The position numbers and the translations under genes were made by a program. Shown one piece after another: positions 1-64,000 of a stretch of DNA of 64,000 nt (position 1 is its first letter; every line of letters begins with the position of its first letter). The stretch comes from Acidobacteria bacterium Ga0077534 (GTDB taxonomy: Bacteria; Acidobacteriota; Blastocatellia; Pyrinomonadales; Pyrinomonadaceae), in assembly GCA_001464455.1 (NCBI GenBank), contig LNEI01000018.1, forward strand, positions 186,001 to 250,000. Reading direction: 5' to 3'. The notes under the pieces are model-generated. The model made no database searches. It saw nothing but the letters and a program-made list of their open reading frames with translations, and was not told the DNA's origin.

Positions 1-2
1 TA

Positions 3-206
3 GCTACCTGGTTTGGCACTGGTAAAACATGGACACACCTCAAAACCTATGAGATCCCCGATGCTCTGCCTCAGTTTCTGCCCGATTCGCCGGACACCAG
101 TGCTCTGAAGATCAGTGACATTTTGTACCGTTGTGGCGATTACACGGCCTATCCATCGCTCAACGGCGCTATGCGATCAGGACGCTTGGTAGCAGATCTG
201 ATCTAA
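3..206 (+). CDS. C-terminal end of an FAD-dependent oxidoreductase (amine oxidase / phytoene desaturase-like), partial
   Basis: This is the last 67 codons of a gene that begins before the window, read in frame 3 and ending at the TAA at 204-206. The segment GDYTAYPSLNGAMRSGR followed by a hydrophobic VADLI end matches the closing FAD-binding motif of flavin amine oxidases and phytoene desaturase-like proteins, where a conserved Gly-Asp near the C-terminus contacts the flavin and the next helix carries S-G-R/A. The substrate cannot be told from this fragment. The other two forward frames hit stops within the first 25 bases, which supports the frame. Confidence 0.65.
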   Translation, partial: ATWFGTGKTWTHLKTYEIPDALPQFLPDSPDTSALKISDILYRCGDYTAYPSLNGAMRSGRLVADLI

Positions 207-506
207 CAGGATCACTATCTTGGTGCAACCGCTATATCGGCCTCGACCTTCCTAAGGCGCTTAAGGCATCGATCGCGGTTCACCATCCTTTAGATTCCTG
301 GCAGGCAATATCTGCAGTGTTTACAACAATCTGCGACATAAATATTCATTTACAACATTAGAAACTTTCTGTATCATCGGGAAAGGTTTTGCTTAAGGGT
401 TTAGCAATTCTTGCAACTCGATAGATCTAAGATTCATCAATCTCGCACTTGCTGAGTGGGCTTCCCTGCTCGCGAGTCGTTTGATCGCACAGAAAATGGA
501 GGCATT
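207..506. other. Intergenic region, no gene seen
   Basis: These 300 bases separate the flavoprotein tail from the lectin-domain gene. No open frame has convincing composition or a ribosome binding site apart from the one serving the next gene. The second half is AT-richer than its surroundings and probably carries the promoter of the downstream gene, but I could not pick out a clear -35/-10 pair. Confidence 0.4.
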
Positions 507-1238
507 ATGTTTCGCACTTCCAGGCATTTGAGGCTTTTCGCATCGGTCCTTTTGATACTCGGTGTTTCGAACTTTGTGATGGCGGACACGCTCCGTCTGA
601 AGGACGGCAGTATCATCAAGGGCAAGATCACGAGTTTCGGCAACGGTAAATTCACCGTAACGATGGGTGATGGGTCCCGAAAGAGGCAGATGACGTTCGG
701 TGCAAATGAGATCGAGTCTATCGTTTTCGACGCAGCGACTCCTGCGGAGTCGGCTAACGCGTCATACAAGGCTCCGGTAACTCAGCCTCCTATCGTTCAA
801 GCAAAGGTTATCAAAACCGATGACGACATCATCCGCCAAACCCCGAATCGTTCAACCGAATCGATGAAGCCCATTGAGTGGAAGGTGAAGGTTCTCGCCG
901 ACAATACAGCAAATGGCTGGACAAACTCCGGCTGGGTCGTGAGAAAGGGCCAGCGGATCCGAATATCGGGTGACGGAAAAGTGAGTTTGGGAAGAGGAAA
1001 TTCATCGACCGCTTCAGGTTTGCCAGATCTTAAAGATGATCAGAAATTACTTAAGAACGTCGCCACGGGAGCTCTGATCGCGGTCATTGGCGATGACAAC
1101 AATGACTTTATCTACGTCGGTTCTGAGCGTGAGTTCGTCGCGAGCCGCGACGGAGCCTTGTTCCTCGGCATCAATGAGGGTTACCTCGAGGACAACTCAG
1201 GTTCGTTTAATGTCAAGATCGAGATCATCCCGGAATAA
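507..1238 (+). CDS. Secreted protein with a C-terminal PA-IL (LecA)-like domain
   Basis: A 243-residue protein. The ATG at 507 is chosen over an upstream in-frame start because GGAGG lies just before it and it opens directly with a signal peptide (basic MFRTSRHLR, then a hydrophobic run ending near residue 26 in VMA). Residues about 27-70 form a small beta-rich unit beginning LRLKDGSIIKGKI, of a kind common in acidobacterial secreted proteins. Residues about 124-243 (WKVKVLADNTANGWTNSG, RKGQRIRISGDG, ALIAVIGDDNN, LFLGINEG) resemble the PA-IL galactophilic lectin fold, so carbohydrate binding in the periplasm or outside the cell is possible. Sugar binding is inferred from the family only. A strong terminator follows, so it is probably monocistronic. 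Confidence 0.6.
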   Translation: MFRTSRHLRLFASVLLILGVSNFVMADTLRLKDGSIIKGKITSFGNGKFTVTMGDGSRKRQMTFGANEIESIVFDAATPAESANASYKAPVTQPPIVQAKVIKTDDDIIRQTPNRSTESMKPIEWKVKVLADNTANGWTNSGWVVRKGQRIRISGDGKVSLGRGNSSTASGLPDLKDDQKLLKNVATGALIAVIGDDNNDFIYVGSEREFVASRDGALFLGINEGYLEDNSGSFNVKIEIIPE

Positions 1239-1263
1239 ACCGGTCCAGTAGTATCTTAACAAC

Positions 1264-1291
1264 AGCCCCGCGAAGACGTCGGGGCTTTTTT
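1264..1291 (+). terminator. Rho-independent terminator
   Basis: AGCCCCG pairs with CGGGGCT around a 9-nt loop and runs into six T. It ends the lectin-domain gene and lies just outside the stop of the convergent beta-helix gene. Confidence 0.85.
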
Positions 1292-1294
1292 ATT

Positions 1295-3628
1295 TCACTC
1301 AAGGCCTGTAAAGTCGACATTTCCGAGATTGCCGTTCACCGTTAGCGACTGTGGGCTAAAACGGTAGCGCTTAGAACTTACGCCGAAGATGTAGTTGAAA
1401 CCGGTCGGAATGTTGGTAAAGGTATAGATGCCGAACGAGCTCGTCGTCGCCGTCCGGCGAATGCCTTGCGGGTCCGTGATCGCGACAATGGCGTTTCTGA
1501 GGCCCTGCCCGGTCGGCGTCGTAACGCGGCCGGAGACCGATGCTATCGGCGGCGGGGGTTCGGATTGGAGTTCGTAAGAACCGATATCCGCACCGTCGCC
1601 GTCTGCGGCATTTGCGGCTGTGAGGTCGACTATTCGAGGGAAGCCGCTGCCGCGTTGATCAGTTGCCGTAGCAAAACTCTTTCCCGCATCGATCGCGGCG
1701 CTTTCCGCGAGAAGTCGGTGGGTTTGGGTGATCCCGCCGTTATTCGCTAACGGGGCGAGGCCGGCCTCAGCGTTCAAGCGGTCGGAGGTTTGGCTCAAGA
1801 ATCCATTCCCCGAAGAGGTCGTGAGATTGAACCCCTGAGACGAGATCGTCGACGACGCACCGCTGGTGGCAAATGATTGCATTGCCGGTTCCGAATTACT
1901 TGCTAGCAGACTATTTCGCAGGATCACAGTGACCGCAGCACCGGAATTTGAACGGGCGACCGCGAGTATCGCTCCTACCTCGTTCGGCGTGGCAACGTTA
2001 TAGGCGATCGTAGTATTAGTTATCTGAGCTGTTCGAGCACCGGAGGTCGATTCGAAGGCCAGAAATCCGGCGATCGCTTCACTCGCGGCGGCACCGGAAT
2101 TTCCCGAAAATGTCGAGATATCTATCGACAACCCGCCGTTCTGAACAAAGATCGCCCCGCCTCGATTGGTGACAGTATTTGCGCTAAAAGTCGAACCGAT
2201 GATAGACGCGGCCCCGCCAAAAACGTGGAGTCCGCCGCCGCCACCGGATGAATTTCCGGTCACGGACGAGTTTGAGATAGTCAACAAAGTATTTGCGACA
2301 GCTATTCCGCCGCCGTTCGTCGCCGACGAATTTCCCGATATTCTTGAGCCGATTATGTTTAGCGTTCCGTCAAAAAAGTCGATCGCCCCGCCAAAGCCAG
2401 CCGAATCCGCCGTTGCATTGTTTCCGGTGAAATCGCAGTTAGAAAGCGTCAGAGTTCCAAAATTCTGTTCGAGTCCACCGCCAAAGTCATTGTCCGGTGC
2501 CCGTCCGGCTGCGACGGTCAGTCCCGAGATGGTGACAGAATGTCCCGGACTGCTTTGCCCGATGTTAAAGACCCGGCTGACGTTGTTGCCGGAAACCGTC
2601 AAGAGACCAGGTCCGGGCCCTAAGATATTTATATCCTTGAGTATACGCAGTTCGCCCGACGTTAAAACGATGGTCTGCGGGGTGGAGAATACTGAGGAGA
2701 AGGTCACGGTCCCGCCATTAGTCACATCGGCGATCGACTGCCGGAGGCTTCCCGGACCGCTGTCCGCGGTGCTGGTCACAACAACGTTCTGAGAAGGTGT
2801 AGGCGTGGGCGTCGGTGTGCCGCTGACGATCGTGTAGGATGGGCCCGTAAAACTCCCATTACCCAACCCAATGCCGCCGAGCGGGATGCCCGCACCATTG
2901 ACGACCGTGTCATTATCGACGACGTCCAAACGTATCGTGCCTGCACCTGACCCCGAATTGACCGAAACGGTGTAAACCGAGTCAGTTCCCGCGACGTTGG
3001 TGATCGCCGCTCCCGACACGCCACTCGTCGTCAATGCAAAATCGCTTGGATCGACGCCCGTGACCGGCGATGTAAACGTTACCCCGAAACCGACGGTCGA
3101 CCCCGTCGGTGAAGGATCGGCACTGAGACGCTGGATATTTTCAACTCGGGGATTAGTCGTTTCGAGCGTTAAGGTATAACCACCGGTAATGCCCGCCATC
3201 TGAGAACTCGCCACGATCGTGTAAGTTCCCGCCGAAGGAAGCGTGATTGCCGAAATGCGTCTGCTCCCGTTTCCCACGTCCACGCCGGTTGCGATCACTG
3301 CCCCGCCGGGATAGTTCCCTTGGACAAGGCGAAGGCTGGGAGCAAAAGTCTCCGATACGAGCCTGATATCCAGCGGTTCACCCGTAATTCCACTAAACGT
3401 GTAGCCATCGTAAAGAGCGGTATTCGTATCGACGCAATCGCCGGTTTCGAGGTTCCCGTTGGTCGATCCGCCGATGGATATCGGTATCGGCGTGCAAGAA
3501 AAAACGCTCGCAACGTCCGGAGAACCGGCGTTCGAGCGTTGAATGAGGCTGGTCGCTGCGAGCGAAGCGAGAAATGTCAGACAAACTAAAAAACAAACTC
3601 CGAGGCGACCCATCGTGTACTTCTGCAT
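1295..3628 (-). CDS. Secreted right-handed beta-helix protein with choice-of-anchor Q motif and carboxypeptidase-regulatory-like C-terminus
   Basis: A 777-residue exported protein. Domain order: signal peptide (1-34); a pre-peptidase C-terminal-like beta domain (about 50-150); an Ig-like domain (about 155-265); a short Pro-Thr linker; a right-handed parallel beta-helix (about 280-640) opened by GSLRQSIADV and rich in Asn ladders (ISNSS, ITNTT, ILRNS); a choice-of-anchor Q type motif (AIDAG, DQRG, DIGSYE); and a C-terminal carboxypeptidase-regulatory-like domain (about 690-777) containing SSFGIYTF and SSKRYRFSPQ. It probably acts on or outside the outer membrane. It lies 34 bp downstream of a larger paralogue on the same strand with the same last two modules. 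The substrate or ligand is unknown. Confidence 0.7.
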   Translation of the reverse strand: MQKYTMGRLGVCFLVCLTFLASLAATSLIQRSNAGSPDVASVFSCTPIPISIGGSTNGNLETGDCVDTNTALYDGYTFSGITGEPLDIRLVSETFAPSLRLVQGNYPGGAVIATGVDVGNGSRRISAITLPSAGTYTIVASSQMAGITGGYTLTLETTNPRVENIQRLSADPSPTGSTVGFGVTFTSPVTGVDPSDFALTTSGVSGAAITNVAGTDSVYTVSVNSGSGAGTIRLDVVDNDTVVNGAGIPLGGIGLGNGSFTGPSYTIVSGTPTPTPTPSQNVVVTSTADSGPGSLRQSIADVTNGGTVTFSSVFSTPQTIVLTSGELRILKDINILGPGPGLLTVSGNNVSRVFNIGQSSPGHSVTISGLTVAAGRAPDNDFGGGLEQNFGTLTLSNCDFTGNNATADSAGFGGAIDFFDGTLNIIGSRISGNSSATNGGGIAVANTLLTISNSSVTGNSSGGGGGLHVFGGAASIIGSTFSANTVTNRGGAIFVQNGGLSIDISTFSGNSGAAASEAIAGFLAFESTSGARTAQITNTTIAYNVATPNEVGAILAVARSNSGAAVTVILRNSLLASNSEPAMQSFATSGASSTISSQGFNLTTSSGNGFLSQTSDRLNAEAGLAPLANNGGITQTHRLLAESAAIDAGKSFATATDQRGSGFPRIVDLTAANAADGDGADIGSYELQSEPPPPIASVSGRVTTPTGQGLRNAIVAITDPQGIRRTATTSSFGIYTFTNIPTGFNYIFGVSSKRYRFSPQSLTVNGNLGNVDFTGLE

Positions 3629-3662
3629 GAGATTGTCTCGATTATCTCACATCGCCGCACCG

Positions 3663-6600
3663 CTATTCGAGGCCGAGCAGATCAAGGCCGCTGATGTTGC
3701 CGTTGATCAGGAGCGTTTGCGGAGAAAATCGGAAACGCTTTGACGACACGGTCAGAAAGTACGTCTGGCCGGTCGTTACATTATTAAACGAAAAGATGCC
3801 GAAGCTGCTAGTAGTCGCGATAAGCCGATTTCCCTGCTCATCCGTAAGGAAAACGCGGGTATTCGACAGAGCTTGCCCGCTCGGCCTTAGAACGCGTCCG
3901 CTGATAGTGGCGGTCGCAGGCGGCGGCTCGGTTTGCAGTTCAAAAGCCCCGATGTCCGCTCCGTCACCGCCCGGGGCGTTTGGAGCGAGCAGATCGACAA
4001 CACGCAGGAAGCCGGGGCCGCGTTGGTCATTGAACGATCCCGAACTATTGCCGCCGTCGATCGCCGGACTGCCCGCGAGCAAAGCGTTTGTCGGTGTCGT
4101 ACCGCCGTTATTTTGCAACGGGCCGAGGAGCGGATTGATCGGCGTCGCTCCGGTGCCGCTTTGATCCGCCGTCTGATTAAACGCCGTAATCGCACCGCGA
4201 TTTCCGATCAGGTTAAAACCATTCGAAACGAAGCCGGTATCTCCCGTGCCGGCTGTGTCGGGTTTCGCTGTATTGCCGACATTGCCTGCGACTATGCTGT
4301 TACGCAATGTCACGCTGCCTCCGCGGCAAAAGATGCCGCTGGTTCGCGTCGCCCCGCCGACCGTGTTGTTTGTAATCGTGCTGTTGGTGATCGACGCAGC
4401 TCCCCGTGACCAGATACCACCGCCTTCGCCGTTGCTAGATAACACGGAGTTGCTGCTGATCGTAGAGTTGCGGATCGTAAGCGCCGTGCCGTCGCTTATT
4501 ATGCCTCCGCCATCCTCGCCTGCGGTATTCGCGGAAATCGTCGAATCGATAACCGTGAGAGACGTATTGCTGGATATTCCCCCGCCCGCGCTCACGGTTG
4601 TATTTCCAGCAACAACTACGGCGGTAAGGGTCATATTCGCACTATTTCGGATGCCGCCACCGCCGCCGCTGGTAGCATTTCCGCCCGCGATCGTCATACC
4701 GCTCAGGTTTACTACCATGCTCGGGCTGAAGACGGTGTCGAAAACCCGGCTGCTGTTTCCGCCGGAGATCGTCAGTAAGTTAGCTCCCGTACCGTTGATC
4801 GTCATTGCTTTTGTGATCAGCAATTGTCCGCTCGTCAGCGTGATCGTCTGCGGAGCGTCCGGGCTGTCAGGATCAGCCGGATCGGGCCCGATGAACAGCG
4901 ATGAGAAGGTTATCGTCCCACCAGATGCAACATCAGCTATCGCCTGCCGCAAACTGCCCGGGCCGCTGTCGTTCGTATTTGTAACTACAATATTCGCCGG
5001 TGGCGGCGTCGGCGTCGGCGTTGGTGTTGGTGTAGCCGTTGGCGTTGGCGTTGGCGTTGGCGTTGGCGTTGGCGTCGGGGCAGGTTCATTCTGCTCTTCG
5101 TACGCGCCGATGTCCGAGCCGTCGCCGCCTGCTGCGTTTGATATTGCGATCAGATCACGAGGACGCGTCAGCCCACGCTGATCGGTCGTCACGCCCGAAC
5201 CGGCGTTGCTTCCCTTATCTATCGCTGGACTTCCGGCGAGCAGAGCATGAGTCTGCGTCGGGCCGCCGTTGCTTGCTAGCGCTCCGAGTAGCGGATTTCC
5301 GGTGATGTCGGTGCCTGCCGGAGTGAAAACGCCGTTGAAGTTGTCGCTCAGGTTAAAGCCGAGCGTCTGGAACGTCGGCGTACCGCCGTTGAATGTTCCG
5401 GTTCCGAGATTGTTCGACGAGTTGTTCGCAACGATGGTATTGCGAAGGGTTGTTATAGCGGTTGAATTGCCCACAGAGAAACTTAAAACACCGCCTGCAT
5501 TGAGTGCCGTATTGTTCGCGATCGTGCTGTTAGTGATCTCCAGGCGACTGGTGCCGCTAAAACTGGTATGGCTTATCCCGCCGCCGATGTTATTGGTGCT
5601 GCGATTTCCGCTGATGGTGCTGTTATTGATACGCAAAACGCGGTCACTCTGACCCTGAAAGCGGATTGCGCCGCCTCCGCCGTCGGCGTTGGTGGACTCG
5701 TTATTGCTGAAAGTGCAGTTTGTGAAAACCCCGTCGATGTTAGACAAGTGAACCCCGCCCCCGCTGCCGGCCTGATTGTCGGTCACATGAACCTGCGAAA
5801 GTGTCAGGCGGCTAAGGCTCAGAATGCCGCCGCCAAAGCTGCTGTTGCCCGGGGCATTCATACGACCGCCGCTAACGGTCAGGCCGCTGATCTCGCTCGT
5901 TGTGCTGATAATGGTGAAGATACGAAATTCGGCTGCCGCATTGATGTCGCGTCGCACGGTTAGCAGATTTGCACCTGGGCCGTTTATGGTCACGTTGTCG
6001 TTAATGCTAGGTAAGGCAGTTAGCAAACTGATCGTCCCCGTCAAACCCGGCTGAAAACTGATCGTGTCAGCAGCGGGGCTGTTGGCGTTGGCGTCGAGGA
6101 TCGCTTGACGCAGGCTGCCCGGGCCGTCGTTATTTAGATTCGTCACAACGAAAGTTGCGGGCACAAAATCATCGTTGATGATAGTGCCTTGACCTTGCCC
6201 ATCGGCAATGGTGGCGTTTGTCGGGTTCGACAGATTGACAAAGAAAGTCTCGTTGGGCTCGACCGATGTGTCGCCGTTTACCTGGATCGTTGCCGTTTTA
6301 GTCTGCTCGCCCGGGTTAAAGGTAAAGGTGTTGCCGAGGATCGGCGTCGTGTAATCCGAAGGCGCCGTCGCTGTGCCGTCCGCCGTGTTGATGGTAACGG
6401 TAATTGTCTGAGCGCTCGGAGCGGAAAGATTGATGTTGAACCCGAAGGCCGTTAGGCCGCTGTTGCCCTCCACTCGCGAAACGTCCTCAATGGAAATGGT
6501 CGGCGGCGCTACAGGCGCGGTCTGGGCTTCAAACGCACCGATGTCCGTGCCGTCTCCAGCATTAGTGATCCCGGCCAGATCAATGGTTCTTGTAAATCCA

Positions 6601-9600
6601 GACCCGCGCTGATCGGTCGTTTGCCCCGAACCTGTATTGTCGCCCTTATCGATCGCCGGACTGCCCGCGAGCAGAGCATGAGTGCGCGTCGGGCCGCCGT
6701 TGCTTGCGAGCGGGCCGAGGAGCGGGTTGGTGTTTATCTGATCGCTGGTTCCGGTAAGAAAACCTCCCCCGTTGTCGCTCGCCAGATTGAATCCCTGCGA
6801 CGAAATCACCGCACTACCGCCGAAAGACTGGCTGGCGAGATTAGGGAGTGAATTGTTCGCAACGATCGTATTCTTCAACGATGTTGTTACATTGCCAGGG
6901 GGGAAGCTAACGGTTCTGATCCCGCCCGTCGTACCAGCCGAACCGGTTATGTTGTTCACAACCGTCGAGTTCGTGACTTCAAGCGTGGAATTCACTTCGC
7001 TCTCAATCAAGATCCCACCGCCAGCGGAAGACTGGCTGTTGGCGGTATTACCGCTTATTGTCGAGTTTATAATAACCCCACTCGCGTCAAATAGCCTGAC
7101 GCCGCCCCCCTGAAAAGTTGCAACATTATTGTTCACTGTGCTTCGGATGAGGGTAAGAGTACCGCCGGCGGATTCGATGCCGCCAGCGTTCGAGGCAGTG
7201 TTACCGCTGATGACAGAGTCGGAGATCGTTAAAGTGCCGTCGCTAAAAATCCCGCCACCGATACCCGATGCGTTGTTGTTTGAAATGGTCGATTGTGTGA
7301 TGGTTAGGGTTCCGCTGTTGAATATGCCGCCGCCGTCTTGGCCACCGTTAGTATTGCCGCCGGTGATGGTTAGTCCGCTCAGGCTAACGGAACCGTTATC
7401 GATTCGAAGGACGCGGTTCTGATTGTTGCCCGAAACGGAAATCGCACTCGCACCAGGACCGTTGATGGTTACGCTGTCACTGATTACGAGTTCGCCCGGA
7501 ACCGCGAGCGTGATCGTTCCCGTCAATCCCGCCTGGAAATTGATCGTGTCGGCGGCGGGGCTGTTGGCGTTGGCGTCGAGGATCGCCTGCCGCAGACTGC
7601 CCGGGCCGTCGTTGTTTAGATTGGTGACGATGAACGTCTGCGGACTCGCCGGGATATTTACCGTAAACGTCCCGATCGTCCCCGCCGCGACGAAGTTACC
7701 CGACGTATCGGCGACCTGATTGGCCTGCATGACGATGTTGTAGGTGCCGTTCTTTGCGAATGTCCATCCGCCGGGTACAGGGAACGGATAGTTGGCCGTT
7801 CGCGGCGTTCCGTTGCCGCCCGGTGTGACGTTTTGAAAGTCGGTCGGCTGGTCAAAGCCGTTCGGCCCTGTGATGCGAATGTCGCCGATCCCGACCGTAC
7901 TCGCGTTTATCGCAAGATTGTCAGTGTAAACAACTGTCGCCGTGTGCAATGTAGCTCCTGCGGTCGTCACATTTGGCGCGGTCCCGCTCGCGGTCGGCGC
8001 GGCGGTGTCGGGGATGTTGACCGTAAACGTCCCGATCGTCCCCGCCGTGACGAAGTTGCCCGACGTATCCGCGACCTGATTGGCCTGCATGACGATGGTG
8101 TAGGTTCCGTTGTCGGCAAAATCCCAGGTGCCGCCGGGCGGTACAAATGAATAATTGACGTTCAGCTGCGTGGTGGTACCACTACCGCCGAACCCGCCAG
8201 GTGAGGCATTAAATCCATTCGGCCCCGTGATGCGGATGTCGTTCGTGTCGATATTGTTCGCGAAAACGATTCCTACGTCATCAGTGTACGTAACTGTAGC
8301 CACAAGCTGGGTTGATCCCGCAGTCGTAATATTCGGGGCCGTTCCGACCGCTGTGGGAGGCGTCGTGTCAGTAAAGGTCGCGGATTCGAAGGCCCCAATA
8401 TCCGTCCCGTCACCACCGGACGCGTTCGGAATCGCCAGATCAATTACGCGAGCAAACCCGGCGCCACGCTGATCGGTCGTCGGCAGCGGGCTGCCCGAGT
8501 TGCTGCCCTTATCAATGGCCGGACTGGTGCCGAGCAACGCGCGAGTCTGCGTGGGGCCGCCGTTATTCGTGAGCGGGCCGAGGCCCGGATCGATTCCGGT
8601 GATATTTGAGGCCGTAGTGCCAGTAATTGTTGCTCCGGTGGTATTCTCGATCAGATTGAAGCCCTGCGAAGCGACCGAACCGTTAATGTCCGGTCCCCCT
8701 GAGACAGAAGTGTTGTTTGCAACGATGCTGTTTCTTAGATTGAACGTCGCCTGATTGAGAATTCCGCCCCCCGAACCGTTTGATGAATTATTCGTGATCG
8801 TGGAATTGGTAATGGTCGCAGTGCCGGCGAGTGAGCTTAGTGCTCCACCGCCGCCATTGCCAGCTGCCGTGTTGCCCGAAAAGGTCGAGTTTGAGATGGT
8901 TACGGTGCCCTGATTAAAAACGCCGCCGCCACCGCCGGGGCCCGCTGCATTTCCGCTGATTGTGCTGTTGACTATCGATAGTGTCGAAAAATTGAATATA
9001 CCGCCGCCATTATTGGCAGCGTTATCGGTGATAGCAGAATTCGAGAGATTTAATGTGCCGCTATTCGAGATCGCTCCGCCGTTGATTCCGGGAGCGAAGA
9101 CCCCGGTCAGCGTGACGCCACTCAGATTAAAGGTCACACCGCCATTGACTTCGAAGATCCGATTGCTCGATCCCAAGACGGTCAACAAATTGGCTCCTGG
9201 GCCGGTGAGCGTCAGATTTTTGTTGATCACGATCTGACCGGGACCAAGCGTAATCAGCTGCCCCGGCGAGTTAAACAGCGGCGAAAAAGCGATCGCATCC
9301 CCCGCCGATGCAGCCGCGATAGCCTCACGCAAGCTGCAGTCGGAGTCGCAGACTCCGTCGTTCGTGTCAGCGGTCTTAGTTACAGTTAGCGTGACACCTC
9401 CCGTGATCGCCAAAGAATACGTCCACGGCAGAGCAGCGTCGCCTGTTGTAGTAGTTGGAACGGCGCCAAACGATGTAATTACCGCCGTATATGTACCCGC
9501 CGCTAGATTAGCGGTGATCCTTGAACGCCGGTTTACAGCACCGTTTATATCGTCATTAAAGGTCGAACAATTGGTCAGCGGAGACGCCGGATTAAATGCT

Positions 9601-10052
9601 CCGTTATACAAGACCAAAAACGTGTCGGGCCCGGCTCCGTCCGTGCCGTTCGGAGTGATAGAACCGCCATCCGCCGCCTCAAAACTGATCGTTTTAGTCC
9701 CGGCCGCAGTAACCGTGAACGGGATCGCGTCAAACCGAGTCGTGTTGCCTGATAATGTCGTGCAATTCGACGGGCGATTAAACGTCGAGTCGCTCGCCGT
9801 CAACGTGCCGGCCGCGAGAGCGTTCGGAGCGTTTGCGTCGAGCACGATCACATCAGTCTGGTCATCCGCCGGCGGTGTCGCAACCGGAGCCGGCTGCTGC
9901 GAGGGAATGACCAGATCGATAGCCGAAACGATCTCAGAGCGCCAAACAGACAACCCAAGGGCCACGCTGCAAACAAACAGCACACACAAAACAATTCGCA
10001 AATTGCTCATCACAAAACCCCTCATAGCTTCGGTTGATCGCTTGTTCGACAT
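3663..10052 (-). CDS. Giant secreted multi-beta-helix protein with CSLREA, Ig-like, Calx-beta and carboxypeptidase-regulatory-like domains
   Basis: A 2129-residue exported protein. Visible modules: signal peptide; an N-terminal beta domain (about 70-205); a CSLREA motif (DSDCSLREAIAAA, about 228-262); a first beta-helix; two Ig-like repeats exactly 120 residues apart (about 554-804); a second beta-helix; a Calx-beta domain (about 1185-1295); a third beta-helix; a Pro-Thr linker (about 1657-1683); a fourth beta-helix; and a C-terminal carboxypeptidase-regulatory-like domain (about 2040-2129). Each helix closes with a choice-of-anchor Q motif (SPAIDKG, DQRG, DIGAFE), giving four copies. The start at 10052 has GAGGAG 8 nt upstream; an alternative ATG at 10010 has GAGGGG. 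It is probably a cell-surface or matrix protein; adhesion or polysaccharide binding is inference. Confidence 0.7.
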   Translation of the reverse strand: MSNKRSTEAMRGFVMSNLRIVLCVLFVCSVALGLSVWRSEIVSAIDLVIPSQQPAPVATPPADDQTDVIVLDANAPNALAAGTLTASDSTFNRPSNCTTLSGNTTRFDAIPFTVTAAGTKTISFEAADGGSITPNGTDGAGPDTFLVLYNGAFNPASPLTNCSTFNDDINGAVNRRSRITANLAAGTYTAVITSFGAVPTTTTGDAALPWTYSLAITGGVTLTVTKTADTNDGVCDSDCSLREAIAAASAGDAIAFSPLFNSPGQLITLGPGQIVINKNLTLTGPGANLLTVLGSSNRIFEVNGGVTFNLSGVTLTGVFAPGINGGAISNSGTLNLSNSAITDNAANNGGGIFNFSTLSIVNSTISGNAAGPGGGGGVFNQGTVTISNSTFSGNTAAGNGGGGALSSLAGTATITNSTITNNSSNGSGGGILNQATFNLRNSIVANNTSVSGGPDINGSVASQGFNLIENTTGATITGTTASNITGIDPGLGPLTNNGGPTQTRALLGTSPAIDKGSNSGSPLPTTDQRGAGFARVIDLAIPNASGGDGTDIGAFESATFTDTTPPTAVGTAPNITTAGSTQLVATVTYTDDVGIVFANNIDTNDIRITGPNGFNASPGGFGGSGTTTQLNVNYSFVPPGGTWDFADNGTYTIVMQANQVADTSGNFVTAGTIGTFTVNIPDTAAPTASGTAPNVTTAGATLHTATVVYTDNLAINASTVGIGDIRITGPNGFDQPTDFQNVTPGGNGTPRTANYPFPVPGGWTFAKNGTYNIVMQANQVADTSGNFVAAGTIGTFTVNIPASPQTFIVTNLNNDGPGSLRQAILDANANSPAADTINFQAGLTGTITLAVPGELVISDSVTINGPGASAISVSGNNQNRVLRIDNGSVSLSGLTITGGNTNGGQDGGGIFNSGTLTITQSTISNNNASGIGGGIFSDGTLTISDSVISGNTASNAGGIESAGGTLTLIRSTVNNNVATFQGGGVRLFDASGVIINSTISGNTANSQSSAGGGILIESEVNSTLEVTNSTVVNNITGSAGTTGGIRTVSFPPGNVTTSLKNTIVANNSLPNLASQSFGGSAVISSQGFNLASDNGGGFLTGTSDQINTNPLLGPLASNGGPTRTHALLAGSPAIDKGDNTGSGQTTDQRGSGFTRTIDLAGITNAGDGTDIGAFEAQTAPVAPPTISIEDVSRVEGNSGLTAFGFNINLSAPSAQTITVTINTADGTATAPSDYTTPILGNTFTFNPGEQTKTATIQVNGDTSVEPNETFFVNLSNPTNATIADGQGQGTIINDDFVPATFVVTNLNNDGPGSLRQAILDANANSPAADTISFQPGLTGTISLLTALPSINDNVTINGPGANLLTVRRDINAAAEFRIFTIISTTSEISGLTVSGGRMNAPGNSSFGGGILSLSRLTLSQVHVTDNQAGSGGGVHLSNIDGVFTNCTFSNNESTNADGGGGAIRFQGQSDRVLRINNSTISGNRSTNNIGGGISHTSFSGTSRLEITNSTIANNTALNAGGVLSFSVGNSTAITTLRNTIVANNSSNNLGTGTFNGGTPTFQTLGFNLSDNFNGVFTPAGTDITGNPLLGALASNGGPTQTHALLAGSPAIDKGSNAGSGVTTDQRGLTRPRDLIAISNAAGGDGSDIGAYEEQNEPAPTPTPTPTPTPTPTATPTPTPTPTPPPANIVVTNTNDSGPGSLRQAIADVASGGTITFSSLFIGPDPADPDSPDAPQTITLTSGQLLITKAMTINGTGANLLTISGGNSSRVFDTVFSPSMVVNLSGMTIAGGNATSGGGGGIRNSANMTLTAVVVAGNTTVSAGGGISSNTSLTVIDSTISANTAGEDGGGIISDGTALTIRNSTISSNSVLSSNGEGGGIWSRGAASITNSTITNNTVGGATRTSGIFCRGGSVTLRNSIVAGNVGNTAKPDTAGTGDTGFVSNGFNLIGNRGAITAFNQTADQSGTGATPINPLLGPLQNNGGTTPTNALLAGSPAIDGGNSSGSFNDQRGPGFLRVVDLLAPNAPGGDGADIGAFELQTEPPPATATISGRVLRPSGQALSNTRVFLTDEQGNRLIATTSSFGIFSFNNVTTGQTYFLTVSSKRFRFSPQTLLINGNISGLDLLGLE
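5001..5080 (-). repeat. Hexanucleotide repeat coding for a Pro-Thr linker
   Basis: Tandem GGCGTT-type hexamers (with GGCGTC and GGTGTT variants), read on the minus strand as alternating Pro-Thr codons. They join the third and fourth beta-helix units of the giant protein. Copy-number change would keep the frame. Confidence 0.8.
6030..6145 (-). repeat. Intragenic repeat, copy 1 (partner at 7512-7627)
   Basis: Nearly identical at the DNA level to 7512-7627. It codes for the entry to a beta-helix unit (GPGSLRQAILDANANSPAAD). The offset between copies is 1482 bp. Confidence 0.75.
7512..7627 (-). repeat. Intragenic repeat, copy 2 (partner at 6030-6145)
   Basis: Second copy of the beta-helix entry segment, with only scattered substitutions relative to 6030-6145, which suggests recent duplication or gene conversion. 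Confidence 0.75.
7650..7755 (-). repeat. Ig-like domain repeat, copy 1 (partner at 8010-8115)
   Basis: More than 80 bases are almost the same as the stretch exactly 360 bp away. It codes for part of an Ig-like domain (NGTYNIVMQANQVADTSGNF). Confidence 0.75.
8010..8115 (-). repeat. Ig-like domain repeat, copy 2 (partner at 7650-7755)
   Basis: Second copy of the 360-bp-period repeat, coding for the equivalent part of the neighbouring 120-residue Ig-like domain. Confidence 0.75.
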
Positions 10053-10343
10053 AAATGGCTCCTCAGCAACGCCGTATGCTCTTTACCGCACAGCGTATCT
10101 CAAAATTCGCCGAGGGATTCCGGCCAGGCAATACGCCGCCAGTGCTAAAGCCGTAACCCACGGTCTGTTCGTCGCTGACGCGACGAGGCCCTTTTTCACA
10201 AAAATAAATTCACTAAGTATCGCACGGATCGTGTTAAATAGTAGATACATTTCATCTAAATTCCCGAGCCGTCCGAATTACTTTGCAGATAACCAACGAA
10301 AAGCGGACAATCGGTATCTAACATCGTAGGCAGAAATAAGACT
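10053..10343. other. Divergent intergenic region
   Basis: A 291-bp spacer between the divergent giant beta-helix gene and the VWFA-related gene. It should hold both promoters; the AT-rich stretch at about 10198-10260 is the likely place. No gene-like frame and no strong palindrome was seen. Confidence 0.4.
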
Positions 10344-11609
10344 ATGACTAAAAATTCTCTTCGGCATATTGGCTTCGCGTTTTTGGCGGCTTTCGTATTT
10401 GTTGCAGCCGCAGCTTCGACCGTTGCGGCCCAGTCGCGTCCGCAAAAAGGCACTCCGCCGACCGAAAGCGGCAAGAAAAATGAGCGTCCGAAACCGCTGA
10501 CCGAAGAAGAGAAGAAAAAGCTCGAGGAAGAGAAAAAACGCCTCGAAGAAGAGAAGAATGCGATCATCGACACCACCGTCGAAAAGGTCGAGTCGAACAT
10601 CGTTGCGGTCGATGCCGTCGTTATAAATAAGAAAACGGGCCAGATCATCTCGGGTTTGAAGAAGGAAAATTTTTCGATCTTCGAGAACGGCGTAAAGCAA
10701 AACCTCTCAAGCTTCGCCACGCCCGAGGCTCCGATCACCGTTTCGCTTGTCGTCGAATACAGCAAATGGACCGAGGTATTCGGATCGGCTGCGGGTGGGT
10801 ACTTTGAGCCCGGGGCAAATGAGGTGATCAAGCCGGTCGCGTATTTCCTATCGAGGTTTATCAAGGCCCCGGACGATTATGCCTCGGTCATCGCATTCGA
10901 TATGCGACCGACCCCGATCACGGATTTCACCAACGACCCCGCAAGGCTTAACCGAACGGTCGATCTTTTGCTCCGCAATCGCCCGGCGTTCCGCGAGAAT
11001 AATCTTTTCGATGCCCTTAAATTCGCTCTCGTCGGCGGCGTTGGCGACTCGGTAGTTCTTGAGAATTCTGAGAATGAGAAATCAGTCTATGGGGGTATGG
11101 TCGAGGTTAAGTCAAAACGACGAGCGATCATCCTCGTCGCCTCCGGCATCGATACTTTCAGCAAGATAAACTACGACCAGATCCGCAAAATAGTCCAGGA
11201 AGCAGGCATCCCGATCTACATCATCAGCACCGGCAATCTATTCTTTAAGCGATACGAACCGTATCTCGGAGCCACTGACGGACTGATCGGCCAGCCCGGC
11301 CGCCTGACGTTTCTCCAGGCACAGAACACGATGAATACTTTCGCGAAGGAATCCGGCGGCCAGCACTTCCCAATGACATTCGAAGGCGAGATACCGGGCT
11401 ATTTGAACTCGATCAATTCCCTTCTCCGAAGCCAGTATTCACTTGCCTATGACATACCGGAGAAGCACGAGCCCGGTAAGAAGTACAAGCTCGATGTCAA
11501 AGTCGACGTAGACGGCGACGGCACAACCGACGAAAAAACCTTCGTAGTCCAGCACCGTCCTTTCGTCCTGGTACCTAAGCCTGACCAGAAGGACGCTAAA
11601 AAGAAATAG
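10344..11609 (+). CDS. Secreted VWFA-related domain protein with degenerate MIDAS
   Basis: A 421-residue protein with a signal peptide (1-29, ending AAQS), a Lys/Glu-rich helical segment at about 49-76 that may form a coiled coil, and then the acidobacterial VWFA-related domain. Family hallmarks are V-NIVAVDAVVINKKTGQIISGLKKENFSIFENG and a C-terminal segment with LRSQYSLAYDIP. The first VWA strand, usually D-x-S-x-S for metal binding, reads VEYSKW here, so the MIDAS metal site is probably lost. Two further family members at 42515 and 43773 keep the motif. The family is periplasmic or secreted and of unknown function. A long hairpin follows the stop. Confidence 0.7.
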   Translation: MTKNSLRHIGFAFLAAFVFVAAAASTVAAQSRPQKGTPPTESGKKNERPKPLTEEEKKKLEEEKKRLEEEKNAIIDTTVEKVESNIVAVDAVVINKKTGQIISGLKKENFSIFENGVKQNLSSFATPEAPITVSLVVEYSKWTEVFGSAAGGYFEPGANEVIKPVAYFLSRFIKAPDDYASVIAFDMRPTPITDFTNDPARLNRTVDLLLRNRPAFRENNLFDALKFALVGGVGDSVVLENSENEKSVYGGMVEVKSKRRAIILVASGIDTFSKINYDQIRKIVQEAGIPIYIISTGNLFFKRYEPYLGATDGLIGQPGRLTFLQAQNTMNTFAKESGGQHFPMTFEGEIPGYLNSINSLLRSQYSLAYDIPEKHEPGKKYKLDVKVDVDGDGTTDEKTFVVQHRPFVLVPKPDQKDAKKK

Positions 11610-11623
11610 TCTGGACAGATGAA

Positions 11624-11693
11624 GCCCGCGAACTAAACGAATATTTGCGAATAAGCTGTGCACGATTCGCAAATCTTCTCTTAATTCGCGGGC
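11624..11693 (+). terminator. Nested hairpin downstream of the VWFA gene, terminator-like
   Basis: Outer arms GCCCGCGAA (11624-11632) and TTCGCGGGC (11685-11693) enclose inner arms ATTTGCGAAT (11643-11652) and ATTCGCAAAT (11665-11674). A T-rich tail (CAATTCTTTGTTTT) follows. It is probably a terminator, though larger than usual. Confidence 0.55.
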
Positions 11694-11733
11694 AATTCTT
11701 TGTTTTCTGTTAAACTTGAAATTTTAGTTGAGT

Positions 11734-13635
11734 ATGAGTAAACGGATAATCGAAAGCTACAAACGCAAACTCGCCGCCGAGGAAGGATATATCACCTCGC
11801 GGAATGGCGAGCTGCGAATCGCTCTCTGTTATCCGAACACGCATGGCATCGGGATGGCGAATCTGGGCCTGCATACGATGTACGAGCTGTTCAACACGAT
11901 CCCTGGTGTTGTTTGCGAGCGCGTCTTTTTGCCCGATAAGGACGAACTGGCGGAATACGAAAAGACCGGAACGCCGCTGATGTCGCTCGAAACGCAGTCG
12001 CGGGTCAAGAGCTTTGACGTTGTCGCATTTTCGATCTCGTTTGAAACGGACTACCTGAACATGGCAAAGATGCTTCATCTTGCTGGTATTCCAGTCTGGT
12101 CGAGTGAACGGGACGAAGATCAGCCGCTTGTCATCATGGGCGGCGCAGCTTCGTTTTTAAACCCTGAGCCGATAGCTGACTTTACAGACGTAATTGCGGT
12201 CGGCGAAGGTGAAATTTTGGCTCATCAGCTCGTCGACGCTATTCTCGGCGGCGAAGATGACGAGTTTCGCCCGAACAAAGAAGACGTTCTGCTGGCACTC
12301 GCCCGGATCGGACGCGGGTTTTACGTTCCGTCGCTCTACGACGTTATTTACAATGACGACGGGACAGTTTTTGACTATCTGCCGAAACAGATCGGCGTTC
12401 CGAAACGCGTCGGACGGGCTCTGGCATCGGTCAACCCGAAAGAAGGCACGCTGCGTCGTGCACTGAAACGGGGCGAAACTGAACTAGCTGAGTTTCTCGT
12501 AAATCAAGATACTTTTTGCCCGTCCACCGCCATTTGGTCGCCCGAGGCCGAGATGGGCGATCGTCTGCTGGTCGAGATATCCCGGGGCTGTTCGCAGGGC
12601 TGCCGTTTTTGCTGGGCCGGCTACAATTACTATCCGCCGCGGGTCGTTCCGGCCAAAGACATCCTCACAAAAGCCAGGGAATGGCGCCACAAAACCGACA
12701 AGATCGGCCTCGTATCAACCGCAGTCTGCGATCACCCCGAGATCTCGACGATCTTACGAGAATTACGGGCGATGGAGTACCGCATTTCGGTTTCCAGCCT
12801 TCGCCTTGACCAGATCTCTGATGAACTGCTAGACGCTCTGGTGGATTCACGTGATCAGCAAATTGCCGTTGCTCCTGAAACAGGCAGCGACCGGCTTCGC
12901 CGCGTGATCAATAAAAATCTGACCAATGACGAGATCGTCGACATCTGCGGCGCGGTTTTTGACCGCGGGATGCTGACCATCAAGCTCTATATGATGGTCG
13001 GACTTCCGACCGAGACCGACGAGGATCTGGATGAGATGTTTGTCCTGGTCGAACGCATTAAGGACCGAATGCTCGAGGCCGGAAAGAAATTCGGCCGTGC
13101 CGGCAAGATCATCCCGTCGCTCAACGGTTTTGTTCCGAAACCAAACACCCCGCTCCAATGGGATGCGATCTGCGAGGAAAAAGAGTTAAAACGACGCATC
13201 AAATACGTGTGCAAGGGCCTAAGCCGCATCCCGAACGTCGAGGTTCGTTTTATGTCGGCAAAGATCGCTCACGAGCAGGCTCTGTATTCCTCAGGCGATC
13301 GCACGATCGCGAAGGTCATCAACGAAACTGCCCGTCACGGCGACCTCAATCGAGCTCTCCGGGAAACCGGCTCCGATATCTTCTTTCATACGTCCCGAGA
13401 CCGCTCCTATAACGAGTTTCTCCCGTGGTCGATCGTCGACAGCGGCCTCTCATTTGAATTCCTGAAAACCGAACACGAAAAAGCCCGAGAATCACTCTCG
13501 AGCCTTCCATGTCCTGCTGTTGAAAAATGCACTACGTGCGGCGTCTGCCCAAGCACCTGGCTGGCCGACGCGCCGGAAGGGCTGATCCAGATCCAGCCGT
13601 TAAAGGTGCGTCAGGCGCTTGCTGCCGCTATTTAG
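11734..13635 (+). CDS. B12-binding radical SAM protein (TIGR03960-like) without the usual C-terminal DUF2344 extension
   Basis: A 633-residue protein. Residues about 28-170 resemble a cobalamin-binding domain (LCYPNTHGIGMANLGLHT, then VIMGGAASFLNPEP and VGEGE). The radical SAM cluster motif CxxxCxxC is C286, C290, C293 within SRGCSQGCRFCWAGY. The end carries a further Cys set (CTTCGVCPS), which could hold metal or an auxiliary cluster. It matches the TIGR03960 family, many members of which are longer through a DUF2344-type domain that is absent here. The ATG at 11734 is preferred to the in-frame TTG two codons upstream; neither has a good ribosome binding site. Substrate unknown. Its end overlaps the convergent gene by 8 bp. 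Confidence 0.75.
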   Translation: MSKRIIESYKRKLAAEEGYITSRNGELRIALCYPNTHGIGMANLGLHTMYELFNTIPGVVCERVFLPDKDELAEYEKTGTPLMSLETQSRVKSFDVVAFSISFETDYLNMAKMLHLAGIPVWSSERDEDQPLVIMGGAASFLNPEPIADFTDVIAVGEGEILAHQLVDAILGGEDDEFRPNKEDVLLALARIGRGFYVPSLYDVIYNDDGTVFDYLPKQIGVPKRVGRALASVNPKEGTLRRALKRGETELAEFLVNQDTFCPSTAIWSPEAEMGDRLLVEISRGCSQGCRFCWAGYNYYPPRVVPAKDILTKAREWRHKTDKIGLVSTAVCDHPEISTILRELRAMEYRISVSSLRLDQISDELLDALVDSRDQQIAVAPETGSDRLRRVINKNLTNDEIVDICGAVFDRGMLTIKLYMMVGLPTETDEDLDEMFVLVERIKDRMLEAGKKFGRAGKIIPSLNGFVPKPNTPLQWDAICEEKELKRRIKYVCKGLSRIPNVEVRFMSAKIAHEQALYSSGDRTIAKVINETARHGDLNRALRETGSDIFFHTSRDRSYNEFLPWSIVDSGLSFEFLKTEHEKARESLSSLPCPAVEKCTTCGVCPSTWLADAPEGLIQIQPLKVRQALAAAI

Positions 13636-14059
13636 ATGCTGTTGCATCTTTTGTCTGCTCTAGCAGGAAGCCGCTCGGCGTCGCCGTATGGTCGAAAACA
13701 TACTGGTAGGTATAGATGCCGAAGGGTAATATGCCGACTTCTTTCGTGTAAGCTACTCTAGCCGTGATCGCCGGGCCCGCCATTTTCACGTCAAGGAACG
13801 CATTCGCAGGAACATTGTTTACCGCGAACGCTCGCTGGATCCTAGCTTTTACGTTGTCAACCGGATTTATCTTCCCCGGCGTGGCAAGGCCCTGCAGGAC
13901 GGCGGTCGACATTTCACTTTTGACGCTTTCTGCTTCGTATGCGACCGGTATGTAGTTGTAACCGGCGTTCGCAACCAGCAAGATAACGACCAGCGTGATG
14001 GCAAATTTTGTTCCGGCACTTCCGCGTTCAGAACTACGGTCTCTGAGCTTTTGGTTCAT
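13628..14059 (-). CDS. Small single-pass membrane protein, DUF4845-like
   Basis: A 143-residue protein. The ATG at 14059 is chosen because GGAGT lies just upstream; an in-frame start 10 codons earlier has no such site and overlaps less sensibly. A basic N-terminus (MNQKLRDRSSERGSAG) is followed by one membrane helix (about 18-36) and an outside domain beginning NYIPVAYEAESVKSEMSTAV. This layout, a short cytoplasmic part, a helix, P-V-Y/A-x-E and then S-V-K, resembles DUF4845 proteins. Function unknown. It lies 32 bp downstream of the stop... i.e. upstream of nothing else on its strand except aroB, whose end it follows closely. Confidence 0.55.
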   Translation of the reverse strand: MNQKLRDRSSERGSAGTKFAITLVVILLVANAGYNYIPVAYEAESVKSEMSTAVLQGLATPGKINPVDNVKARIQRAFAVNNVPANAFLDVKMAGPAITARVAYTKEVGILPFGIYTYQYVFDHTATPSGFLLEQTKDATASK

Positions 14060-14090
14060 TGTTGACTCCTGGAAAAAAGGATCGGCCAAA

Positions 14091-15251
14091 TCAGGCCCAT
14101 TTTTTCAGAAGCTGTTTGAGGACTTTTTGCACTGTCGTGCGAGGGATGTCATTATCCGTCAAGATCACCGGTTTTCCGATCCCCTTGAGCAGGATCATTT
14201 GGAGCGAACCGGACAGATGCTTCTTGTCGAATTTGAAGGCCTCAAAAACTTCGTCTCCATCGATCTTGGCCAGCGCCGGCAGTGGGCCGACGCTTTGCGC
14301 AACATCGTTCAACAATTTTACATCTTTTTCATCACAAAGAGCAAGACTTTTTGAAAGCTCAGCAGCAAACAAAATTCCATACCCGACCGCCTCGCCGTGC
14401 TTGAAATATTGATAGCTCGTAACCTTCTCAAGTGCGTGAGCCAGCGTGTGGCCGAAATTCAAGATCTTCCGCGAGCGGCCATCCATTCGTTTAGAAGATT
14501 CCCGTTCGTCGCCCACAACGATCTTTGCTTTAAATTCGACGTTTGCGGCTATCAGCTTTGAGATCTCAGATCTGAAACCCCTATCCGTTTGATTATCCCC
14601 AAAAGCCTCTATCGGGAACGTGGAAAGAAACTTTTGGGTTTGTTTCAGGAGAGGCTTTCCGCCGATCGCTCCGTGCTTTACCACCTCACAGAATCCAGCG
14701 ATCAGTTCACGCTGCGGAAGTGTGGCGAGGGTGTCTACGTCGATCAAAACGCCCGATGGCTGGTGAAATGCACCGACGAGATTCTTGCCAAATACGGTAT
14801 TCACACCAGTTTTGCCGCCAACCGACGAATCGATCATCGACAAAAGCGTAGTTGGTATCTGAAGAAAAGCGATACCGCGAAGATACATTGCCGCCGCAAA
14901 GCCTGCGAGATCACCGACAACCCCGCCGCCAAGAGCGACGACCGCATCCGTCCGCGTCAGGCCAGCCTCTGAAAAGAACGAAAGCGCGGCTTCGGCGGTC
15001 CGAAGGCTCTTGTGAGCTTCGCCGTCCTTCATCAAGAACCGAGAAACTGCGAATCCGGCTTCGATCAGCGATCGCTCAACCGCCTCACCGTGCAGCTGAA
15101 ACACTGTTGGGTTTGAAACTATCGCGACTTTGCAGCCATCGCGCTTTAAGCAATCCGCCACCCATGGACCGGCACTCGACAAGGTGTCTGAACCGATCTT
15201 GATCTTGTAGGCCGAGTCACGGCCGGAAATGCGGACTTTTACATTTGGCAT
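14091..15251 (-). CDS. aroB: 3-dehydroquinate synthase
   Basis: Converts DAHP to 3-dehydroquinate, the second step of the shikimate pathway, in the cytoplasm with NAD+ and a divalent metal. The protein is 386 residues, slightly longer than the usual 350-370. Visible motifs are the NAD-binding GGGVVGDLAGFAAA, the loop PTTLLSMIDSSVGGKTGVN, the metal ligands in the region of EVVKHGAI, NFGHTLAHALE and KHGEAVGYG, and the conserved DERE. It starts 12 bp after the stop of glmM on the same strand, so the two are probably cotranscribed, with the small membrane protein downstream. Confidence 0.95.
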   Translation of the reverse strand: MPNVKVRISGRDSAYKIKIGSDTLSSAGPWVADCLKRDGCKVAIVSNPTVFQLHGEAVERSLIEAGFAVSRFLMKDGEAHKSLRTAEAALSFFSEAGLTRTDAVVALGGGVVGDLAGFAAAMYLRGIAFLQIPTTLLSMIDSSVGGKTGVNTVFGKNLVGAFHQPSGVLIDVDTLATLPQRELIAGFCEVVKHGAIGGKPLLKQTQKFLSTFPIEAFGDNQTDRGFRSEISKLIAANVEFKAKIVVGDERESSKRMDGRSRKILNFGHTLAHALEKVTSYQYFKHGEAVGYGILFAAELSKSLALCDEKDVKLLNDVAQSVGPLPALAKIDGDEVFEAFKFDKKHLSGSLQMILLKGIGKPVILTDNDIPRTTVQKVLKQLLKKWA

Positions 15252-15263
15252 TCTGAAAGAAAG

Positions 15264-16607
15264 CTACCCAAGACTGCTCTTGATTACATCGGCGATCCGA
15301 GCTGCCTGGGATTCTATCTCCGACTGCTCTTTACCCTCGATCATCACCCGAGCGAGATTTTCAGTTCCAGAATAGCGAAGAAGCAAACGCCCCTGCCCTT
15401 CCAGCTCTTTTTCGACGACAGCAGCGGCTTCGGCGATCTCGGCAACTTCATGGAACGGACGTTTTTCAGCAACCTTAACGTTCAACAAGATCTGCGGATA
15501 CGCGGTAAAACCCTTTACCGCTTCAGCTAGCGACAGCCCGCGTTCGCTTATCGCCCTCAGCATTAAGAGAGCCGTCATCATGCCATCACCAACAAGGCTT
15601 TTCTCCGGAAAGATGATGTGGCCCGACTGCTCGCCGCCAACTTCCGAGCTGGTTTCAACCAGCTTTTCGAGCACGTACTTATCACCAACGCTTGTGCGAA
15701 GCAGTTCGATCCCGGCGGACCGTAGTGCGATCTCGAGACCGATATTGCTCATAACCGTGGCAACAACCTTGGAATTTACGAGCTTCCCGTGATCTTTCAG
15801 ATATCTGGCCATTATCCAGAGTGTCGCGTCACCATCGACGATCGCACCGGTCTCATCGATAAACAAGGCCCGGTCCGCGTCTCCGTCAAAGGCGATACCG
15901 ACATCTGCCTTTTCAGCCAAAACTCGTTCGCGAAGCACCTCCAAATGCAGCGAACCGCAGTTTTCGTTGATATTGCGGCCATCCGGTTCATTGTTGATGA
16001 CCACAACGCCGCCGCCGAAATTTGCAAAAACGCTCTGTGCAAACGACGACGCTGCACCATTAGCGCAGTCTATCACCAGGCGATAATGGTTAAGTTTTAC
16101 CTCGCTCGCGGCGGCGGAGAGGTGAGCGGAGTAGGCAAGTCGAAAAAATGCTTCACTTTCCTTATCGATCTCCGGTTGATCGGCAGGATCTGGCACGATC
16201 TTGGCAAAAATATCTTTCTCGATAAGGCGCTCCGTCGCCTCGTCGATCTTCATCCCCGAGGGCAGGAAGATCTTTATACCGTTGTCGCGAAAAGGGTTAT
16301 GGGAAGCACTTATGACAATACCTGCGTCGTAATCAAATTCCTTCGTCACATACGCAACTCCCGGGGTCGTAATAACGCCCGCCGAGCGGCACTGGCCATT
16401 TTCCGCCAGAATACCGGAAAAAATAGCGTCTTGTATCCACGAACCCGACTCACGCGTATCACGCCCGCATACAAATTTTGGATCGCGGCCCAAACGCTCA
16501 CGAAAATGCCGCACGAGCGAAGCTGCGATGATCCGAACCGTGGGTTCGTCCAACGGAAATTCACCGGCGAGGCCGCGAATACCGTCCGTTCCAAAGAGTT
16601 GTTTCAT
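15264..16607 (-). CDS. glmM: Phosphoglucosamine mutase
   Basis: Interconverts glucosamine-6-phosphate and glucosamine-1-phosphate for UDP-GlcNAc and cell wall synthesis. The protein has 447 residues, typical for GlmM. It begins KQLFGTDGIRG; the phosphoserine motif SASHNP has Ser102; the metal loop is DGDADR; the sugar loop is GGEQSGHI; and the phosphate loop near the C-terminus is RYSGTENLARVMIEG. All key residues are present. It is the first gene of the glmM-aroB pair. Confidence 0.95.
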   Translation of the reverse strand: MKQLFGTDGIRGLAGEFPLDEPTVRIIAASLVRHFRERLGRDPKFVCGRDTRESGSWIQDAIFSGILAENGQCRSAGVITTPGVAYVTKEFDYDAGIVISASHNPFRDNGIKIFLPSGMKIDEATERLIEKDIFAKIVPDPADQPEIDKESEAFFRLAYSAHLSAAASEVKLNHYRLVIDCANGAASSFAQSVFANFGGGVVVINNEPDGRNINENCGSLHLEVLRERVLAEKADVGIAFDGDADRALFIDETGAIVDGDATLWIMARYLKDHGKLVNSKVVATVMSNIGLEIALRSAGIELLRTSVGDKYVLEKLVETSSEVGGEQSGHIIFPEKSLVGDGMMTALLMLRAISERGLSLAEAVKGFTAYPQILLNVKVAEKRPFHEVAEIAEAAAVVEKELEGQGRLLLRYSGTENLARVMIEGKEQSEIESQAARIADVIKSSLG

Positions 16608-16724
16608 AGAGAAATACCGCCGTAAAATGCGGCAAACATTAGTTATACCTCACGGTTTAACGTCAAACAAGCTTAAACTATCCATAAGCAATATTTGTAT
16701 AAGCAACAATTTAAACGAAAAGTC

Positions 16725-16752
16725 TTGACAACCGCTTAAAGTCTGCGAGAAT
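16725..16752 (+). promoter_or_regulatory. Candidate sigma-70-type promoter for the 16823 gene
   Basis: TTGACA at 16725-16730, a 16-bp spacer, then GAGAAT at 16747-16752 (4 of 6 to TATAAT). It lies 70 bp upstream of the ATG at 16823. Prediction by eye only. Confidence 0.45.
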
Positions 16753-16822
16753 CTTACGTGTGCGTAACACCCGCGTCGGCTTAGAAGATCGATCCCTTCG
16801 AAGCAGCTCTCCGAAAAGAAAT

Positions 16823-18085
16823 ATGAACAAACGAGCCTTATTCGGCCTTGCTATCGTTGCCGTTTCCGTCGTTCCCGCTCTTTCGCAGTCGAGCAAAGCT
16901 GATCCTCGGCTCGCTCCGGCCCGGGTTGTTGTCACAAGCACTTTGCCGCCGCCCAAACCGCTCGCGACTCCTGCTCAGCAGCAGCCCCGTATTCAGCCGA
17001 CACCTATCGTTGTCGGCAGCACGCCCGTAACGGCACCGGGTTCGCAAGCGAGTAACCTGACCTACAAGGGGCTCAATTTCGCACAGATAAAATCGAGGCT
17101 GGCCGAGGCGAAGCGGTATCTCCAGACACAAACTCTGACGACCGCTGCCTCTACTCCGGTCGCCTTCACGAGTCTGATCCGAGTCGCTTATTATGACACC
17201 CGAGATAGGCGGATCGACTCGGTTGTGATGATGAAGGATCAGTTCCTGACTCCGAATGTGCAGACCATGTTGATCTCATCAAACGGAAAACAGGTGACTA
17301 GCCGAACCATTCGCGGAAATGGCGTTAATACTCCCGTAGTTATTACCGACATGACGGGTGAGACCTATCTTCCGCTTGTCGTTCAGTATCCTCGAGAGAA
17401 TCGCGGGGTTTTTCAGGAAATGGCCTACTACACCTCGACGCATCCCGGGCTCGTGACACCGGAAGTTGTCAACGCCGGACGATTTTACGTTCACAACGTG
17501 ATCGAGATCGCCCGTGACCAGCTTCGCAACAAAGGCTTCTTTATCCAGCCAAAGATCGCCGACATGGCCGAGCGGCTGGCAACGGTCGAACACGTAGACC
17601 ACCTGCGTTTTCGCACCGAGTTTCACCCGAATATCTACAACGACATTTTCACGCTTTACGCACTGAACGAAGGGCAAACATATCGCTACTCAGTAAGTTC
17701 GGCCGGTGCCGGCGGCATGGTTCAGATGATCCCGTCGACGTACCGAATGGTTCGTTCTCTTTTTCCTAATGCGGCACTGATGCCGGACTTTGTCGAAGGA
17801 ATGCGTAATCACGTTAATGCCTCGCAGGCCATGCTGCTGTATATGCAGATGACCTGGAACGATCTGGCGTCAAAACCCGCCGTACAAAACGCCTTACTCG
17901 CGGGCTTCGCTACCCAGGAACACCTGATGGCCGCAGGTTATAATTCGAACCCGGCCAAGCTCCCGGGCTACATCAACCGCGGAGGAGAAAACTGGCGCGA
18001 TCTCATCCCGCGTGAGACTAAAATATATCTGCAAATTTGGGATTCTCTGGAAAGATCGGTCGCTCTGACGCCAAGGAAGCAATAA
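16823..18085 (+). CDS. Secreted protein with a lytic transglycosylase (SLT/lysozyme-like) C-terminal domain
   Basis: A 420-residue protein. The ATG at 16823 begins a clean signal peptide (MNKRALFGLAIVAVSVVPALS); frame upstream of it is probably untranslated. A Pro/Thr/Ala-rich stretch (about 25-75) is followed by an undefined middle domain. Residues about 280-410 contain NEGQTYRYSVSSAGAGGMVQM followed by IPSTYRMV, which matches the SLT pattern E-S-x(n)-S-x-A-G-A-x-G-x-M-Q-x-M-P-S-T; the Glu of NEG is the likely catalytic residue. The role is probably peptidoglycan cleavage in the periplasm. The N-terminal half is not recognised. The gene converges on hicA with 2 bp between stops. Confidence 0.6.
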   Translation: MNKRALFGLAIVAVSVVPALSQSSKADPRLAPARVVVTSTLPPPKPLATPAQQQPRIQPTPIVVGSTPVTAPGSQASNLTYKGLNFAQIKSRLAEAKRYLQTQTLTTAASTPVAFTSLIRVAYYDTRDRRIDSVVMMKDQFLTPNVQTMLISSNGKQVTSRTIRGNGVNTPVVITDMTGETYLPLVVQYPRENRGVFQEMAYYTSTHPGLVTPEVVNAGRFYVHNVIEIARDQLRNKGFFIQPKIADMAERLATVEHVDHLRFRTEFHPNIYNDIFTLYALNEGQTYRYSVSSAGAGGMVQMIPSTYRMVRSLFPNAALMPDFVEGMRNHVNASQAMLLYMQMTWNDLASKPAVQNALLAGFATQEHLMAAGYNSNPAKLPGYINRGGENWRDLIPRETKIYLQIWDSLERSVALTPRKQ

Positions 18086-18087
18086 GC

Positions 18088-18279
18088 CTATTTTTTCGGC
18101 TTTGGGATGCCAAGATCCTTACAGTTCTTCGGCACTAGATTTTCGTTGATCTCTAAATGACGTGGTACCGCCGACCTAGTGTTCAGTCGATCGTTGTGCC
18201 ACCATGAATGGCTTGCTCCTTCGCGAAGAAGTTCGCAACCATACTGCCGCAGATGTCGCAAAAATTCGCGACGTTTCAT
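18088..18279 (-). CDS. hicA: HicA-type mRNA interferase toxin
   Basis: A 63-residue protein with the HicA double-stranded-RNA-binding-like pattern: REFLRHLRQYGCELLREGASHSWWHN, then SAVPRHLEINENLV and a terminal CKDLGIPKPKK. The His in GASHS fits the catalytic histidine of HicA ribonucleases. Length is typical. The ATG overlaps the stop of hicB by 4 bp, so translation is coupled, with the antitoxin gene first. Confidence 0.85.
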   Translation of the reverse strand: MKRREFLRHLRQYGCELLREGASHSWWHNDRLNTRSAVPRHLEINENLVPKNCKDLGIPKPKK

Positions 18280-18488
18280 ACGGCGATCAATTCTCGCTCA
18301 AAGTTAACGCCGGCCATGCGCTTTGCGTCAGCTCGATTCAGCTCAATCGCTTCCGCAAGCGTTACTCTTAAGCTATCGACCAACGCCTCTCTACTTGTTT
18401 CCTGACAATTGACTCCCGGAACCTCTTCGATCCATCCGACCCACCAATCGCCGTCGTGCTTTATTACAGCAGTAAACTGGTTTTCCAT
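18276..18488 (-). CDS. hicB: HicB-type antitoxin
   Basis: A 70-residue protein starting at MENQFTAVIKHDGDWW; an upstream in-frame start would add 17 residues that do not fit the family. The HicB partial RNase H-like fold is visible (WWVGWIEEVPGVNCQETSREALVDSL, then TLAEAIELNRAD). No separate C-terminal DNA-binding domain is apparent, as in the short HicB class. It should neutralise HicA and may regulate the operon. The CYTH gene lies 50 bp upstream on the same strand. Confidence 0.85.
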   Translation of the reverse strand: MENQFTAVIKHDGDWWVGWIEEVPGVNCQETSREALVDSLRVTLAEAIELNRADAKRMAGVNFERELIAV

Positions 18489-18538
18489 GCTCTGTATTAT
18501 ATCAGTAATATTTCGCCAGACACTCATCTCATCGCGCA

Positions 18539-19078
18539 CTACCGTTCCCGGCTCTGACCTAGTCGAGCAACCTCATTTTGAACGTCCTCAAACTTCTTCT
18601 GAACTAAACTCTCTCCCGCAAAAAACGGATCGTTCGAAACTTCAAAGATAAAGATCGGGGGCGGTATGTAGTTCTGCATCGCGTCGACCGTCTCAAAATC
18701 AACTCTCGCGGTGTTAAGACCCCAAAGCGGACCGAGAAAAATATCGAATGCGACCGAGACTTGATCGATCTCGTGAAAGTAGCGATTTTTCCTGATCTCG
18801 CGACCCTCAAATCTCTCAAGAGCCGCATATTCTGAGTCGTTCAAATACATCTCTGCGATCTTTGAAACAGTGCCGTGAGATTCATCGAAGGGGAACCTCT
18901 GCTGCAGGACCCTGGTCCAGGCCTTCGTATAGGGATCGCGTATCTGCCGAAGCCGTATCCGCGTGTTTTCGACGTAATTATCAAAGATCTGCAGGTGGCT
19001 GCTTGCCGGAGTGAGCGGTTCGGGAAGCTTTTCGACCAGGAAAAGACGGTGTAATTCGGTTTGGGCGGTTTTGTTCAT
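18539..19078 (-). CDS. CYTH-like domain protein
   Basis: A 179-residue protein that resembles the CYTH (triphosphate tunnel metalloenzyme) fold: an N-terminal RLFLVEKLP where the family has E-x-E-x-K or ERRFLV-type strands, then NTRIRLRQ, REIRKNRYFHEID, FDIFLGPLWGLNTARVDFE, and a C-terminal EVSNDPFFAGESLVQKKF typical of the bacterial short CYTH proteins. Family members hydrolyse triphosphates or polyphosphate. The N-terminal Glu-x-Glu metal motif is weak (ELHRLFLVEK), so activity is uncertain. It lies just upstream of hicBA on the same strand. Confidence 0.6.
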   Translation of the reverse strand: MNKTAQTELHRLFLVEKLPEPLTPASSHLQIFDNYVENTRIRLRQIRDPYTKAWTRVLQQRFPFDESHGTVSKIAEMYLNDSEYAALERFEGREIRKNRYFHEIDQVSVAFDIFLGPLWGLNTARVDFETVDAMQNYIPPPIFIFEVSNDPFFAGESLVQKKFEDVQNEVARLGQSRER

Positions 19079-19129
19079 CTCAGTAGATTTTATTATACTC
19101 TGAGGTTCAGAAGAGTGAGGAAATAGCCT

Positions 19130-19696
19130 ATGCGAATGAAAGATCTTTTATTTATTTCGATAGTGACCGCATCGTTCATGGCGGTAGGTTGCGGTGGTGC
19201 GGCCAATACTAACACCGCCAACACGACGAATACGAATGCCGCTAATACTGCCACTAAGGACGCAATGACCAATGCCGCCCCGACGCTCACGCCAGTGTTC
19301 AAGGCATACTGTGAGGCCTGGGCGAAGAAGGACGAGGCGGGTATTCGAAAAGCCTATTCGGCTGACACGCTGAAGTATTTCGAAGAAGGCATGAAAGAGG
19401 AGAAGATCCAGTCGCTCATGAAATATCTTGAGGACGACGCGATCACCGGGAATATCTGCGAGGCACGCAACGAGGTCATCACCGGCGACAAAGCGGTGGC
19501 TGAGATCCGTGCAGACAAATTCCCGAATGGAATAAAGATCGAATTCGTCAAAGAGAACGGAGAGTGGAAAATGACGAACAAGAGCCCGACTGTCGACGGA
19601 GTTAAAAACTCTGCGGCCTCGGACACCGCTCCGCCAGCGTCTGGAAATACTGCAAATCGCCCCGCAGCTGATCCCGCCGCAAAGAAGGACAAATAG
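19130..19696 (+). CDS. Lipoprotein with an NTF2-like domain
   Basis: A 188-residue protein. The signal peptide ends in a lipobox (FMAVGC, Cys about 21), followed by a low-complexity Asn/Thr/Ala linker (about 24-48). Residues about 50-160 (FKAYCEAWAKKDEAGIRKAYSADTLKYF, then AVAEIRADKFPNGIKIEFVKENGEWKM) resemble a secreted NTF2-like or DUF4878-like domain. The C-terminus is again Pro/Ala-rich. It is probably anchored in a membrane facing the periplasm; function unknown. GTGAGGA precedes the ATG. A strong bidirectional terminator follows. Confidence 0.6.
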   Translation: MRMKDLLFISIVTASFMAVGCGGAANTNTANTTNTNAANTATKDAMTNAAPTLTPVFKAYCEAWAKKDEAGIRKAYSADTLKYFEEGMKEEKIQSLMKYLEDDAITGNICEARNEVITGDKAVAEIRADKFPNGIKIEFVKENGEWKMTNKSPTVDGVKNSAASDTAPPASGNTANRPAADPAAKKDK

Positions 19697-19712
19697 ATCT
19701 TTTCCAGTTTAG

Positions 19713-19754
19713 AACTAAGGCGTTGCAGGATTTTCTGCAACGCCTTAGTTTTTT
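19713..19754. terminator. Bidirectional rho-independent terminator
   Basis: A perfect 16-bp stem (arms 19713-19728 and 19735-19750) with a 6-nt loop, flanked by T on one side and A on the other. It separates the convergent lipoprotein gene and arsC. Confidence 0.9.
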
Positions 19755-19756
19755 GG

Positions 19757-20176
19757 CTATATATTTGTTAAAAATTCTTCGAGCTTCACCTTTATCTCCT
19801 CCCGCACCCGCTCAAAAACCTTTAGAACCTCTAGATCGCTTCCAGTCGCCTCGGCAGGGTCGTCAAAACTCCAATGAACGCGGGTCGCTTTGCCGGGAAA
19901 CACCGGGCAATTCTCGGCGGCGTTGTCACAAACAGTAATAACGTAATCAAACGATTCCCCGAGAAATTCATCGAGGCATTTCGACCGATGCCCTGAAATA
20001 TCGATCCCGATCTGGGCCATCGCAGCGATCGCTTGCGGACGAACAAAACTCGCGATCGTCCCCGCACTTTCGACCTCAAACCTGTCTCCGGCCAAATGCC
20101 GCAGCAAGCCCTCAGCCATCTGGCTGCGTGCGGAGTTTCCCGTGCATAAGATCAACGCCCGTAACTTCTCACTCAT
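19757..20176 (-). CDS. arsC: Arsenate reductase, low-molecular-weight phosphatase type
   Basis: Reduces arsenate to arsenite for export. The 139-residue protein has the phosphatase-type P-loop C11-TGNSA-R17 and the two further redox cysteines C83 and C90 (VCDNAAENC) of the thioredoxin-coupled family, plus the DP loop in [10 protein letters not shown]. It overlaps the end of acr3 by 4 bp and is the last gene of the ars operon. Confidence 0.92.
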
Positions 20177-21243
20177 ATTTTTTCACCCGCGAATCCTTTT
20201 CTGAACTTTAATGCCACCCGCACGAGCAAAATAAGTGCGGGTACCTCGATCAGCGGCCCGATGACCGCTGCAAAGGCAACGCCTGAATTTATCCCAAATA
20301 CTGCGATCGCCACGGCGATGCCAAGCTCAAAATTGTTCCCCGCCGCCGTAAACGCGAGCGATGTACTTTTCGGATAATCCGCTCCCGCCTTTTTCGCCAA
20401 GAAGAACGCGGAGAAGAACATGATCCCAAAATAGAGCACCAGCGGTATGGCGATCCGCACAACGTCAAACGGGATCTCGACGATCAATTGCCCCTTGTAG
20501 CTGAACATCACGACAATGGTGAACAGCAAGGCGACGAGCGTGATCGGGCTTATCTTCGGAATAAAAACCGTGTCGTACCACTCGCGGCCACGCAGGCGGA
20601 GCAATAAGAATCTCGTCAGCATCCCTGCGAAAAACGGAATGCCGAGATAGATCAGAACACTCTCAGCGATCTGCCAAATACTGATGCTAACTTCCGCGCC
20701 AGTCACACCAAACAGCGGCGGCAGCACAGTCACAAAGATGTACGCGTACACGCTGTAAAACAGCACCTGAAAGATCGAGTTGAACGCCACAAGCCCTGCG
20801 GCATACTCGGTGTCACCGCCCGCAAGGTCGTTCCAAACGATGACCATCGCAATGCAGCGAGCGATGCCGATCATGATCAGTCCGATCATGTATTCCGGCT
20901 TATCGGGCAGGAGAAGGATCGCGAGAAAAAACATCAATAACGGCCCGACCAGCCAGTTCTGCACGAGCGAAAGTGCGAGTATCTTGCCATTGCGAAAAAC
21001 CGACGGCAGTTCCTCGTACTTCACCTTTGCGAGCGGCGGATACATCATTAGGATCAGCCCGATCGCGATCGGAACGTTCGTCGTCCCCACCTGAAAGCTA
21101 TTGATAAAGTCCGCGGTCCCAGGTATTAGATACCCAAGTGCGACGCCAAGAGCCATCGCCGCGAAGATCCACAACGTCAGGAACCGGTCAAGGAAAGAAA
21201 GCTTCTTGACCGGATCCGTTATCGAATTATTCTCTTTATTCAT
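20173..21243 (-). CDS. acr3: Arsenite efflux permease, ACR3 family
   Basis: A 356-residue, ten-helix transporter. The start MNKENNSI at 21243 is taken because an upstream in-frame start would overlap the preceding gene and add a non-family extension. ACR3 signatures are visible: [38 protein letters not shown], and [20 protein letters not shown], which contains the essential membrane cysteine of the family. It exports arsenite driven by the proton gradient. It lies 2 bp after the stop of the Cys-tailed membrane protein and overlaps arsC. Confidence 0.93.
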
Positions 21244-21245
21244 CG

Positions 21246-21839
21246 TTAAGCATTTGCCGAACAGCATGAGATACCGGAGCATCGTGCGACCTTAGTGAGT
21301 GAAGAACACCTAACCTCAGCGGCGCGTTTATTGAGTAACGCCAAGTGAAGTATTCCGACCAGTCCGCTGCCGATCGCGACTTTCAGAGCGATCATCTCGC
21401 CCATCCAGCCGTAGCTTCCCAGAACTAGCGGCGAAGATAGATCCCAAGCCGAGAGAGGCTTCGACGCAAAAAGAAGAGCGAACGAGGCGACCTTTAAAAT
21501 GGTCAGTACGACATGCAGCGCATATTCCTGCGTAGAAAGGCCGCCGATCGATGCCCGACTGTCGTTTTCACTAAATACGTCAAGTAACTCTGTGCCAAGT
21601 GCCGAGGCCACAAAAAACGCGCCCGCCCACAAAGCCCATCCGCCAAAATTCTGATAGTAGAGCAGCACCGCAAGCGGCACCATTGTAAACGCGAAGACCA
21701 TGTGCAGCTTATGCTCATATCGCGACTCAGACCGCGTGTGGAGTTTGTACTTCCAAATATGGAAGTAAAACAGGTCAACGGCGCCGAGCACCATGAACAG
21801 ATTAAGAAAAACAAAGCTAGCGGTAACAAGGTGTTCCAT
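21246..21839 (-). CDS. Multi-pass membrane protein of the ars operon with a cysteine-rich tail
   Basis: A 197-residue protein. The ATG at 21839 has GGAGGG upstream. About five to six hydrophobic segments are visible ([88 protein letters not shown]). A short cytosolic-looking tail reads [21 protein letters not shown]. The four Cys there, one pair adjacent, suit As(III) binding and echo the tails of ArsI and the small ORF upstream. I do not recognise the family. An ArsR-type palindrome lies 25 bp upstream, and acr3 follows 2 bp after the stop, so a role with the arsenite pump is inferred. Confidence 0.65.
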
Positions 21840-21863
21840 TTCGAATCCCTCCATTTTATACTT

Positions 21864-21885
21864 CATTTATGCCTAAACATAATCG
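21864..21885 (-). promoter_or_regulatory. Third ArsR-type operator, internal to the ars operon
   Basis: CATTTATG-N6-CATAATCG matches the consensus CAATTATG-N6-CATAATTG at 14 of 16 arm positions. It sits in the spacer of a plausible minus-strand promoter (TTGCCT-N17-CATAAA) just before the membrane protein gene. Confidence 0.65.
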
Positions 21886-21911
21886 TTGAGGCAAAAATTT
21901 TTCTTAAATTT

Positions 21912-22112
21912 TCAGCAGCAAACCGGCGCCCCTGCACAGCAAACCGTCCTCGTCACAAATCGATTCGCTCGCTCATCCCAGCGGATGACAAACTCTTCCC
22001 ATTCACGTTCCATGAGGCTGCCGGTTTGCGGTAGGTCGCATTTGGCCGGTATCGCACAACTGCGGCGGCCATTCATCATTCTCTCGCTCATGCGGTGATC
22101 CAGTTCAAGCAC
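21912..22112 (-). CDS. Small cysteine-rich protein of the ars operon
   Basis: A 66-residue ORF starting with GTG at 22112. An AGGAGG ribosome binding site lies 5 nt upstream, inside the last codons of arsI, and the two frames overlap by 8 bp, so translation is probably coupled. It has Cys at about 19 and 25 (RRSCAIPAKCDLPQTG), a Trp/Glu/Arg-rich middle (MEREWEEFVIRWDERANR), and ends VCCAGAPVCC. No known family is recognised. The vicinal-cysteine end suggests binding of As(III) or another soft metal; a chaperone role is inference. An alternative start is the ATG at 22091. Confidence 0.55.
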   Translation of the reverse strand: MLELDHRMSERMMNGRRSCAIPAKCDLPQTGSLMEREWEEFVIRWDERANRFVTRTVCCAGAPVCC

Positions 22113-22701
22113 AGCAACCTCCTTCGACCTTTACCTCACCGCCAAATTTCGCCGCTTGCGTATCACAGCACGCCGCTTGCGTATCACAGCACGCCGCTTC
22201 GCCGGCCGCAGGAGCTGTCGTCTCGCAGCCGCATGCCGAAGCCGCTTTTTTAGCAATGCCACCTATACCGACCGGCTCCGGAACACAGCAGCCCACCGTT
22301 CGCTCGGACGTTTCGGGCAAATTGTCCTGGAGGACGACGAAAACTTCCCACTCATTGCCGTCCGGATCATCGACCCAGGCCTTATCCTGCAACGCGAAGC
22401 AGCAGTCCGTCTGCATTTCCTCACGTGGCACCAAGCCTCTCTCCTTCCACTGTTCGCGCAGGGCGATCACGTCCTCGGTCGTAGCGACCTGGATACCGAG
22501 ATGTGATAAAGCCCCGCTTCCCTCAAACGCCATCTGATTCAGCGTCAGATTCAGCGGCGGATTCTGCACGTCGAACTTTGCGTAACCGGTCCGCACCTTG
22601 CTCGGCTCGATCCCTAGCATTTTCTTGTAAAAATCGATGCTGCTCTCGACGTTCTTAACGTTAAGTGCCAAATGTGCTTTCAATGTATTTATTGCGGTCA
22701 T
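22105..22701 (-). CDS. arsI: ArsI/CadI-type VOC dioxygenase (organoarsenical C-As lyase) with Cys-rich extension
   Basis: A 198-residue protein starting at MTAINTLKAHLALNV, with AAGGAG upstream. Residues 1-130 form a vicinal-oxygen-chelate domain: H10, H67 and E119 fit the iron ligands, and C100-C101 in TDCCFALQDKAWV is the vicinal pair that binds trivalent organoarsenicals in ArsI. Known ArsI enzymes cleave the C-As bond of methylarsenite using Fe(II) and O2. Residues 131-198 are an extension with five Cys pairs (GCC, CGC, CC, CC, GCC), including an exact tandem duplication of AACCDTQ. It is the first gene of the ars operon. Cadmium binding by a CadI-like protein is the alternative. Confidence 0.82.
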   Translation of the reverse strand: MTAINTLKAHLALNVKNVESSIDFYKKMLGIEPSKVRTGYAKFDVQNPPLNLTLNQMAFEGSGALSHLGIQVATTEDVIALREQWKERGLVPREEMQTDCCFALQDKAWVDDPDGNEWEVFVVLQDNLPETSERTVGCCVPEPVGIGGIAKKAASACGCETTAPAAGEAACCDTQAACCDTQAAKFGGEVKVEGGCCA

Positions 22702-22737
22702 ATAATTTCTCCTTTTCTCGTGATGCAGATCCACATT

Positions 22738-22822
22738 GCAGAAGCCTGCACGAAGTAAGGGCTCTCTTACTTATCCATCAAGCATCTTTCGCGACAGAGC
22801 CCTTACTTCGTGCGGGCTTCTT
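22738..22822. repeat. Dispersed inverted-repeat element, copy A (in the arsI leader)
   Basis: Arms at 22741-22765 and 22796-22820 match at 24 of 25 positions and begin (with three extra outer bases) GCAGAAGCC. The 30-nt centre is unrelated to that of the other copies. It lies between the predicted arsI promoter and the arsI start codon, so it would fold in the arsI mRNA leader. Related copies are at 49498-49625 and 52514-52540. Confidence 0.75.
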
Positions 22823-22830
22823 CACATTTC

Positions 22831-22852
22831 AATTATGCTTACACATAATTGA
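22831..22852. promoter_or_regulatory. ArsR-type operator 1
   Basis: A perfect palindrome CAATTATG-N6-CATAATTG, close to the predicted arsI transcription start. Size and form suit an ArsR/SmtB dimer site. Confidence 0.75.
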
Positions 22853-22859
22853 TATTCGA

Positions 22860-22888
22860 AGAGTAAACTCGATTTATAATTATGTCAA
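22860..22888 (-). promoter_or_regulatory. Candidate promoter for the arsI operon
   Basis: On the minus strand TTGACA (22888-22883), a 17-bp spacer and TACTCT (22865-22860). The -35 hexamer overlaps the centre of operator 2, which fits repression by ArsR. The -10 is weak. Confidence 0.5.
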
Positions 22889-22898
22889 GCCATAATTG
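22877..22898. promoter_or_regulatory. ArsR-type operator 2, between the divergent promoters
   Basis: TAATTATG-N6-CATAATTG, differing from operator 1 at one arm base. It overlaps the -35 region of the arsI promoter and lies just upstream of the arsR -10. Confidence 0.75.
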
Positions 22899-22903
22899 TA
22901 ATA

Positions 22904-22912
22904 TGTTATAAT
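22904..22912 (+). promoter_or_regulatory. Extended -10 promoter of arsR, probably leaderless
   Basis: TGTTATAAT is a perfect extended -10 (TG-N-TATAAT). It ends only 6 nt before the arsR ATG, and there is no Shine-Dalgarno sequence, so the transcript should start at or next to the start codon. Confidence 0.65.
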
Positions 22913-22918
22913 TTTTTT

Positions 22919-23305
22919 ATGGGAACTGACGAAAGGTTCAAATTAGATGAGTTCTTCGCCGCTTTAGCCGACCGCACACGCTTGCGTCTCTTGAACCTGA
23001 TGCGTGACGGCGAGGTTTGTGTTTGCTTCTTTGCCGAAACGCTCGGAACCAATAATCCGAAGATCTCTCGCCATCTCGCCTATTTGAAACGTGCCGGCCT
23101 CGTCAACGCGCGCCGTGACGGCAAATGGATGCATTACAGCATCAATACAAAGATCGATCAGCGTGCAAATGATCTACTCTCGACTTTGCTGAAAACTCTG
23201 GAAACCGACCCGGAGATGGCCGCTGACCGCAAGACTCTCGTGAACGTCTGCTGTTCACCGAGAAATCCGTTTGTCTCGATCACCGCGCCCGCTCGCACCG
23301 TCTGA
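22919..23305 (+). CDS. arsR: ArsR family As(III)-responsive repressor
   Basis: A 128-residue winged-helix regulator: FFAALADRTRLRLLNLM, then the metal motif E-V-C34-V-C36-FF (family form ELCVCDL), the recognition helix NNPKISRHLAYLKRAGLV, and the wing ARRDGKWMHYSI. A second Cys pair lies near the C-terminus (NVCCSPRN), in a position used as a further ligand by some ArsR proteins. It is divergent from the ars operon and should repress it, and itself, until arsenite binds. The palindromes in the shared upstream region are its likely sites. Confidence 0.92.
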   Translation: MGTDERFKLDEFFAALADRTRLRLLNLMRDGEVCVCFFAETLGTNNPKISRHLAYLKRAGLVNARRDGKWMHYSINTKIDQRANDLLSTLLKTLETDPEMAADRKTLVNVCCSPRNPFVSITAPARTV

Positions 23306-23351
23306 AAAGTTTGCCAACAAATTTAGTAAATGCTAACTTTCCGTGGCGCAC

Positions 23352-24059
23352 ATGTCACAACAAACTCCGTCAACAATTAATGGTGAAAATCTTGGATTTC
23401 TCAATCTGCTGATCGTCGCCCTGTCGATCTATGTCCTCGGAGCACTGCTCGTCGACACGTTTTTCGAGCTTGACCCTGAGGTATCGCGGCTTTTGAGTCT
23501 GCTTGACGATCTGATCTGCATCGTTTTTCTTTACGATTTCGTCGTGAGATTCAGGCGGGCGGAGAATAAGTGGAAGTTTATGAAGTGGGGCTGGATCGAC
23601 CTGCTTTCCAGCATCCCCACGCTCGAGTATTTCAGGCCGGGCCGGACATTGCGGCTGCTCAGGATATTGCGGGTTCTGCGAGCGATCAGATCCGTCAAGC
23701 ACTTAATGACGTTCGTTTTCGCTAAAAAGGTCAAGGGCACTTTCTCGACCGTAGCGATCTTCGCGGTGCTCATGATCCTCTTTTCGTCCATCGCGATCCT
23801 TCAAGTCGAGGACGACCCGAACAGCAACATTAAAACAGCCGAAGACGCCCTTTGGTGGGCATACGTCACGATCACCACGGTCGGCTACGGCGACAAATAT
23901 CCCGTCACGACCGAAGGCCGCCTCATTGCCGTCGCCTTAATGACAACGGGCGTCGGATTATTCGGAACGTTTACCGGCTATATCGCAAGCTGGTTTGTCG
24001 AGGAGAGAACCGAGGACCACAAGATCGAAGAAAATGCCGAAACGAAGGACATCCAGTAA
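23352..24059 (+). CDS. Voltage-gated-type potassium channel
   Basis: A 235-residue, six-helix ion channel in the inner membrane. The S4-like helix has Arg at every third position (RTLRLLRILRVLRAIRSVK, about 98-116), and the selectivity filter is TTVGYGD at 175-181, followed by a pore-lining helix (LIAVALMTTGVGLFGTFTGYIASWFV). The acidic C-tail lacks a recognisable ligand domain. The ATG at 23352 is preferred; a GTG three codons upstream is possible. It lies 46 bp after arsR on the same strand but has no evident link to arsenic. Confidence 0.85.
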   Translation: MSQQTPSTINGENLGFLNLLIVALSIYVLGALLVDTFFELDPEVSRLLSLLDDLICIVFLYDFVVRFRRAENKWKFMKWGWIDLLSSIPTLEYFRPGRTLRLLRILRVLRAIRSVKHLMTFVFAKKVKGTFSTVAIFAVLMILFSSIAILQVEDDPNSNIKTAEDALWWAYVTITTVGYGDKYPVTTEGRLIAVALMTTGVGLFGTFTGYIASWFVEERTEDHKIEENAETKDIQ

Positions 24060-24127
24060 ATCGACGGTGCATACAGCGTTCAGAAATTCATTGAATTAGC
24101 TAGTCCACACAGGGTAATATATGGGCT

Positions 24128-24358
24128 ATGAACGTTGCCGAGACGATCCAAAGAAAGGTTTTTCACCTTCCGCTCAAAGCCCAGGAGGAGGTTTTGGAAG
24201 CCGTTGAACATATCGAAGAGAAATATGATCTCGGCGATAAACCGACGGACTCTGAACCCTATCCTCTCGGGTTGATCGCTAACCTAGCAACTGACATGGG
24301 CGTAACAGATTTTTCCGACCGTCACGATTACTACGCAAACGGAAAACTGGAGGACTAA
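24128..24358 (+). CDS. Antitoxin-like protein of a PIN toxin-antitoxin pair
   Basis: A 76-residue acidic protein. Its start (MNVAETIQRKVFHLPLKAQEEVLEAVEHIEEKY) has the helical pattern of DUF2281 or VapB-like antitoxins, where a short N-terminal helix pair ends in E-x-L-x-F/Y-I-E-x-L. The rest is acidic and likely disordered before binding toxin. The PIN gene starts 4 bp after its stop. Confidence 0.65.
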   Translation: MNVAETIQRKVFHLPLKAQEEVLEAVEHIEEKYDLGDKPTDSEPYPLGLIANLATDMGVTDFSDRHDYYANGKLED

Positions 24359-24362
24359 AGGG

Positions 24363-24782
24363 TTGGCTAGGCCGACGATCTTTTTAGATACTGCTTACAT
24401 TAACGCGCTAATTAACTCGCGCGATCAATGGCACACAAAGGCCGTTGCGTGGCAACAAAAGCTTGATAAGGAAAAACCGTTGATCCTGACCACGCAATTG
24501 ATACTCGTCGAGGTCGGCAACGGCCTTTCGGCAATTCGCTTTCGGCAGCAAGCGGTCGCCGTTATTCGACTTCTTCGTAACAGTGGTCATGTCGAAGTTG
24601 TCGAGGTTGCTCCCGATACTTTCGAAAGAGCCTTGGAGCTTTATGAAAATAGGGTCGACAAAGATTGGGGGCTAACAGACTGCTTTTCTTTCGTGACAAT
24701 GACTTCAAAAGGTATCATCGATGCACTGAGTACTGATGATCATTTTCGGCAAGCTGGATTTAATGCGTTGCTGCTAGACTAA
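24363..24782 (+). CDS. PIN-domain ribonuclease toxin (VapC-like)
   Basis: A 139-residue protein starting with TTG; the GGAGGA at the end of the antitoxin frame is its ribosome binding site. The four PIN acidic positions can be placed: D9 (FLDTAY), E50 (LVEVGN), D106 (LTDCFSF) and D125/D126 (STDDHF). It should cleave RNA in a Mg-dependent way and be held inactive by the partner encoded just upstream. Confidence 0.8.
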   Translation: MARPTIFLDTAYINALINSRDQWHTKAVAWQQKLDKEKPLILTTQLILVEVGNGLSAIRFRQQAVAVIRLLRNSGHVEVVEVAPDTFERALELYENRVDKDWGLTDCFSFVTMTSKGIIDALSTDDHFRQAGFNALLLD

Positions 24783-24902
24783 TTTCATCTTCTTTGTTGG
24801 AACTTTTACTTTTTCGCCTTCGTAACAATTGATGACAAGGCGAGGCCCGCGTGCTTAGTAGTTTTTGATGGCCTAGGGCAAAATGTTTTCTGGAGAAACG
24901 CG

Positions 24903-25496
24903 TTGGAAGCATTAAAGGCTGTAACGGAAATTGATGGAGCGGAACTCGTCAGGCGTGCCCGGGCTGGTGACGGTGCGGCTTGGGAAGAGATCGTGTCTTC
25001 GTTTTCAAGGCGAATTTTCAATCTCGCTTACCGTTTCACCTCGAATGTCGACACCGCCGAAGATCTGACGCAGGATGTTTTCATTCGCGTTTATAGGAGT
25101 CTCGAGCAGTACGACGCCAAGCAGGGTGACCTCGCGAATTGGTTGATGCGACTGGCCCGAAATTTGATAATCGATGATTACCGCCATCGACAGCGAAACC
25201 CGCAAAACACGATGGCAGACGCGGTGGACGACCACCAATATCACCTTCGTGCCGCTGGGACCTCGGCCCATAAGGAGATCGAGCGAAAGGAACTGGCGTC
25301 GCAAGTGCAGGAAGGAATTGACAAGCTGCCGGAAGATCTCAGGACATGCGTGATCTTGCGAGACATCGAGGAGCTAACCTATCAGGAGATAGTCGATGTG
25401 CTGCGAATACCGGAAGGAACCGTGAAGTCACGAATTAACCGCGGACGCATTGAGTTAGCGAAGATTTTGAGACGGATGAGGGTTGTTACCATTTAA
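24903..25496 (+). CDS. ECF-type RNA polymerase sigma factor
   Basis: A 197-residue sigma factor with region 2 (LAYRFTSNVDTAEDLTQDVFIRVYRSL, then LANWLMRLARNLIIDDYR) and region 4 (LPEDLRTCVILRDIEELTYQEI followed by VDVLRIPEGTVKSRINRGR). The TTG start at 24903 is used because CTGGAG precedes it and no ATG fits. It is followed by a 50-residue ORF and a gene for a double zinc-finger anti-sigma protein, so it is probably controlled by that membrane protein. The regulon is unknown. Confidence 0.88.
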   Translation: MEALKAVTEIDGAELVRRARAGDGAAWEEIVSSFSRRIFNLAYRFTSNVDTAEDLTQDVFIRVYRSLEQYDAKQGDLANWLMRLARNLIIDDYRHRQRNPQNTMADAVDDHQYHLRAAGTSAHKEIERKELASQVQEGIDKLPEDLRTCVILRDIEELTYQEIVDVLRIPEGTVKSRINRGRIELAKILRRMRVVTI

Positions 25497-25500
25497 CATT

Positions 25501-25653
25501 ATGGACCCGAAAGAAGAACAACAAGAATCATACGGCGCGGATGCGGCGGAATTAACTGCTGAGGTTGGAACCGAATTAGCAGTGGACGGAATATTTGAAA
25601 CAGCCGGCGACGTGATCGGCGGCATCCTAGACGTGGTCTCGATCGATATTTGA
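25501..25653 (+). CDS. Small acidic ORF between sigma factor and anti-sigma factor
   Basis: A 50-residue frame beginning MDPKEEQQESYGADAAEL 4 bp after the sigma factor stop. The first half is strongly acidic and polar; the second half (AVDGIFETAGDVIGGILDVV) is Gly-rich, hydrophobic and amphipathic. A GAGGG lies about 20 nt upstream, a loose ribosome binding site. It resembles no family I know. Position suggests a part in the sigma/anti-sigma switch, but this is inference and it could be untranslated. Confidence 0.45.
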   Translation: MDPKEEQQESYGADAAELTAEVGTELAVDGIFETAGDVIGGILDVVSIDI

Positions 25654-25682
25654 TCTGAATCAGGCAAGGGGCGAGAGTTTTT

Positions 25683-26474
25683 ATGATAAGGGAGCAGGAG
25701 AATATAATCAGTTGTTCAACGTTCGAGGAACTGTTGACCGATTATTTGGACAAGACGCTTGAGAGCCGTGCTCACAGGTCCGTCGCGGCACACGCTTTGG
25801 CGTGCCCGCTCTGTCATTCCCTGCTTAACGATGTAAAAGATTCGCTCGCTGTTTGTCAGCAGATCGCCGCCCCCAGGGCATCGATGACGCGGCTTGAAGC
25901 CCGCGTGCTCTCGATGACCATGCCTGAAACGGCGATGACGTGCGAAGATTTCGAATCGCACCTGACCGATTATCTCGATGGATTTCTGCCCGCAGCTGCG
26001 TTCCACCGTTGGGAACGCCACGCTGCCCTCTGCTCGGGCTGCGAAGATCTGCCCGGCATGGTCGTCCGCTCGATCGCATCGCTTTATACATACAAAACGG
26101 AAGAACTAGCCGTTCCGGCGGGCCTACACGAGAGAATTTTGAACCTCACGCTCGGCACTGCGAAAGCAGACGAAATAAAACCGTCGTGGACATCGCAGGT
26201 CGGCGAATGGATCCGCGGTATCAGCATGCCGGTCCGCATTCCACAGCTCGCTCCGGTCGCGATGATGATGCTTTTTGCGTTCTTGATGGTGAGCCAGACG
26301 GTTTCAGCGGATGGTTCGCTTTCGGGCGTTTATCAGGAGAGCGTCGAGCTTGCCAAGCAAACTTATCAGCAGGGCTCCGACGCCTGGAACGGTAAGCCGG
26401 TAGCGATCGAGCAGGATCCGGATCAGGAACCAGTGACGGGCACCGTGCCAGTCTCGAACGGAGGCAACGACTAA
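25683..26474 (+). CDS. Membrane anti-sigma factor with two zf-HC2 zinc fingers
   Basis: A 263-residue protein. It has two copies of the anti-sigma zinc motif: H37-x3-C41-x2-C44, preceded by C11-STFEELLTDYLD, and H113-x3-C117-x2-C120, preceded by C87-EDFESHLTDYLDG. A single membrane helix (PVAMMMLFAFLMVSQTV) follows in the last third, and a short acidic outer tail ends the protein. Anti-sigma factors of this class hold an ECF sigma factor at the inner membrane. Two fingers in one protein is unusual and looks like internal duplication. The next gene starts directly after the stop. Confidence 0.75.
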   Translation: MIREQENIISCSTFEELLTDYLDKTLESRAHRSVAAHALACPLCHSLLNDVKDSLAVCQQIAAPRASMTRLEARVLSMTMPETAMTCEDFESHLTDYLDGFLPAAAFHRWERHAALCSGCEDLPGMVVRSIASLYTYKTEELAVPAGLHERILNLTLGTAKADEIKPSWTSQVGEWIRGISMPVRIPQLAPVAMMMLFAFLMVSQTVSADGSLSGVYQESVELAKQTYQQGSDAWNGKPVAIEQDPDQEPVTGTVPVSNGGND

Positions 26475-27233
26475 ATGAATTGTGCCTATCACAGTCATCA
26501 GGCAGCTACAGTTAGCTGCAACGGATGCGGGAAAGCTCTCTGTCCGGGGTGCGACCATCGGATCAAGGGCTTTCCGTATTGTCAGGACTGTATCGTTTCA
26601 GGCATTGACCTTTTACGTCAGCAGTCCCGCTCGACAGGCAGCATTCCGTTTGTGCAGAAACGCACTTCGCCGATCATTGCAACCCTGCTGTCCTTTATTT
26701 GTCCCGGCCTCGGTGCCGCCTATAACGGCCAGACCGTTAAAGCACTCGTCTATTTCGGGATCTTCATCGGCCTTTTTCAAATGGCCTTGCTCACGGGCAC
26801 GCCTTTGTTCATGTTTGGAATGATGGGAATGTGGGGCTTTGCCGCCTTGGATTCGTTCCGGACGGCCCAGATGATCCGGTCAGGCCTGACGCCTGACGTA
26901 GCGGACGACATTTTGGTCAAGCGTTTTTCGGGGAATCCGAAATTGTGGGGCGTGGTCCTGCTTGTCCTCGGATTTACCTTTGTGCTGCAGAATATCATCC
27001 CCGTTCGCGGCCTTTTGCGAGGCATCTTGCCGCTGATGCTGATCGGCCTCGGCATCTATCTGCTGAAAGGCTACATTTTCAAACAGAAAGTGGACAAGGC
27101 GAACTGGGATAGCGCGGCATCATCGACTAGCTTTGCGCTGTCGAATCCGCGCTATAATGAACAGGACTACAACGTCGGCCCGAATAATTTCGCCGACCGT
27201 TCGCGTAGCGGCAGTTGGAGAGACGCTTCTTAA
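26475..27233 (+). CDS. B-box zinc-finger membrane protein
   Basis: A 252-residue protein with an N-terminal B-box-like zinc finger (C-AYHSHQAATVSCNGCGKALCPGC, then YCQDC), a basic linker, and four or more hydrophobic segments (IIATLLSFICPGLGAAYNG, LVYFGIFIGLFQMALL, WGVVLLVLGFTFVLQNIIP, ILPLMLIGLGIYLLKGYIF). The tail is polar. The pattern is common in Acidobacteriota; function unknown. It abuts the anti-sigma gene without a gap and probably belongs to the same transcript. Confidence 0.65.
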   Translation: MNCAYHSHQAATVSCNGCGKALCPGCDHRIKGFPYCQDCIVSGIDLLRQQSRSTGSIPFVQKRTSPIIATLLSFICPGLGAAYNGQTVKALVYFGIFIGLFQMALLTGTPLFMFGMMGMWGFAALDSFRTAQMIRSGLTPDVADDILVKRFSGNPKLWGVVLLVLGFTFVLQNIIPVRGLLRGILPLMLIGLGIYLLKGYIFKQKVDKANWDSAASSTSFALSNPRYNEQDYNVGPNNFADRSRSGSWRDAS

Positions 27234-27248
27234 GGAGTTTTACGTTTT

Positions 27249-27449
27249 ATGTTAAAAGTAGCATCCGTTGGTGGCAGTATTATAGCGATCCTCGCCTTGC
27301 TCGTCGTCCTTTTGAAGGCGTTGGTAGGCTTTGTCGGGTTCATCTCGATGGCGATCAAGATCCTCATCGTTCTCGCTTTTATCGCAGTTTTTGCAGCGGT
27401 TGGATTTCTGGTCTTTCGTGCCTGGCAGGGCAACCGAAGGCGTGATTAG
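27249..27449 (+). CDS. Small two-helix membrane protein
   Basis: A 66-residue protein, almost wholly hydrophobic, with two membrane helices and a basic end (WQGNRRRD). A good ribosome binding site (AAGGAG) lies upstream and the gap to the previous gene is 15 bp, so it is probably the last gene of the sigma-factor transcript. No function can be given. Confidence 0.6.
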   Translation: MLKVASVGGSIIAILALLVVLLKALVGFVGFISMAIKILIVLAFIAVFAAVGFLVFRAWQGNRRRD

Positions 27450-27726
27450 CGTCAAATCTTTACAATTCTTCACATAAGCCGTTCGTCTCGTCGAGCTTAG
27501 ATGCTTGCCTTTTCGGACGGTTTATGTTTTTATTAACGTTCCGATAAGGTTTTTTTATTAGGAAGTTAATTTGGTCCCCCACGACAGTAGACGATTGCCC
27601 TGTAGGGTAAGCGTTTGACTAGGTTTCGCGTTAGTCGCTCGCGGCTATTCTTGCGTGATTCCAAGTACTTTGCAACCGCTGGATGTTGCAGGTGCGCAAG
27701 ATCATTAAAAGGAGCTTTACAGCACG

Positions 27727-28551
27727 ATGCAGAAAAACGATAAGTCATACACTTTTCTTTTATCGCACTCATCAAAATCGAAGATATATATTAAGCGGGT
27801 AGCCATTAAAAAGAGCTATCTGCATTTTGGTACTATTGGCATTTTATTAGTATTTGGAATTTCCGCTCTTTCTATCGGCATGAGCGGTATCGTCAGAAAC
27901 GCGGCCTTCGCCGAAACGGCCGCAATCATTTCTCCCGCAGCTCAGATCGCACAGCCTCCCGTTCAGACTCAGACCCAAGCAGAAACACCAGACTATTCGC
28001 GGCCTCAGCTTCCGAACGAACTCGCTTTTAACAGCGGCGGCCCGGCTGATGGTTCGAACGAAGACGGTGAGACCGCCGCGATCGAGGCACAGCTCGACAT
28101 CATCCGAGCCACCTCAAACCCGGCGAATCTGCCGACGATATGGGCACACCTCGGCAAGATCAATAACGAATTCGGTTTCCGCCGCAATCCGTTTGGCGGC
28201 CGCACATATGAGTTTCACGCTGGAATGGACATCGACGGCGAACGCGGCGACCTGATCGTCGCCCCGGCAAACGGCACGGTCGTCTCGGCCGGCTACAAAG
28301 GTGGCTACGGCAATCTCGTCGAGATCGACCACGGAAACGGCCTGACAACCCGCTACGGCCACATGTCGAAGATCGAAACCGAAACCGGAGCCACGATCAC
28401 CCGCGGCCAGCTTATCGGCCAGGTCGGCTCCACCGGCCGCTCCACCGGCCCACACCTCCACTACGAACTCCTCCTAAACGACAAAGCCATCAACCCCCGT
28501 CACTTCCTCCCGACAGAACCGACGGATCTGACGAAGCTTGTTAAGAAGTAG
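27727..28551 (+). CDS. M23 family metallopeptidase, membrane-anchored
   Basis: A 274-residue protein with a basic N-terminus, one membrane helix (about 37-57), a Pro/Gln-rich linker, and a LytM/M23 domain in the last 130 residues: FGFRRNPFGGRTYEFHAGMDI supplies the first zinc ligands (H and D) and GPHLHYELLLN the HxH motif. It should cut peptide cross-links in peptidoglycan or act as a factor for cell-wall enzymes. GGAG lies 13 nt upstream of the ATG. A terminator follows. Confidence 0.88.
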   Translation: MQKNDKSYTFLLSHSSKSKIYIKRVAIKKSYLHFGTIGILLVFGISALSIGMSGIVRNAAFAETAAIISPAAQIAQPPVQTQTQAETPDYSRPQLPNELAFNSGGPADGSNEDGETAAIEAQLDIIRATSNPANLPTIWAHLGKINNEFGFRRNPFGGRTYEFHAGMDIDGERGDLIVAPANGTVVSAGYKGGYGNLVEIDHGNGLTTRYGHMSKIETETGATITRGQLIGQVGSTGRSTGPHLHYELLLNDKAINPRHFLPTEPTDLTKLVKK

Positions 28552-28570
28552 TTCTTTCGTTAACGAAATC

Positions 28571-28603
28571 AAAAAGCGGGCCTCATATCGGGCCCGCTTT
28601 TTT
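28571..28603 (+). terminator. Rho-independent terminator
   Basis: A 12-bp perfect stem (AAAAAGCGGGCC with its complement) with an 8-nt loop and a T run. It lies between convergent genes and may work both ways. Confidence 0.92.
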
Positions 28604-28626
28604 GCGTCTGAAATATCTGGCTAATT

Positions 28627-29379
28627 CTATTTACGAAAGTTATGCTCCTCATACTTCGGGGCACTCGACAGTGCGTGTTTCAGTAGGAAACTCCACGCCT
28701 TGGCATTGATCTCGGCCGACTTTCCGTAATAGTCATGCGTGTGGCCCGACATCTCGTTGTAATCGACCGGAAACCCCGCACCGATCAGAGCGTCGAGCGT
28801 CGCTCTAACAGCGTTGACAGGAACAAACCGATCCGCAGTCCCGATGAAGATCGAGAACGGTATCTTGCGTCTTGAGCCCTCGATAATCGAACTGTCATCG
28901 CCCCGTAATGCACCGGCATGCACCGCCGTCGCAGCAAAGTACTCCGATTCGAGCAGCGAAAAGTAAAACGCGACCCCCGCACCCGCCGAATGGCCAAAAA
29001 GATAGACCCTTTTAGGATCGATCGGATACTTTGCCTTCAGGCTCTCGACCAGTTCGTGCATGTATGCCGGGCCATCGGCTGGTATCGCCCAACCTCTCAT
29101 ATCGGCAGCGTCCGGCCCGACGATGATGAACCCCTCTTTCTTAGCAAGATCTTTCCACTTTTCAGCCAGCGACATCCCGTTTCGCCCCGATCCATGAAGC
29201 AGCACCACCAACGGAACCGGCTTCGCCGCATCGAGCTTTTCGGGCACAAAAAGGTAATATGCTCGCTCCTTACCATTCGACCGTATCAGCCCCTTCTCAA
29301 TATTCTGCGAAGCCGCATTCAACTGAAGGCCGAATAAAATCAAGAGGAAAACTGTAACGGCTGTTGTGAGAGCTTTCAT
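28627..29379 (-). CDS. Secreted alpha/beta-hydrolase (PHB depolymerase / feruloyl esterase-like)
   Basis: A 250-residue protein. The ATG at 29379 gives a signal peptide (MKALTTAVTVFLLILFGLQLNA). Hydrolase landmarks are the oxyanion region VPLVVLLHGSGRNG, the nucleophile elbow GHSAG (LFGHSAGAGVAF), an Asp in FIGTADRFVPV, and the catalytic His in MSGHTHDY. This set fits the poly(3-hydroxybutyrate) depolymerase/feruloyl esterase (CE1/LpqC) group. The natural substrate is not known. Confidence 0.8.
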   Translation of the reverse strand: MKALTTAVTVFLLILFGLQLNAASQNIEKGLIRSNGKERAYYLFVPEKLDAAKPVPLVVLLHGSGRNGMSLAEKWKDLAKKEGFIIVGPDAADMRGWAIPADGPAYMHELVESLKAKYPIDPKRVYLFGHSAGAGVAFYFSLLESEYFAATAVHAGALRGDDSSIIEGSRRKIPFSIFIGTADRFVPVNAVRATLDALIGAGFPVDYNEMSGHTHDYYGKSAEINAKAWSFLLKHALSSAPKYEEHNFRK

Positions 29380-29454
29380 AAACAAACGCGGTGGTGAGAT
29401 ACGGTTCTATTTTTGCCTGAGGACCCATCAAAGCGCTTTCGACACGCCTACTGC

Positions 29455-29970
29455 TCAATAAATTTTTCTGTTGAAAGCCTTGCCCCCGCCCGCGAAACCA
29501 GAACCGTCTCCAAAACTAAGCCATCCTAACGACAACTCTGCCGATCGAGGGCTCACGAATGAAGTCTTTCTTTTTAATAGATCCCAGGCTTTCGCCGTGT
29601 CATTGGCAATTCTGAATGTATGTGAGTCATTCAGAAGTAAGACCGGATCGTTCTCGGTCGCGGCGATTGCTTCAGTTGAATAAAACTTCTTTCCGTTGCC
29701 AAAGTTGAAGGTGAAACCTCGAGCTATACCATTCTCGTCCTTCACATTTAGGTACAAGAGAACGTAAACGTAGTAAATCGGCTTGTCGCCCGTATTTGTA
29801 ACGGTTACTTCCAGTTGGTGTATCCAGTCAGAAACATCATTGCCCTTAAATTCGACTTTGAGAGGCGCCGCTACGGGAAATCTGTTCTCGATCGAGATTT
29901 GACCTGATGCAATTCTGTGAGCCCCGGAAACCAAAAAGAGCAACGCTAATAGCAATAATGAACGCTTCAT
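29455..29970 (-). CDS. Secreted hypothetical protein with a beta-sandwich-like domain
   Basis: A 171-residue protein starting MKRSLLLLALLFLVSG with a clear signal peptide. The in-frame extension upstream lies inside the previous gene and is rejected. The middle (EVTVTNTGDKPIYYVYVLLYLN) has the look of an immunoglobulin-like domain. The start overlaps the stop of the gene upstream by 4 bp, so the two are translationally coupled. No family is recognised. Confidence 0.6.
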   Translation of the reverse strand: MKRSLLLLALLFLVSGAHRIASGQISIENRFPVAAPLKVEFKGNDVSDWIHQLEVTVTNTGDKPIYYVYVLLYLNVKDENGIARGFTFNFGNGKKFYSTEAIAATENDPVLLLNDSHTFRIANDTAKAWDLLKRKTSFVSPRSAELSLGWLSFGDGSGFAGGGKAFNRKIY

Positions 29971-31223
29971 TTCGATTCTCGTGTCAAAGGAACCCACCGC
30001 TTCGAATCTTTCGGATCCTGTTTTTGCCACTGCCCGCCGCTCCAGCGTGTTCCGTCCTCGAAATCGATGTAGGAGATATCGAGCACAGCTAATGAGATCG
30101 TATTAATGTCCTGACGACTCTTAAGGAAGCGCATCAGCGAGCCCGGACGGTCTTCGTCGATCACGATCTCAAATAATTGCCCGGGTCCGACACGCGGCTG
30201 CCGGACATTTTCAACCTGCGTGACCGGATGAGGGCCATAGCGCAGATTCGAAACCATCGGGCTGCCTGAATTGATCGCCTCCGGAAAAGAAATGCCAAGA
30301 GAGACCGATCTGATCGCTTTCCCGTATTCATTCTTCAACCTTAATCTCGTACCCGAAAGCCAGTCGCCATCCGCGGCAAAACGATCGTCAAAATTAAGAT
30401 CGCGGCCTCCTCGTGAGATTCCGATAAACTTAATTGGAGCATTGAAACTGTATTGGATCGATATCTGCTTGCTCTTGTCATCAGCATCTGAATGCCCCAG
30501 ATAACGATCAGCGTCGCGGATCCGGGCCGGAACGCCGGTCAGATTCCCTCTGCCCTCGAGATCGGCCCTAAACGCGATCCTGGCCGCGAAATAACCGTTT
30601 GTTGCACCCAACTGGCGCTTGGTGCGGGTTTCCATCGCAACATTCGACAAGTCCGGCGGTGGACCGTCACGCATGATCAGAGCCCTGAGTTCGGCGTCGT
30701 CTTTCGCGGCAAGCAGTTTTCTGACCTCCGCGATAAATCGTTCATAGCCATCCAGTGCACCGAGTAATCTTTCAGACTCCCCAAACTTGTCGGGCCCCCA
30801 ACTCGTCCCATCTCGAAAAAGGACAAAATCAACACTCAGTTTGTGACCACGCGATGTTTGATCATAACCCGTGACCGGATGAGAAAGCGTTTTCGCCGCG
30901 CCGCCTGCGAGTCCCCGCCCAAACCCCAGTTGACCGGCCATCGTTCCGGGCAAGCCAAGGAAAAAATGTGAGACCGTGCCTTCCCGATCATTAAGTATAA
31001 TAATGCTCCTGATCTCCTTAACACCCGTATTCCGAACGGTGTACCCAAACAGCTTGTAGTTAGACGGAGTTGGATAGATTCCGTCTATCGACAACTGAAC
31101 GGGACTGTCAGGCTGCTCGACCGCCTTAATGTTATCGGGAATCGGCTCAAGCTTAGCCTGAGCTTGAGCGGCAGTCACCGCCGCAAGAGCAAGGAACAGG
31201 ATCGATGCAAGTGTGGTCTTCAT
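29967..31223 (-). CDS. Secreted hypothetical protein, partner of the 29455 gene
   Basis: A 418-residue protein with a signal peptide (MKTTLASILFLALAAVTAAQAQA). It seems to contain three beta-rich segments, each built around a phrase like LFGYTVRNTGVKEIRSI or RLKNEYGKAIRSVSLGISFPE. These resemble the VTNTG strand of its partner and suggest repeated Ig-like domains. The end (SYIDFEDGTRWSGGQW) is Trp-rich. It is probably periplasmic or outside the cell. Function unknown; I have no family name for it. Confidence 0.6.
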   Translation of the reverse strand: MKTTLASILFLALAAVTAAQAQAKLEPIPDNIKAVEQPDSPVQLSIDGIYPTPSNYKLFGYTVRNTGVKEIRSIIILNDREGTVSHFFLGLPGTMAGQLGFGRGLAGGAAKTLSHPVTGYDQTSRGHKLSVDFVLFRDGTSWGPDKFGESERLLGALDGYERFIAEVRKLLAAKDDAELRALIMRDGPPPDLSNVAMETRTKRQLGATNGYFAARIAFRADLEGRGNLTGVPARIRDADRYLGHSDADDKSKQISIQYSFNAPIKFIGISRGGRDLNFDDRFAADGDWLSGTRLRLKNEYGKAIRSVSLGISFPEAINSGSPMVSNLRYGPHPVTQVENVRQPRVGPGQLFEIVIDEDRPGSLMRFLKSRQDINTISLAVLDISYIDFEDGTRWSGGQWQKQDPKDSKRWVPLTRESK

Positions 31224-31308
31224 AGTTCACCTGATTGAGAAGTTCGTTCAAAAATAGTATTACCGTTCGCGCGCTAGGTCAACTATTTTCGTATTCGCGA
31301 AGTAAAGC

Positions 31309-31450
31309 CGGGAACGCAGGCGCCCTCGCCTGCAAGCGTTCGGCTTTGCGGACGCTGACGCGGGTGCTGATCGTTCAACTTGAACACGCCTCGCCCTTCG
31401 TCACGCCGGAGGAACCGGCGCTGCAGCCGGGGCGGATGTGTTCCCGGCTA
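31309..31450. repeat. GC-rich dispersed-repeat-like element
   Basis: Outer arms AGCCGGGAAC and GTTCCCGGCT-like ends enclose smaller inverted pairs (GCAGGCG with CGCCTGC; GCCGG with CCGGC). The composition differs sharply from the flanks. It resembles small REP-like elements of Acidobacteriota, but only one copy is in this window. Confidence 0.45.
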
Positions 31451-31672
31451 TTGTTGACATGCTCCGATTTTATTCCTATCCTTGCAACATTGTCTTATCG
31501 TATTGCATCTAAGTAGCCTATAAGTTCTTTGAAAATCAGACAGTAGGACGCGGAGTTGAGGCCGAGATGACGGGAGTTTATCCGTAGTACATTGTCCTAT
31601 AAATAGTTTTTGAAAATTCACGAAAATCGGCTGTTTTTTCTCTATAACTCATTGAAAACACAGCAACTTACT

Positions 31673-31726
31673 TGTCCCACGAGGGGCGTGGGACACCTGT
31701 GGGACACTTTTGGGACAGATCGGGAC
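31673..31726. repeat. GGGACA hairpin and iterons
   Basis: TGTCCCACG (31673-31681) and CGTGGGACA (31687-31695) are perfect arms around a 5-nt loop. The word GGGAC then recurs three more times at about 11-12 bp steps. It could be an operator for the S46 peptidase gene about 140 bp downstream. Confidence 0.5.
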
Positions 31727-31868
31727 GCGGGGAGGTCGGGGTAGTGATTTTCTGGGCAACGGGTGGGGGATTTGAGGCACTAAATTACGGGGATTATGCG
31801 GGTGTAAGTTATACTTATGGCACCTGAATTTTAGGCAGAGAATAAACCAGCAGAACCATCGTAACGCT

Positions 31869-34046
31869 ATGAAATTGATTAATAAAAGCTTCTTTTCGCT
31901 CGCGATCATGCTCGCGGTGCTCGTCTCGACCTCTTCATTCGCACTCGCCTTTGACGAGGGCATGTTTGCTCCTGATCAGATCGCCAAGCTGCCGCTGGGC
32001 AAGCGTGGTCTGAAGATCAAGCCGACCGACATCTACAATCCGGGCGGAGTTTCGCTCAGCGACGCTGTCATTCGCCTGTCGAGCGGCTGCACGGCTGAGT
32101 TTGTTTCGCCAGAAGGGCTGATCCTGACCAATCACCATTGTGCATTTGACGCACTGGTCAAAGCTTCGACGCCGGGCAACGACCTGGTAGAGACCGGTTT
32201 TCGCACCGACGGACGCTCGGGCGAGATCGTCGCTCAGGGCTACTCGATCTTTATCACCAACCGGGCCGAGGACGTGACCGCCAAGATCAAGACCGGCACC
32301 GAAGGCCTGACCGGCGAGGCTCTGGCAGCGAAGATCAAACAGAACAACGACGCTCTGCAGGCCGCCGAGCAGGCAAAGGCAAAGCCCGGTGCGACGGTTC
32401 GCATCCAGATGCTGAACAACGGTTTCTACTACTACTTGTACGAAACGCACCAGGTCAAGGATGTCCGCGTTGTCTACGCCCCGCCCCGCAATATCGGCGT
32501 ATTTGGCGGCGACCCGGACAACTTCGAATGGACGCGCCACACCGGTGACTTCACATTCCTCAGAGCATACGTTGCCCCGGACGGTTCGCCGGCTGAGTAT
32601 TCGGCGAACAACGTCCCGTTCAAACCAAAGAAGTTTCTCACGATGAACATCGGCGGACTAAAGGATAACGACTTCGTTTTCGTAATGGGCTACCCCGGCG
32701 GCACGACGCGTTACCGTGAGAGCTGGTCGATCAAGTACGCTCGCGATGCCAACTTCCCTTTCCTTGAAAACTATCTCGACGCTCTTTCCCGCAGCCTCAA
32801 TAAGATCGGCGAGACCAACGAGGAAAAGCGGCTTGCTCTGCAGAGCAACATCGCCAATTACGACAACTCACGCAAAGTCTTCGGCGGCGGCCACCTGCGG
32901 CTGCGGCGTTCGGGCGTTGTCGAGCAGAGACAGGCTGACGAGGCAAAACTCGCCACCTGGATCGCAGCAAACCCCGACCGACAAAGAAAATACGGCACTG
33001 TTCTCACTGAATTAAAGACACTCTCGGAGGAGACGAACGCAACCGCAAAACGCGACGTCCTGCTCCGCCGCATGCCCGATCCGCTCTCGATGACGGTATT
33101 CGGCCAGGTATTCACCGCGGTCGCAGAAACTTCGCAGCCGGGAGCCAAAATGCTGAGCGATACTGAGCGTGCAGCAAAGCTTAAGGCGATCCAGTCCGCG
33201 TACGAAAACCGCGAACCTGCTCATGAGCTCGAGATGATCAAATTCTATCTCCGCTCGTTCGCAGACCTGCCTGCCGATCAGAAGTTCAAACCAGCAGAGG
33301 ACCTTTTCGGTTCGCTTTCCGGCTCGGCCCGCCGCGAGGCTGAGGCGAAGTTTGCCGATACGATCGTGAACGGCGAATACTCGTCGGCCGAACGTGTCGC
33401 CGGCCTGTACGGGCCGCGGACCTTGGACTTCAATCAGGAACGCGAGAATATCCTCGGTTTCGCTCGCGGAGTTCTCGCCGAACAGGCCGCCCTCGCACCG
33501 AAGACCGCAAAGTTCAACGCCAGCATCAACCGTCTCAGAACGCTTTACATGGAAGCTCTGACCGAGATGAAAGGAATGTCGCCCGTTTACCCTGATGCGA
33601 ATTCCACACTCCGGTTTTCGTACGGCAACGTCAAGGGCTATGCACCGCGTGAAGCCGAATTCCGCACTCCCTTCACCACGATGAAAGGAATGCTCGAGAA
33701 GGACACCGGCGTTAAACCTTTTGATATGCCGCAGAAGTTAAAAGATCTGCAGGCTGCCAGGGATTTCGGGCAGTACGGCGAGGGAGACAGCGTCGTCGTC
33801 AACTTCCTCTCGTCCAATGATATTATCGGCGGAAACAGCGGTTCGCCGATCCTAAATGGCAACGGCGAACAGGTCGGCCTGTGCTTCGACGGCAACTTCG
33901 AGGGCCTCGGCAACGACTTCTACTACGATCCGGACTACAACCGAACGATCTCGGTCGACATCCGCTACGTGCTGTTCATTACCGAAAAATTCGGTAATGC
34001 AAAGTGGGTCGTGGATGAGATGAAGATCGTCGGCGGCAAAAAATAG
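31869..34046 (+). CDS. S46 family dipeptidyl-peptidase (DPP7-like)
   Basis: A 725-residue periplasmic peptidase releasing dipeptides from oligopeptide N-termini. Signal peptide 1-27. The chymotrypsin-like fold contains the catalytic His90 (LTNHHCAF), with C74 and C91 able to form a disulfide, an Asp in RHTGDFTFLRAY, and Ser657 (GGNSGSPIL). The specificity segment reads FDGNFE; the Gly there fits DPP7 (hydrophobic P1) rather than the Arg seen in the acidic-specific DPP11. That assignment rests on memory of the family and should be checked. Length is typical of S46. It probably supports growth on peptides. Confidence 0.9.
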   Translation: MKLINKSFFSLAIMLAVLVSTSSFALAFDEGMFAPDQIAKLPLGKRGLKIKPTDIYNPGGVSLSDAVIRLSSGCTAEFVSPEGLILTNHHCAFDALVKASTPGNDLVETGFRTDGRSGEIVAQGYSIFITNRAEDVTAKIKTGTEGLTGEALAAKIKQNNDALQAAEQAKAKPGATVRIQMLNNGFYYYLYETHQVKDVRVVYAPPRNIGVFGGDPDNFEWTRHTGDFTFLRAYVAPDGSPAEYSANNVPFKPKKFLTMNIGGLKDNDFVFVMGYPGGTTRYRESWSIKYARDANFPFLENYLDALSRSLNKIGETNEEKRLALQSNIANYDNSRKVFGGGHLRLRRSGVVEQRQADEAKLATWIAANPDRQRKYGTVLTELKTLSEETNATAKRDVLLRRMPDPLSMTVFGQVFTAVAETSQPGAKMLSDTERAAKLKAIQSAYENREPAHELEMIKFYLRSFADLPADQKFKPAEDLFGSLSGSARREAEAKFADTIVNGEYSSAERVAGLYGPRTLDFNQERENILGFARGVLAEQAALAPKTAKFNASINRLRTLYMEALTEMKGMSPVYPDANSTLRFSYGNVKGYAPREAEFRTPFTTMKGMLEKDTGVKPFDMPQKLKDLQAARDFGQYGEGDSVVVNFLSSNDIIGGNSGSPILNGNGEQVGLCFDGNFEGLGNDFYYDPDYNRTISVDIRYVLFITEKFGNAKWVVDEMKIVGGKK

Positions 34047-34080
34047 AGTCGTCGGGGTCTGTTAAGGGCCATTGTTAATA

Positions 34081-34112
34081 AGGGGCCTCGCCGCAATCGA
34101 CGAGGCCCTTTA
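34081..34112. terminator. Terminator between convergent genes
   Basis: GGGCCTCG pairs with CGAGGCCC around a loop of about 10 nt, followed by CTTTATCTATTT. It separates the S46 gene and the tetrahaem cytochrome. Confidence 0.75.
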
Positions 34113-34121
34113 TCTATTTGA

Positions 34122-34715
34122 CTAAGCTACAGGCCGCTTGTGACACGATGCGCAAATGACTGCATTCGGAACTTTGGAACCGACACGGTTCATTTGGATC
34201 TGAAAGTGGCATGAATCGCAAGCCTGATGAAAGGCTAGTTGGTTAGTAAGCGTTGTGATCGTGGTGCTTCCCGGATCTTTCAGCTCCGGAATGTTGGGCA
34301 TCAATTTCGGCTTCTCGCCCTGACGGGCATGACAGTCGTGACATTTTGCAACGCCCGCCGCATTAGGATCTTCCGTGAAAAGATCGATCGTTAATGTGGT
34401 TGTTCGATTTGTCGGCCAAACGGTTTTAAGCGGCGGAAATTTCGCCGCTTCTGACGCAGGCTGAGCAACGTGATGGCATTCGATGCATAATATCGGACCG
34501 CCTATGCTGTAATCACCGCCGTTATGCTTTGTGTGATTGAACGTTACCTCGCCCTGTTTTGAGCCCTTAGCGAGTTTGATCACCTCGGGCATCTTTATCT
34601 GCGAAGCTGATCTGCTTGGGATCACCTGTGCCGTCGGCCTTGCAACGTCCAGAGACATTAGAGCAACCGCGAAAAAGGTAAAGGCGAAACCAACTTTGAA
34701 GTATCTTCTAAACAT
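34122..34715 (-). CDS. Tetrahaem cytochrome c (c3/c7-like), paralogue of the 37241 gene
   Basis: A 197-residue protein with a signal sequence and four CxxCH haem sites: C77-x2-C80-H81, C125-x2-C128-H129, C166-x2-C169-H170 and C188-x2-C191-H192. Extra His such as those in FNHTKHNGG could be distal ligands, as in class III cytochromes. It is probably a periplasmic electron carrier. A good AGGAGG site precedes the ATG. It is clearly paralogous to 37241-37831 (shared HNGG-YSI, CIECHH-AQPA, RTTTLT, CxDCHAR-GEKPKL). Partner enzymes are not in the neighbourhood. Confidence 0.85.
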   Translation of the reverse strand: MFRRYFKVGFAFTFFAVALMSLDVARPTAQVIPSRSASQIKMPEVIKLAKGSKQGEVTFNHTKHNGGDYSIGGPILCIECHHVAQPASEAAKFPPLKTVWPTNRTTTLTIDLFTEDPNAAGVAKCHDCHARQGEKPKLMPNIPELKDPGSTTITTLTNQLAFHQACDSCHFQIQMNRVGSKVPNAVICASCHKRPVA

Positions 34716-34894
34716 GACTCACCTCCTGGAGGCAAAATGTTTGCTGTTTTGTCTCGCTTTATTCTTTCCCGCAAAGCACTGCGTTTATGTGATGAGAGTC
34801 ACAATGAAGGATAGAAAAACGAGATCAGGTTGTAGGTGACCTCTTTGGACTTGACTCGCGATGTTGAATATTAGGGTTAGCTGGCTTATCGGGA

Positions 34895-36190
34895 TCAGAT
34901 CTCAGTTCCGTCCGGTATCACAGCGTTCTTGGGTACTATGATTATGCCGTCTCGGATGTATATGGACTTGTCGGGAGCATCGTACGTTTCGATGTTATTT
35001 AGATTTAGAAGCTTTACGTTTCGGCCTATACGGACGTTCTTATCGACGATCGACCGTCGAATTATCGTATTCTCGCCGATGCCGATGTGGGGAGTGCTTT
35101 TGTCGATGTTCGAGCGGATCTCTGAGATCGTTTCAAAAATGTCCGAGCCCATTATGATCGACTCCTCGATCTGCGCACCCGAATCGATCCGGCTTCGCAG
35201 GCCAATGATCGACTTGCTCACTTTCACGCCATTCAAGATGCATCCTTCTGAGACCATCGAAAGGTCGATGTCGCAGCCGAGGAGCTTTGAAGGCGGTAGG
35301 TATCGGCTGCGTGTGTAGATCGGAGCCGTCGCGTCGAAGAAATTGAACTTGGGCAGGTGCGAGGCGAGCTCCAGATTAGCGTTGTAAAATGCTCGGATCG
35401 TTCCGATGTCCTCCCAGTAGTCCTTGAATAAGTGGGCCTGGACCGTGTACTTCTCGATAGCTGCCGGAATGATCTCGCGGCCAAAATCTACCCAGGACGA
35501 ATCGGTTTTGAGCAGTTCGACCAGTTTGTTGTAGTTGAAGACGTAGATGCCCATCGAAGCCAGAAATGGCCGGGCCGCAGCCTCGTCGGCAGTGAGGCCA
35601 AAACTCGTGGTATCGACCCGCATCGACTCGAGATCGTCGCCCTTGGGCTTTTCCTTGAATTCGACGATCTGACCGTCTTCGTTTGCTTTCAGCAGACCAA
35701 ACTCAGGAGCTTCGTCGGGGCGGCACGGTACCACCGAAACGGTTAGGTCAGCATTCGTCGAAAAGTGCCGGTCGAGGAATTTGCGATAGTCCATCCGGTA
35801 CAAATGGTCCCCCGAGAGTATCAGCAGCGTGTCGACACGCCAGTCGCGCAGATGCGGCAGCATTTGGCGAACCGCGTCGGCGGTACCCTGAAACCATTCA
35901 GGATTGTCCTTGGTCTGCTCCGCCGCGAGAACCTCGACAAAGCCCGACGAAAAGCTGGAAAACCTATAAGTTCGAGAGATGTGACGATTTAGCGAAGCGG
36001 AATTATATTGAGTGAGGACAAAAATCTGCGTGATCTCTGAGTTGATGCAATTGGAGACAGGAACATCTATCAATCGATAGTTCCCGGCTAAAGGGACCGC
36101 TGGTTTCGAGCGTTCGCCCGTCAGCGGGAAAAGCCTGGAACCCGCACCGCCACCGAGAATTACCGCGACCACGTTATCGTATTGCCCCAT
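34895..36190 (-). CDS. glgC: Glucose-1-phosphate adenylyltransferase
   Basis: Makes ADP-glucose for glycogen synthesis in the cytoplasm. The protein has 431 residues, typical for GlgC. The N-terminal nucleotidyltransferase motif is [45 protein letters not shown] carries the catalytic Asp; FKEKPKG and DFGREIIP are substrate segments; and the C-terminal left-handed beta-helix repeats follow ([23 protein letters not shown]). No other glycogen gene is in the window. Confidence 0.95.
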
Positions 36191-36326
36191 ATACTGAATA
36201 GTAAAATGTAATGCTCTGATAAGTAAATTGGTAAATCCAACTTTCGTTTCGACTTAGCGGCGAACTTGGGCGGCCGATCTTCGTATTTACTATTAACTCG
36301 TAACCATTTAATATTTCCTAGAAACA

Positions 36327-37139
36327 ATGTGGTACTGGATCAAAGTTTTAACATTAGTATTTATCGGGGCGATAGCAGTTTGGCTCGCTTATGAGCTGAT
36401 CACATTTCCTTCGATATCGCGGCTGCGGTCCGAAAATCCGACGACCTCGTCGATGATCGAATTCCGCCTGTCCGAGGCCCGGGCCGAAGGTAAGGAGCCG
36501 AAGAAGTTTATGATCTGGATGCCCATGGAGCAGATCTCGCCAAACCTGCAGCGAGCTGTTTTGGCTGGCGAGGATTCACGCTTTTTCCAGCACGACGGTT
36601 TTGATTGGGATGCCATCCAGGCAGCGTGGGACGAAGCCGTGAAGGAAGGCGAAAAAGAAGCCCGCGAAGAATGCGAAGCCGAAGCAAAAGCCGCCGGCAC
36701 GCCGAAAAAAGACTGCAAGCCGAGCGACGACGACTGGATCCCGCCCATGCCGAGCTTCAAACGCGGGGCATCGACCGTGACCCAGCAGCTGTCGAAGAAC
36801 CTTTTTCTCTCGGAGGACCGCAACTTCCTGCGAAAGGGCCGCGAGGCCGTCTACACATATTTCCTGGAACGCGAGCTAAACAAGAAACGCATTCTCGAGA
36901 TCTACCTGAACGTCATTGAATGGGGCGACGGCATCTACGGAGCCGAAGCAGCGGCTCGAACTTACTTCAAAAAATCTGCCTCAGACCTGACTCGTGACGA
37001 AGCCGCGTTTCTCTCTGCCATGATCCCGTCACCGCTTAATATCTTTAACCCGCAAAAAAATCGCAAGCGAGTCGTTCGCAGACAAAAAGTCATTCTGCGA
37101 GGAATGAACTCGATCAAGCTAGATTACTCAGAAAAATAA
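36327..37139 (+). CDS. mtgA: Monofunctional biosynthetic peptidoglycan transglycosylase with a charged insertion
   Basis: A 270-residue GT51 glycosyltransferase anchored by one N-terminal helix (about 5-27). It polymerises lipid II into glycan strands. The catalytic Glu82 lies in GEDSRFFQHDGFDWDAI, and the second motif is RGASTVTQQLSKNLFLS (147-163), followed by REAVYTYFLERELNKKRILEIYLNVIEWG. Between the two motifs, residues about 103-144 form a highly charged Glu/Lys stretch with two Cys that is longer than the roughly 20 residues usual in MtgA. No transpeptidase domain is present. Confidence 0.88.
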   Translation: MWYWIKVLTLVFIGAIAVWLAYELITFPSISRLRSENPTTSSMIEFRLSEARAEGKEPKKFMIWMPMEQISPNLQRAVLAGEDSRFFQHDGFDWDAIQAAWDEAVKEGEKEAREECEAEAKAAGTPKKDCKPSDDDWIPPMPSFKRGASTVTQQLSKNLFLSEDRNFLRKGREAVYTYFLERELNKKRILEIYLNVIEWGDGIYGAEAAARTYFKKSASDLTRDEAAFLSAMIPSPLNIFNPQKNRKRVVRRQKVILRGMNSIKLDYSEK

Positions 37140-37240
37140 CTCCGAATGTGCGCAATATCACTGAAATGAGTCGGCCATCGATGCACTATTCGATGGAGTC
37201 TACCGTTTTTTAGGCACCCGACTTTAAGGAGGACATTTTT

Positions 37241-37831
37241 ATGAAAAAGACAATGAGTTTCGTTGTCGCAGCGATTTCTTTTCTGACGATCGGAGCGATC
37301 GCGTACAGCCATTCGCCTGAAACGGCGTTTCCCCTGGCAGTGCAGCAGGACGAGATCAAAATGCCGGATGTCGTCGTTCTCGGAACAGACTCGAAACTGG
37401 GCAAAGTCACCTTTAGCCACGTAAAGCATAACGGCGGCACGTACAGCATTGACGGCACCGGGCCTATCGCTTGCATAGAATGCCATCACGCAGCCCAGCC
37501 GGCTACGGAGCTGGCAAAACACCCCCCGCTCAAGACCGCATGGCCAACCGATAGAACAACCACGTTGACCGCCGAGCTATTCTCAAAGGATCCAAAGGGA
37601 GCGGCCGTAGCAGCATGTCGTGATTGCCATGCCAGAGCGGGCGAGAAGCCGAAACTGATTCCCGCGATCCCTGAGATCAAACACGAGTCGAGCACGGCGA
37701 TGATCTCTCTAAACAATCAGCAGGCCCTTCACAGAAACTGCGCCGGATGCCATACCGAGGTCGCCAAGACCAAGAAACCGATGAAAGGCCCGACGACGAT
37801 GCAGTGCATGATGTGTCATAAAAAAGCATAG
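37241..37831 (+). CDS. Tetrahaem cytochrome c, paralogue of the 34122 gene
   Basis: A 196-residue exported protein with four CxxCH motifs (CIECHH, CRDCHA, CAGCHT, CMMCHK) and a signal peptide (MKKTMSFVVAAISFLTIGAIA). It aligns along its length with the 34122-34715 product, including VTFSHVKHNGG and RTTTLTAELF. A textbook AAGGAGG lies upstream of the ATG. It is a probable periplasmic electron carrier. The two copies face in opposite directions around glgC and mtgA. Confidence 0.85.
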   Translation: MKKTMSFVVAAISFLTIGAIAYSHSPETAFPLAVQQDEIKMPDVVVLGTDSKLGKVTFSHVKHNGGTYSIDGTGPIACIECHHAAQPATELAKHPPLKTAWPTDRTTTLTAELFSKDPKGAAVAACRDCHARAGEKPKLIPAIPEIKHESSTAMISLNNQQALHRNCAGCHTEVAKTKKPMKGPTTMQCMMCHKKA

Positions 37832-37842
37832 TTAAAACTGAA

Positions 37843-37875
37843 GCCCGCCGCGTGTTCGATCTTCACGCGGCGGGC
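37843..37875. terminator. Hairpin, terminator-like
   Basis: A perfect 12-bp stem (GCCCGCCGCGTG with its complement) and 9-nt loop after the cytochrome gene. There is no T run, so termination strength is uncertain. Confidence 0.6.
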
Positions 37876-37910
37876 CTCTGCCGACGGCCTTTATTAGACA
37901 TTGCGGGCCG

Positions 37911-38852
37911 TCAATTCTTTCGATGATCGCGACGCCACGGTGCTCTGCCCCGTAGGACGTTTGCAAAGCTCCGAGTAGGTGTCAGCAAGCTGCGAAGGAT
38001 CTTCATTAGTAGCCTATTTTCGATCTTCAGCTCCAGCCAATTCCTCAAAACGAACTTATCCATCGCGTCTTCCCCGACTGTCCAGGCGATACCCGCGATT
38101 GGGGTAACAACGATGTCTCCATAGGTAAGTTTGCTCTTGTGCCCGTCATAGAGTTGCTTGCCAATGTTACCTAAAGACGCTTCGCTCAAGGGACCGATCT
38201 CAAACTGTGTGCTCCACGCCAGAGCCCAGACAAATGCCTTGGTCCTGCTCGCCCAATATGCCCGATCACGTCCGAACTCGGCCGCATTTGCTTTCGGGCT
38301 ATTGTTGATAAATATCCTCGCGGTCATGGAGCCCTGCATTGGATGGGCCACGTAGTTAGTAAACAGGCGTCCTCCGTCATACCAGCCGTGAAGCTGGTCG
38401 ACAGAATCCTTCCAGTCCCGGAAAAACGGCCCATCTAGCTCCCGACGTGTCTTTTCCTCGGTCATTCGGTACCCATGCTGGATCGCGAGAAAGAGGCCAC
38501 TCTGGATCAGCGCCGGACGCCATTGAAAGTCTACATTCTCCTCGATCTCTGTGTGGTCTATTGCCGTATCCTCGATCGCTTCGTCGAAGGTAGCAGCTGC
38601 TGCTTTTCGCTGCCCAACCTGCTCGGGAGCCAGGGCTGGCCTGAGGTCAAGTGCACGAAGAGTTGCAGCTTGTTCTCTTTCAGAATGCTGTTGCGGGGCA
38701 AATTTGACTGCTGTGAACTTTTTCGTGTGATCAGTCTCAAGGCTCTGGTTGATCGGGTCGCGGATAGGAAGAATCAGCTTAAACTCTCTGTCCTGTGCCA
38801 ATACAAAATTGAAATTGATAAAAACGGCAAATATAAAAAATATTGCTCTCAT
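37911..38852 (-). CDS. Secreted hypothetical protein, DUF3943-like
   Basis: A 313-residue protein with a signal peptide (MRAIFFIFAVFINFNFVLA). The middle section (LHGWYDGGRLFTNYVAHPMQG followed by SMTARIFIN, and AFVWALAWSTQFEIGP) recalls DUF3943 proteins, in which a conserved N-x-x-A-H-P-x-x-G-S segment is followed by hydrophobic stretches. The end is basic (RGRAPWRRDHRKN). Probably attached to the envelope; function unknown. Confidence 0.5.
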   Translation of the reverse strand: MRAIFFIFAVFINFNFVLAQDREFKLILPIRDPINQSLETDHTKKFTAVKFAPQQHSEREQAATLRALDLRPALAPEQVGQRKAAAATFDEAIEDTAIDHTEIEENVDFQWRPALIQSGLFLAIQHGYRMTEEKTRRELDGPFFRDWKDSVDQLHGWYDGGRLFTNYVAHPMQGSMTARIFINNSPKANAAEFGRDRAYWASRTKAFVWALAWSTQFEIGPLSEASLGNIGKQLYDGHKSKLTYGDIVVTPIAGIAWTVGEDAMDKFVLRNWLELKIENRLLMKILRSLLTPTRSFANVLRGRAPWRRDHRKN

Positions 38853-39038
38853 GAGGCCCCCCCGGGGTTTTCAAGTATCGCTTCCCGCCCATCAATTAGG
38901 CGATTAGCGTACCAAGACCGGACCTCACTCTATTTCGGCCACACACGCATAAACACGCGCGTCGGCCCCTCTGACCTTGGGTTTCCCGGATCGTCGAGCG
39001 TGAATTAGTTCGCACCTAGCGGGGAAACTTGCACCAGG

Positions 39039-39761
39039 TCATGCGATTACAGTGCTCGGTTTGGGATTTAAGGAGGGGGTGAAGGAACACACCCTGTAGC
39101 CCCAATATATCAGGATGATACCGAGAAACTCGCCGACATAGAGAGCCTCTACAACGCCCGCTTTCGCCATGCCCCCGCCGATGCCCGGCAGAATAGCCCC
39201 GACCGCGATCAGCGTGTTGCCGATCGCCCGGTATCTTCCATTTTCGATCTTGGTAAAGCGCACGGCGCTCCAGATGGCGGAGCCAATAAGGAAGATTGCT
39301 GCATAAATATTTATAAACGGCGTCAGGATCCGGATCCACTGCCAGCCGAGCGAGGCCCCGCCCGGCCGATGAGCCTCCAGCAAGTCAACATTCACGGGTG
39401 AAAGAAACACAAAAACTGACGACACCAGAATAAAGGGCAGGGTCAGGGCCGTTAGAAAATTGGCGGTGGACCGTTTGAAGTGCAGATAAACAGAACCTTG
39501 TGCGAGCGGGTACCCGCCGAGGAAGGCTCCCGCTACATACCACGCCTTGTTGAGAAATGGGGTGTTGCCATGGAGAGTTATCACCGATTCGAGCAATGTC
39601 CCGAGCCCATAGGTGAACACTCCGGCCGCCCACCAGAAAAGATGGCTCCCGCCGCGTTCCCTGTAGCGTCGGCCAATATGATAGAGAAAGTAGGCCGAAA
39701 AAATTGTCGTCAGTATCGGCAGATAGTGCACCGCCTGTAAAGATCGGAAATAGTTTTCCAT
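39039..39761 (-). CDS. Integral membrane protein, about seven helices, unknown function
   Basis: A 240-residue protein with seven hydrophobic stretches, the first beginning YLPILTTIFSAYFLYHIG and the last FLGIILIYWGYRV. Charged residues between helices (GRRYRERGG, EAHRPGGAS, TKIENGRYR) are spread as expected for a multi-pass inner membrane protein. No family motif recognised. It is separated from its neighbours on both sides and is probably transcribed alone. Confidence 0.6.
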   Translation of the reverse strand: MENYFRSLQAVHYLPILTTIFSAYFLYHIGRRYRERGGSHLFWWAAGVFTYGLGTLLESVITLHGNTPFLNKAWYVAGAFLGGYPLAQGSVYLHFKRSTANFLTALTLPFILVSSVFVFLSPVNVDLLEAHRPGGASLGWQWIRILTPFINIYAAIFLIGSAIWSAVRFTKIENGRYRAIGNTLIAVGAILPGIGGGMAKAGVVEALYVGEFLGIILIYWGYRVCSFTPSLNPKPSTVIA

Positions 39762-39930
39762 AGCAAAAGTCTACAAGGGTATCCTCGTTATATTCCCGGC
39801 TGTAAGTTGTTAGCCCCTCTAATATCCAAAAAAAATGAATATGGACTTGCAATTAGCTTCTCTAAAGTCTAAAACTGAGTATATTCTAATTGAAAATAGT
39901 TTTCAATATCATTAAGGATCATTCAGTTAT

Positions 39931-42453
39931 ATGTCAAAAAATTTGGTTTACGGAGTTCTCTTGAGTTTAGTGTTATTAACGGGCAGTTATGCTCAGTCGC
40001 CCGCGATCAGCGGCATTGTTCAGGATTCAGCTTCTGCCCCCATAGCAGGTGCTGCGGTGATCCTTAGGAATAGCAAAACGGGTACTGAACGGGTCGTCTC
40101 GACAAATGCCGAGGGTCGCTTCGAGTTCGCCACAACATCAGGGGATACCACGGACAACATCATCATCGTCTCAGCTAAGGGCTTTGACCGGGTCACGCAG
40201 CCACTGTCTGCGGACGCCTCTGAGATCCGCCTTACGCTTATGCCGGGCCAACTCAGCGAGGAAGTCACTGTGACGGCGACCCGCACCCAAGTTCTAGCCT
40301 CGGAAACCGCTGTGCCGGTTAGCATTGTCGGCCGCGAAGAGATAGACCGAAAGGCGGTGAACACAATAGGCGATATTTTTAGAACGCTGCCCGGAACCTC
40401 GACAGTGAATGAGGGAGCATTTCAGGTTCGACCGCGTATTCGCGGGCTCGACAGCAACCGTGTCCTGATCCTTGTCGATGGCGAGCGGCTCAATAATAGC
40501 CGAACGTCGACCGCTCAATCGGGGGTCGAGACTGGGGTTGTCGACCTTTCACAGGTCGAGAGTGTCGAGGTTGCTCGTGGCAGCGGATCAGTACTTTATG
40601 GCACCGACGCTCTCGCGGGCACGATAAATATAATTACCCGCGACACGCCGCCTCGCCGCGACGGCGGATTCCGGTTCGGAGCAGTTCTTGATACTTTTTA
40701 CAGTTCCAATGACAACGGCCGCCGCGGGAGCGTTGCAGTGAACGGATCAAACGATCTTTTCGCGTTCCGCGTCTCTCAGTCGCTCGAGCGGTTTGGAAAC
40801 TATTTCACCGGCAAGAATGATGGTATCGTTCCTTCCCAAATAACCTCGATTGGCGGCATCACAGCCGATGGTGAGGTCCTAAATTCTCAATCACACGGCG
40901 GAAATACCCAGGCGACGGGCCGCATTTTTGTTAACGATCTCAATACGTTCAAGATCAACTTTGAACGTCGTCGAGGAGCGAATATTGGCTCACCCGCATT
41001 GGTCGGAGCATTCAATGGTTTTTTCCCGTTCTCAGACCGAGACAAACTCAGCGGCCGTTTCGATTCAGCGGGCCTCTCGAAGAATCTGCAGCGGCTATCG
41101 ATCAGCGGATTTTATCAGGAGCAGGAACGTAATTTCACTAATATTCTGACAGTATCCCCTGCCCCGCCATTCTTTCCGGGCTTGTTTCAGAAGAGTGAGA
41201 CGGTAACCGACACGCGCACCTCTGGATTCGACGTTCAGACAGATTGGACATTTGGCAGCCGCAATACGCTGACAGCGGGTACCAGCTTTTTTACCGACTT
41301 CAACGCGGATCGCCGGACAGTTACAACCTCGACCACGCCGGCATCGACCACTCAAACCATCCGAAACACCCAGAGCGTTCCAAACGCGAGCCTTACGAAC
41401 TTCGCTGCGTTCGCGCAAAACGAGTTCCGGCTGGCTCCGCGGTTCAAACTGGTCGGAGGTATTCGTGTGGATAATTTCCGGACCAGATCTGAGTCGACGG
41501 CAGGATTCACGCTTCCGACGTTACGACAGGATCAGATCGCCGACCTTCAGATCGGCAGTCTTGCAACGGGACTGAACGTATCGAATACCGCAGTGACTGG
41601 TGATCTCGGCGCGATCTTTCGCCTAATGCCAAATATCAATCTATCGGCACGCGTCGGACGGTCGTTTCGAACGCCGAACATTTTCGAACTTTTCTTCACC
41701 GACGCGGGTTCGGTCGGCGGTTTTATTGTCGGCAACCCAAACTTGAAACCCGAGACAGGTATAAATTTCGATACAAGCCTCAAAATTAGGAAGGAAAATT
41801 TCTCGGCATCGGCGACTTACTTCCGTAACTCCTACAAGAACTTCCTAAACACCCGCGAAACATTCGACAGCCGCGGATGCCCGATCTTTATTACTCAGGC
41901 CGGAACGATCTTCGATGCGGCAAATTGTAATATTGTCAGCTTTCCGCCGGGACGTACGCCGGTTCGGGTATCCCAGACGCAAAACATCGATGAAGCCCGC
42001 ATTCAAGGATTTGAAGCCGAATTTGAGGCCCCGGTCAGGATCAGCTTCGGCTACCTCACGCCGAACGGAAACTTCAGCTATCTTCGCGGCGATAACACGG
42101 GTAGAAATGTGCCGTTGGACATTATCAGCCCTTTTCGCACGAATATCGGTGTCCGATGGAACAACTATGGAAAGGCTTATTTCTTTAGCTACGATGTTCG
42201 AATCATCTCGGAACAGACTCGCTTGTCGCCGTCATTCCTGCTGCCTGTCAATCAGGGTGGTAATGGCGGGCCGGAACCGGGCTTTGTTACGCACAATATG
42301 AGCGGCGGGTATTATTTCCGACGTGAGCGATATAATTTCAACATAAATCTCGGCGTCTCAAATCTACTCAACCGTGCTTATAGCGAGCAGTTTGTCTTCG
42401 CACCCGCCCGAGGCCGCTCGTTCACGGTCGGAACGACGTGGGAAATAAAGTAG
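39931..42453 (+). CDS. TonB-dependent outer membrane receptor with carboxypeptidase-regulatory-like N-terminal domain
   Basis: An 840-residue receptor. Signal peptide (1-21); carboxypeptidase-regulatory-like domain (about 24-105: SGIVQDSASAPIAGAAVILRN, GRFEFATTSGD); plug domain (about 115-235: EEVTVTATRTQVLASETAVPVS as a TonB-box-like start, IRGLDSNRVLILVDGERLN, VEVARGSGSVLYGTDALAGTINI); and a beta-barrel to the C-terminus ending in an aromatic-rich strand (RGRSFTVGTTWEIK). The substrate could be a siderophore, cobalamin or another large nutrient; nothing nearby decides. It has its own terminator. Confidence 0.92.
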   Translation: MSKNLVYGVLLSLVLLTGSYAQSPAISGIVQDSASAPIAGAAVILRNSKTGTERVVSTNAEGRFEFATTSGDTTDNIIIVSAKGFDRVTQPLSADASEIRLTLMPGQLSEEVTVTATRTQVLASETAVPVSIVGREEIDRKAVNTIGDIFRTLPGTSTVNEGAFQVRPRIRGLDSNRVLILVDGERLNNSRTSTAQSGVETGVVDLSQVESVEVARGSGSVLYGTDALAGTINIITRDTPPRRDGGFRFGAVLDTFYSSNDNGRRGSVAVNGSNDLFAFRVSQSLERFGNYFTGKNDGIVPSQITSIGGITADGEVLNSQSHGGNTQATGRIFVNDLNTFKINFERRRGANIGSPALVGAFNGFFPFSDRDKLSGRFDSAGLSKNLQRLSISGFYQEQERNFTNILTVSPAPPFFPGLFQKSETVTDTRTSGFDVQTDWTFGSRNTLTAGTSFFTDFNADRRTVTTSTTPASTTQTIRNTQSVPNASLTNFAAFAQNEFRLAPRFKLVGGIRVDNFRTRSESTAGFTLPTLRQDQIADLQIGSLATGLNVSNTAVTGDLGAIFRLMPNINLSARVGRSFRTPNIFELFFTDAGSVGGFIVGNPNLKPETGINFDTSLKIRKENFSASATYFRNSYKNFLNTRETFDSRGCPIFITQAGTIFDAANCNIVSFPPGRTPVRVSQTQNIDEARIQGFEAEFEAPVRISFGYLTPNGNFSYLRGDNTGRNVPLDIISPFRTNIGVRWNNYGKAYFFSYDVRIISEQTRLSPSFLLPVNQGGNGGPEPGFVTHNMSGGYYFRRERYNFNINLGVSNLLNRAYSEQFVFAPARGRSFTVGTTWEIK

Positions 42454-42464
42454 GTGGTTACAGG

Positions 42465-42492
42465 AAAAGGGCTGGCTACCACCAGCCTTTCT
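42465..42492 (+). terminator. Terminator after the TonB receptor gene
   Basis: AAGGGCTGG (42467-42475) pairs with CCAGCCTTT (42482-42490) with one G-T wobble and a short loop, followed by CTCTT. Confidence 0.65.
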
Positions 42493-42514
42493 CTTACTAT
42501 CTACCCAGATCCGT

Positions 42515-43654
42515 TTACCTAACTTCGGGCTTTCTTCGTTTTGTGTATGTTTCGCGGGCTTTTACGGCGACGCCGTCGCGATCGACGCGAACCTTGACCG
42601 AGCTTGTTTTGCCTGGCGCTCGTTCTTCGGTCGGGTAATAACCGACACTGTAAAATTCGCGTAGTTCAGAGGCGATCTTCGAGTACGCTTCGGCGAGATT
42701 TCCGACAGTTGTTGCGTCATATAGCTGACCGCCGGTCTTGTCAGCAAGCTGCTGAAGATAATCGGCGGCTTTTTGATATTCCTCGGCTGTAGTCCCTTGC
42801 ACACCGGGCGTTGCGATCGTGGACAAAATCGAAGGAAATGGGTTTTCTTTGGTCGGTATCGATATCTTCGGAGCCTGACCGATCGGAGCGTTCTTCATGC
42901 TCTGAACATCACGAAACGTGTCGTATCTGATCGTGTAGATCAGCGCCTCCTGCTCCATAGCGTCGTGCAGGTTAGTATAATCGGTTGCTCGCCGGCTCGT
43001 CGTATCGACGCCATCGCTGAAAAGAATCACAGCCTTTCGGCCTTCGAAAATAGGTAGGCTTCTGTTTATAACCGCATCGATGGCTTCATAGAGGCTGGTT
43101 CCGGTTGAGATCCTGGTCGACCTGATCGCACGATGGATCTCTTTTCGGTCGCTCGTTGCCAGACAATTAAAGTGGACCTCACCGTCAAAAGAGATGACCA
43201 TTACCTTGTCCTGCGGCCGAAGCTGTTCGATGAAAGCGATCGCCGCAGACTGGATCTCGGCAAGCTTGAACTTTGCCGAGTAGCTCATGTCGAGTACGAG
43301 AGCTACAGTGAAAGGCTCGTTTTCGTTCGAAAACATCGCGATCTCCTGCTCGCGTCCATTCTCAAAGACCTTGAAATTCTCTTTCGCGAGACCACCGATA
43401 AACCTGCCCTTGCGGTCGAGCACGCGAACCGGAACCGTCACAAGCTGCGTGTTTACCTTTATTATCTCGCCATCGTCCACCTCGTTGGCTAATGCCGGCA
43501 GCGGCGTCGGCGTAGCGAGCGGCGTGGGGGCCGGCTCGGATCGTTGGTTCTTTTTGCCGTCCGTTTTGCCGTCCGTACGGCGAATCTGAGCCGACGCAGC
43601 CCCGGACAACGAGTAAACCGTGAGAAGCAATAATAAAAGGAGAGGAAATTTCAT
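42515..43654 (-). CDS. Secreted VWFA-related domain protein, intact MIDAS
   Basis: A 379-residue protein with signal peptide, a Pro/Thr linker and the acidobacterial VWFA-related domain: IIKVNTQLVTVPVRVLDRKG, NFKVFENGREQEI, and the MIDAS strand LVLDMSYSAKF with an intact D-x-S-x-S. It ends with the family segment LREFYSVGYYPTEERAPG. The ATG at 43654 is preferred to a TTG two codons upstream. It lies 118 bp downstream of a close homologue on the same strand. Confidence 0.8.
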   Translation of the reverse strand: MKFPLLLLLLLTVYSLSGAASAQIRRTDGKTDGKKNQRSEPAPTPLATPTPLPALANEVDDGEIIKVNTQLVTVPVRVLDRKGRFIGGLAKENFKVFENGREQEIAMFSNENEPFTVALVLDMSYSAKFKLAEIQSAAIAFIEQLRPQDKVMVISFDGEVHFNCLATSDRKEIHRAIRSTRISTGTSLYEAIDAVINRSLPIFEGRKAVILFSDGVDTTSRRATDYTNLHDAMEQEALIYTIRYDTFRDVQSMKNAPIGQAPKISIPTKENPFPSILSTIATPGVQGTTAEEYQKAADYLQQLADKTGGQLYDATTVGNLAEAYSKIASELREFYSVGYYPTEERAPGKTSSVKVRVDRDGVAVKARETYTKRRKPEVR

Positions 43655-43772
43655 CGTCAATTTACGCTGATTCGATGCTCGATAACCTAATTAAAGATGC
43701 AAAAGCGAAAAAATGGAAGCGCGGACAAACGCGGCTCCCATTCTCAGTTAAAACAGATATCCCTTTCGAAGC

Positions 43773-44987
43773 CTATTTACCCGCTAGATTGCGATTCGTT
43801 TGTCCAACGATATAGGTCGTCTTTGCCCTGACGACGACATTTGGCCGCATCACTCTGATCTTGATCTGCTTGCGATCACCAACCTTGCCAGCGGTTTCCG
43901 GGTAATATCCTAGCGAATACTGGCGGCGCAGCTCTTCCGCGATGCCGGCAAATGCGGCCTCGACGTTGTAAAGCGATTGAGCCTCAAACATCCGCCCGCC
44001 GCTGTTCGTTGCGATCTGCTGCAGGTACTCGCGGCCTTTTTCGTATTCAGGAGAGCTGCTCCCGCCGCGGCCACGTCCGCCTCCCGGCCCGCCCATCGTA
44101 ACATTCCCGCCCGTGATTATCGCGCCCAATATATCGCCCAGCGAAACACGACCGCCGCGACCGGTACCGATACGCGGGTTACCACGGTTTGGGTTTCCAC
44201 CGTACATGTCGGTCGAGGTGTCGTATCGGATCGTATAGAACAGCGAATCGACTTCCTCGGTCTGTCGCAGAGTGCTTTCGAAGTTCGCCCTTCGCGAGGT
44301 CGTATCGACACCGTCGGTAAACAATACGACGGCTTTTCTTCCCTGAATATTTCGCAGCTGTCGCTCGATAACAAAATCGACCGCTTCGTAAAGACTGGTG
44401 CCGTCGCCGAACTGAGCTTGGCGGATAGCTCCGTGCAGGACGCGACGGTCGCTGGTCACGGGGCACATAACGGTCACTCGTTGGTCAAACGATACGACCA
44501 TAACCTTGTCGGCAGGTCTAAGCTGATCGACAAACGCTATCGCCGCGTTGTGGATCTCGTCGATCCTAAACTGCGTCGAGGGGCTCACGTCGATCAAGAG
44601 AATAACTGTAAACGGCTGCTCGACCGATTGAAAAAAGTCGAGTTTCTGCTCCACGCCGTCCTCAAAGATCTTAAAATCCCGCTGCTGAAGCCCTGAAATA
44701 AAACGGCCATCGCGATCAAGCACCGAAACAGGCATCGTAACCAGGTTTGTTTCGACGCGAATTACCTCATCTTCACCTTCCGGCGTAGCCGTCGGAGCCG
44801 GAATCGGTCGATTGCTGCCGATCAGAACCGGCGGGCCGGTTTGCGTCGTTACGGGTGGAGGAGCGTTGAGAATTCGGGGCGGAGTCGCCGTCGGGGCGAC
44901 ACGCGGTCGAGTGGACCGATCATCCTGCCCAAACGCTCCAACTACAAGCGTCCCCAAAAGAAGCGATAAAGCAGTGATTTTTTTCAT
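43773..44987 (-). CDS. Secreted VWFA-related domain protein, intact MIDAS, with Gly-rich loop
   Basis: A 404-residue protein organised like its downstream neighbour: signal peptide, Pro/Thr-rich linker, VIRVETNLVTMPVSVLDRDG, DFKIFEDGVEQKL, MIDAS LLIDVSPSTQF and the end LRRQYSLGYYPETAG. It differs by a Gly/Arg-rich loop (about 270-305: GGNPNRGNPRIGTGRGGR and later GGRGRGGSSS) inserted where the neighbour is shorter. The two genes look like a tandem duplication that has diverged. Their role is unknown. Confidence 0.8.
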   Translation of the reverse strand: MKKITALSLLLGTLVVGAFGQDDRSTRPRVAPTATPPRILNAPPPVTTQTGPPVLIGSNRPIPAPTATPEGEDEVIRVETNLVTMPVSVLDRDGRFISGLQQRDFKIFEDGVEQKLDFFQSVEQPFTVILLIDVSPSTQFRIDEIHNAAIAFVDQLRPADKVMVVSFDQRVTVMCPVTSDRRVLHGAIRQAQFGDGTSLYEAVDFVIERQLRNIQGRKAVVLFTDGVDTTSRRANFESTLRQTEEVDSLFYTIRYDTSTDMYGGNPNRGNPRIGTGRGGRVSLGDILGAIITGGNVTMGGPGGGRGRGGSSSPEYEKGREYLQQIATNSGGRMFEAQSLYNVEAAFAGIAEELRRQYSLGYYPETAGKVGDRKQIKIRVMRPNVVVRAKTTYIVGQTNRNLAGK

Positions 44988-45067
44988 TGCACTAAATGGT
45001 CTCCGAGCCGAAACTGAGTCACTTTGGGGAAAGCGCCGTTTTGATTAAATACAGTTACTTTTAGTTG

Positions 45068-46231
45068 CTATCGATTTTTATCGAGATAGTCTATTGCAAG
45101 GTCGTGAAACTGCCTTCGCACCGAGTTCAGGTTCACAAACGGCAGATCGTGATTGTGCGTTCGGTTCGTCAGCAAAATAAACACCCGCTCCTTGACCGGA
45201 TCGATCCACAAACTCGTCCCTGTAAACCCAAGATGCCCGAAGCTCTCCGGCGACATCTTCGTCCCAGCAGTCGACTCGGGCGTAGTAGCCAGTTGAAATG
45301 CGAACGAGCGATGTTCATTCATCCGTGGCGTAAAATTGGTTCGAAACAACTCGCACGTTTCCGGCCTCAAAAGCGTAGTGTAATTCGGCAGGAACTGCTG
45401 CGCGACCTTAAAAACCTCTTCTGCGGTCGAAAACAATCCGGCATGACCAGACACTCCGCCCATGAAATAGGCATTTCCGTCGTGAACTTGACCCCATATA
45501 ATCTCGGTTCGGAACGAGTCAGAACCGGGAGCGATAGCGACTGGGTTCTTCGCAGGAGTGGAACCTGGTAAGTATCCCAACTCAACACAAGTCTGCCGCT
45601 CAAAACCATTCCCTTTTTCACTTGCTGCGATATCGGTTTGCGAGATACGGTGTAAATCGGGTTCCACTAGAGGATTAAAGATCGTGTTTCGCAGGCCCAA
45701 TTTATCTTCAAACATTTCAGAGATTGCGAGATCGATCCTAGAGCTTTCGATCTTCTGAATTATTTGTCCAAGAATTATGAAGTTAAGGTCACTGTAAACG
45801 ACCTCGGAACTTGCTTCGACTAATGGTTGCTTGGCGATCGTATCAACGACGCGGAGTGGATTTGTCGATTCCAAATAAAACGGCATCCATGACTTAAAAC
45901 CGCTTGTATGAGTCGCCAATTGCCTAACATTCACATTGTTGTGTCCAGTTCCGTCAAACTGGCCTAGGAATTTAGCTATGCGATCATCGATGGTAAGTCG
46001 GCCGACTTCGATTAAATAAGCTGCATACAAACCCGTCACCAACACCTTCGTCAAGCTCGCCAGATCATAGATCGTGTCCTTCTTTGCGGGAATGATCTCA
46101 GGCACGACGACCGCATTTCCGAGAGCTTCGTGCAGGACGATCTCGTTTTTTTCGGCAACGAGATAGACGGCTGACGGAAAATCGCCGGCGACAATGCGTT
46201 CGGAAAGAAATGATGATATCTCGGCGGACAT
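45068..46231 (-). CDS. Serine hydrolase of the beta-lactamase class C / PBP-like family
   Basis: A 387-residue protein without an obvious signal peptide. Active-site set: S59-L-T-K62 (DLASLTKV), Y146-S-D (VVYSDLNF) and a late GHAGLFST. Members of this group include esterases, D-aminopeptidases and penicillin-binding-like proteins, and the reaction cannot be told from sequence alone. Absence of a signal suggests the cytoplasm, which argues against a wall enzyme. Confidence 0.8.
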   Translation of the reverse strand: MSAEISSFLSERIVAGDFPSAVYLVAEKNEIVLHEALGNAVVVPEIIPAKKDTIYDLASLTKVLVTGLYAAYLIEVGRLTIDDRIAKFLGQFDGTGHNNVNVRQLATHTSGFKSWMPFYLESTNPLRVVDTIAKQPLVEASSEVVYSDLNFIILGQIIQKIESSRIDLAISEMFEDKLGLRNTIFNPLVEPDLHRISQTDIAASEKGNGFERQTCVELGYLPGSTPAKNPVAIAPGSDSFRTEIIWGQVHDGNAYFMGGVSGHAGLFSTAEEVFKVAQQFLPNYTTLLRPETCELFRTNFTPRMNEHRSFAFQLATTPESTAGTKMSPESFGHLGFTGTSLWIDPVKERVFILLTNRTHNHDLPFVNLNSVRRQFHDLAIDYLDKNR

Positions 46232-46328
46232 TAAATCGTTTTTACGTTTCCCGCTGGAACTTTTGACAACGAAAATGCGTTAGCAATAGACTAGCAAATC
46301 TAATCTTATCAACGAGGTACAAATATTT

Positions 46329-46763
46329 ATGAGCAAAGTAGAATCTGCCGATCTAATTCTAAAACTTTACGATCTGCGACGCGAAGAGACGATGAGGAAG
46401 GCGCGTGACTGGATGTTTAGTTTCAACCCGACGAGCGCCGCCGAATATATGCAAACGATGATGGACCCGGAAGTTGGCGGCTACCTGAGAATGGTTACGT
46501 CGTACTGGGAAATGGCCGCTTCGTTTGTAACGCACGGGGCGATCGACGCCCAGATGTTTGAAGACACCGCCGGCGAACACACGATCGTTTTCGCCAAAGT
46601 CCAACCCCATCTAGCTGAGCTTCGCGAGATCTGGCAGAGCCCAACCGCCTTTCAACACCTCGAAAAAGTCGTCACGGGAACGCCGGAAGCCGCCGAACGC
46701 TTTGCTAAGACTCAAGCGTGGCTAAAATCAATGTTCGACCAATCGAGCGGAGCAAGCGCTTAG
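46329..46763 (+). CDS. Conserved-looking hypothetical protein
   Basis: A 144-residue soluble, helical protein (AEYMQTMMDPEVGGYLRMVTS, then EMAASFVTHGAIDAQMF). The pattern recalls DUF4760-like proteins, in which staff of long helices carry W/F residues, but I am not sure of the match. No signal or membrane helix. It is transcribed alone and followed by a terminator. Confidence 0.5.
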   Translation: MSKVESADLILKLYDLRREETMRKARDWMFSFNPTSAAEYMQTMMDPEVGGYLRMVTSYWEMAASFVTHGAIDAQMFEDTAGEHTIVFAKVQPHLAELREIWQSPTAFQHLEKVVTGTPEAAERFAKTQAWLKSMFDQSSGASA

Positions 46764-46767
46764 AATC

Positions 46768-46811
46768 TTAGCTCATAGCCATTGGCTAACTAGCTATTAG
46801 CTAAGAGCTAA
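46768..46811. repeat. TAGCTA-word inverted repeat
   Basis: An intergenic stretch built of short words such as TTAGCTC, CTAACTAGCTATTAG and GAGCTAA, which can fold on itself. It lies between the hypothetical gene and its terminator. Compare the spacers at 55473-55572 and 58862-58941. Confidence 0.5.
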
Positions 46812-46831
46812 ATTTCATCCAATCAAGAGGA

Positions 46832-46861
46832 ACCGCGACAAGAAATGTCGCGGTCCTTTTT
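46832..46861. terminator. Rho-independent terminator
   Basis: ACCGCGAC pairs with GTCGCGGT around a 7-nt loop and is followed by CCTTTTTAT. It separates convergent genes and touches the stop codon of the oxidoreductase gene. Confidence 0.88.
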
Positions 46862-47834
46862 ATACATCAATCCGGTTTCGGTGAATATTAATCTTCTCCA
46901 AAACCCCAACAGCCAAAGACAAGGCCCTCCGACCATCCTCGCCCGTCACAGGCGGAGCTGCATCTCTTTCGATTGCATCCAGAAACGCCGTGATCTCGGC
47001 CCTTAACGGTTCGACATCATTTATCTCAAGCCTGTTTATAGAGATGCCCAGCAGCGGGTGTGCGGCTTCGGGATTTAGCGACGTTACCGATGCAAACTTA
47101 GTTCCGTAATCCAAAACGACGTACGAACCGGTCTGATAGAAACGGGTTTTGCGTATCTTGTCGGTCCCGATACGAGAGGCGGTGATGTTTGCGACGGCAC
47201 CGTTTTCGAATTCGATGCGCGCGTTTGCGGCGTCGACTTTGTCAGAAATAACCGGGATCCCGACAGCTCGTATCTCCGAAACCTTAACATCCTCGCCGAC
47301 CAGCCACTGGATCGCGTCGAGGTCGTGGATCATCACGTCGAGCACGACATCGACATCGAGCGAGCGGTTTGGAAAGGGCGAGACGCGATGAATCTCGAAA
47401 TAAAGCGGTTTTGTAATGTGCGGACGCAAGGCGACCATCGCCGGATTGAACCGCTCGAGCTGCCCGACCATCAGTTTCGCACCCGACTTATCGGCAGCCG
47501 CGATCATTTTGTCTGCTTCGTCGAGCGTCAGCGCGATCGGCTTTTCGACCAGGACGTGAACACCGGCATCGAGAAACGCACACGCTATCTCACAGTGCGT
47601 CTCGGTCGGCGTCGCAACCGAGACGACATCGACCTTGCCGATCACTTCACGCCAATCGTTAAAACTCGCACACCGATTAGCCGCCGCGATCTCAGCCGCC
47701 GTTTCGGCGTTCGTATCACACACGCCGACCATCTCGATCCGCCCTTCTCTCGCGAGTTCCGCGTAATTTCGGCCGTGATGCCGCCCCAGACTCCCGACGC
47801 CGATTGCCGCCGCTCTTAGTTTCGTTTCGCTCAT
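46860..47834 (-). CDS. Gfo/Idh/MocA family NAD(P)-dependent oxidoreductase
   Basis: A 324-residue protein starting MSETKLRAAAIGVGSLGRHHG, with a Rossmann nucleotide-binding loop, the EKP motif (HVLVEKPIAL) and a C-terminal alpha/beta domain with DVMIHDLDAIQWLVG, where the His is in the usual catalytic region. Substrates of this family are mostly sugars, sugar nucleotides or inositols; in some lineages members near lipid A genes act on UDP-sugars. The divergent GT39 neighbour is in keeping with envelope glycan work but does not prove it. Confidence 0.85.
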   Translation of the reverse strand: MSETKLRAAAIGVGSLGRHHGRNYAELAREGRIEMVGVCDTNAETAAEIAAANRCASFNDWREVIGKVDVVSVATPTETHCEIACAFLDAGVHVLVEKPIALTLDEADKMIAAADKSGAKLMVGQLERFNPAMVALRPHITKPLYFEIHRVSPFPNRSLDVDVVLDVMIHDLDAIQWLVGEDVKVSEIRAVGIPVISDKVDAANARIEFENGAVANITASRIGTDKIRKTRFYQTGSYVVLDYGTKFASVTSLNPEAAHPLLGISINRLEINDVEPLRAEITAFLDAIERDAAPPVTGEDGRRALSLAVGVLEKINIHRNRIDV

Positions 47835-47967
47835 GCCTTGAATTGCCCGCAAATAATGATTCTAATATCATTATGCTCCTCCGCTCGCGGAAAAACTATC
47901 CGCTTTCTCCAAATAGCATCGATCGAAAAGCCGATAACGATAGCGGTAAAACAGAAAAGGCAGCCTG

Positions 47968-49518
47968 ATGAAAACAACGAACGCAAAACCTCTCTGGATA
48001 TTCGCCTCATTTGCTGCATTTGTCGTTTTCGTTTATCTTTTCGGTCTCACCGTCCCGCTCCTTGGCCCGGACGAACCGCGATACGCTCAGGTTGCTCGCG
48101 AGATGTTTCTTCGCGGCGACTGGGTTACGCCGACGCTTGGCGGTTTTCACTGGTTCGAAAAACCTGCTCTGCTCTATTGGCTGCAGATCACTTTTTACAA
48201 TCTTTTTGGCGTCAACGAATTTGCCGCGCGGTTTGGCTCGGCGCTCTTTGGATTGGGAACGATCGCTTCGCTATGGCTTTTGGGACGGTCTGTCGATAGG
48301 TCACAGCAGTCTGAGACGACCCGTAAGTCGGATTTTTCTACCTACCTCGCTCTCATCGCCGCCTCATCGCTTGGGCTCATGGTTTTTGCTCGTGGGGCTA
48401 GCTTCGACATCATCGTAACGTTCCCAATGACCGCCGCAATGGTCAGCTACTTTATTTTCGACATCAATGAGCGAAAAGGCCGAACCGGATTCCCCGTTCC
48501 GCTCATTTCGTTCTATTTCTTCATTGGCCTCGCAGTGCTCGCTAAAGGTTTGATCGGCATTGTATTCCCTTTCGCGATCGTTACCTTTTATCACCTTCTT
48601 TCGCGACGCGTGCCTTCGGCGAAGCTACTCCTTAGCGTTCTGTGGGGCATCCCGATCTCAGCCGCGGTCGTTGCGACTTGGTATCTGCCGATGTACCTCC
48701 GGCATGGGTGGGAATTTGTCGACGAATTCATCATCCAGCACCATTTTCAGCGCTTCACGTCAAACAAATACCAGCACCCGCAGCCGTTTCACTTTTTCTG
48801 GTGGGTTTTGCCGCTGATGACGTTTCCGTGGATCCCGTTCTTTTTCGGCGGCATCTGGCTCGCGATAAAAACGCTGATCGGCGATCTAAAAGGACGTTCA
48901 AACGGAGACGTCACCAACTCGCCTAATCCCCTGATCCTCTACTCGCTCGCGTGGTTGCTCGTGCCCCTCGTTTTCTTTTCGTTTTCGGGTTCGAAACTTC
49001 CCGGCTACATACTGCCTTCCCTGCCGCCGGCGATAGTGATAACGGCATTTTTTGTTTGGCAACTCTCGCAAAAACGAGTTTTGTGGCGTCGCTCAGCCGT
49101 GGCGATCAGCCTGATGATGCTGGTCTTGGTTTCATTGACGATTGCACTCGTACTGCCGCGTTTTGCCGAGCGTGATTCCGTGAGATCGCTGGTTACAGCG
49201 GCCGACGAAAGAGGAATGTCGTCGCAGCGGCTGCTCATGTTTTATTCAAGGTCTCACAATGCCGAATTCTACGCCCCCGGCCGCCTGCTTCGTGACGAAA
49301 CCGAACGACAGCCGGTATTCTACAAAACGGACGATATTCTCGCGATCCTAATAAACGAACCCAACCGCTCCGCACTCATCATCTCGCCCGTCGAACACGC
49401 CGCGACCCTGATGAATGAGCCAAGATGGACCGCTGAGATACTGAAAGACAACACGGAGCACGCAATCGTTGCCGTAACTCTTGCCGGATCCGGCATTGCA
49501 GAAGCCCGCACGAAGTAA
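47968..49518 (+). CDS. GT39-type (ArnT-like) membrane glycosyltransferase
   Basis: A 516-residue inner membrane protein with about ten to twelve helices and a short periplasmic C-terminal part. The first outer loop has the GT-C signature with an acidic pair, LLGPDEPRYAQVAREMF, followed by DWVTPTLGGFHWFEKPALLYW, typical of ArnT and related PMT-family enzymes that transfer a sugar from a polyprenyl carrier to lipid A, protein or glycan. The last six codons and the stop (AEARTK) are supplied by a dispersed inverted-repeat element. Confidence 0.85.
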   Translation: MKTTNAKPLWIFASFAAFVVFVYLFGLTVPLLGPDEPRYAQVAREMFLRGDWVTPTLGGFHWFEKPALLYWLQITFYNLFGVNEFAARFGSALFGLGTIASLWLLGRSVDRSQQSETTRKSDFSTYLALIAASSLGLMVFARGASFDIIVTFPMTAAMVSYFIFDINERKGRTGFPVPLISFYFFIGLAVLAKGLIGIVFPFAIVTFYHLLSRRVPSAKLLLSVLWGIPISAAVVATWYLPMYLRHGWEFVDEFIIQHHFQRFTSNKYQHPQPFHFFWWVLPLMTFPWIPFFFGGIWLAIKTLIGDLKGRSNGDVTNSPNPLILYSLAWLLVPLVFFSFSGSKLPGYILPSLPPAIVITAFFVWQLSQKRVLWRRSAVAISLMMLVLVSLTIALVLPRFAERDSVRSLVTAADERGMSSQRLLMFYSRSHNAEFYAPGRLLRDETERQPVFYKTDDILAILINEPNRSALIISPVEHAATLMNEPRWTAEILKDNTEHAIVAVTLAGSGIAEARTK

Positions 49519-49625
49519 GGGCTGTCCTGCGATAAAGTCGACTCTATCTACAGCAAACGACGCTAAACGAATGCCGTTCTGAACCGTCATCTGCCAAAGA
49601 GCCCTTACTGCGTGCGGGCTTCTGC
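49498..49625. repeat. Dispersed inverted-repeat element, copy B
   Basis: Arms of 26 bp at 49498-49523 and 49600-49625 (beginning GCAGAAGCCCGCACG) with one mismatch, around 76 bp of unrelated sequence. The left arm codes for the end of the GT39 protein. The right arm ends 1 bp before the stop codon of the convergent Sua5-type gene. Confidence 0.8.
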
Positions 49626-49626
49626 A

Positions 49627-50595
49627 TTACTTCGCCGCCGCCCTTCGTAGCCGATCCATCAGGGCAGCTCCTATGCCCGTTTCCGGAACCGCTTCGCAAT
49701 ATATCATCTCGATCCCCGCCCGGTCACACTCGCGAAAAAACTCGAATAATGCGTGAGCATACTCCTCAACCGAACGGCAGACCATCTGAAGCTCGCCCCC
49801 CGCAACACCTTCCGAAATCCCAATGTATGCCAGCCGACCGCTCGGCGGCAGGGGCTCCGAAGACCCAGCACCCATGATCACAACCCGAGCTGTCGGTGAA
49901 TAATGCTTGTGCCTTAGCCCAGGACTTTTCGCTGCAGCCTCGCAATCGTCGCCAGCCAGCTCCACCGTCTCAGCCACAACGTGTCGCAGTTCATCGAGTG
50001 AAACGGCACCTTGCCGCAACAACACCGGGATCTCGGCCGAGCAATCCACAACCGTCGATTCCAGCCCGATCTCGGTCGCCTCACCCTGCAAAATGCAGTC
50101 GATCCGGCCACCCAGGTCCTCGAGGACTGCCTGCCACGTGGTCGGGCTCGGGCGGCCCGATAGATTTGCCGAAGGAGCAACAACCGGCACGCCGCATGCC
50201 GCTAAAAACTCTCTCGCCAACTCATGCCGCGGCATCCGAACGCCGATCGTATCCAGACCGGCGGTCGCGATCAGTGGAACTCTGGCCGAACGCTTCAGCA
50301 CAAGAGTCAGCGGCCCCGGAAAAAAAGCTTCGATGAACCGCCGGGCGTTCTCACCGATCACAGAGGTAAGTTCGTCGATCTGTTCGAGATTCGCTACATG
50401 GGCGATCAACGGATTGTCTGCCGGCCGCATCTTGGCCGCAAAGATCTTCTCCACCGCGTCTGCATCAAAAACGTTCGCTCCCAGACCGTAAACTGTCTCG
50501 GTCGGAAACGCGCCTATGCCGCGATCTCGAATGAACTCGGCCGCTTCGGTCGGTGACGTTGTGATCTTTGTCCGCACGGGAAGAGTTTCACGCAA
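49627..50595 (-). CDS. L-threonylcarbamoyladenylate synthase, Sua5 type
   Basis: A 322-residue protein with the TsaC/YrdC domain (about 1-200: FPTETVYGLGANVFDADAV, KMRPADNPLIAHV, VGVRMPRHELA or its equivalent, PSANLSGRPSPT) and a C-terminal Sua5 domain (about 210-322, including SPGLRHKHYSP and RAGIEMIYCEAVP). It makes threonylcarbamoyl-AMP from Thr, bicarbonate and ATP for the t6A37 modification of ANN-decoding tRNAs. The length separates it from the short TsaC type. Confidence 0.92.
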   Translation of the reverse strand: MRETLPVRTKITTSPTEAAEFIRDRGIGAFPTETVYGLGANVFDADAVEKIFAAKMRPADNPLIAHVANLEQIDELTSVIGENARRFIEAFFPGPLTLVLKRSARVPLIATAGLDTIGVRMPRHELAREFLAACGVPVVAPSANLSGRPSPTTWQAVLEDLGGRIDCILQGEATEIGLESTVVDCSAEIPVLLRQGAVSLDELRHVVAETVELAGDDCEAAAKSPGLRHKHYSPTARVVIMGAGSSEPLPPSGRLAYIGISEGVAGGELQMVCRSVEEYAHALFEFFRECDRAGIEMIYCEAVPETGIGAALMDRLRRAAAK

Positions 50596-50671
50596 AATCG
50601 CCGGGAACGCAAAGTCAGATCTTTCCTGTTCTCAATCTCGCATTTCTACCCTCACACGATAAAATAAAGGT

Positions 50672-52534
50672 GTGACGATCGCCGAAAAGCTTAAAAATCT
50701 ACCGACCGACGCCGGCATTTACATTCATAAGAACGCTGCCGGAAAGATCATCTATGTCGGTAAGGCGAAAAACCTGCGAAACCGCGTGCGGTCGTACTTT
50801 CACTCGAGCCGCAGTCACGACCCCAAAACGCGGCAGCTCGTGAAACTCATCACCGATTTTGAGTTCATCGTCGTCGATAACGAGGTCGAGGCTCTGGTAC
50901 TCGAGTCTAACCTCATCAAGAAACACAAGCCGCGCTTCAACGTGTTTCTCAAAGACGACAAATCGTACCCGCATCTAAAGCTCACTAACGAGCCTTTTCC
51001 CAAGGTCGTGGTGACGCGACGGATCGTTCGGGACGGTTCAAGCTATTACGGCCCTTTTCTGCCAGCAGTGATGGCCCGCAACACTTTGAATCTGGTCAAC
51101 CGGGCATTTCAACTCCGTACATGCGAGATCGAGATCGACGGAAAGTTGCCCCGCCCGTGTCTCGAATATCACCTCAAACGCTGTCTCGGCCCATGCGTCA
51201 AGGGGCTTTGCACTCAGCAGGAGTATCAGGAAGCTGCAGCCGACGTAAAAGTGTTGCTTGAGGGCAAAAACAAGGAACTCGCAAAAACGCTCGAAGAGCG
51301 GATGTGGCATTTCTCTGATGAAGGCAAATATGAGCTGGCCGCCAAATACCGTGACCTTAGCAAAACCGTCCTCGCTCTCAGCGAACAGCAAAAGATGGCG
51401 ACGACCGCCGAGCGCGATGTCGACATCATCGGCTTCTATCGCGAAGGCCCGCGGCTCGCTCTGCAGCTATTTACTATGCGTGAAGGGCGGATCGTCGGCC
51501 GACGCGAGTTCTTTTGGGAAGAGCTGGTGGATGACGACACGTTCGACCCTTCGGAGTTCCTCGGTGAGGTGCTGGCCCAGTACTATTCAACCGACTACGT
51601 ACCTCTCGAGATCCACGTTCCGCAGGATTTTGATGACCGGGCCGTTCTCGAGGAGCTGCTCACCGAGCGCCGTGGCCGTCGCGTCAAGATCCTCGACCCC
51701 AAACGCGGCACAAAACGCAGCATGGTCGAACTGGTCGAGACCAATGCCAAGATCGCCTTCGAACAGCGTTTCCGCGTGCTAAAACCGGATTCGCAAAAAG
51801 TCCTCGAAGAACTGCAGGAGCTGCTCGAACTTCCGTATTTCCCCGAGCGGATCGAGTCGTTCGATATCTCGAACATCTCAGGTTCGGAAAATGTTGCGGG
51901 CATCGTCGTCTTTGAGAACGGCAAGCCCGCGAAAGGCCAATATCGCCGGTTTATCATTAAGTCGGTCGAAGGGGCGAATGATTTCGCCTCGATGCACGAG
52001 GCCGTATTTCGACGCTACAAACGCCTGCTCGACGAACAAAAGCCGCTGCCACAACTCATATTTATAGACGGCGGCAAAGGCCAAATTTCCGCCGCCGCAG
52101 CCGCGATGCAAATGCTAGATCTCGAGCAAATAATGCTTGTCGGCCTCGTCAAACCGCAGAAGCAGCACAACCAGATCTCGCATCTGCTGATCCGCGGCCG
52201 CGAAGACGAACCGATCGCGTTCGATCGCCATTCCCTTGCGTTCCGGCTAATATTGCAGATCCGCGAAGAAACACATAAAACCGCCATCGAATTCCACCGC
52301 AAACGCCGCGAAAAACGTGACTTCACATCAGAACTGTCCGAGATCCCCGGCATCGGCGAGAAGCGAAAACTCAAACTCCTAAAAAACCTGGGCTCGATCG
52401 AACGCATCGCCACCGCAACCCTCGAAGCTCTGTCGCCCTTCGTCGGGAAAAAAGCCGCCGCCGAGATCGTTGCCCATTTCGAAAAGCAACGCTCGCTTGC
52501 TCACCCGACAAATGCAGAAGCCCGCACGCAATAA
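50672..52534 (+). CDS. uvrC: UvrABC excinuclease subunit C
   Basis: Makes both incisions in nucleotide excision repair. The 620-residue protein has the GIY-YIG nuclease domain (about 13-95: DAGIYIHKNAAGKIIYVGKAKNLRNRVRSYF), the Cys-rich part (CLEYHLKRCLGPC), the UVR motif (about 205-240), the RNase H-like endonuclease (ESFDISNISGSENVAGIVVFENG, then FIDGGKGQISAA) and two helix-hairpin-helix units at the end (ELSEIPGIGEKRKLKLLKNLGS). It starts with GTG. The final codons AEARTQ and the stop come from a half copy of the dispersed element. Confidence 0.96.
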   Translation: MTIAEKLKNLPTDAGIYIHKNAAGKIIYVGKAKNLRNRVRSYFHSSRSHDPKTRQLVKLITDFEFIVVDNEVEALVLESNLIKKHKPRFNVFLKDDKSYPHLKLTNEPFPKVVVTRRIVRDGSSYYGPFLPAVMARNTLNLVNRAFQLRTCEIEIDGKLPRPCLEYHLKRCLGPCVKGLCTQQEYQEAAADVKVLLEGKNKELAKTLEERMWHFSDEGKYELAAKYRDLSKTVLALSEQQKMATTAERDVDIIGFYREGPRLALQLFTMREGRIVGRREFFWEELVDDDTFDPSEFLGEVLAQYYSTDYVPLEIHVPQDFDDRAVLEELLTERRGRRVKILDPKRGTKRSMVELVETNAKIAFEQRFRVLKPDSQKVLEELQELLELPYFPERIESFDISNISGSENVAGIVVFENGKPAKGQYRRFIIKSVEGANDFASMHEAVFRRYKRLLDEQKPLPQLIFIDGGKGQISAAAAAMQMLDLEQIMLVGLVKPQKQHNQISHLLIRGREDEPIAFDRHSLAFRLILQIREETHKTAIEFHRKRREKRDFTSELSEIPGIGEKRKLKLLKNLGSIERIATATLEALSPFVGKKAAAEIVAHFEKQRSLAHPTNAEARTQ

Positions 52535-52540
52535 GGGCTC
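52514..52540. repeat. Dispersed inverted-repeat element, copy C (single arm)
   Basis: Matches the left arm of copy B with two substitutions and lies at the 3' end of uvrC, including its stop codon. The matching right arm is not present; an unrelated hairpin follows at 52553-52614. Confidence 0.75.
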
Positions 52541-52552
52541 AGTTGAAGGATC

Positions 52553-52614
52553 TCGGGCCTTGTTGCGGTACGCGGCACAGCGACGAAGCCGTTCGCACCG
52601 CATCCAAGGCCCGA
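52553..52614. terminator. Hairpin downstream of uvrC
   Basis: TCGGGCCTT (52553-52561) pairs with AAGGCCCGA (52606-52614), and TTGCGGT pairs with ACCGCAT-like bases inside. There is no T run. It could protect or end the uvrC transcript. Confidence 0.45.
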
Positions 52615-52644
52615 AATTGCGGGAAGCCGGAACCGGACGAGTGG

Positions 52645-53655
52645 TCAGTTTTTCTTGACGTAGTTCCGGTGGACGATCGCCTTCGACTTTTCGTCGACTG
52701 CATCGACCATGACGTTTTCCTTGTCTTCGCGGGTGATGACGCGGCTCGACGGGCCGGCTACACGTTCTTTTGGACGAGCCCTTTCCGAGTCATCGAGAAA
52801 GCCCTTGACCGCATCCGCCTTGACCGGATCGGCAAGGCGAACTCCGCGGGCCTCGGACACGGCCTCGGTCGCAGTCGCCTTCAGATTCTTTGCCCAGACC
52901 TTCTTGAAAAGGGCGTTGGAAACATAGACGTCGGCACTGTTGATCTTGCCGTTGATGGCAAAGGCGTAGCCGATCACGTCGGATTTACCGTTCGGTGCGG
53001 AGGCGAGAGCTTTGACGTAGTCGTCGATATTGGCAACGACCTTGCGGTCTTCGAGAGTAAGCTGCAGGCTGGTCTTTGATGGAGTTGCCTTAACGCTGCC
53101 GCCGACATTCTGGGCGAGCTTGTCCTGTGCTTTGCTGACCTCGGCCCAGACTTCCTGTTGAGAGCGTGTTGCATTTGCGGCGATCTTCAGGTCCTTGGAA
53201 ACTATGCGTTCGTTCGAACTCGTAAACTTGCCGACGTCTTCGCCGCCGCGCTTTTCCCATCGGCCTGATTCGACACAAAATGCATCGATCTTCACGCGGC
53301 CTGAACGTGCCGGAACGATTATACTGACCGCGAGGACGCGGTCCTGTTTTCCGCCTTTGACAATGTCGCCTGACTGGATGAAAACGTCAAGCTCCTTCGA
53401 GACATTCTCGACCTCCAGTTCGTTCACGTCAGATGTTTCGTAGACGATCAGCAGCCGTCGCTCCATCGCCTCTTGCAGCGTGATGATGTTTCCTTTCTTA
53501 TTCTGGTCTTTGCCGTGGATGAGGAAGATCGTCAGGTTTTTGTGGGTGTAGGCTTGCGAAAGTCGATAACCCGATGTTTGAGCCAGCGTCGCTCCGGCGA
53601 TAAAGAGTACGGCAATTAGGACCGCAAGGGATTTGGATATAAGTCGGTAGTTCAT
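52645..53655 (-). CDS. ARPP-1 domain protein, secreted
   Basis: A 336-residue protein with a signal peptide (ending TLAQ) and the ARPP-1 pattern: YTHKNLTIFLIHG, ITLQEAMERRLLIVYE, ELEVENVSKELDVFIQSGDIV, KGGKQDRVLAVSIIVPARSGRVKIDAFCVESGRW. In its family this is where a Gly-x-Lys-Q-N/D-R segment and a Cys-V-E-x-x-R-W are conserved. Function unknown. The C-terminal third is charged and predicted soluble. A GGAGC lies just before the ATG. Confidence 0.72.
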   Translation of the reverse strand: MNYRLISKSLAVLIAVLFIAGATLAQTSGYRLSQAYTHKNLTIFLIHGKDQNKKGNIITLQEAMERRLLIVYETSDVNELEVENVSKELDVFIQSGDIVKGGKQDRVLAVSIIVPARSGRVKIDAFCVESGRWEKRGGEDVGKFTSSNERIVSKDLKIAANATRSQQEVWAEVSKAQDKLAQNVGGSVKATPSKTSLQLTLEDRKVVANIDDYVKALASAPNGKSDVIGYAFAINGKINSADVYVSNALFKKVWAKNLKATATEAVSEARGVRLADPVKADAVKGFLDDSERARPKERVAGPSSRVITREDKENVMVDAVDEKSKAIVHRNYVKKN

Positions 53656-53841
53656 TTCATTGCTCCTGATCTAAGATTTTTCGAGAGAGCGTCGCTGTTT
53701 GAACTTAGAACGCATCAGAAGCAAGGACTTGCAGTGTTTTGAAAATTTGACGCGAGACAATGTGGCGAATGTTGGAAATACGGTATTATGTATCGAAATC
53801 GTTTCTAACCTACTGCAATTATTTTTGGAGGAAGCCTATCA

Positions 53842-54792
53842 ATGTCTAATCCAGACAGGATATCCGTCAAGGAACTGGTCGCCGCAGCGATCATTCTCTT
53901 AGTGATCGGCACCGGTGTCTTTTTCAGCTTGGGCGTTTTCGCCGGTGAATCGCTCCAGAAAGAGGTGGTCATCGCCGACGCTAGTGATCAGGACAATTAC
54001 ATCGAGGTCTTCGTAAAACTCTTGACGATCGACCCGATAAAGGGCGATGCCACCGTTAGGATCGAGCTCGAGCCACATGGAAACGTGCTCGATGAAGACG
54101 GCGGCCTGGCCGACCCGCTCAGGTTCTACATCCCCAGTGCAAACGGCAAAACTGAGATCGAGTTCAAAGAGGGCCAGAGCCTGACGCCCGTCGAGGCAGT
54201 GCTGGCGATGTATGGCGGAAACGCGGCCGATTATCCTCTTGATAATCACAAAGCGGCCTTCTATGTCTTGATGGAAAAGCTCGAGGGTAAAAATGCAGCT
54301 AAGAAACCGGTAGCTGAACCCGCACCCGAGGTACCAGCGGCGACCGTATCACCGGATGTAAAGGCCTCTGAGGACGATCTGCCGATAGTGCCGCTCGATG
54401 TAAGTTTCTTCGGGTCGATCCCCGGATACTCGATCACAGTAGCCAAAGGTAAGGACGTTGAGGACGGCCTGGTGAGTGCGGAGATCGATATCACACGGTC
54501 AGGTACCGTAAAGGCGTTCTCGCTTTTTGTCGCCGTGCTCATGTGGGGGCTTTCGATCGCTGTGCTGTTCCTCGTGCTGAGCGTTGTAATTCGAGGCCGC
54601 AAACCTGAACTGGCGATGCTATCGTTTATGGCGGCATTGCTATTCGCCTATTACGCCGTGCGAAACAGCCAGCCGAACGTGCCGCCGATCGGGGTCTTCA
54701 GCGATTTCGTCTCGTTTTTCTGGGCGGAAACCCTCGTCGGCCTGTGCCTGTTGCTTACGATCTTCACGTGGGTCTTCCGCTCCGCTAAGTAA
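53842..54792 (+). CDS. DUF4436-like membrane protein
   Basis: A 316-residue protein with an N-terminal helix (about 12-32), a large outside beta-rich domain (about 33-230) with a Pro/Ala-rich linker in the middle, and three closely packed helices at the C-terminus (FSLFVAVLMWGLSIAVLFLVLSVV, LSFMAALLFAYYAVR, WAETLVGLCLLLTIFTWVF). The order and the phrase RNSQPNVPPIGVFSDFVSFFW match DUF4436 proteins. Function unknown. GGAGGAAG precedes the ATG; the lipoprotein gene follows 29 bp later. Confidence 0.7.
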   Translation: MSNPDRISVKELVAAAIILLVIGTGVFFSLGVFAGESLQKEVVIADASDQDNYIEVFVKLLTIDPIKGDATVRIELEPHGNVLDEDGGLADPLRFYIPSANGKTEIEFKEGQSLTPVEAVLAMYGGNAADYPLDNHKAAFYVLMEKLEGKNAAKKPVAEPAPEVPAATVSPDVKASEDDLPIVPLDVSFFGSIPGYSITVAKGKDVEDGLVSAEIDITRSGTVKAFSLFVAVLMWGLSIAVLFLVLSVVIRGRKPELAMLSFMAALLFAYYAVRNSQPNVPPIGVFSDFVSFFWAETLVGLCLLLTIFTWVFRSAK

Positions 54793-54821
54793 TTTTTTAT
54801 CCGATTTTAAGGAGGTTTTTT

Positions 54822-55472
54822 ATGAGATCATTGCTCGCTTTTGGGATCCTTTCTTTCGCCATGACATTCTGTGGCTTGCAGGAACGGCTTAAGAGTCTTT
54901 CCGGTGATTCATCCGGCAGCTCGAATACGGCTTCCTCGAATTCGAATTCCGGCACTTCGACCAGTTCCACGTCGGCCCCGACCGCTGAGAAGGCAAAGCC
55001 TACGGCCGCTCAACAGGCGATCATAGACGGCGGCACCGAGACCAAATGGGATGATCAAGGCCTGTCGTGGAAGCTGCCCGCCAGCTGGAAAAAGATGTCT
55101 GTCAGCAAAGAAAGCTTCAACTACAGTTCGCCCGACAATGCGTTCCTGCTCGTCAATATTTCGACCCTCGGCGACAGCTTTCCCGTTGACATCAGCCTGA
55201 AGGCGTATCACGATCAGGCACTGCAGCAGCTAAAGAACGGCAAGTACGAGTCAGTCAAGATGGTCGAGATCGACGGCATTGCTGGGGTCGAATTCGTCGA
55301 GGCACCGCCCGAAGGCAAGGACGATCCGCGTCGGCATCAGTGGATCGGCTACCGCAAATACCTGGGCCAAACCCAGATGCTTAACGTAATGACATCGACC
55401 AAAGGATCGAACTTCGCGAAACACTCGGACGATTTTCCGGCGGTTCTTTACTCGATGAAAGCAGTCAAGTAA
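54822..55472 (+). CDS. Lipoprotein-like secreted protein
   Basis: A 216-residue protein. The signal peptide ends in FAMTFCGL, a plausible lipobox with Cys about 17; a Ser/Asn/Thr linker (about 30-55) and a globular domain (about 70-216: DDQGLSWKLPASWKKMSVSKESFNY, then VKMVEIDGIAGVEF) follow. The domain looks like a PsbP/Mog1-type fold (a short surfactant-like alpha/beta unit), but I cannot confirm this. A perfect AAGGAGG precedes the start. Confidence 0.6.
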   Translation: MRSLLAFGILSFAMTFCGLQERLKSLSGDSSGSSNTASSNSNSGTSTSSTSAPTAEKAKPTAAQQAIIDGGTETKWDDQGLSWKLPASWKKMSVSKESFNYSSPDNAFLLVNISTLGDSFPVDISLKAYHDQALQQLKNGKYESVKMVEIDGIAGVEFVEAPPEGKDDPRRHQWIGYRKYLGQTQMLNVMTSTKGSNFAKHSDDFPAVLYSMKAVK

Positions 55473-55572
55473 GAGTTTGGGAAGTTTAGGAAGTTTAGGA
55501 AGTTAAAGGAAGGCGGAACCAACTTCCCAGACTTCCCCAACTTTCCTAAACTTCCCCAACTTCCAAAACTTC
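55473..55572. repeat. GAAGTTTAG-word repeat with inverted arms
   Basis: Left arm 55473-55504 (tandem GGAAGTTTA words) and right arm 55520-55572 (ACTTCC words, nearly its complement and longer). It fills the space between the convergent lipoprotein and tdk genes and probably works as a two-way terminator. Confidence 0.65.
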
Positions 55573-56188
55573 AAACCAGCGTTGGAGCATCAGCATGAGG
55601 CACGAAGCATTGTCTGCATCGTGCCTCATATTTATCGGCCGCACCGACCTCGACGCGAGCGTCGGATTCGACAGTGCGCTGTGAATAGTTGGCGGTCGAT
55701 CCGCATTTTACGCAGATGGCGTGAGTTTTGGTTATGAACTCCGCCACGGAAAGCAGCTGCGGCATCGGCTCGAACGGACGACCTGTGTAGTCCTGATCGA
55801 GCCCCGCAATGATCACGCGTTTCCCCTGCTCAGCGAGCCGATTGACGGCATCGATTATCGCCATGTCAAAGAACTGTCCCTCATCGATACCGATCACTTC
55901 GGTTTCGGTCAGCACATGGCCGAGCATTTCGGCTGTGTTCGAAACCGGTATCGAATCATGTTTGTGACCCGAGTGCGATGCGATCTGCTCGACCGAATAT
56001 CGAGCGTCGATCACAGGCTTAAAAACCTGAACTTTCTGCCGGGCGATCCGGGCTCGCTTCAGTCGTCGGATCAGTTCCTCGGACTTTCCGGAAAACATCG
56101 AGCCGGCGATCACTTCGATCCAGCCGGTACCGTTTTGACGAACTTTACGACGCTCGTCAGCATTGTCGAATGCAAATTCTTCTACCAT
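55571..56188 (-). CDS. tdk: Thymidine kinase, type II
   Basis: A 205-residue enzyme that phosphorylates thymidine with ATP in the salvage pathway. The P-loop GSMFSGKS lies at 29-36; GIDEGQFFD carries the catalytic Glu region; [15 protein letters not shown] is the lasso/thymidine-contact segment; and the four zinc-site cysteines appear in CVKCGS and CRQCF. An extra N-terminal stretch of about 20 residues precedes the usual start; an internal later start is possible. Confidence 0.93.
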
Positions 56189-56251
56189 AAGAGCACGAGT
56201 TAATAGCGTGGACTCTCAATTATAGAAGATGCTCGGCCAGAAGCGAAAAGC

Positions 56252-57799
56252 TTACAGACACCTCAGGTCTTCGCCTGTCATTTCCGCCGGTTTATCGATA
56301 TCCATAAGAGCAAGTACGGTCGGAGCGACATCTTCGAGCGACCTGCCCTCGTAAAGCTTAACGTTCGCGACCTTTTCGTCGATCAGATGAAACGGCACGG
56401 GATTAACGGTCGGGAGCGGATTCGGCTCACCGCTCTCGGCGTGGATCATCTCCTCGCAATTTCCGTGCGTGGATGTCAACATCAATATTCCGCCGGCATT
56501 GAGCACCTTTTCCTGGATGCCGCCGATGCACGTGTCGATATACTGGATCGCTGCAACGGTTTTCGAAAGGTCGCCGCTTTCCGCCATCAGGCTCGCTGCG
56601 GGGATGTTTACTACGAAAAACCCGTTAGGAGCGGCATCGACCGCCTCTCGAAACCGATCAGTGATCTTGAACGTCTGCGATTCTGGCCAGGTCTCTGCCG
56701 CCGGTATCATCGGCCCGACGATGATCTCCTCTTCAGAGGGCTGCACAGCATCGGCCCCGCCGTCAAAAAAATACGTCAGGTGCGGCGTACGGACGGTCTC
56801 GGTGATCTTCACGCTAGGTATTTGCAGCGAAGAAAGTACCTCGGTCAACGTATTCGATTCGGGATCCTTCCTAAAAGCAGCGGGCAGGTTAAATGCCCGA
56901 TCGTATTCGGTCAGGCAGACCGTGTCGACAATAGGCTTCGCACCGCTGGCGCCCTCCGGAATACATAGCGAGCGGACGAGCTGTTTGATCGCGTCCGGCC
57001 GATGATTGAAAAAGACGACGAGGTCGCCATTGCAGACCCTTGTGACCGGAACGTCGGGAGCGGTCTCGATGACTATCGGCGATATGAATTCGTCTGAAAT
57101 ACCGCGGAGGAAGGAATTTCGGATCGCCGTTACGGCGTCGTGCGTTCGCTCGCCCTCGGAGTGCACAAGCATCGTAAACGCCCGAGCAGTTCGCTCCCAA
57201 CGTTCGTTGGCGTCCATTGCGAAAAAGCGTCCACACAGTGTTGCTATCCGCCCGATACCGATGTCAGCAAGCTTTATCTCCAGCGCCTCGACGTAAATGT
57301 CAGCGGTCCTTTCGGGGACGTCGCGGCCGTCGAGAATACCGTGAATGTAGACGTTTCTCAATCCGTGTTTCTTGGCGAGCCGCAGACACGCAAACAAACT
57401 CTCGGTCGATGAATGAACACCGCCGTCGCTCAGCAAGCCGATAAGATGCACCGCACCGCCCGTCTCTTTTGCTTTCGCGTAGGCACGGTTCAGGACGCCG
57501 TTATCCATGAAATCGCCTGAAACGATCGCGTTTCTGATCCGCTCGACCTCTGTCTGGGCCGCCCGTCCGGTGCCCATATTCAGGTGCCCGACCTCGGCAT
57601 TTCCCGGCTGGCCCGTCGACTGGCCAACCCTCTCACCCGCCGCTGCGAGCGTCGTCATCGGGTATTTACGACAGATCTCATCGTAGTACGGTGTGTGAGC
57701 GATGGCGATCGCGTTCCCCTCGGTCCGCGGGGCATAGCCCCACCCATCAAGTATGACCAGTGCGACCGGACGTCTGCTATTTAATTTTGCTGGAGCCAT
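56252..57799 (-). CDS. gpmI: GpmI-like protein lacking the catalytic serine and most metal ligands; possible pseudoenzyme
   Basis: A 515-residue protein that follows cofactor-independent phosphoglycerate mutase over its whole length: VALVILDGWG (D18), GGVHSS, ILDGRDVPERTADIY, GRFFAMDANERWER, VVFFNHRPD, LTEYDR, HLTYFFDGG, NPVPFHLID. The active site is altered. The catalytic Ser (Ser62 in the Geobacillus enzyme, in GNSEVGH) is Ala68 in GNAEVGH. The metal ligands D403, H407, D444 and H462 of that enzyme correspond here to S403, E407, T444 and about L462; only D18 and H445 remain. K336 and R264 of the substrate site also seem changed. The frame is intact and codon use looks normal. Mutase activity by the known mechanism is not expected. 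Enolase is encoded 1.1 kb upstream on the same strand. Confidence 0.85.
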   Translation of the reverse strand: MAPAKLNSRRPVALVILDGWGYAPRTEGNAIAIAHTPYYDEICRKYPMTTLAAAGERVGQSTGQPGNAEVGHLNMGTGRAAQTEVERIRNAIVSGDFMDNGVLNRAYAKAKETGGAVHLIGLLSDGGVHSSTESLFACLRLAKKHGLRNVYIHGILDGRDVPERTADIYVEALEIKLADIGIGRIATLCGRFFAMDANERWERTARAFTMLVHSEGERTHDAVTAIRNSFLRGISDEFISPIVIETAPDVPVTRVCNGDLVVFFNHRPDAIKQLVRSLCIPEGASGAKPIVDTVCLTEYDRAFNLPAAFRKDPESNTLTEVLSSLQIPSVKITETVRTPHLTYFFDGGADAVQPSEEEIIVGPMIPAAETWPESQTFKITDRFREAVDAAPNGFFVVNIPAASLMAESGDLSKTVAAIQYIDTCIGGIQEKVLNAGGILMLTSTHGNCEEMIHAESGEPNPLPTVNPVPFHLIDEKVANVKLYEGRSLEDVAPTVLALMDIDKPAEMTGEDLRCL

Positions 57800-57863
57800 T
57801 TAGGGGAACAACGGGAAGACCGTTAATCAATTATAAACAGATTTGCGGCTTTGTACGCAACAA

Positions 57864-58085
57864 TTACTTTCGCCGTGTAGCCGATGCCAGACGATCCGTG
57901 GACCTCGAAAAAAGCTGCTGATTGTAACTCCGCTCCGCTATCTGATCGAAATGCCGCTTCAGGTCATGCCGCACTAAATGTCTAAAATACTCACTCACAC
58001 AAGAATATCCCGCATCCCGAACCCGCACCTCGATCTGCCGATGCATCGCCTCGGGTATCGAAACTGTCAATTGCTTCCTTCCCAT
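57864..58085 (-). CDS. Ribbon-helix-helix DNA-binding protein
   Basis: A 73-residue protein beginning MGRKQLTVSIPEAMHRQIEVR with the strand-helix-helix pattern of CopG/ParD-type regulators (SCVSEYFRHLVRHDL). A strong GAGGAGG lies just before the ATG. No toxin gene is next to it: the following gene is the gpmI homologue, so it is either a solo regulator or the remnant of a toxin-antitoxin pair. A tandem 10-bp repeat upstream is a candidate autoregulatory site. Confidence 0.75.
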   Translation of the reverse strand: MGRKQLTVSIPEAMHRQIEVRVRDAGYSCVSEYFRHLVRHDLKRHFDQIAERSYNQQLFSRSTDRLASATRRK

Positions 58086-58404
58086 AAAATGCCCTCCTCA
58101 CCACCAAAACCTGTATGACACTGTATGACAGCGTCACATGCGATCAAGCCGAAAAAAGCTTCTAAGCCATTCCCCCTACGAGACTTACACCTTTCTCGCA
58201 CGCATTTTACCTTGTCCCATTTCCCACCACCCCGAAGCGCGCACGCCATGTTTTTTTGTCCCTTAGAGGCCATGAGAAGACGATAACACGATGTTGCGTA
58301 TTCGGTCAAGTTTCTTATCTGTGCAACGCGATGTTTCGGTTCCGTTAGAGAGTAACAGATCTTACGATTCAGCCGGTTAGTCACTCAAAACGGGATGACT
58401 GTCA
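58086..58404. other. 319-bp intergenic region upstream of the RHH gene
   Basis: It contains the tandem repeat at 58111-58130 and should carry the RHH gene promoter. A minus-strand frame (58067-58384) overlaps the RHH start and is not called. Nothing else stands out. Confidence 0.4.
58111..58130 (-). promoter_or_regulatory. Tandem CTGTATGACA repeat, candidate operator
   Basis: Two exact head-to-tail copies of the 10-bp word CTGTATGACA, starting 26 bp upstream of the RHH start codon. RHH proteins commonly bind short repeats one helical turn apart, so autoregulation is likely. Confidence 0.5.
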
Positions 58405-58836
58405 CTAGTAAGCGTCGGGTGCCGTCCGTTCCATCCAGCGGTCGGGGTGGACTAGGGGGTTGAAATCGTATTGGGCATAAAGGCCATGGGCGTCGCGGGT
58501 GGCGAGGACCCAGCGGCGGAGGTTTTGGAGGTCGGGGTGTGCGACGATGACCTCCATCAGCCATTTGCTGAGGCCGCGGCCGCGGTATTCGCCGATAATG
58601 AATACGTCGCCGATGTAGGCGAAAGTCGCACAGTCACTGACCACACGGGCAAACCCGACCTGCCTCTCGCCATGGTAAACGCCGAAGCAGATCGAGTTTT
58701 CGATCGCAGTTTTGGTTTGTTCGAGCGTGCGGGTTTGAGCCCAGTAGCTTTCCTTTGAAAGAAATTGATGTATCGCGTCGACATCAAGCCGCGACCCGGA
58801 GGTATCTACTTCAAATCCGTCCTTTTCGAAAAGCAT
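58405..58836 (-). CDS. GNAT family N-acetyltransferase
   Basis: A 143-residue protein with the acetyl-CoA binding motif A (DVFIIGEYRGRGLSKWLME) and the later LATRDAHGLYAQYDFNPLVHPDRWME, in the form found in small GNAT proteins close to the family of ElaA or arylamine-type enzymes. Its substrate is unknown. It follows eno on the same strand after a long hairpin. Confidence 0.85.
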   Translation of the reverse strand: MLFEKDGFEVDTSGSRLDVDAIHQFLSKESYWAQTRTLEQTKTAIENSICFGVYHGERQVGFARVVSDCATFAYIGDVFIIGEYRGRGLSKWLMEVIVAHPDLQNLRRWVLATRDAHGLYAQYDFNPLVHPDRWMERTAPDAY

Positions 58837-58861
58837 TGTTGCCTAGCCGTTCCTGAAATTA

Positions 58862-58941
58862 ACTAGCAACTACAAACTAACAAACTCCTAACTGATCGAA
58901 CAAAGGCTTTAAGTAACAGTTGTTAGTTTGTAGTTGATAGT
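58862..58941. repeat. ACAAACTAACAA-word inverted repeat
   Basis: Left arm 58862-58886 and right arm 58918-58941 pair with about three mismatches around a 31-nt loop. It lies just beyond the eno stop codon and may act as its terminator. Confidence 0.6.
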
Positions 58942-58947
58942 TCGTAG

Positions 58948-60273
<1,326 letters not shown>

Positions 60274-60315
60274 CTAACCGACGCCTTGGCGTTACGCCAA
60301 CGCGTCTGTGAAAAT

Positions 60316-60738
60316 TCAATCTTTAGCCGAGAGCCCGATAGCCACGACCGCAAAGATCACCAGCACACCGCCGATAGGTGCCAGAAATACACCAATGCCT
60401 GGATCGGTCGCCGAGTGCCAAATGCCGCCAAGCAAAAAGCCCACGGGCATCAGCACCGTTCCGACGCGAAGCAGCAGCGTAGCCGTCGCGGGGACGCTTT
60501 GCTTCGCATGGCTTAGCCAAAGCTGCGTAATGATCAGCAAAATGCTGAACAGCGTGCCGTGAGCGTGAGCGAGACGAAACATCTCGCGCCTGATCGGGTC
60601 CTGAAGATACGTCGGCGAACGAAAAGCGATCAGCCCTTCGAGCAAGAGCCCGAGCGACATCCAAAACGCAAGGCCAAACCACGCCTGCCGGGCGAGGCTA
60701 AACACATTCTTTGGTGTCGTTTCCGATTTCTCAGCCAT
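60316..60738 (-). CDS. Small four-helix membrane protein
   Basis: A 140-residue protein with four hydrophobic helices (WFGLAFWMSLGLLLEGLIAF, AHAHGTLFSILLIITQLWL, LLLRVGTVLMPVGFLLGGIW, LAPIGGVLVIFAVVAIGLS) and a conserved-looking His pair (LAHAHG) that could bind haem or metal. It starts 5 bp after the cytochrome stop, so it is probably translated from the same message and may work with that cytochrome. Confidence 0.65.
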   Translation of the reverse strand: MAEKSETTPKNVFSLARQAWFGLAFWMSLGLLLEGLIAFRSPTYLQDPIRREMFRLAHAHGTLFSILLIITQLWLSHAKQSVPATATLLLRVGTVLMPVGFLLGGIWHSATDPGIGVFLAPIGGVLVIFAVVAIGLSAKD

Positions 60739-60743
60739 TTTTG

Positions 60744-62495
60744 TTACTCACCGACCTCGAGATCGACGTCTTTTCTGGTCTTTCGCAGCTCAGCCGCTAT
60801 TTGTTTTACCTCGGCCATTCGACTGGGGTCGACGCGGGCCACCCACGCGGCGATCTGCCGTGCGCGCGTTGCTTCATCGGCCAGATAATCGGGCTTTGCG
60901 AGCGAACTATTTGCGGCGGCCAGGCCGCTGGCAGCAAAATAACGAACGATTGGGTAATTATCGCTCGCAAATGCTTCGATCAAAAACGGCTCGCGCCATG
61001 CGGCATCTGCGTGTTTTGTCATAGCGTCCGCCATCAGTGCCCGTGTCAGGGCATCGCCCGCAAAAAGCCCTCGAACCGCTTCGGCGAGGTCAAACTGCCG
61101 GTCGCCTATCGCCGCGATGTTCGCATACCTTTCGGGCCAGAGCCCTTTTGCCTGTTCGATCGACCAGTTTACCGACCGATCGACGTGACATTGATTGCAT
61201 GCATTCGGCACTCCTTTTTCGGCAGTTAACATCGGTTCGGGGACCGTTATCCTGTGCGTTTTGTGAATGGTCTGCACGCCGTACACGACCTCGGGCATGT
61301 GACAAGCGTAGCAGCTGTTGCCTGCCAAACCGTCTCCGTGCTTCGAATGGCGGCTCGCAGCCTGCGGTTCGGATAGCTCGGTGTGGCACTGCGTGCAGGC
61401 GGCGTTCGTGCGTTTTTCTTCGGTGATCTGGCCTTTGATGTCGCCGCCGTGCATGGTGTGGCAGGTCGAGCAGTTCATCCGCTTTCCTTTTTCACCTTCG
61501 GTGAAGCATTTCGAATCAAGGATACCCTGATACTCATACGCCGTTAGCCGAGGTGAACCGTCCTCCCAGAAGCGGCTGGCGAAGGAAAAGTTTCCGATCT
61601 TAGTATCTTTGTGCACGGGGCGATAGTACTTTGCAAGATCGTCGCCGGCGTTATACGGATCGCCTTTGGCGAGGATCTCGTTTATTCGATCGAAAGGTTC
61701 GGGCACACGCTGGCCGTGGCAGTGGCCGCAGATCATCATTGACCGGTCCGTGTCGATCTCGAGCGGGTCGACGATCTTGGTTGTCGAATCAGACCGCGAC
61801 CAGATCGCACGCGTCAGCGGCGAACCGGCAGCCTCGGCATGTTCGGCCCCCTGACCGTGACAGGCACCGCAGGCAATGCCGAGCTCCGCAACCTCGGTAT
61901 TTGCCAGCTTCGTCGCAAAATTATAGTTTGGCTGAGCCTTTACGTTGTGGCAAAAGACGCAGTTCGTATCCCACTGTGTAAAATGCCGCTTGTAATTATC
62001 TTCGTCGGGGTAAAAAAATGAGCCATTAAGGCTCATCCAACGCTTGTTCATCAGATCGTACGCGACCGGCAGCCTGAAATACTGGCCATTCTGCCTCGCA
62101 ACGTACTGCTCAATGCGGCGAGAACCGACCGTTCGCTCGACTTTGTACGATTCCTTTTTCCCGTCCGGGTAGGTCAGATCGATGAAATACCCTGGGCCGC
62201 GACGCTCCATCTTCGCCCTGACACCTAGATAGTCGAAAACATTGTTCTTTTCAAAGTCGCCCTGCACGGTTTCGGCCGATGCTTCTTGCGTCATGCGGCT
62301 GTGGTGGGTCCGTCGCCAGGAGGCGAAATGATCTTCGTGACAGGTGCGGCATTCAGTGGAGCGGATATAATTCTCGTCAGCCTTCCCCGCTCTTACCCCC
62401 ACATAATCCGCGCGAAGAGCGAGCACCGCCGAAGCGATACCCCCAATCACGACCAGCGTGACCAGTGCAGCCTTTAAAAGCACGCTCTTGTTCAA
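60744..62495 (-). CDS. Octahaem cytochrome c (cytochrome c554-like) with HEAT-like C-terminus
   Basis: A 583-residue exported protein with eight CxxCH motifs (CRTCHED, CVFCHNV, CGACHGQ, CGHCHGQ, CSTCHTM, CTQCHTE, CYACHMP, CNQCHVD) and an N-terminal membrane anchor or signal (LKAALVTLVVIGGIASAVLAL). The last 130 residues (EAVRGLFAGDALTRALMADAMTKHA, then NYPIVRYFAASGLAAAN) look like HEAT repeats, as in multihaem proteins of the c554/c-prime type. It should move electrons in the periplasm; the substrate is unknown. It is the middle gene of a three-gene operon with gaps of 5 bp. Confidence 0.88.
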   Translation of the reverse strand: MNKSVLLKAALVTLVVIGGIASAVLALRADYVGVRAGKADENYIRSTECRTCHEDHFASWRRTHHSRMTQEASAETVQGDFEKNNVFDYLGVRAKMERRGPGYFIDLTYPDGKKESYKVERTVGSRRIEQYVARQNGQYFRLPVAYDLMNKRWMSLNGSFFYPDEDNYKRHFTQWDTNCVFCHNVKAQPNYNFATKLANTEVAELGIACGACHGQGAEHAEAAGSPLTRAIWSRSDSTTKIVDPLEIDTDRSMMICGHCHGQRVPEPFDRINEILAKGDPYNAGDDLAKYYRPVHKDTKIGNFSFASRFWEDGSPRLTAYEYQGILDSKCFTEGEKGKRMNCSTCHTMHGGDIKGQITEEKRTNAACTQCHTELSEPQAASRHSKHGDGLAGNSCYACHMPEVVYGVQTIHKTHRITVPEPMLTAEKGVPNACNQCHVDRSVNWSIEQAKGLWPERYANIAAIGDRQFDLAEAVRGLFAGDALTRALMADAMTKHADAAWREPFLIEAFASDNYPIVRYFAASGLAAANSSLAKPDYLADEATRARQIAAWVARVDPSRMAEVKQIAAELRKTRKDVDLEVGE

Positions 62496-62500
62496 ATCAG

Positions 62501-63919
62501 TTATGCCGCCGCAGCTTCTGGTTCGCGTTCGACTTTTGGTTGCATTTTGACGCGGACAATTCGATGTTTCTCAACTTTTTCAACCCTAAAGATATGTCCG
62601 TTAAATGGGATCATCTCGCCCTCCGAAAGGATCTGTCCCGCCTCGGACATTAGAAATCCGGCGATCGTCGTGTAGCCTTCCGACAGCGGAATATTCATCC
62701 CGAGCCGCCGGTTCAGGTCACGAACGGCAAGGCCACCGTCCAGGATAAAGCTCCCGTCGTCCTGTTCGCCTATCTGTTCATTGACCTCTTCGTCATGCTC
62801 GTCGGAGATGTCGCCAACGATCTCTTCCAGAAGGTCTTCGATCGTAATGATGCCTTCGATGCCGCCGTGTTCGTCGACGACAAAGCCGAAATGAAACTTC
62901 TCGGACTGCATCTGTCGTAAAACGTCTTCGAGCCGTGCCGTGTCCACTACGTAATTCGGCTTAATGATGATCTCTTCGATATTGAAGGCCTCGGGGCGGT
63001 TGACGTAGCCGACCAGGTCCTTGCTGTGGATGACGCCGGCGATGTCGTCGAGCGATTCGCGATAGACCGGCAGGCGAGAAAACCCGCTGTCACCGAACAT
63101 TCTCGCTATCTCAGTCAGCGAGCTGGCCAGCGGCACGCCGATAACCTCGGTTCGCGGGATCATCGCTTCTTTGACAGTTGTTTCGGAAAATTCGAATACT
63201 TTATCGATCAGACGCTGCTCTTCCTCATTCAAATGCCCGCTCTCCTGCGACATTTTCACGAGGCTGCGGATCTCTTCTTCGGTATAGCTCGAGATCGTTT
63301 CCTGACCGACCTTGAAGCCGAGCAGCCTTACCGTCTTTCCGCCGCTCCATTCCAGTAAGCGGATCGGATAATAAAAGATCAGGTAGAAAATTCGCAGGAC
63401 TGGTGCGGTCAAATAGGCGATCCGCTCGGTCATCTCGAGCGCGATGGTCTTCGGAGCAAGTTCTCCAAAAACGATCAAAAAGAACGTTACCAGCGAGAAC
63501 GATATTACAAACGAGATCGTCTGCAAGACCGTTCCCGAAGCGAGTATAGAAAGGCCGGTTGCTTCCGCGACCCAAATGAAAACTGGCTGCAGCAAAGCCG
63601 CCACGGCAGGCTCACCGAACCATCCCAGGGCGAGTGAGAATAACGTAATGCCGAGCTGGGTTGCTGAAATGTACCCATTCAGGTTATTCAGCATGCCGAG
63701 CAGTTTCTGAGCGGAAACGCTTCCGTCAGCAGCGGCGGCTTCGATACGTGACTTTCGGACTGCCACAAGGGCAAATTCGGTCGCTACGAAAAAGCCGTTG
63801 CCGAGCACCAGCAACGCAACAAGGCCGAGATTAAGCAGCGTCTTTGAAGACGCGATCTCACCAAACGTAGAAACGGTATCGGTCGCTAAGAGAAGGAATA
63901 TACTAGCAGGGTCGTCCAT
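62501..63919 (-). CDS. CNNM/CorC (HlyC) family transporter-like protein
   Basis: A 472-residue membrane protein. A CNNM (DUF21) domain with about four helices (LGLVALLVLGNGFFVATEFALVAV, ISATQLGITLFSLALGWFGEP, ISFVISFSLVTFFLIVFGELAP) is followed by a CBS pair (about 205-330: EAMIPRTEVIGVPLASSL, GVIHSKDLVGYV) and the CorC_HlyC domain (FILDGGLAVRDLNRRLGMNIP, then GYTTIAGFLMSEAG). Members move or sense Mg2+ or Co2+ rather than acting as haemolysins. It is the first gene of the operon with the octahaem cytochrome. Confidence 0.9.
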   Translation of the reverse strand: MDDPASIFLLLATDTVSTFGEIASSKTLLNLGLVALLVLGNGFFVATEFALVAVRKSRIEAAAADGSVSAQKLLGMLNNLNGYISATQLGITLFSLALGWFGEPAVAALLQPVFIWVAEATGLSILASGTVLQTISFVISFSLVTFFLIVFGELAPKTIALEMTERIAYLTAPVLRIFYLIFYYPIRLLEWSGGKTVRLLGFKVGQETISSYTEEEIRSLVKMSQESGHLNEEEQRLIDKVFEFSETTVKEAMIPRTEVIGVPLASSLTEIARMFGDSGFSRLPVYRESLDDIAGVIHSKDLVGYVNRPEAFNIEEIIIKPNYVVDTARLEDVLRQMQSEKFHFGFVVDEHGGIEGIITIEDLLEEIVGDISDEHDEEVNEQIGEQDDGSFILDGGLAVRDLNRRLGMNIPLSEGYTTIAGFLMSEAGQILSEGEMIPFNGHIFRVEKVEKHRIVRVKMQPKVEREPEAAAA

Positions 63920-64000
63920 TGCGGATCAGAGAGATCTTTTGTCGCCGTTGTTAATTGTGACGGCGGGCACCAAACTCCTTGGTCAGGTCAATATTTCGGG
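63920..64000. other. Window end, no gene seen
   Basis: The last 81 bases lie upstream of the CNNM/CorC gene and probably hold part of its promoter. No reading frame can be assigned. Confidence 0.4.

Follow-up and report, generated by a model that had tools for sequence, protein, structure and literature searches.

Why would a bacterium keep, in an open frame beside enolase, a phosphoglycerate mutase (GpmI) whose active site has been dismantled, and which protein then carries out the mutase step? Both questions are raised by a locus in a 64,000-nucleotide stretch of DNA (the window) from an uncultivated member of the Pyrinomonadaceae (Acidobacteriota). An earlier note on this DNA had proposed either a pseudoenzyme retained for a binding or regulatory role, or an enzyme of new chemistry.

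Gene, predicted fold and active site

The gene (56252..57799, on the minus strand, as are all window features given below) is a single open frame of 515 amino acids, running from ATG to stop with no internal stop codon. Its product, P0001, belongs to the GpmI family over its full length. It scored 443.8 bits against TIGR01307 (curated cut-off 330.65), had Pfam matches to iPGM_N and Metalloenzyme, and was collinear with Geobacillus GpmI, with 39% identity to 1o98/1o99 across 501 residues. The AlphaFold2 model had a pLDDT of 92.1 and reached Z values of 44.6–46.4 against the best GpmI structures. Profile match, alignment and model confirmed the earlier description of an intact, GpmI-collinear frame of 515 residues. 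Residues 1–83 (57551..57799) form the N-terminal part of the phosphatase (metal) domain A, residues 84–303 (56891..57550; PF06415 at residues 88–300) the transferase domain B, and residues 304–515 (56252..56890) the C-terminal part of domain A.

GpmI enzymes carry the phosphate on Ser62 and depend on two Mn ions. Compared residue by residue with 1EJJ, P0001 retained 7 of 16 active-site positions (D12, H123, R153, D154, R185, R261 and H445); the others were replaced (1EJJ numbering: S62A, R191A, R264A, E335V, K336R, D403S, H407E, D444T and H462P). At the position of the phospho-carrier stands A68 (codon 57596–57598). The same change is found in 1o99, the S62A mutant. Of the two-metal site (D12/D403/H407/D444/H445/H462) only D12, present as D18, and H445 are left; the lost ligands read S403 (codon 56591–56593), E407 (56579–56581), T444 (56468–56470) and P463 (56411–56413). 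Among the substrate residues (H123, R153, D154, R185, R191, R261, R264 and K336), R191, R264 and K336 are replaced. The catalytic motif of the active homologs is absent.

The dismantled site had been described correctly and conservatively in the earlier note. The alignment bore out S62A, D403S, H407E and D444T, as well as the retention of D18 and H445; the note had overlooked K336R and the missing R191 and R264, and the H462 position, which it read as about L462, aligns with Pro463.

Conservation of the losses within the genus

The genus holds 33 copies of the gene, one of them partial, and the frame is open in 33/33. H462, R191 and R264 were lost, K336 was changed to Arg, and D444 to Ser or Thr, in all 33 copies. 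H407 was Glu in 29/33, and the position of S62 was Ala or Pro in 30 of the 32 copies covering it. No consistent replacement residue was found for D403 and H462, and R153 was replaced in about half of the copies. D12 was kept in 32/32 and H445 in 31/33, and the equivalents of H123 and R185 were invariant. Among GpmI proteins from other phyla, 62 of 69 were canonical at all 16 positions, the remainder showing only S62T, E335S/T or truncation.

Because the 32 further genus copies, each independent of P0001, have open frames and the same losses in the metal and nucleophile site, chance is excluded, and so is an assembly or base-call error in P0001, including at the five sites for which it had been considered. 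The metal site of the genus copies held no conserved alternative set of Ser, acidic or His residues. S61 and T62, suggested earlier as substitute nucleophiles, were rejected: neither position is conserved among the genus-mates (position 61 is A, E, S, T, P or a gap; position 62 is A, K, D, N, T or a gap).

The mutase step and GpmA

If this gene were the only mutase gene, the earlier note had argued, glycolysis would use an unknown solution. The premise proved wrong. The gene for a canonical 2,3-BPG-dependent GpmA of 248 amino acids shares the contig but lies beyond the window (L067:1168-1914, equal to G000:C18:95667-96413). Its product scored 435.8 bits against the equivalog model NF010713, whose cut-off is 305, and carries the motifs RHGES, ERHYG and AHGNS. 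Of the other mutase genes that the note had considered, gpmA was thus found; an ApgM-type gene, also searched for in the genome, was absent. Bacteria with both mutase types are well known; a survey of 2010 put them at 16% of genomes (PMC2964296).

Among 119 genomes from the order, GpmA scored above the cut-off in 41/41 genomes of this genus, in the genera g21, g22, g23, g24, g31, g32, g33, g38 and g46, and in one g41 genome; the remaining genera had no GpmA above the cut-off. In genera without GpmA the GpmI site was broken in 0 of 38 family rows, and all scored copies hold the seven ligand and nucleophile residues. Among rows assigned GpmA it was broken in 45/54, the other nine coming from g31, g33, three of g21 and the one g41 genome; GpmA was assigned genus-wise here, and a few fragmented g21 and g31 genomes gave a fragment or nothing. 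The co-occurrence of GpmA and site loss amounts to two independent contrasts only, on which a formal test has no power; it is a strong pattern rather than statistical proof of cause.

Within g41, the genome G119 (L097/L147) alone encodes a full GpmA. Its GpmI has remained fully canonical, without the domain-B signature described below; its GpmA is possibly a recent gain, or a contamination (6% reported). In another family of the class, the genome G057 (L075, ORFs from 4478 and 5333) has a GpmI with D12S, H445N and GNSEISH in place of GNSEVGH. Immediately upstream of this decayed GpmI, in which the domain-B signature is absent as well, lies the gene for a canonical GpmA (422.6 bits to NF010713). 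As the decay beside GpmA in G057 is independent, the onset of such decay happened at least twice.

Locus, ancestry and gene loss

Upstream of gpmI lie a GNAT acetyltransferase gene (58405..58836) and eno (58948..60234; 708 bits to TIGR01060), and the thymidine kinase gene tdk (55571..56188) follows 63 bp after it. The order eno-GNAT-gpmI is common to genera with intact and with broken GpmI, so that the gene is an ortholog, one gene altered in place. A paralog of an intact GpmI was ruled out by this ancestral synteny and by the single copy per genome. No RNA element of the locus was matched by Rfam. Between GNAT and gpmI, a gap of 605 bp contains a 73-codon ORF (MGRKQLTVSIPEAMHRQIEVRV..., 57866–58085), which by eye has the look of a ribbon-helix-helix DNA-binding protein and had no Pfam match at E 0.01. 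Upstream of eno, a multihaem c-type cytochrome-like protein (60744–62495) had weak matches of decahaem and nanowire type; of the wide loci examined by tblastn, only that of G007 contained it.

In a gene tree computed without the active-site columns, the genus was one clade with support of 100, within a group with g46, g38, g22, g32, g31, g21 and g23; g33 and g24 were placed adjacent to that group. This tree implies a minimum of five changes of catalytic state. In the GpmA-bearing sister genera, GpmI was graded from intact to fully dismantled. The g23 protein had mainly H462P; that of g22 had S62A, H407T, D444S and H462P, with R191, R264 and K336 still present, and further losses were seen in g38 and g46. 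GpmI of g24 and some of g21 decayed on their own.

The gene was absent from five examined species of the genus. In four of these, GNAT is followed directly by tdk, which borders the empty site; the fifth (G009) ends at a contig end. The tdk tree requires three losses of gpmI within the genus. In g23 the gene is missing from 6 of 9 genomes, some of which are incomplete. With at least three clean losses of gpmI in the genus, and its absence from these g23 genomes, the function is not essential.

Selection and the switch of the constrained domain

Whole-gene dN/dS (NG86) of eight within-genus pairs was 0.04–0.15, at dS of 0.27–1.30. The comparison values were 0.08–0.24 for intact GpmI pairs and 0.04–0.12 for the neighbouring eno, tdk and CBS. 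The gene product is therefore maintained as a protein. Purifying selection, as expected of a pseudoenzyme, was found, and neither the disrupted frame nor the dN/dS near 1 expected of a pseudogene.

The broken copies evolved faster than the intact ones, with terminal branches of up to 0.87, and the rise was in domain A. There, mean pairwise identity was 0.52 in the genus versus 0.73 in the GpmA-less genera, whereas that of domain B, now the most constrained part, was 0.65 versus 0.66. Residues 151–175 and 201–250 were more conserved in the broken proteins than in the live enzymes; the flanks of the old cleft, residues 326–375 and 451–475, were among the least conserved segments in the genus. 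Between intact GpmI, dN was higher in domain B than in domain A in 10 of 10 pairs; within the genus it was lower in domain B in 9 of 10. In g31, which has both an intact site and GpmA, the relation was intermediate. Two saturated dS values in this per-domain comparison were undefined, and their ratios were left out. Where estimable, dS was broadly similar between the domains, so the constraint acts on the protein, and a DNA-level or antisense-coding constraint is unlikely.

A domain-B signature older than the loss of catalysis

A column was taken as diagnostic if fixed in at least 85% of the 53 sequences of the GpmA-bearing clade and in at most 15% of 51 others. Of the 22 columns found, 18 are in domain B (Fisher p 0.0003). 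The column comparison delimited two clade-specific blocks, at residues 155–175 (57275..57337; I155, V161, R164, T165, D167, E171, E174 and I175) and at residues 205–245 (57065..57187; A205, T209, M210, F230, L231 and E245). A subset of 13 residues (R164, T165, D167, E171, E174, A205, T209, M210, F230, L231, E245, H266 and E298) was complete or nearly so in each genus copy. It averaged 0.68 of 13 in the GpmA-less genera and reached 0–4 in GpmI of other phyla. In g31 and g33, where the seven ligand and nucleophile residues are intact, 12–13 of the 13 were present; the signature was therefore gained before catalysis was lost.

The g31 and g33 proteins (L057 and L063) have N61S beside Ser62, and A401 (ordinarily Asn) and A406 (ordinarily Gly) near the metal ligands. 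As these changes adjoin the intact catalytic residues, the activity of both proteins may already be altered.

Three of the fixed changes lead from charged to apolar side chains: E/Q/K to A205, D/R/K to T209 and E/D to L231. Ordinary GpmI mainly has charged residues there, and the change suggests that a formerly exposed surface now makes a contact. The diagnostic residues of domain B probably form one surface patch. Part of the diagnostic set could reflect shared ancestry.

Origin and possible role of the protein

On the sequence comparisons above, we consider it probable that P0001 is the vertically inherited GpmI of the Pyrinomonadaceae, changed in place into a pseudoenzyme and kept for a non-catalytic binding role borne by domain B after GpmA took over the reaction. 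In the ancestor of about ten genera, as the comparison shows, GpmA became available and GpmI gained fixed residues, mostly in domain B. Once GpmA could catalyse the step, the metal and nucleophile site of domain A decayed in several lineages, and fully in this genus; purifying selection on the protein persisted, and its focus moved to domain B. This domain would bind a putative partner, most likely through a protein–protein contact acquired before catalysis was lost, and would be the reason why the protein was retained. The decayed domain A would be left as fold support, possibly with a partial ligand pocket. Moonlighting would thus have come first and the pseudoenzyme later. We give about even chances to this order, with a second, non-catalytic function on an active GpmI, GpmA freeing it from catalysis, and the metal site then being dismantled in parallel lineages.

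The main rival is that the old cleft was remodelled, perhaps into a ligand sensor, or into an enzyme with new chemistry, with D18, H129, R191 and H445 (P0001 numbering) and the new R337, E407 and S/T444 binding a phosphorylated metabolite or a single metal. The kept and replacement residues (D12, H445, K336R, H407E, S/T444, beside the invariant H123 and R185 equivalents) are so regular that the loss in the cleft is not random decay, and the fixation of R337, A401, E407 and S/T444 is unpredicted by a pure domain-B explanation. We nevertheless regard remodelling as rather unlikely, since the nucleophile position is Ala or Pro with no conserved Ser or Thr nearby, D403 and H462 lack a consistent replacement, R191 and R264 are lost throughout and R153 in about half of the copies, and the cleft flanks are poorly conserved; for new chemistry, the positive support consists of the few fixed cleft replacements. 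That the protein specifically serves GpmA or enolase in a regulatory or structural capacity, within a lower-glycolysis complex, seems improbable. Broken copies are confined to GpmA-bearing genera and the gene adjoins eno, and plant complexes of PGAM, enolase and pyruvate kinase with a moonlighting role have been reported (PMC9553893). However, the adjacency to eno is ancestral and also found in intact genera, species lacking the protein retain GpmA and eno, and inactive plant PGAM barely changed the mutant metabolome (PMC9553893).

Two further readings are less probable still. Slow, functionless decay of an in-frame pseudogene after replacement by GpmA would account for the lost site, the faster evolution and the deletion of a dispensable gene in several species. 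It is largely excluded by the open frames of all copies, by dN/dS far under 1 and comparable to that of neighbour genes, by domain-B segments conserved above the level of active enzymes, and by the confident predicted fold. Equally, that the broken copies still have phosphoglycerate mutase or phosphatase activity, through catalytic residues placed elsewhere, is very unlikely: the fold persists, as do about half of the substrate residues, and the NCBIfam equivalog model still accepts P0001, but no alternative Ser or acid/His set is conserved, a canonical GpmA is always present, and the known enzymology needs the Ser62 phospho-carrier and two Mn. The earlier interpretation as a whole is thus partly supported. 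Its pseudoenzyme kept for binding or regulation gains from the purifying selection, the hyperconservation in domain B and the genus-wide loss of the metal site.

Relation to known systems and meaning

With GpmI/iPGM (TIGR01307; 1EJJ, 1O98, 1O99 and 4NWJ) P0001 shares the full-length two-domain fold, the locus beside eno and about half of the substrate-site residues. It differs in the loss of the nucleophile, three metal-1 ligands and D444, and in the replacement of R191, R264 and K336; its clade differs in the shift of constraint from domain A to domain B and in the 22 diagnostic residues. GpmA/dPGM (TIGR01258, NF010713) of the same genome, which takes the reaction formerly done by GpmI, is non-homologous to it and has a histidine phosphatase fold. 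Plant iPGM resembles P0001 in a reported structural role beyond catalysis; in contrast to P0001 it is an active enzyme, and an inactive mutant version had little effect on the metabolome (PMC9553893). Pseudoenzymes in general are well known (PMC10211241). Pseudokinases, pseudophosphatases and yeast pseudonucleases have likewise lost catalysis while fold and selection were retained, and pseudoenzymes of other families have roles in scaffolding and allostery (PMC10211241, PMC8097288). A pseudoenzyme derived from GpmI was not found in the open literature searched, subscription papers lying outside that search.

TIGR01307 accepts all broken copies scanned (P0001, L026, L029 and L092), the most diverged, L029, with 344.2 bits against the cut-off of 330.65. 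Annotation pipelines would therefore call them active mutases, and metabolic reconstructions of these bacteria would credit the wrong enzyme.

To our knowledge, pseudoenzymes are usually seen as end states only. Here, one family of soil bacteria holds the starting enzyme, several intermediates and the end state at a single conserved locus, with GpmA as a plausible trigger and a measurable switch of the protected domain. The route from a metabolic enzyme to a non-catalytic protein thereby becomes directly testable. If moonlighting did come first, the series of living genera would record the steps from a moonlighting enzyme to a pseudoenzyme.
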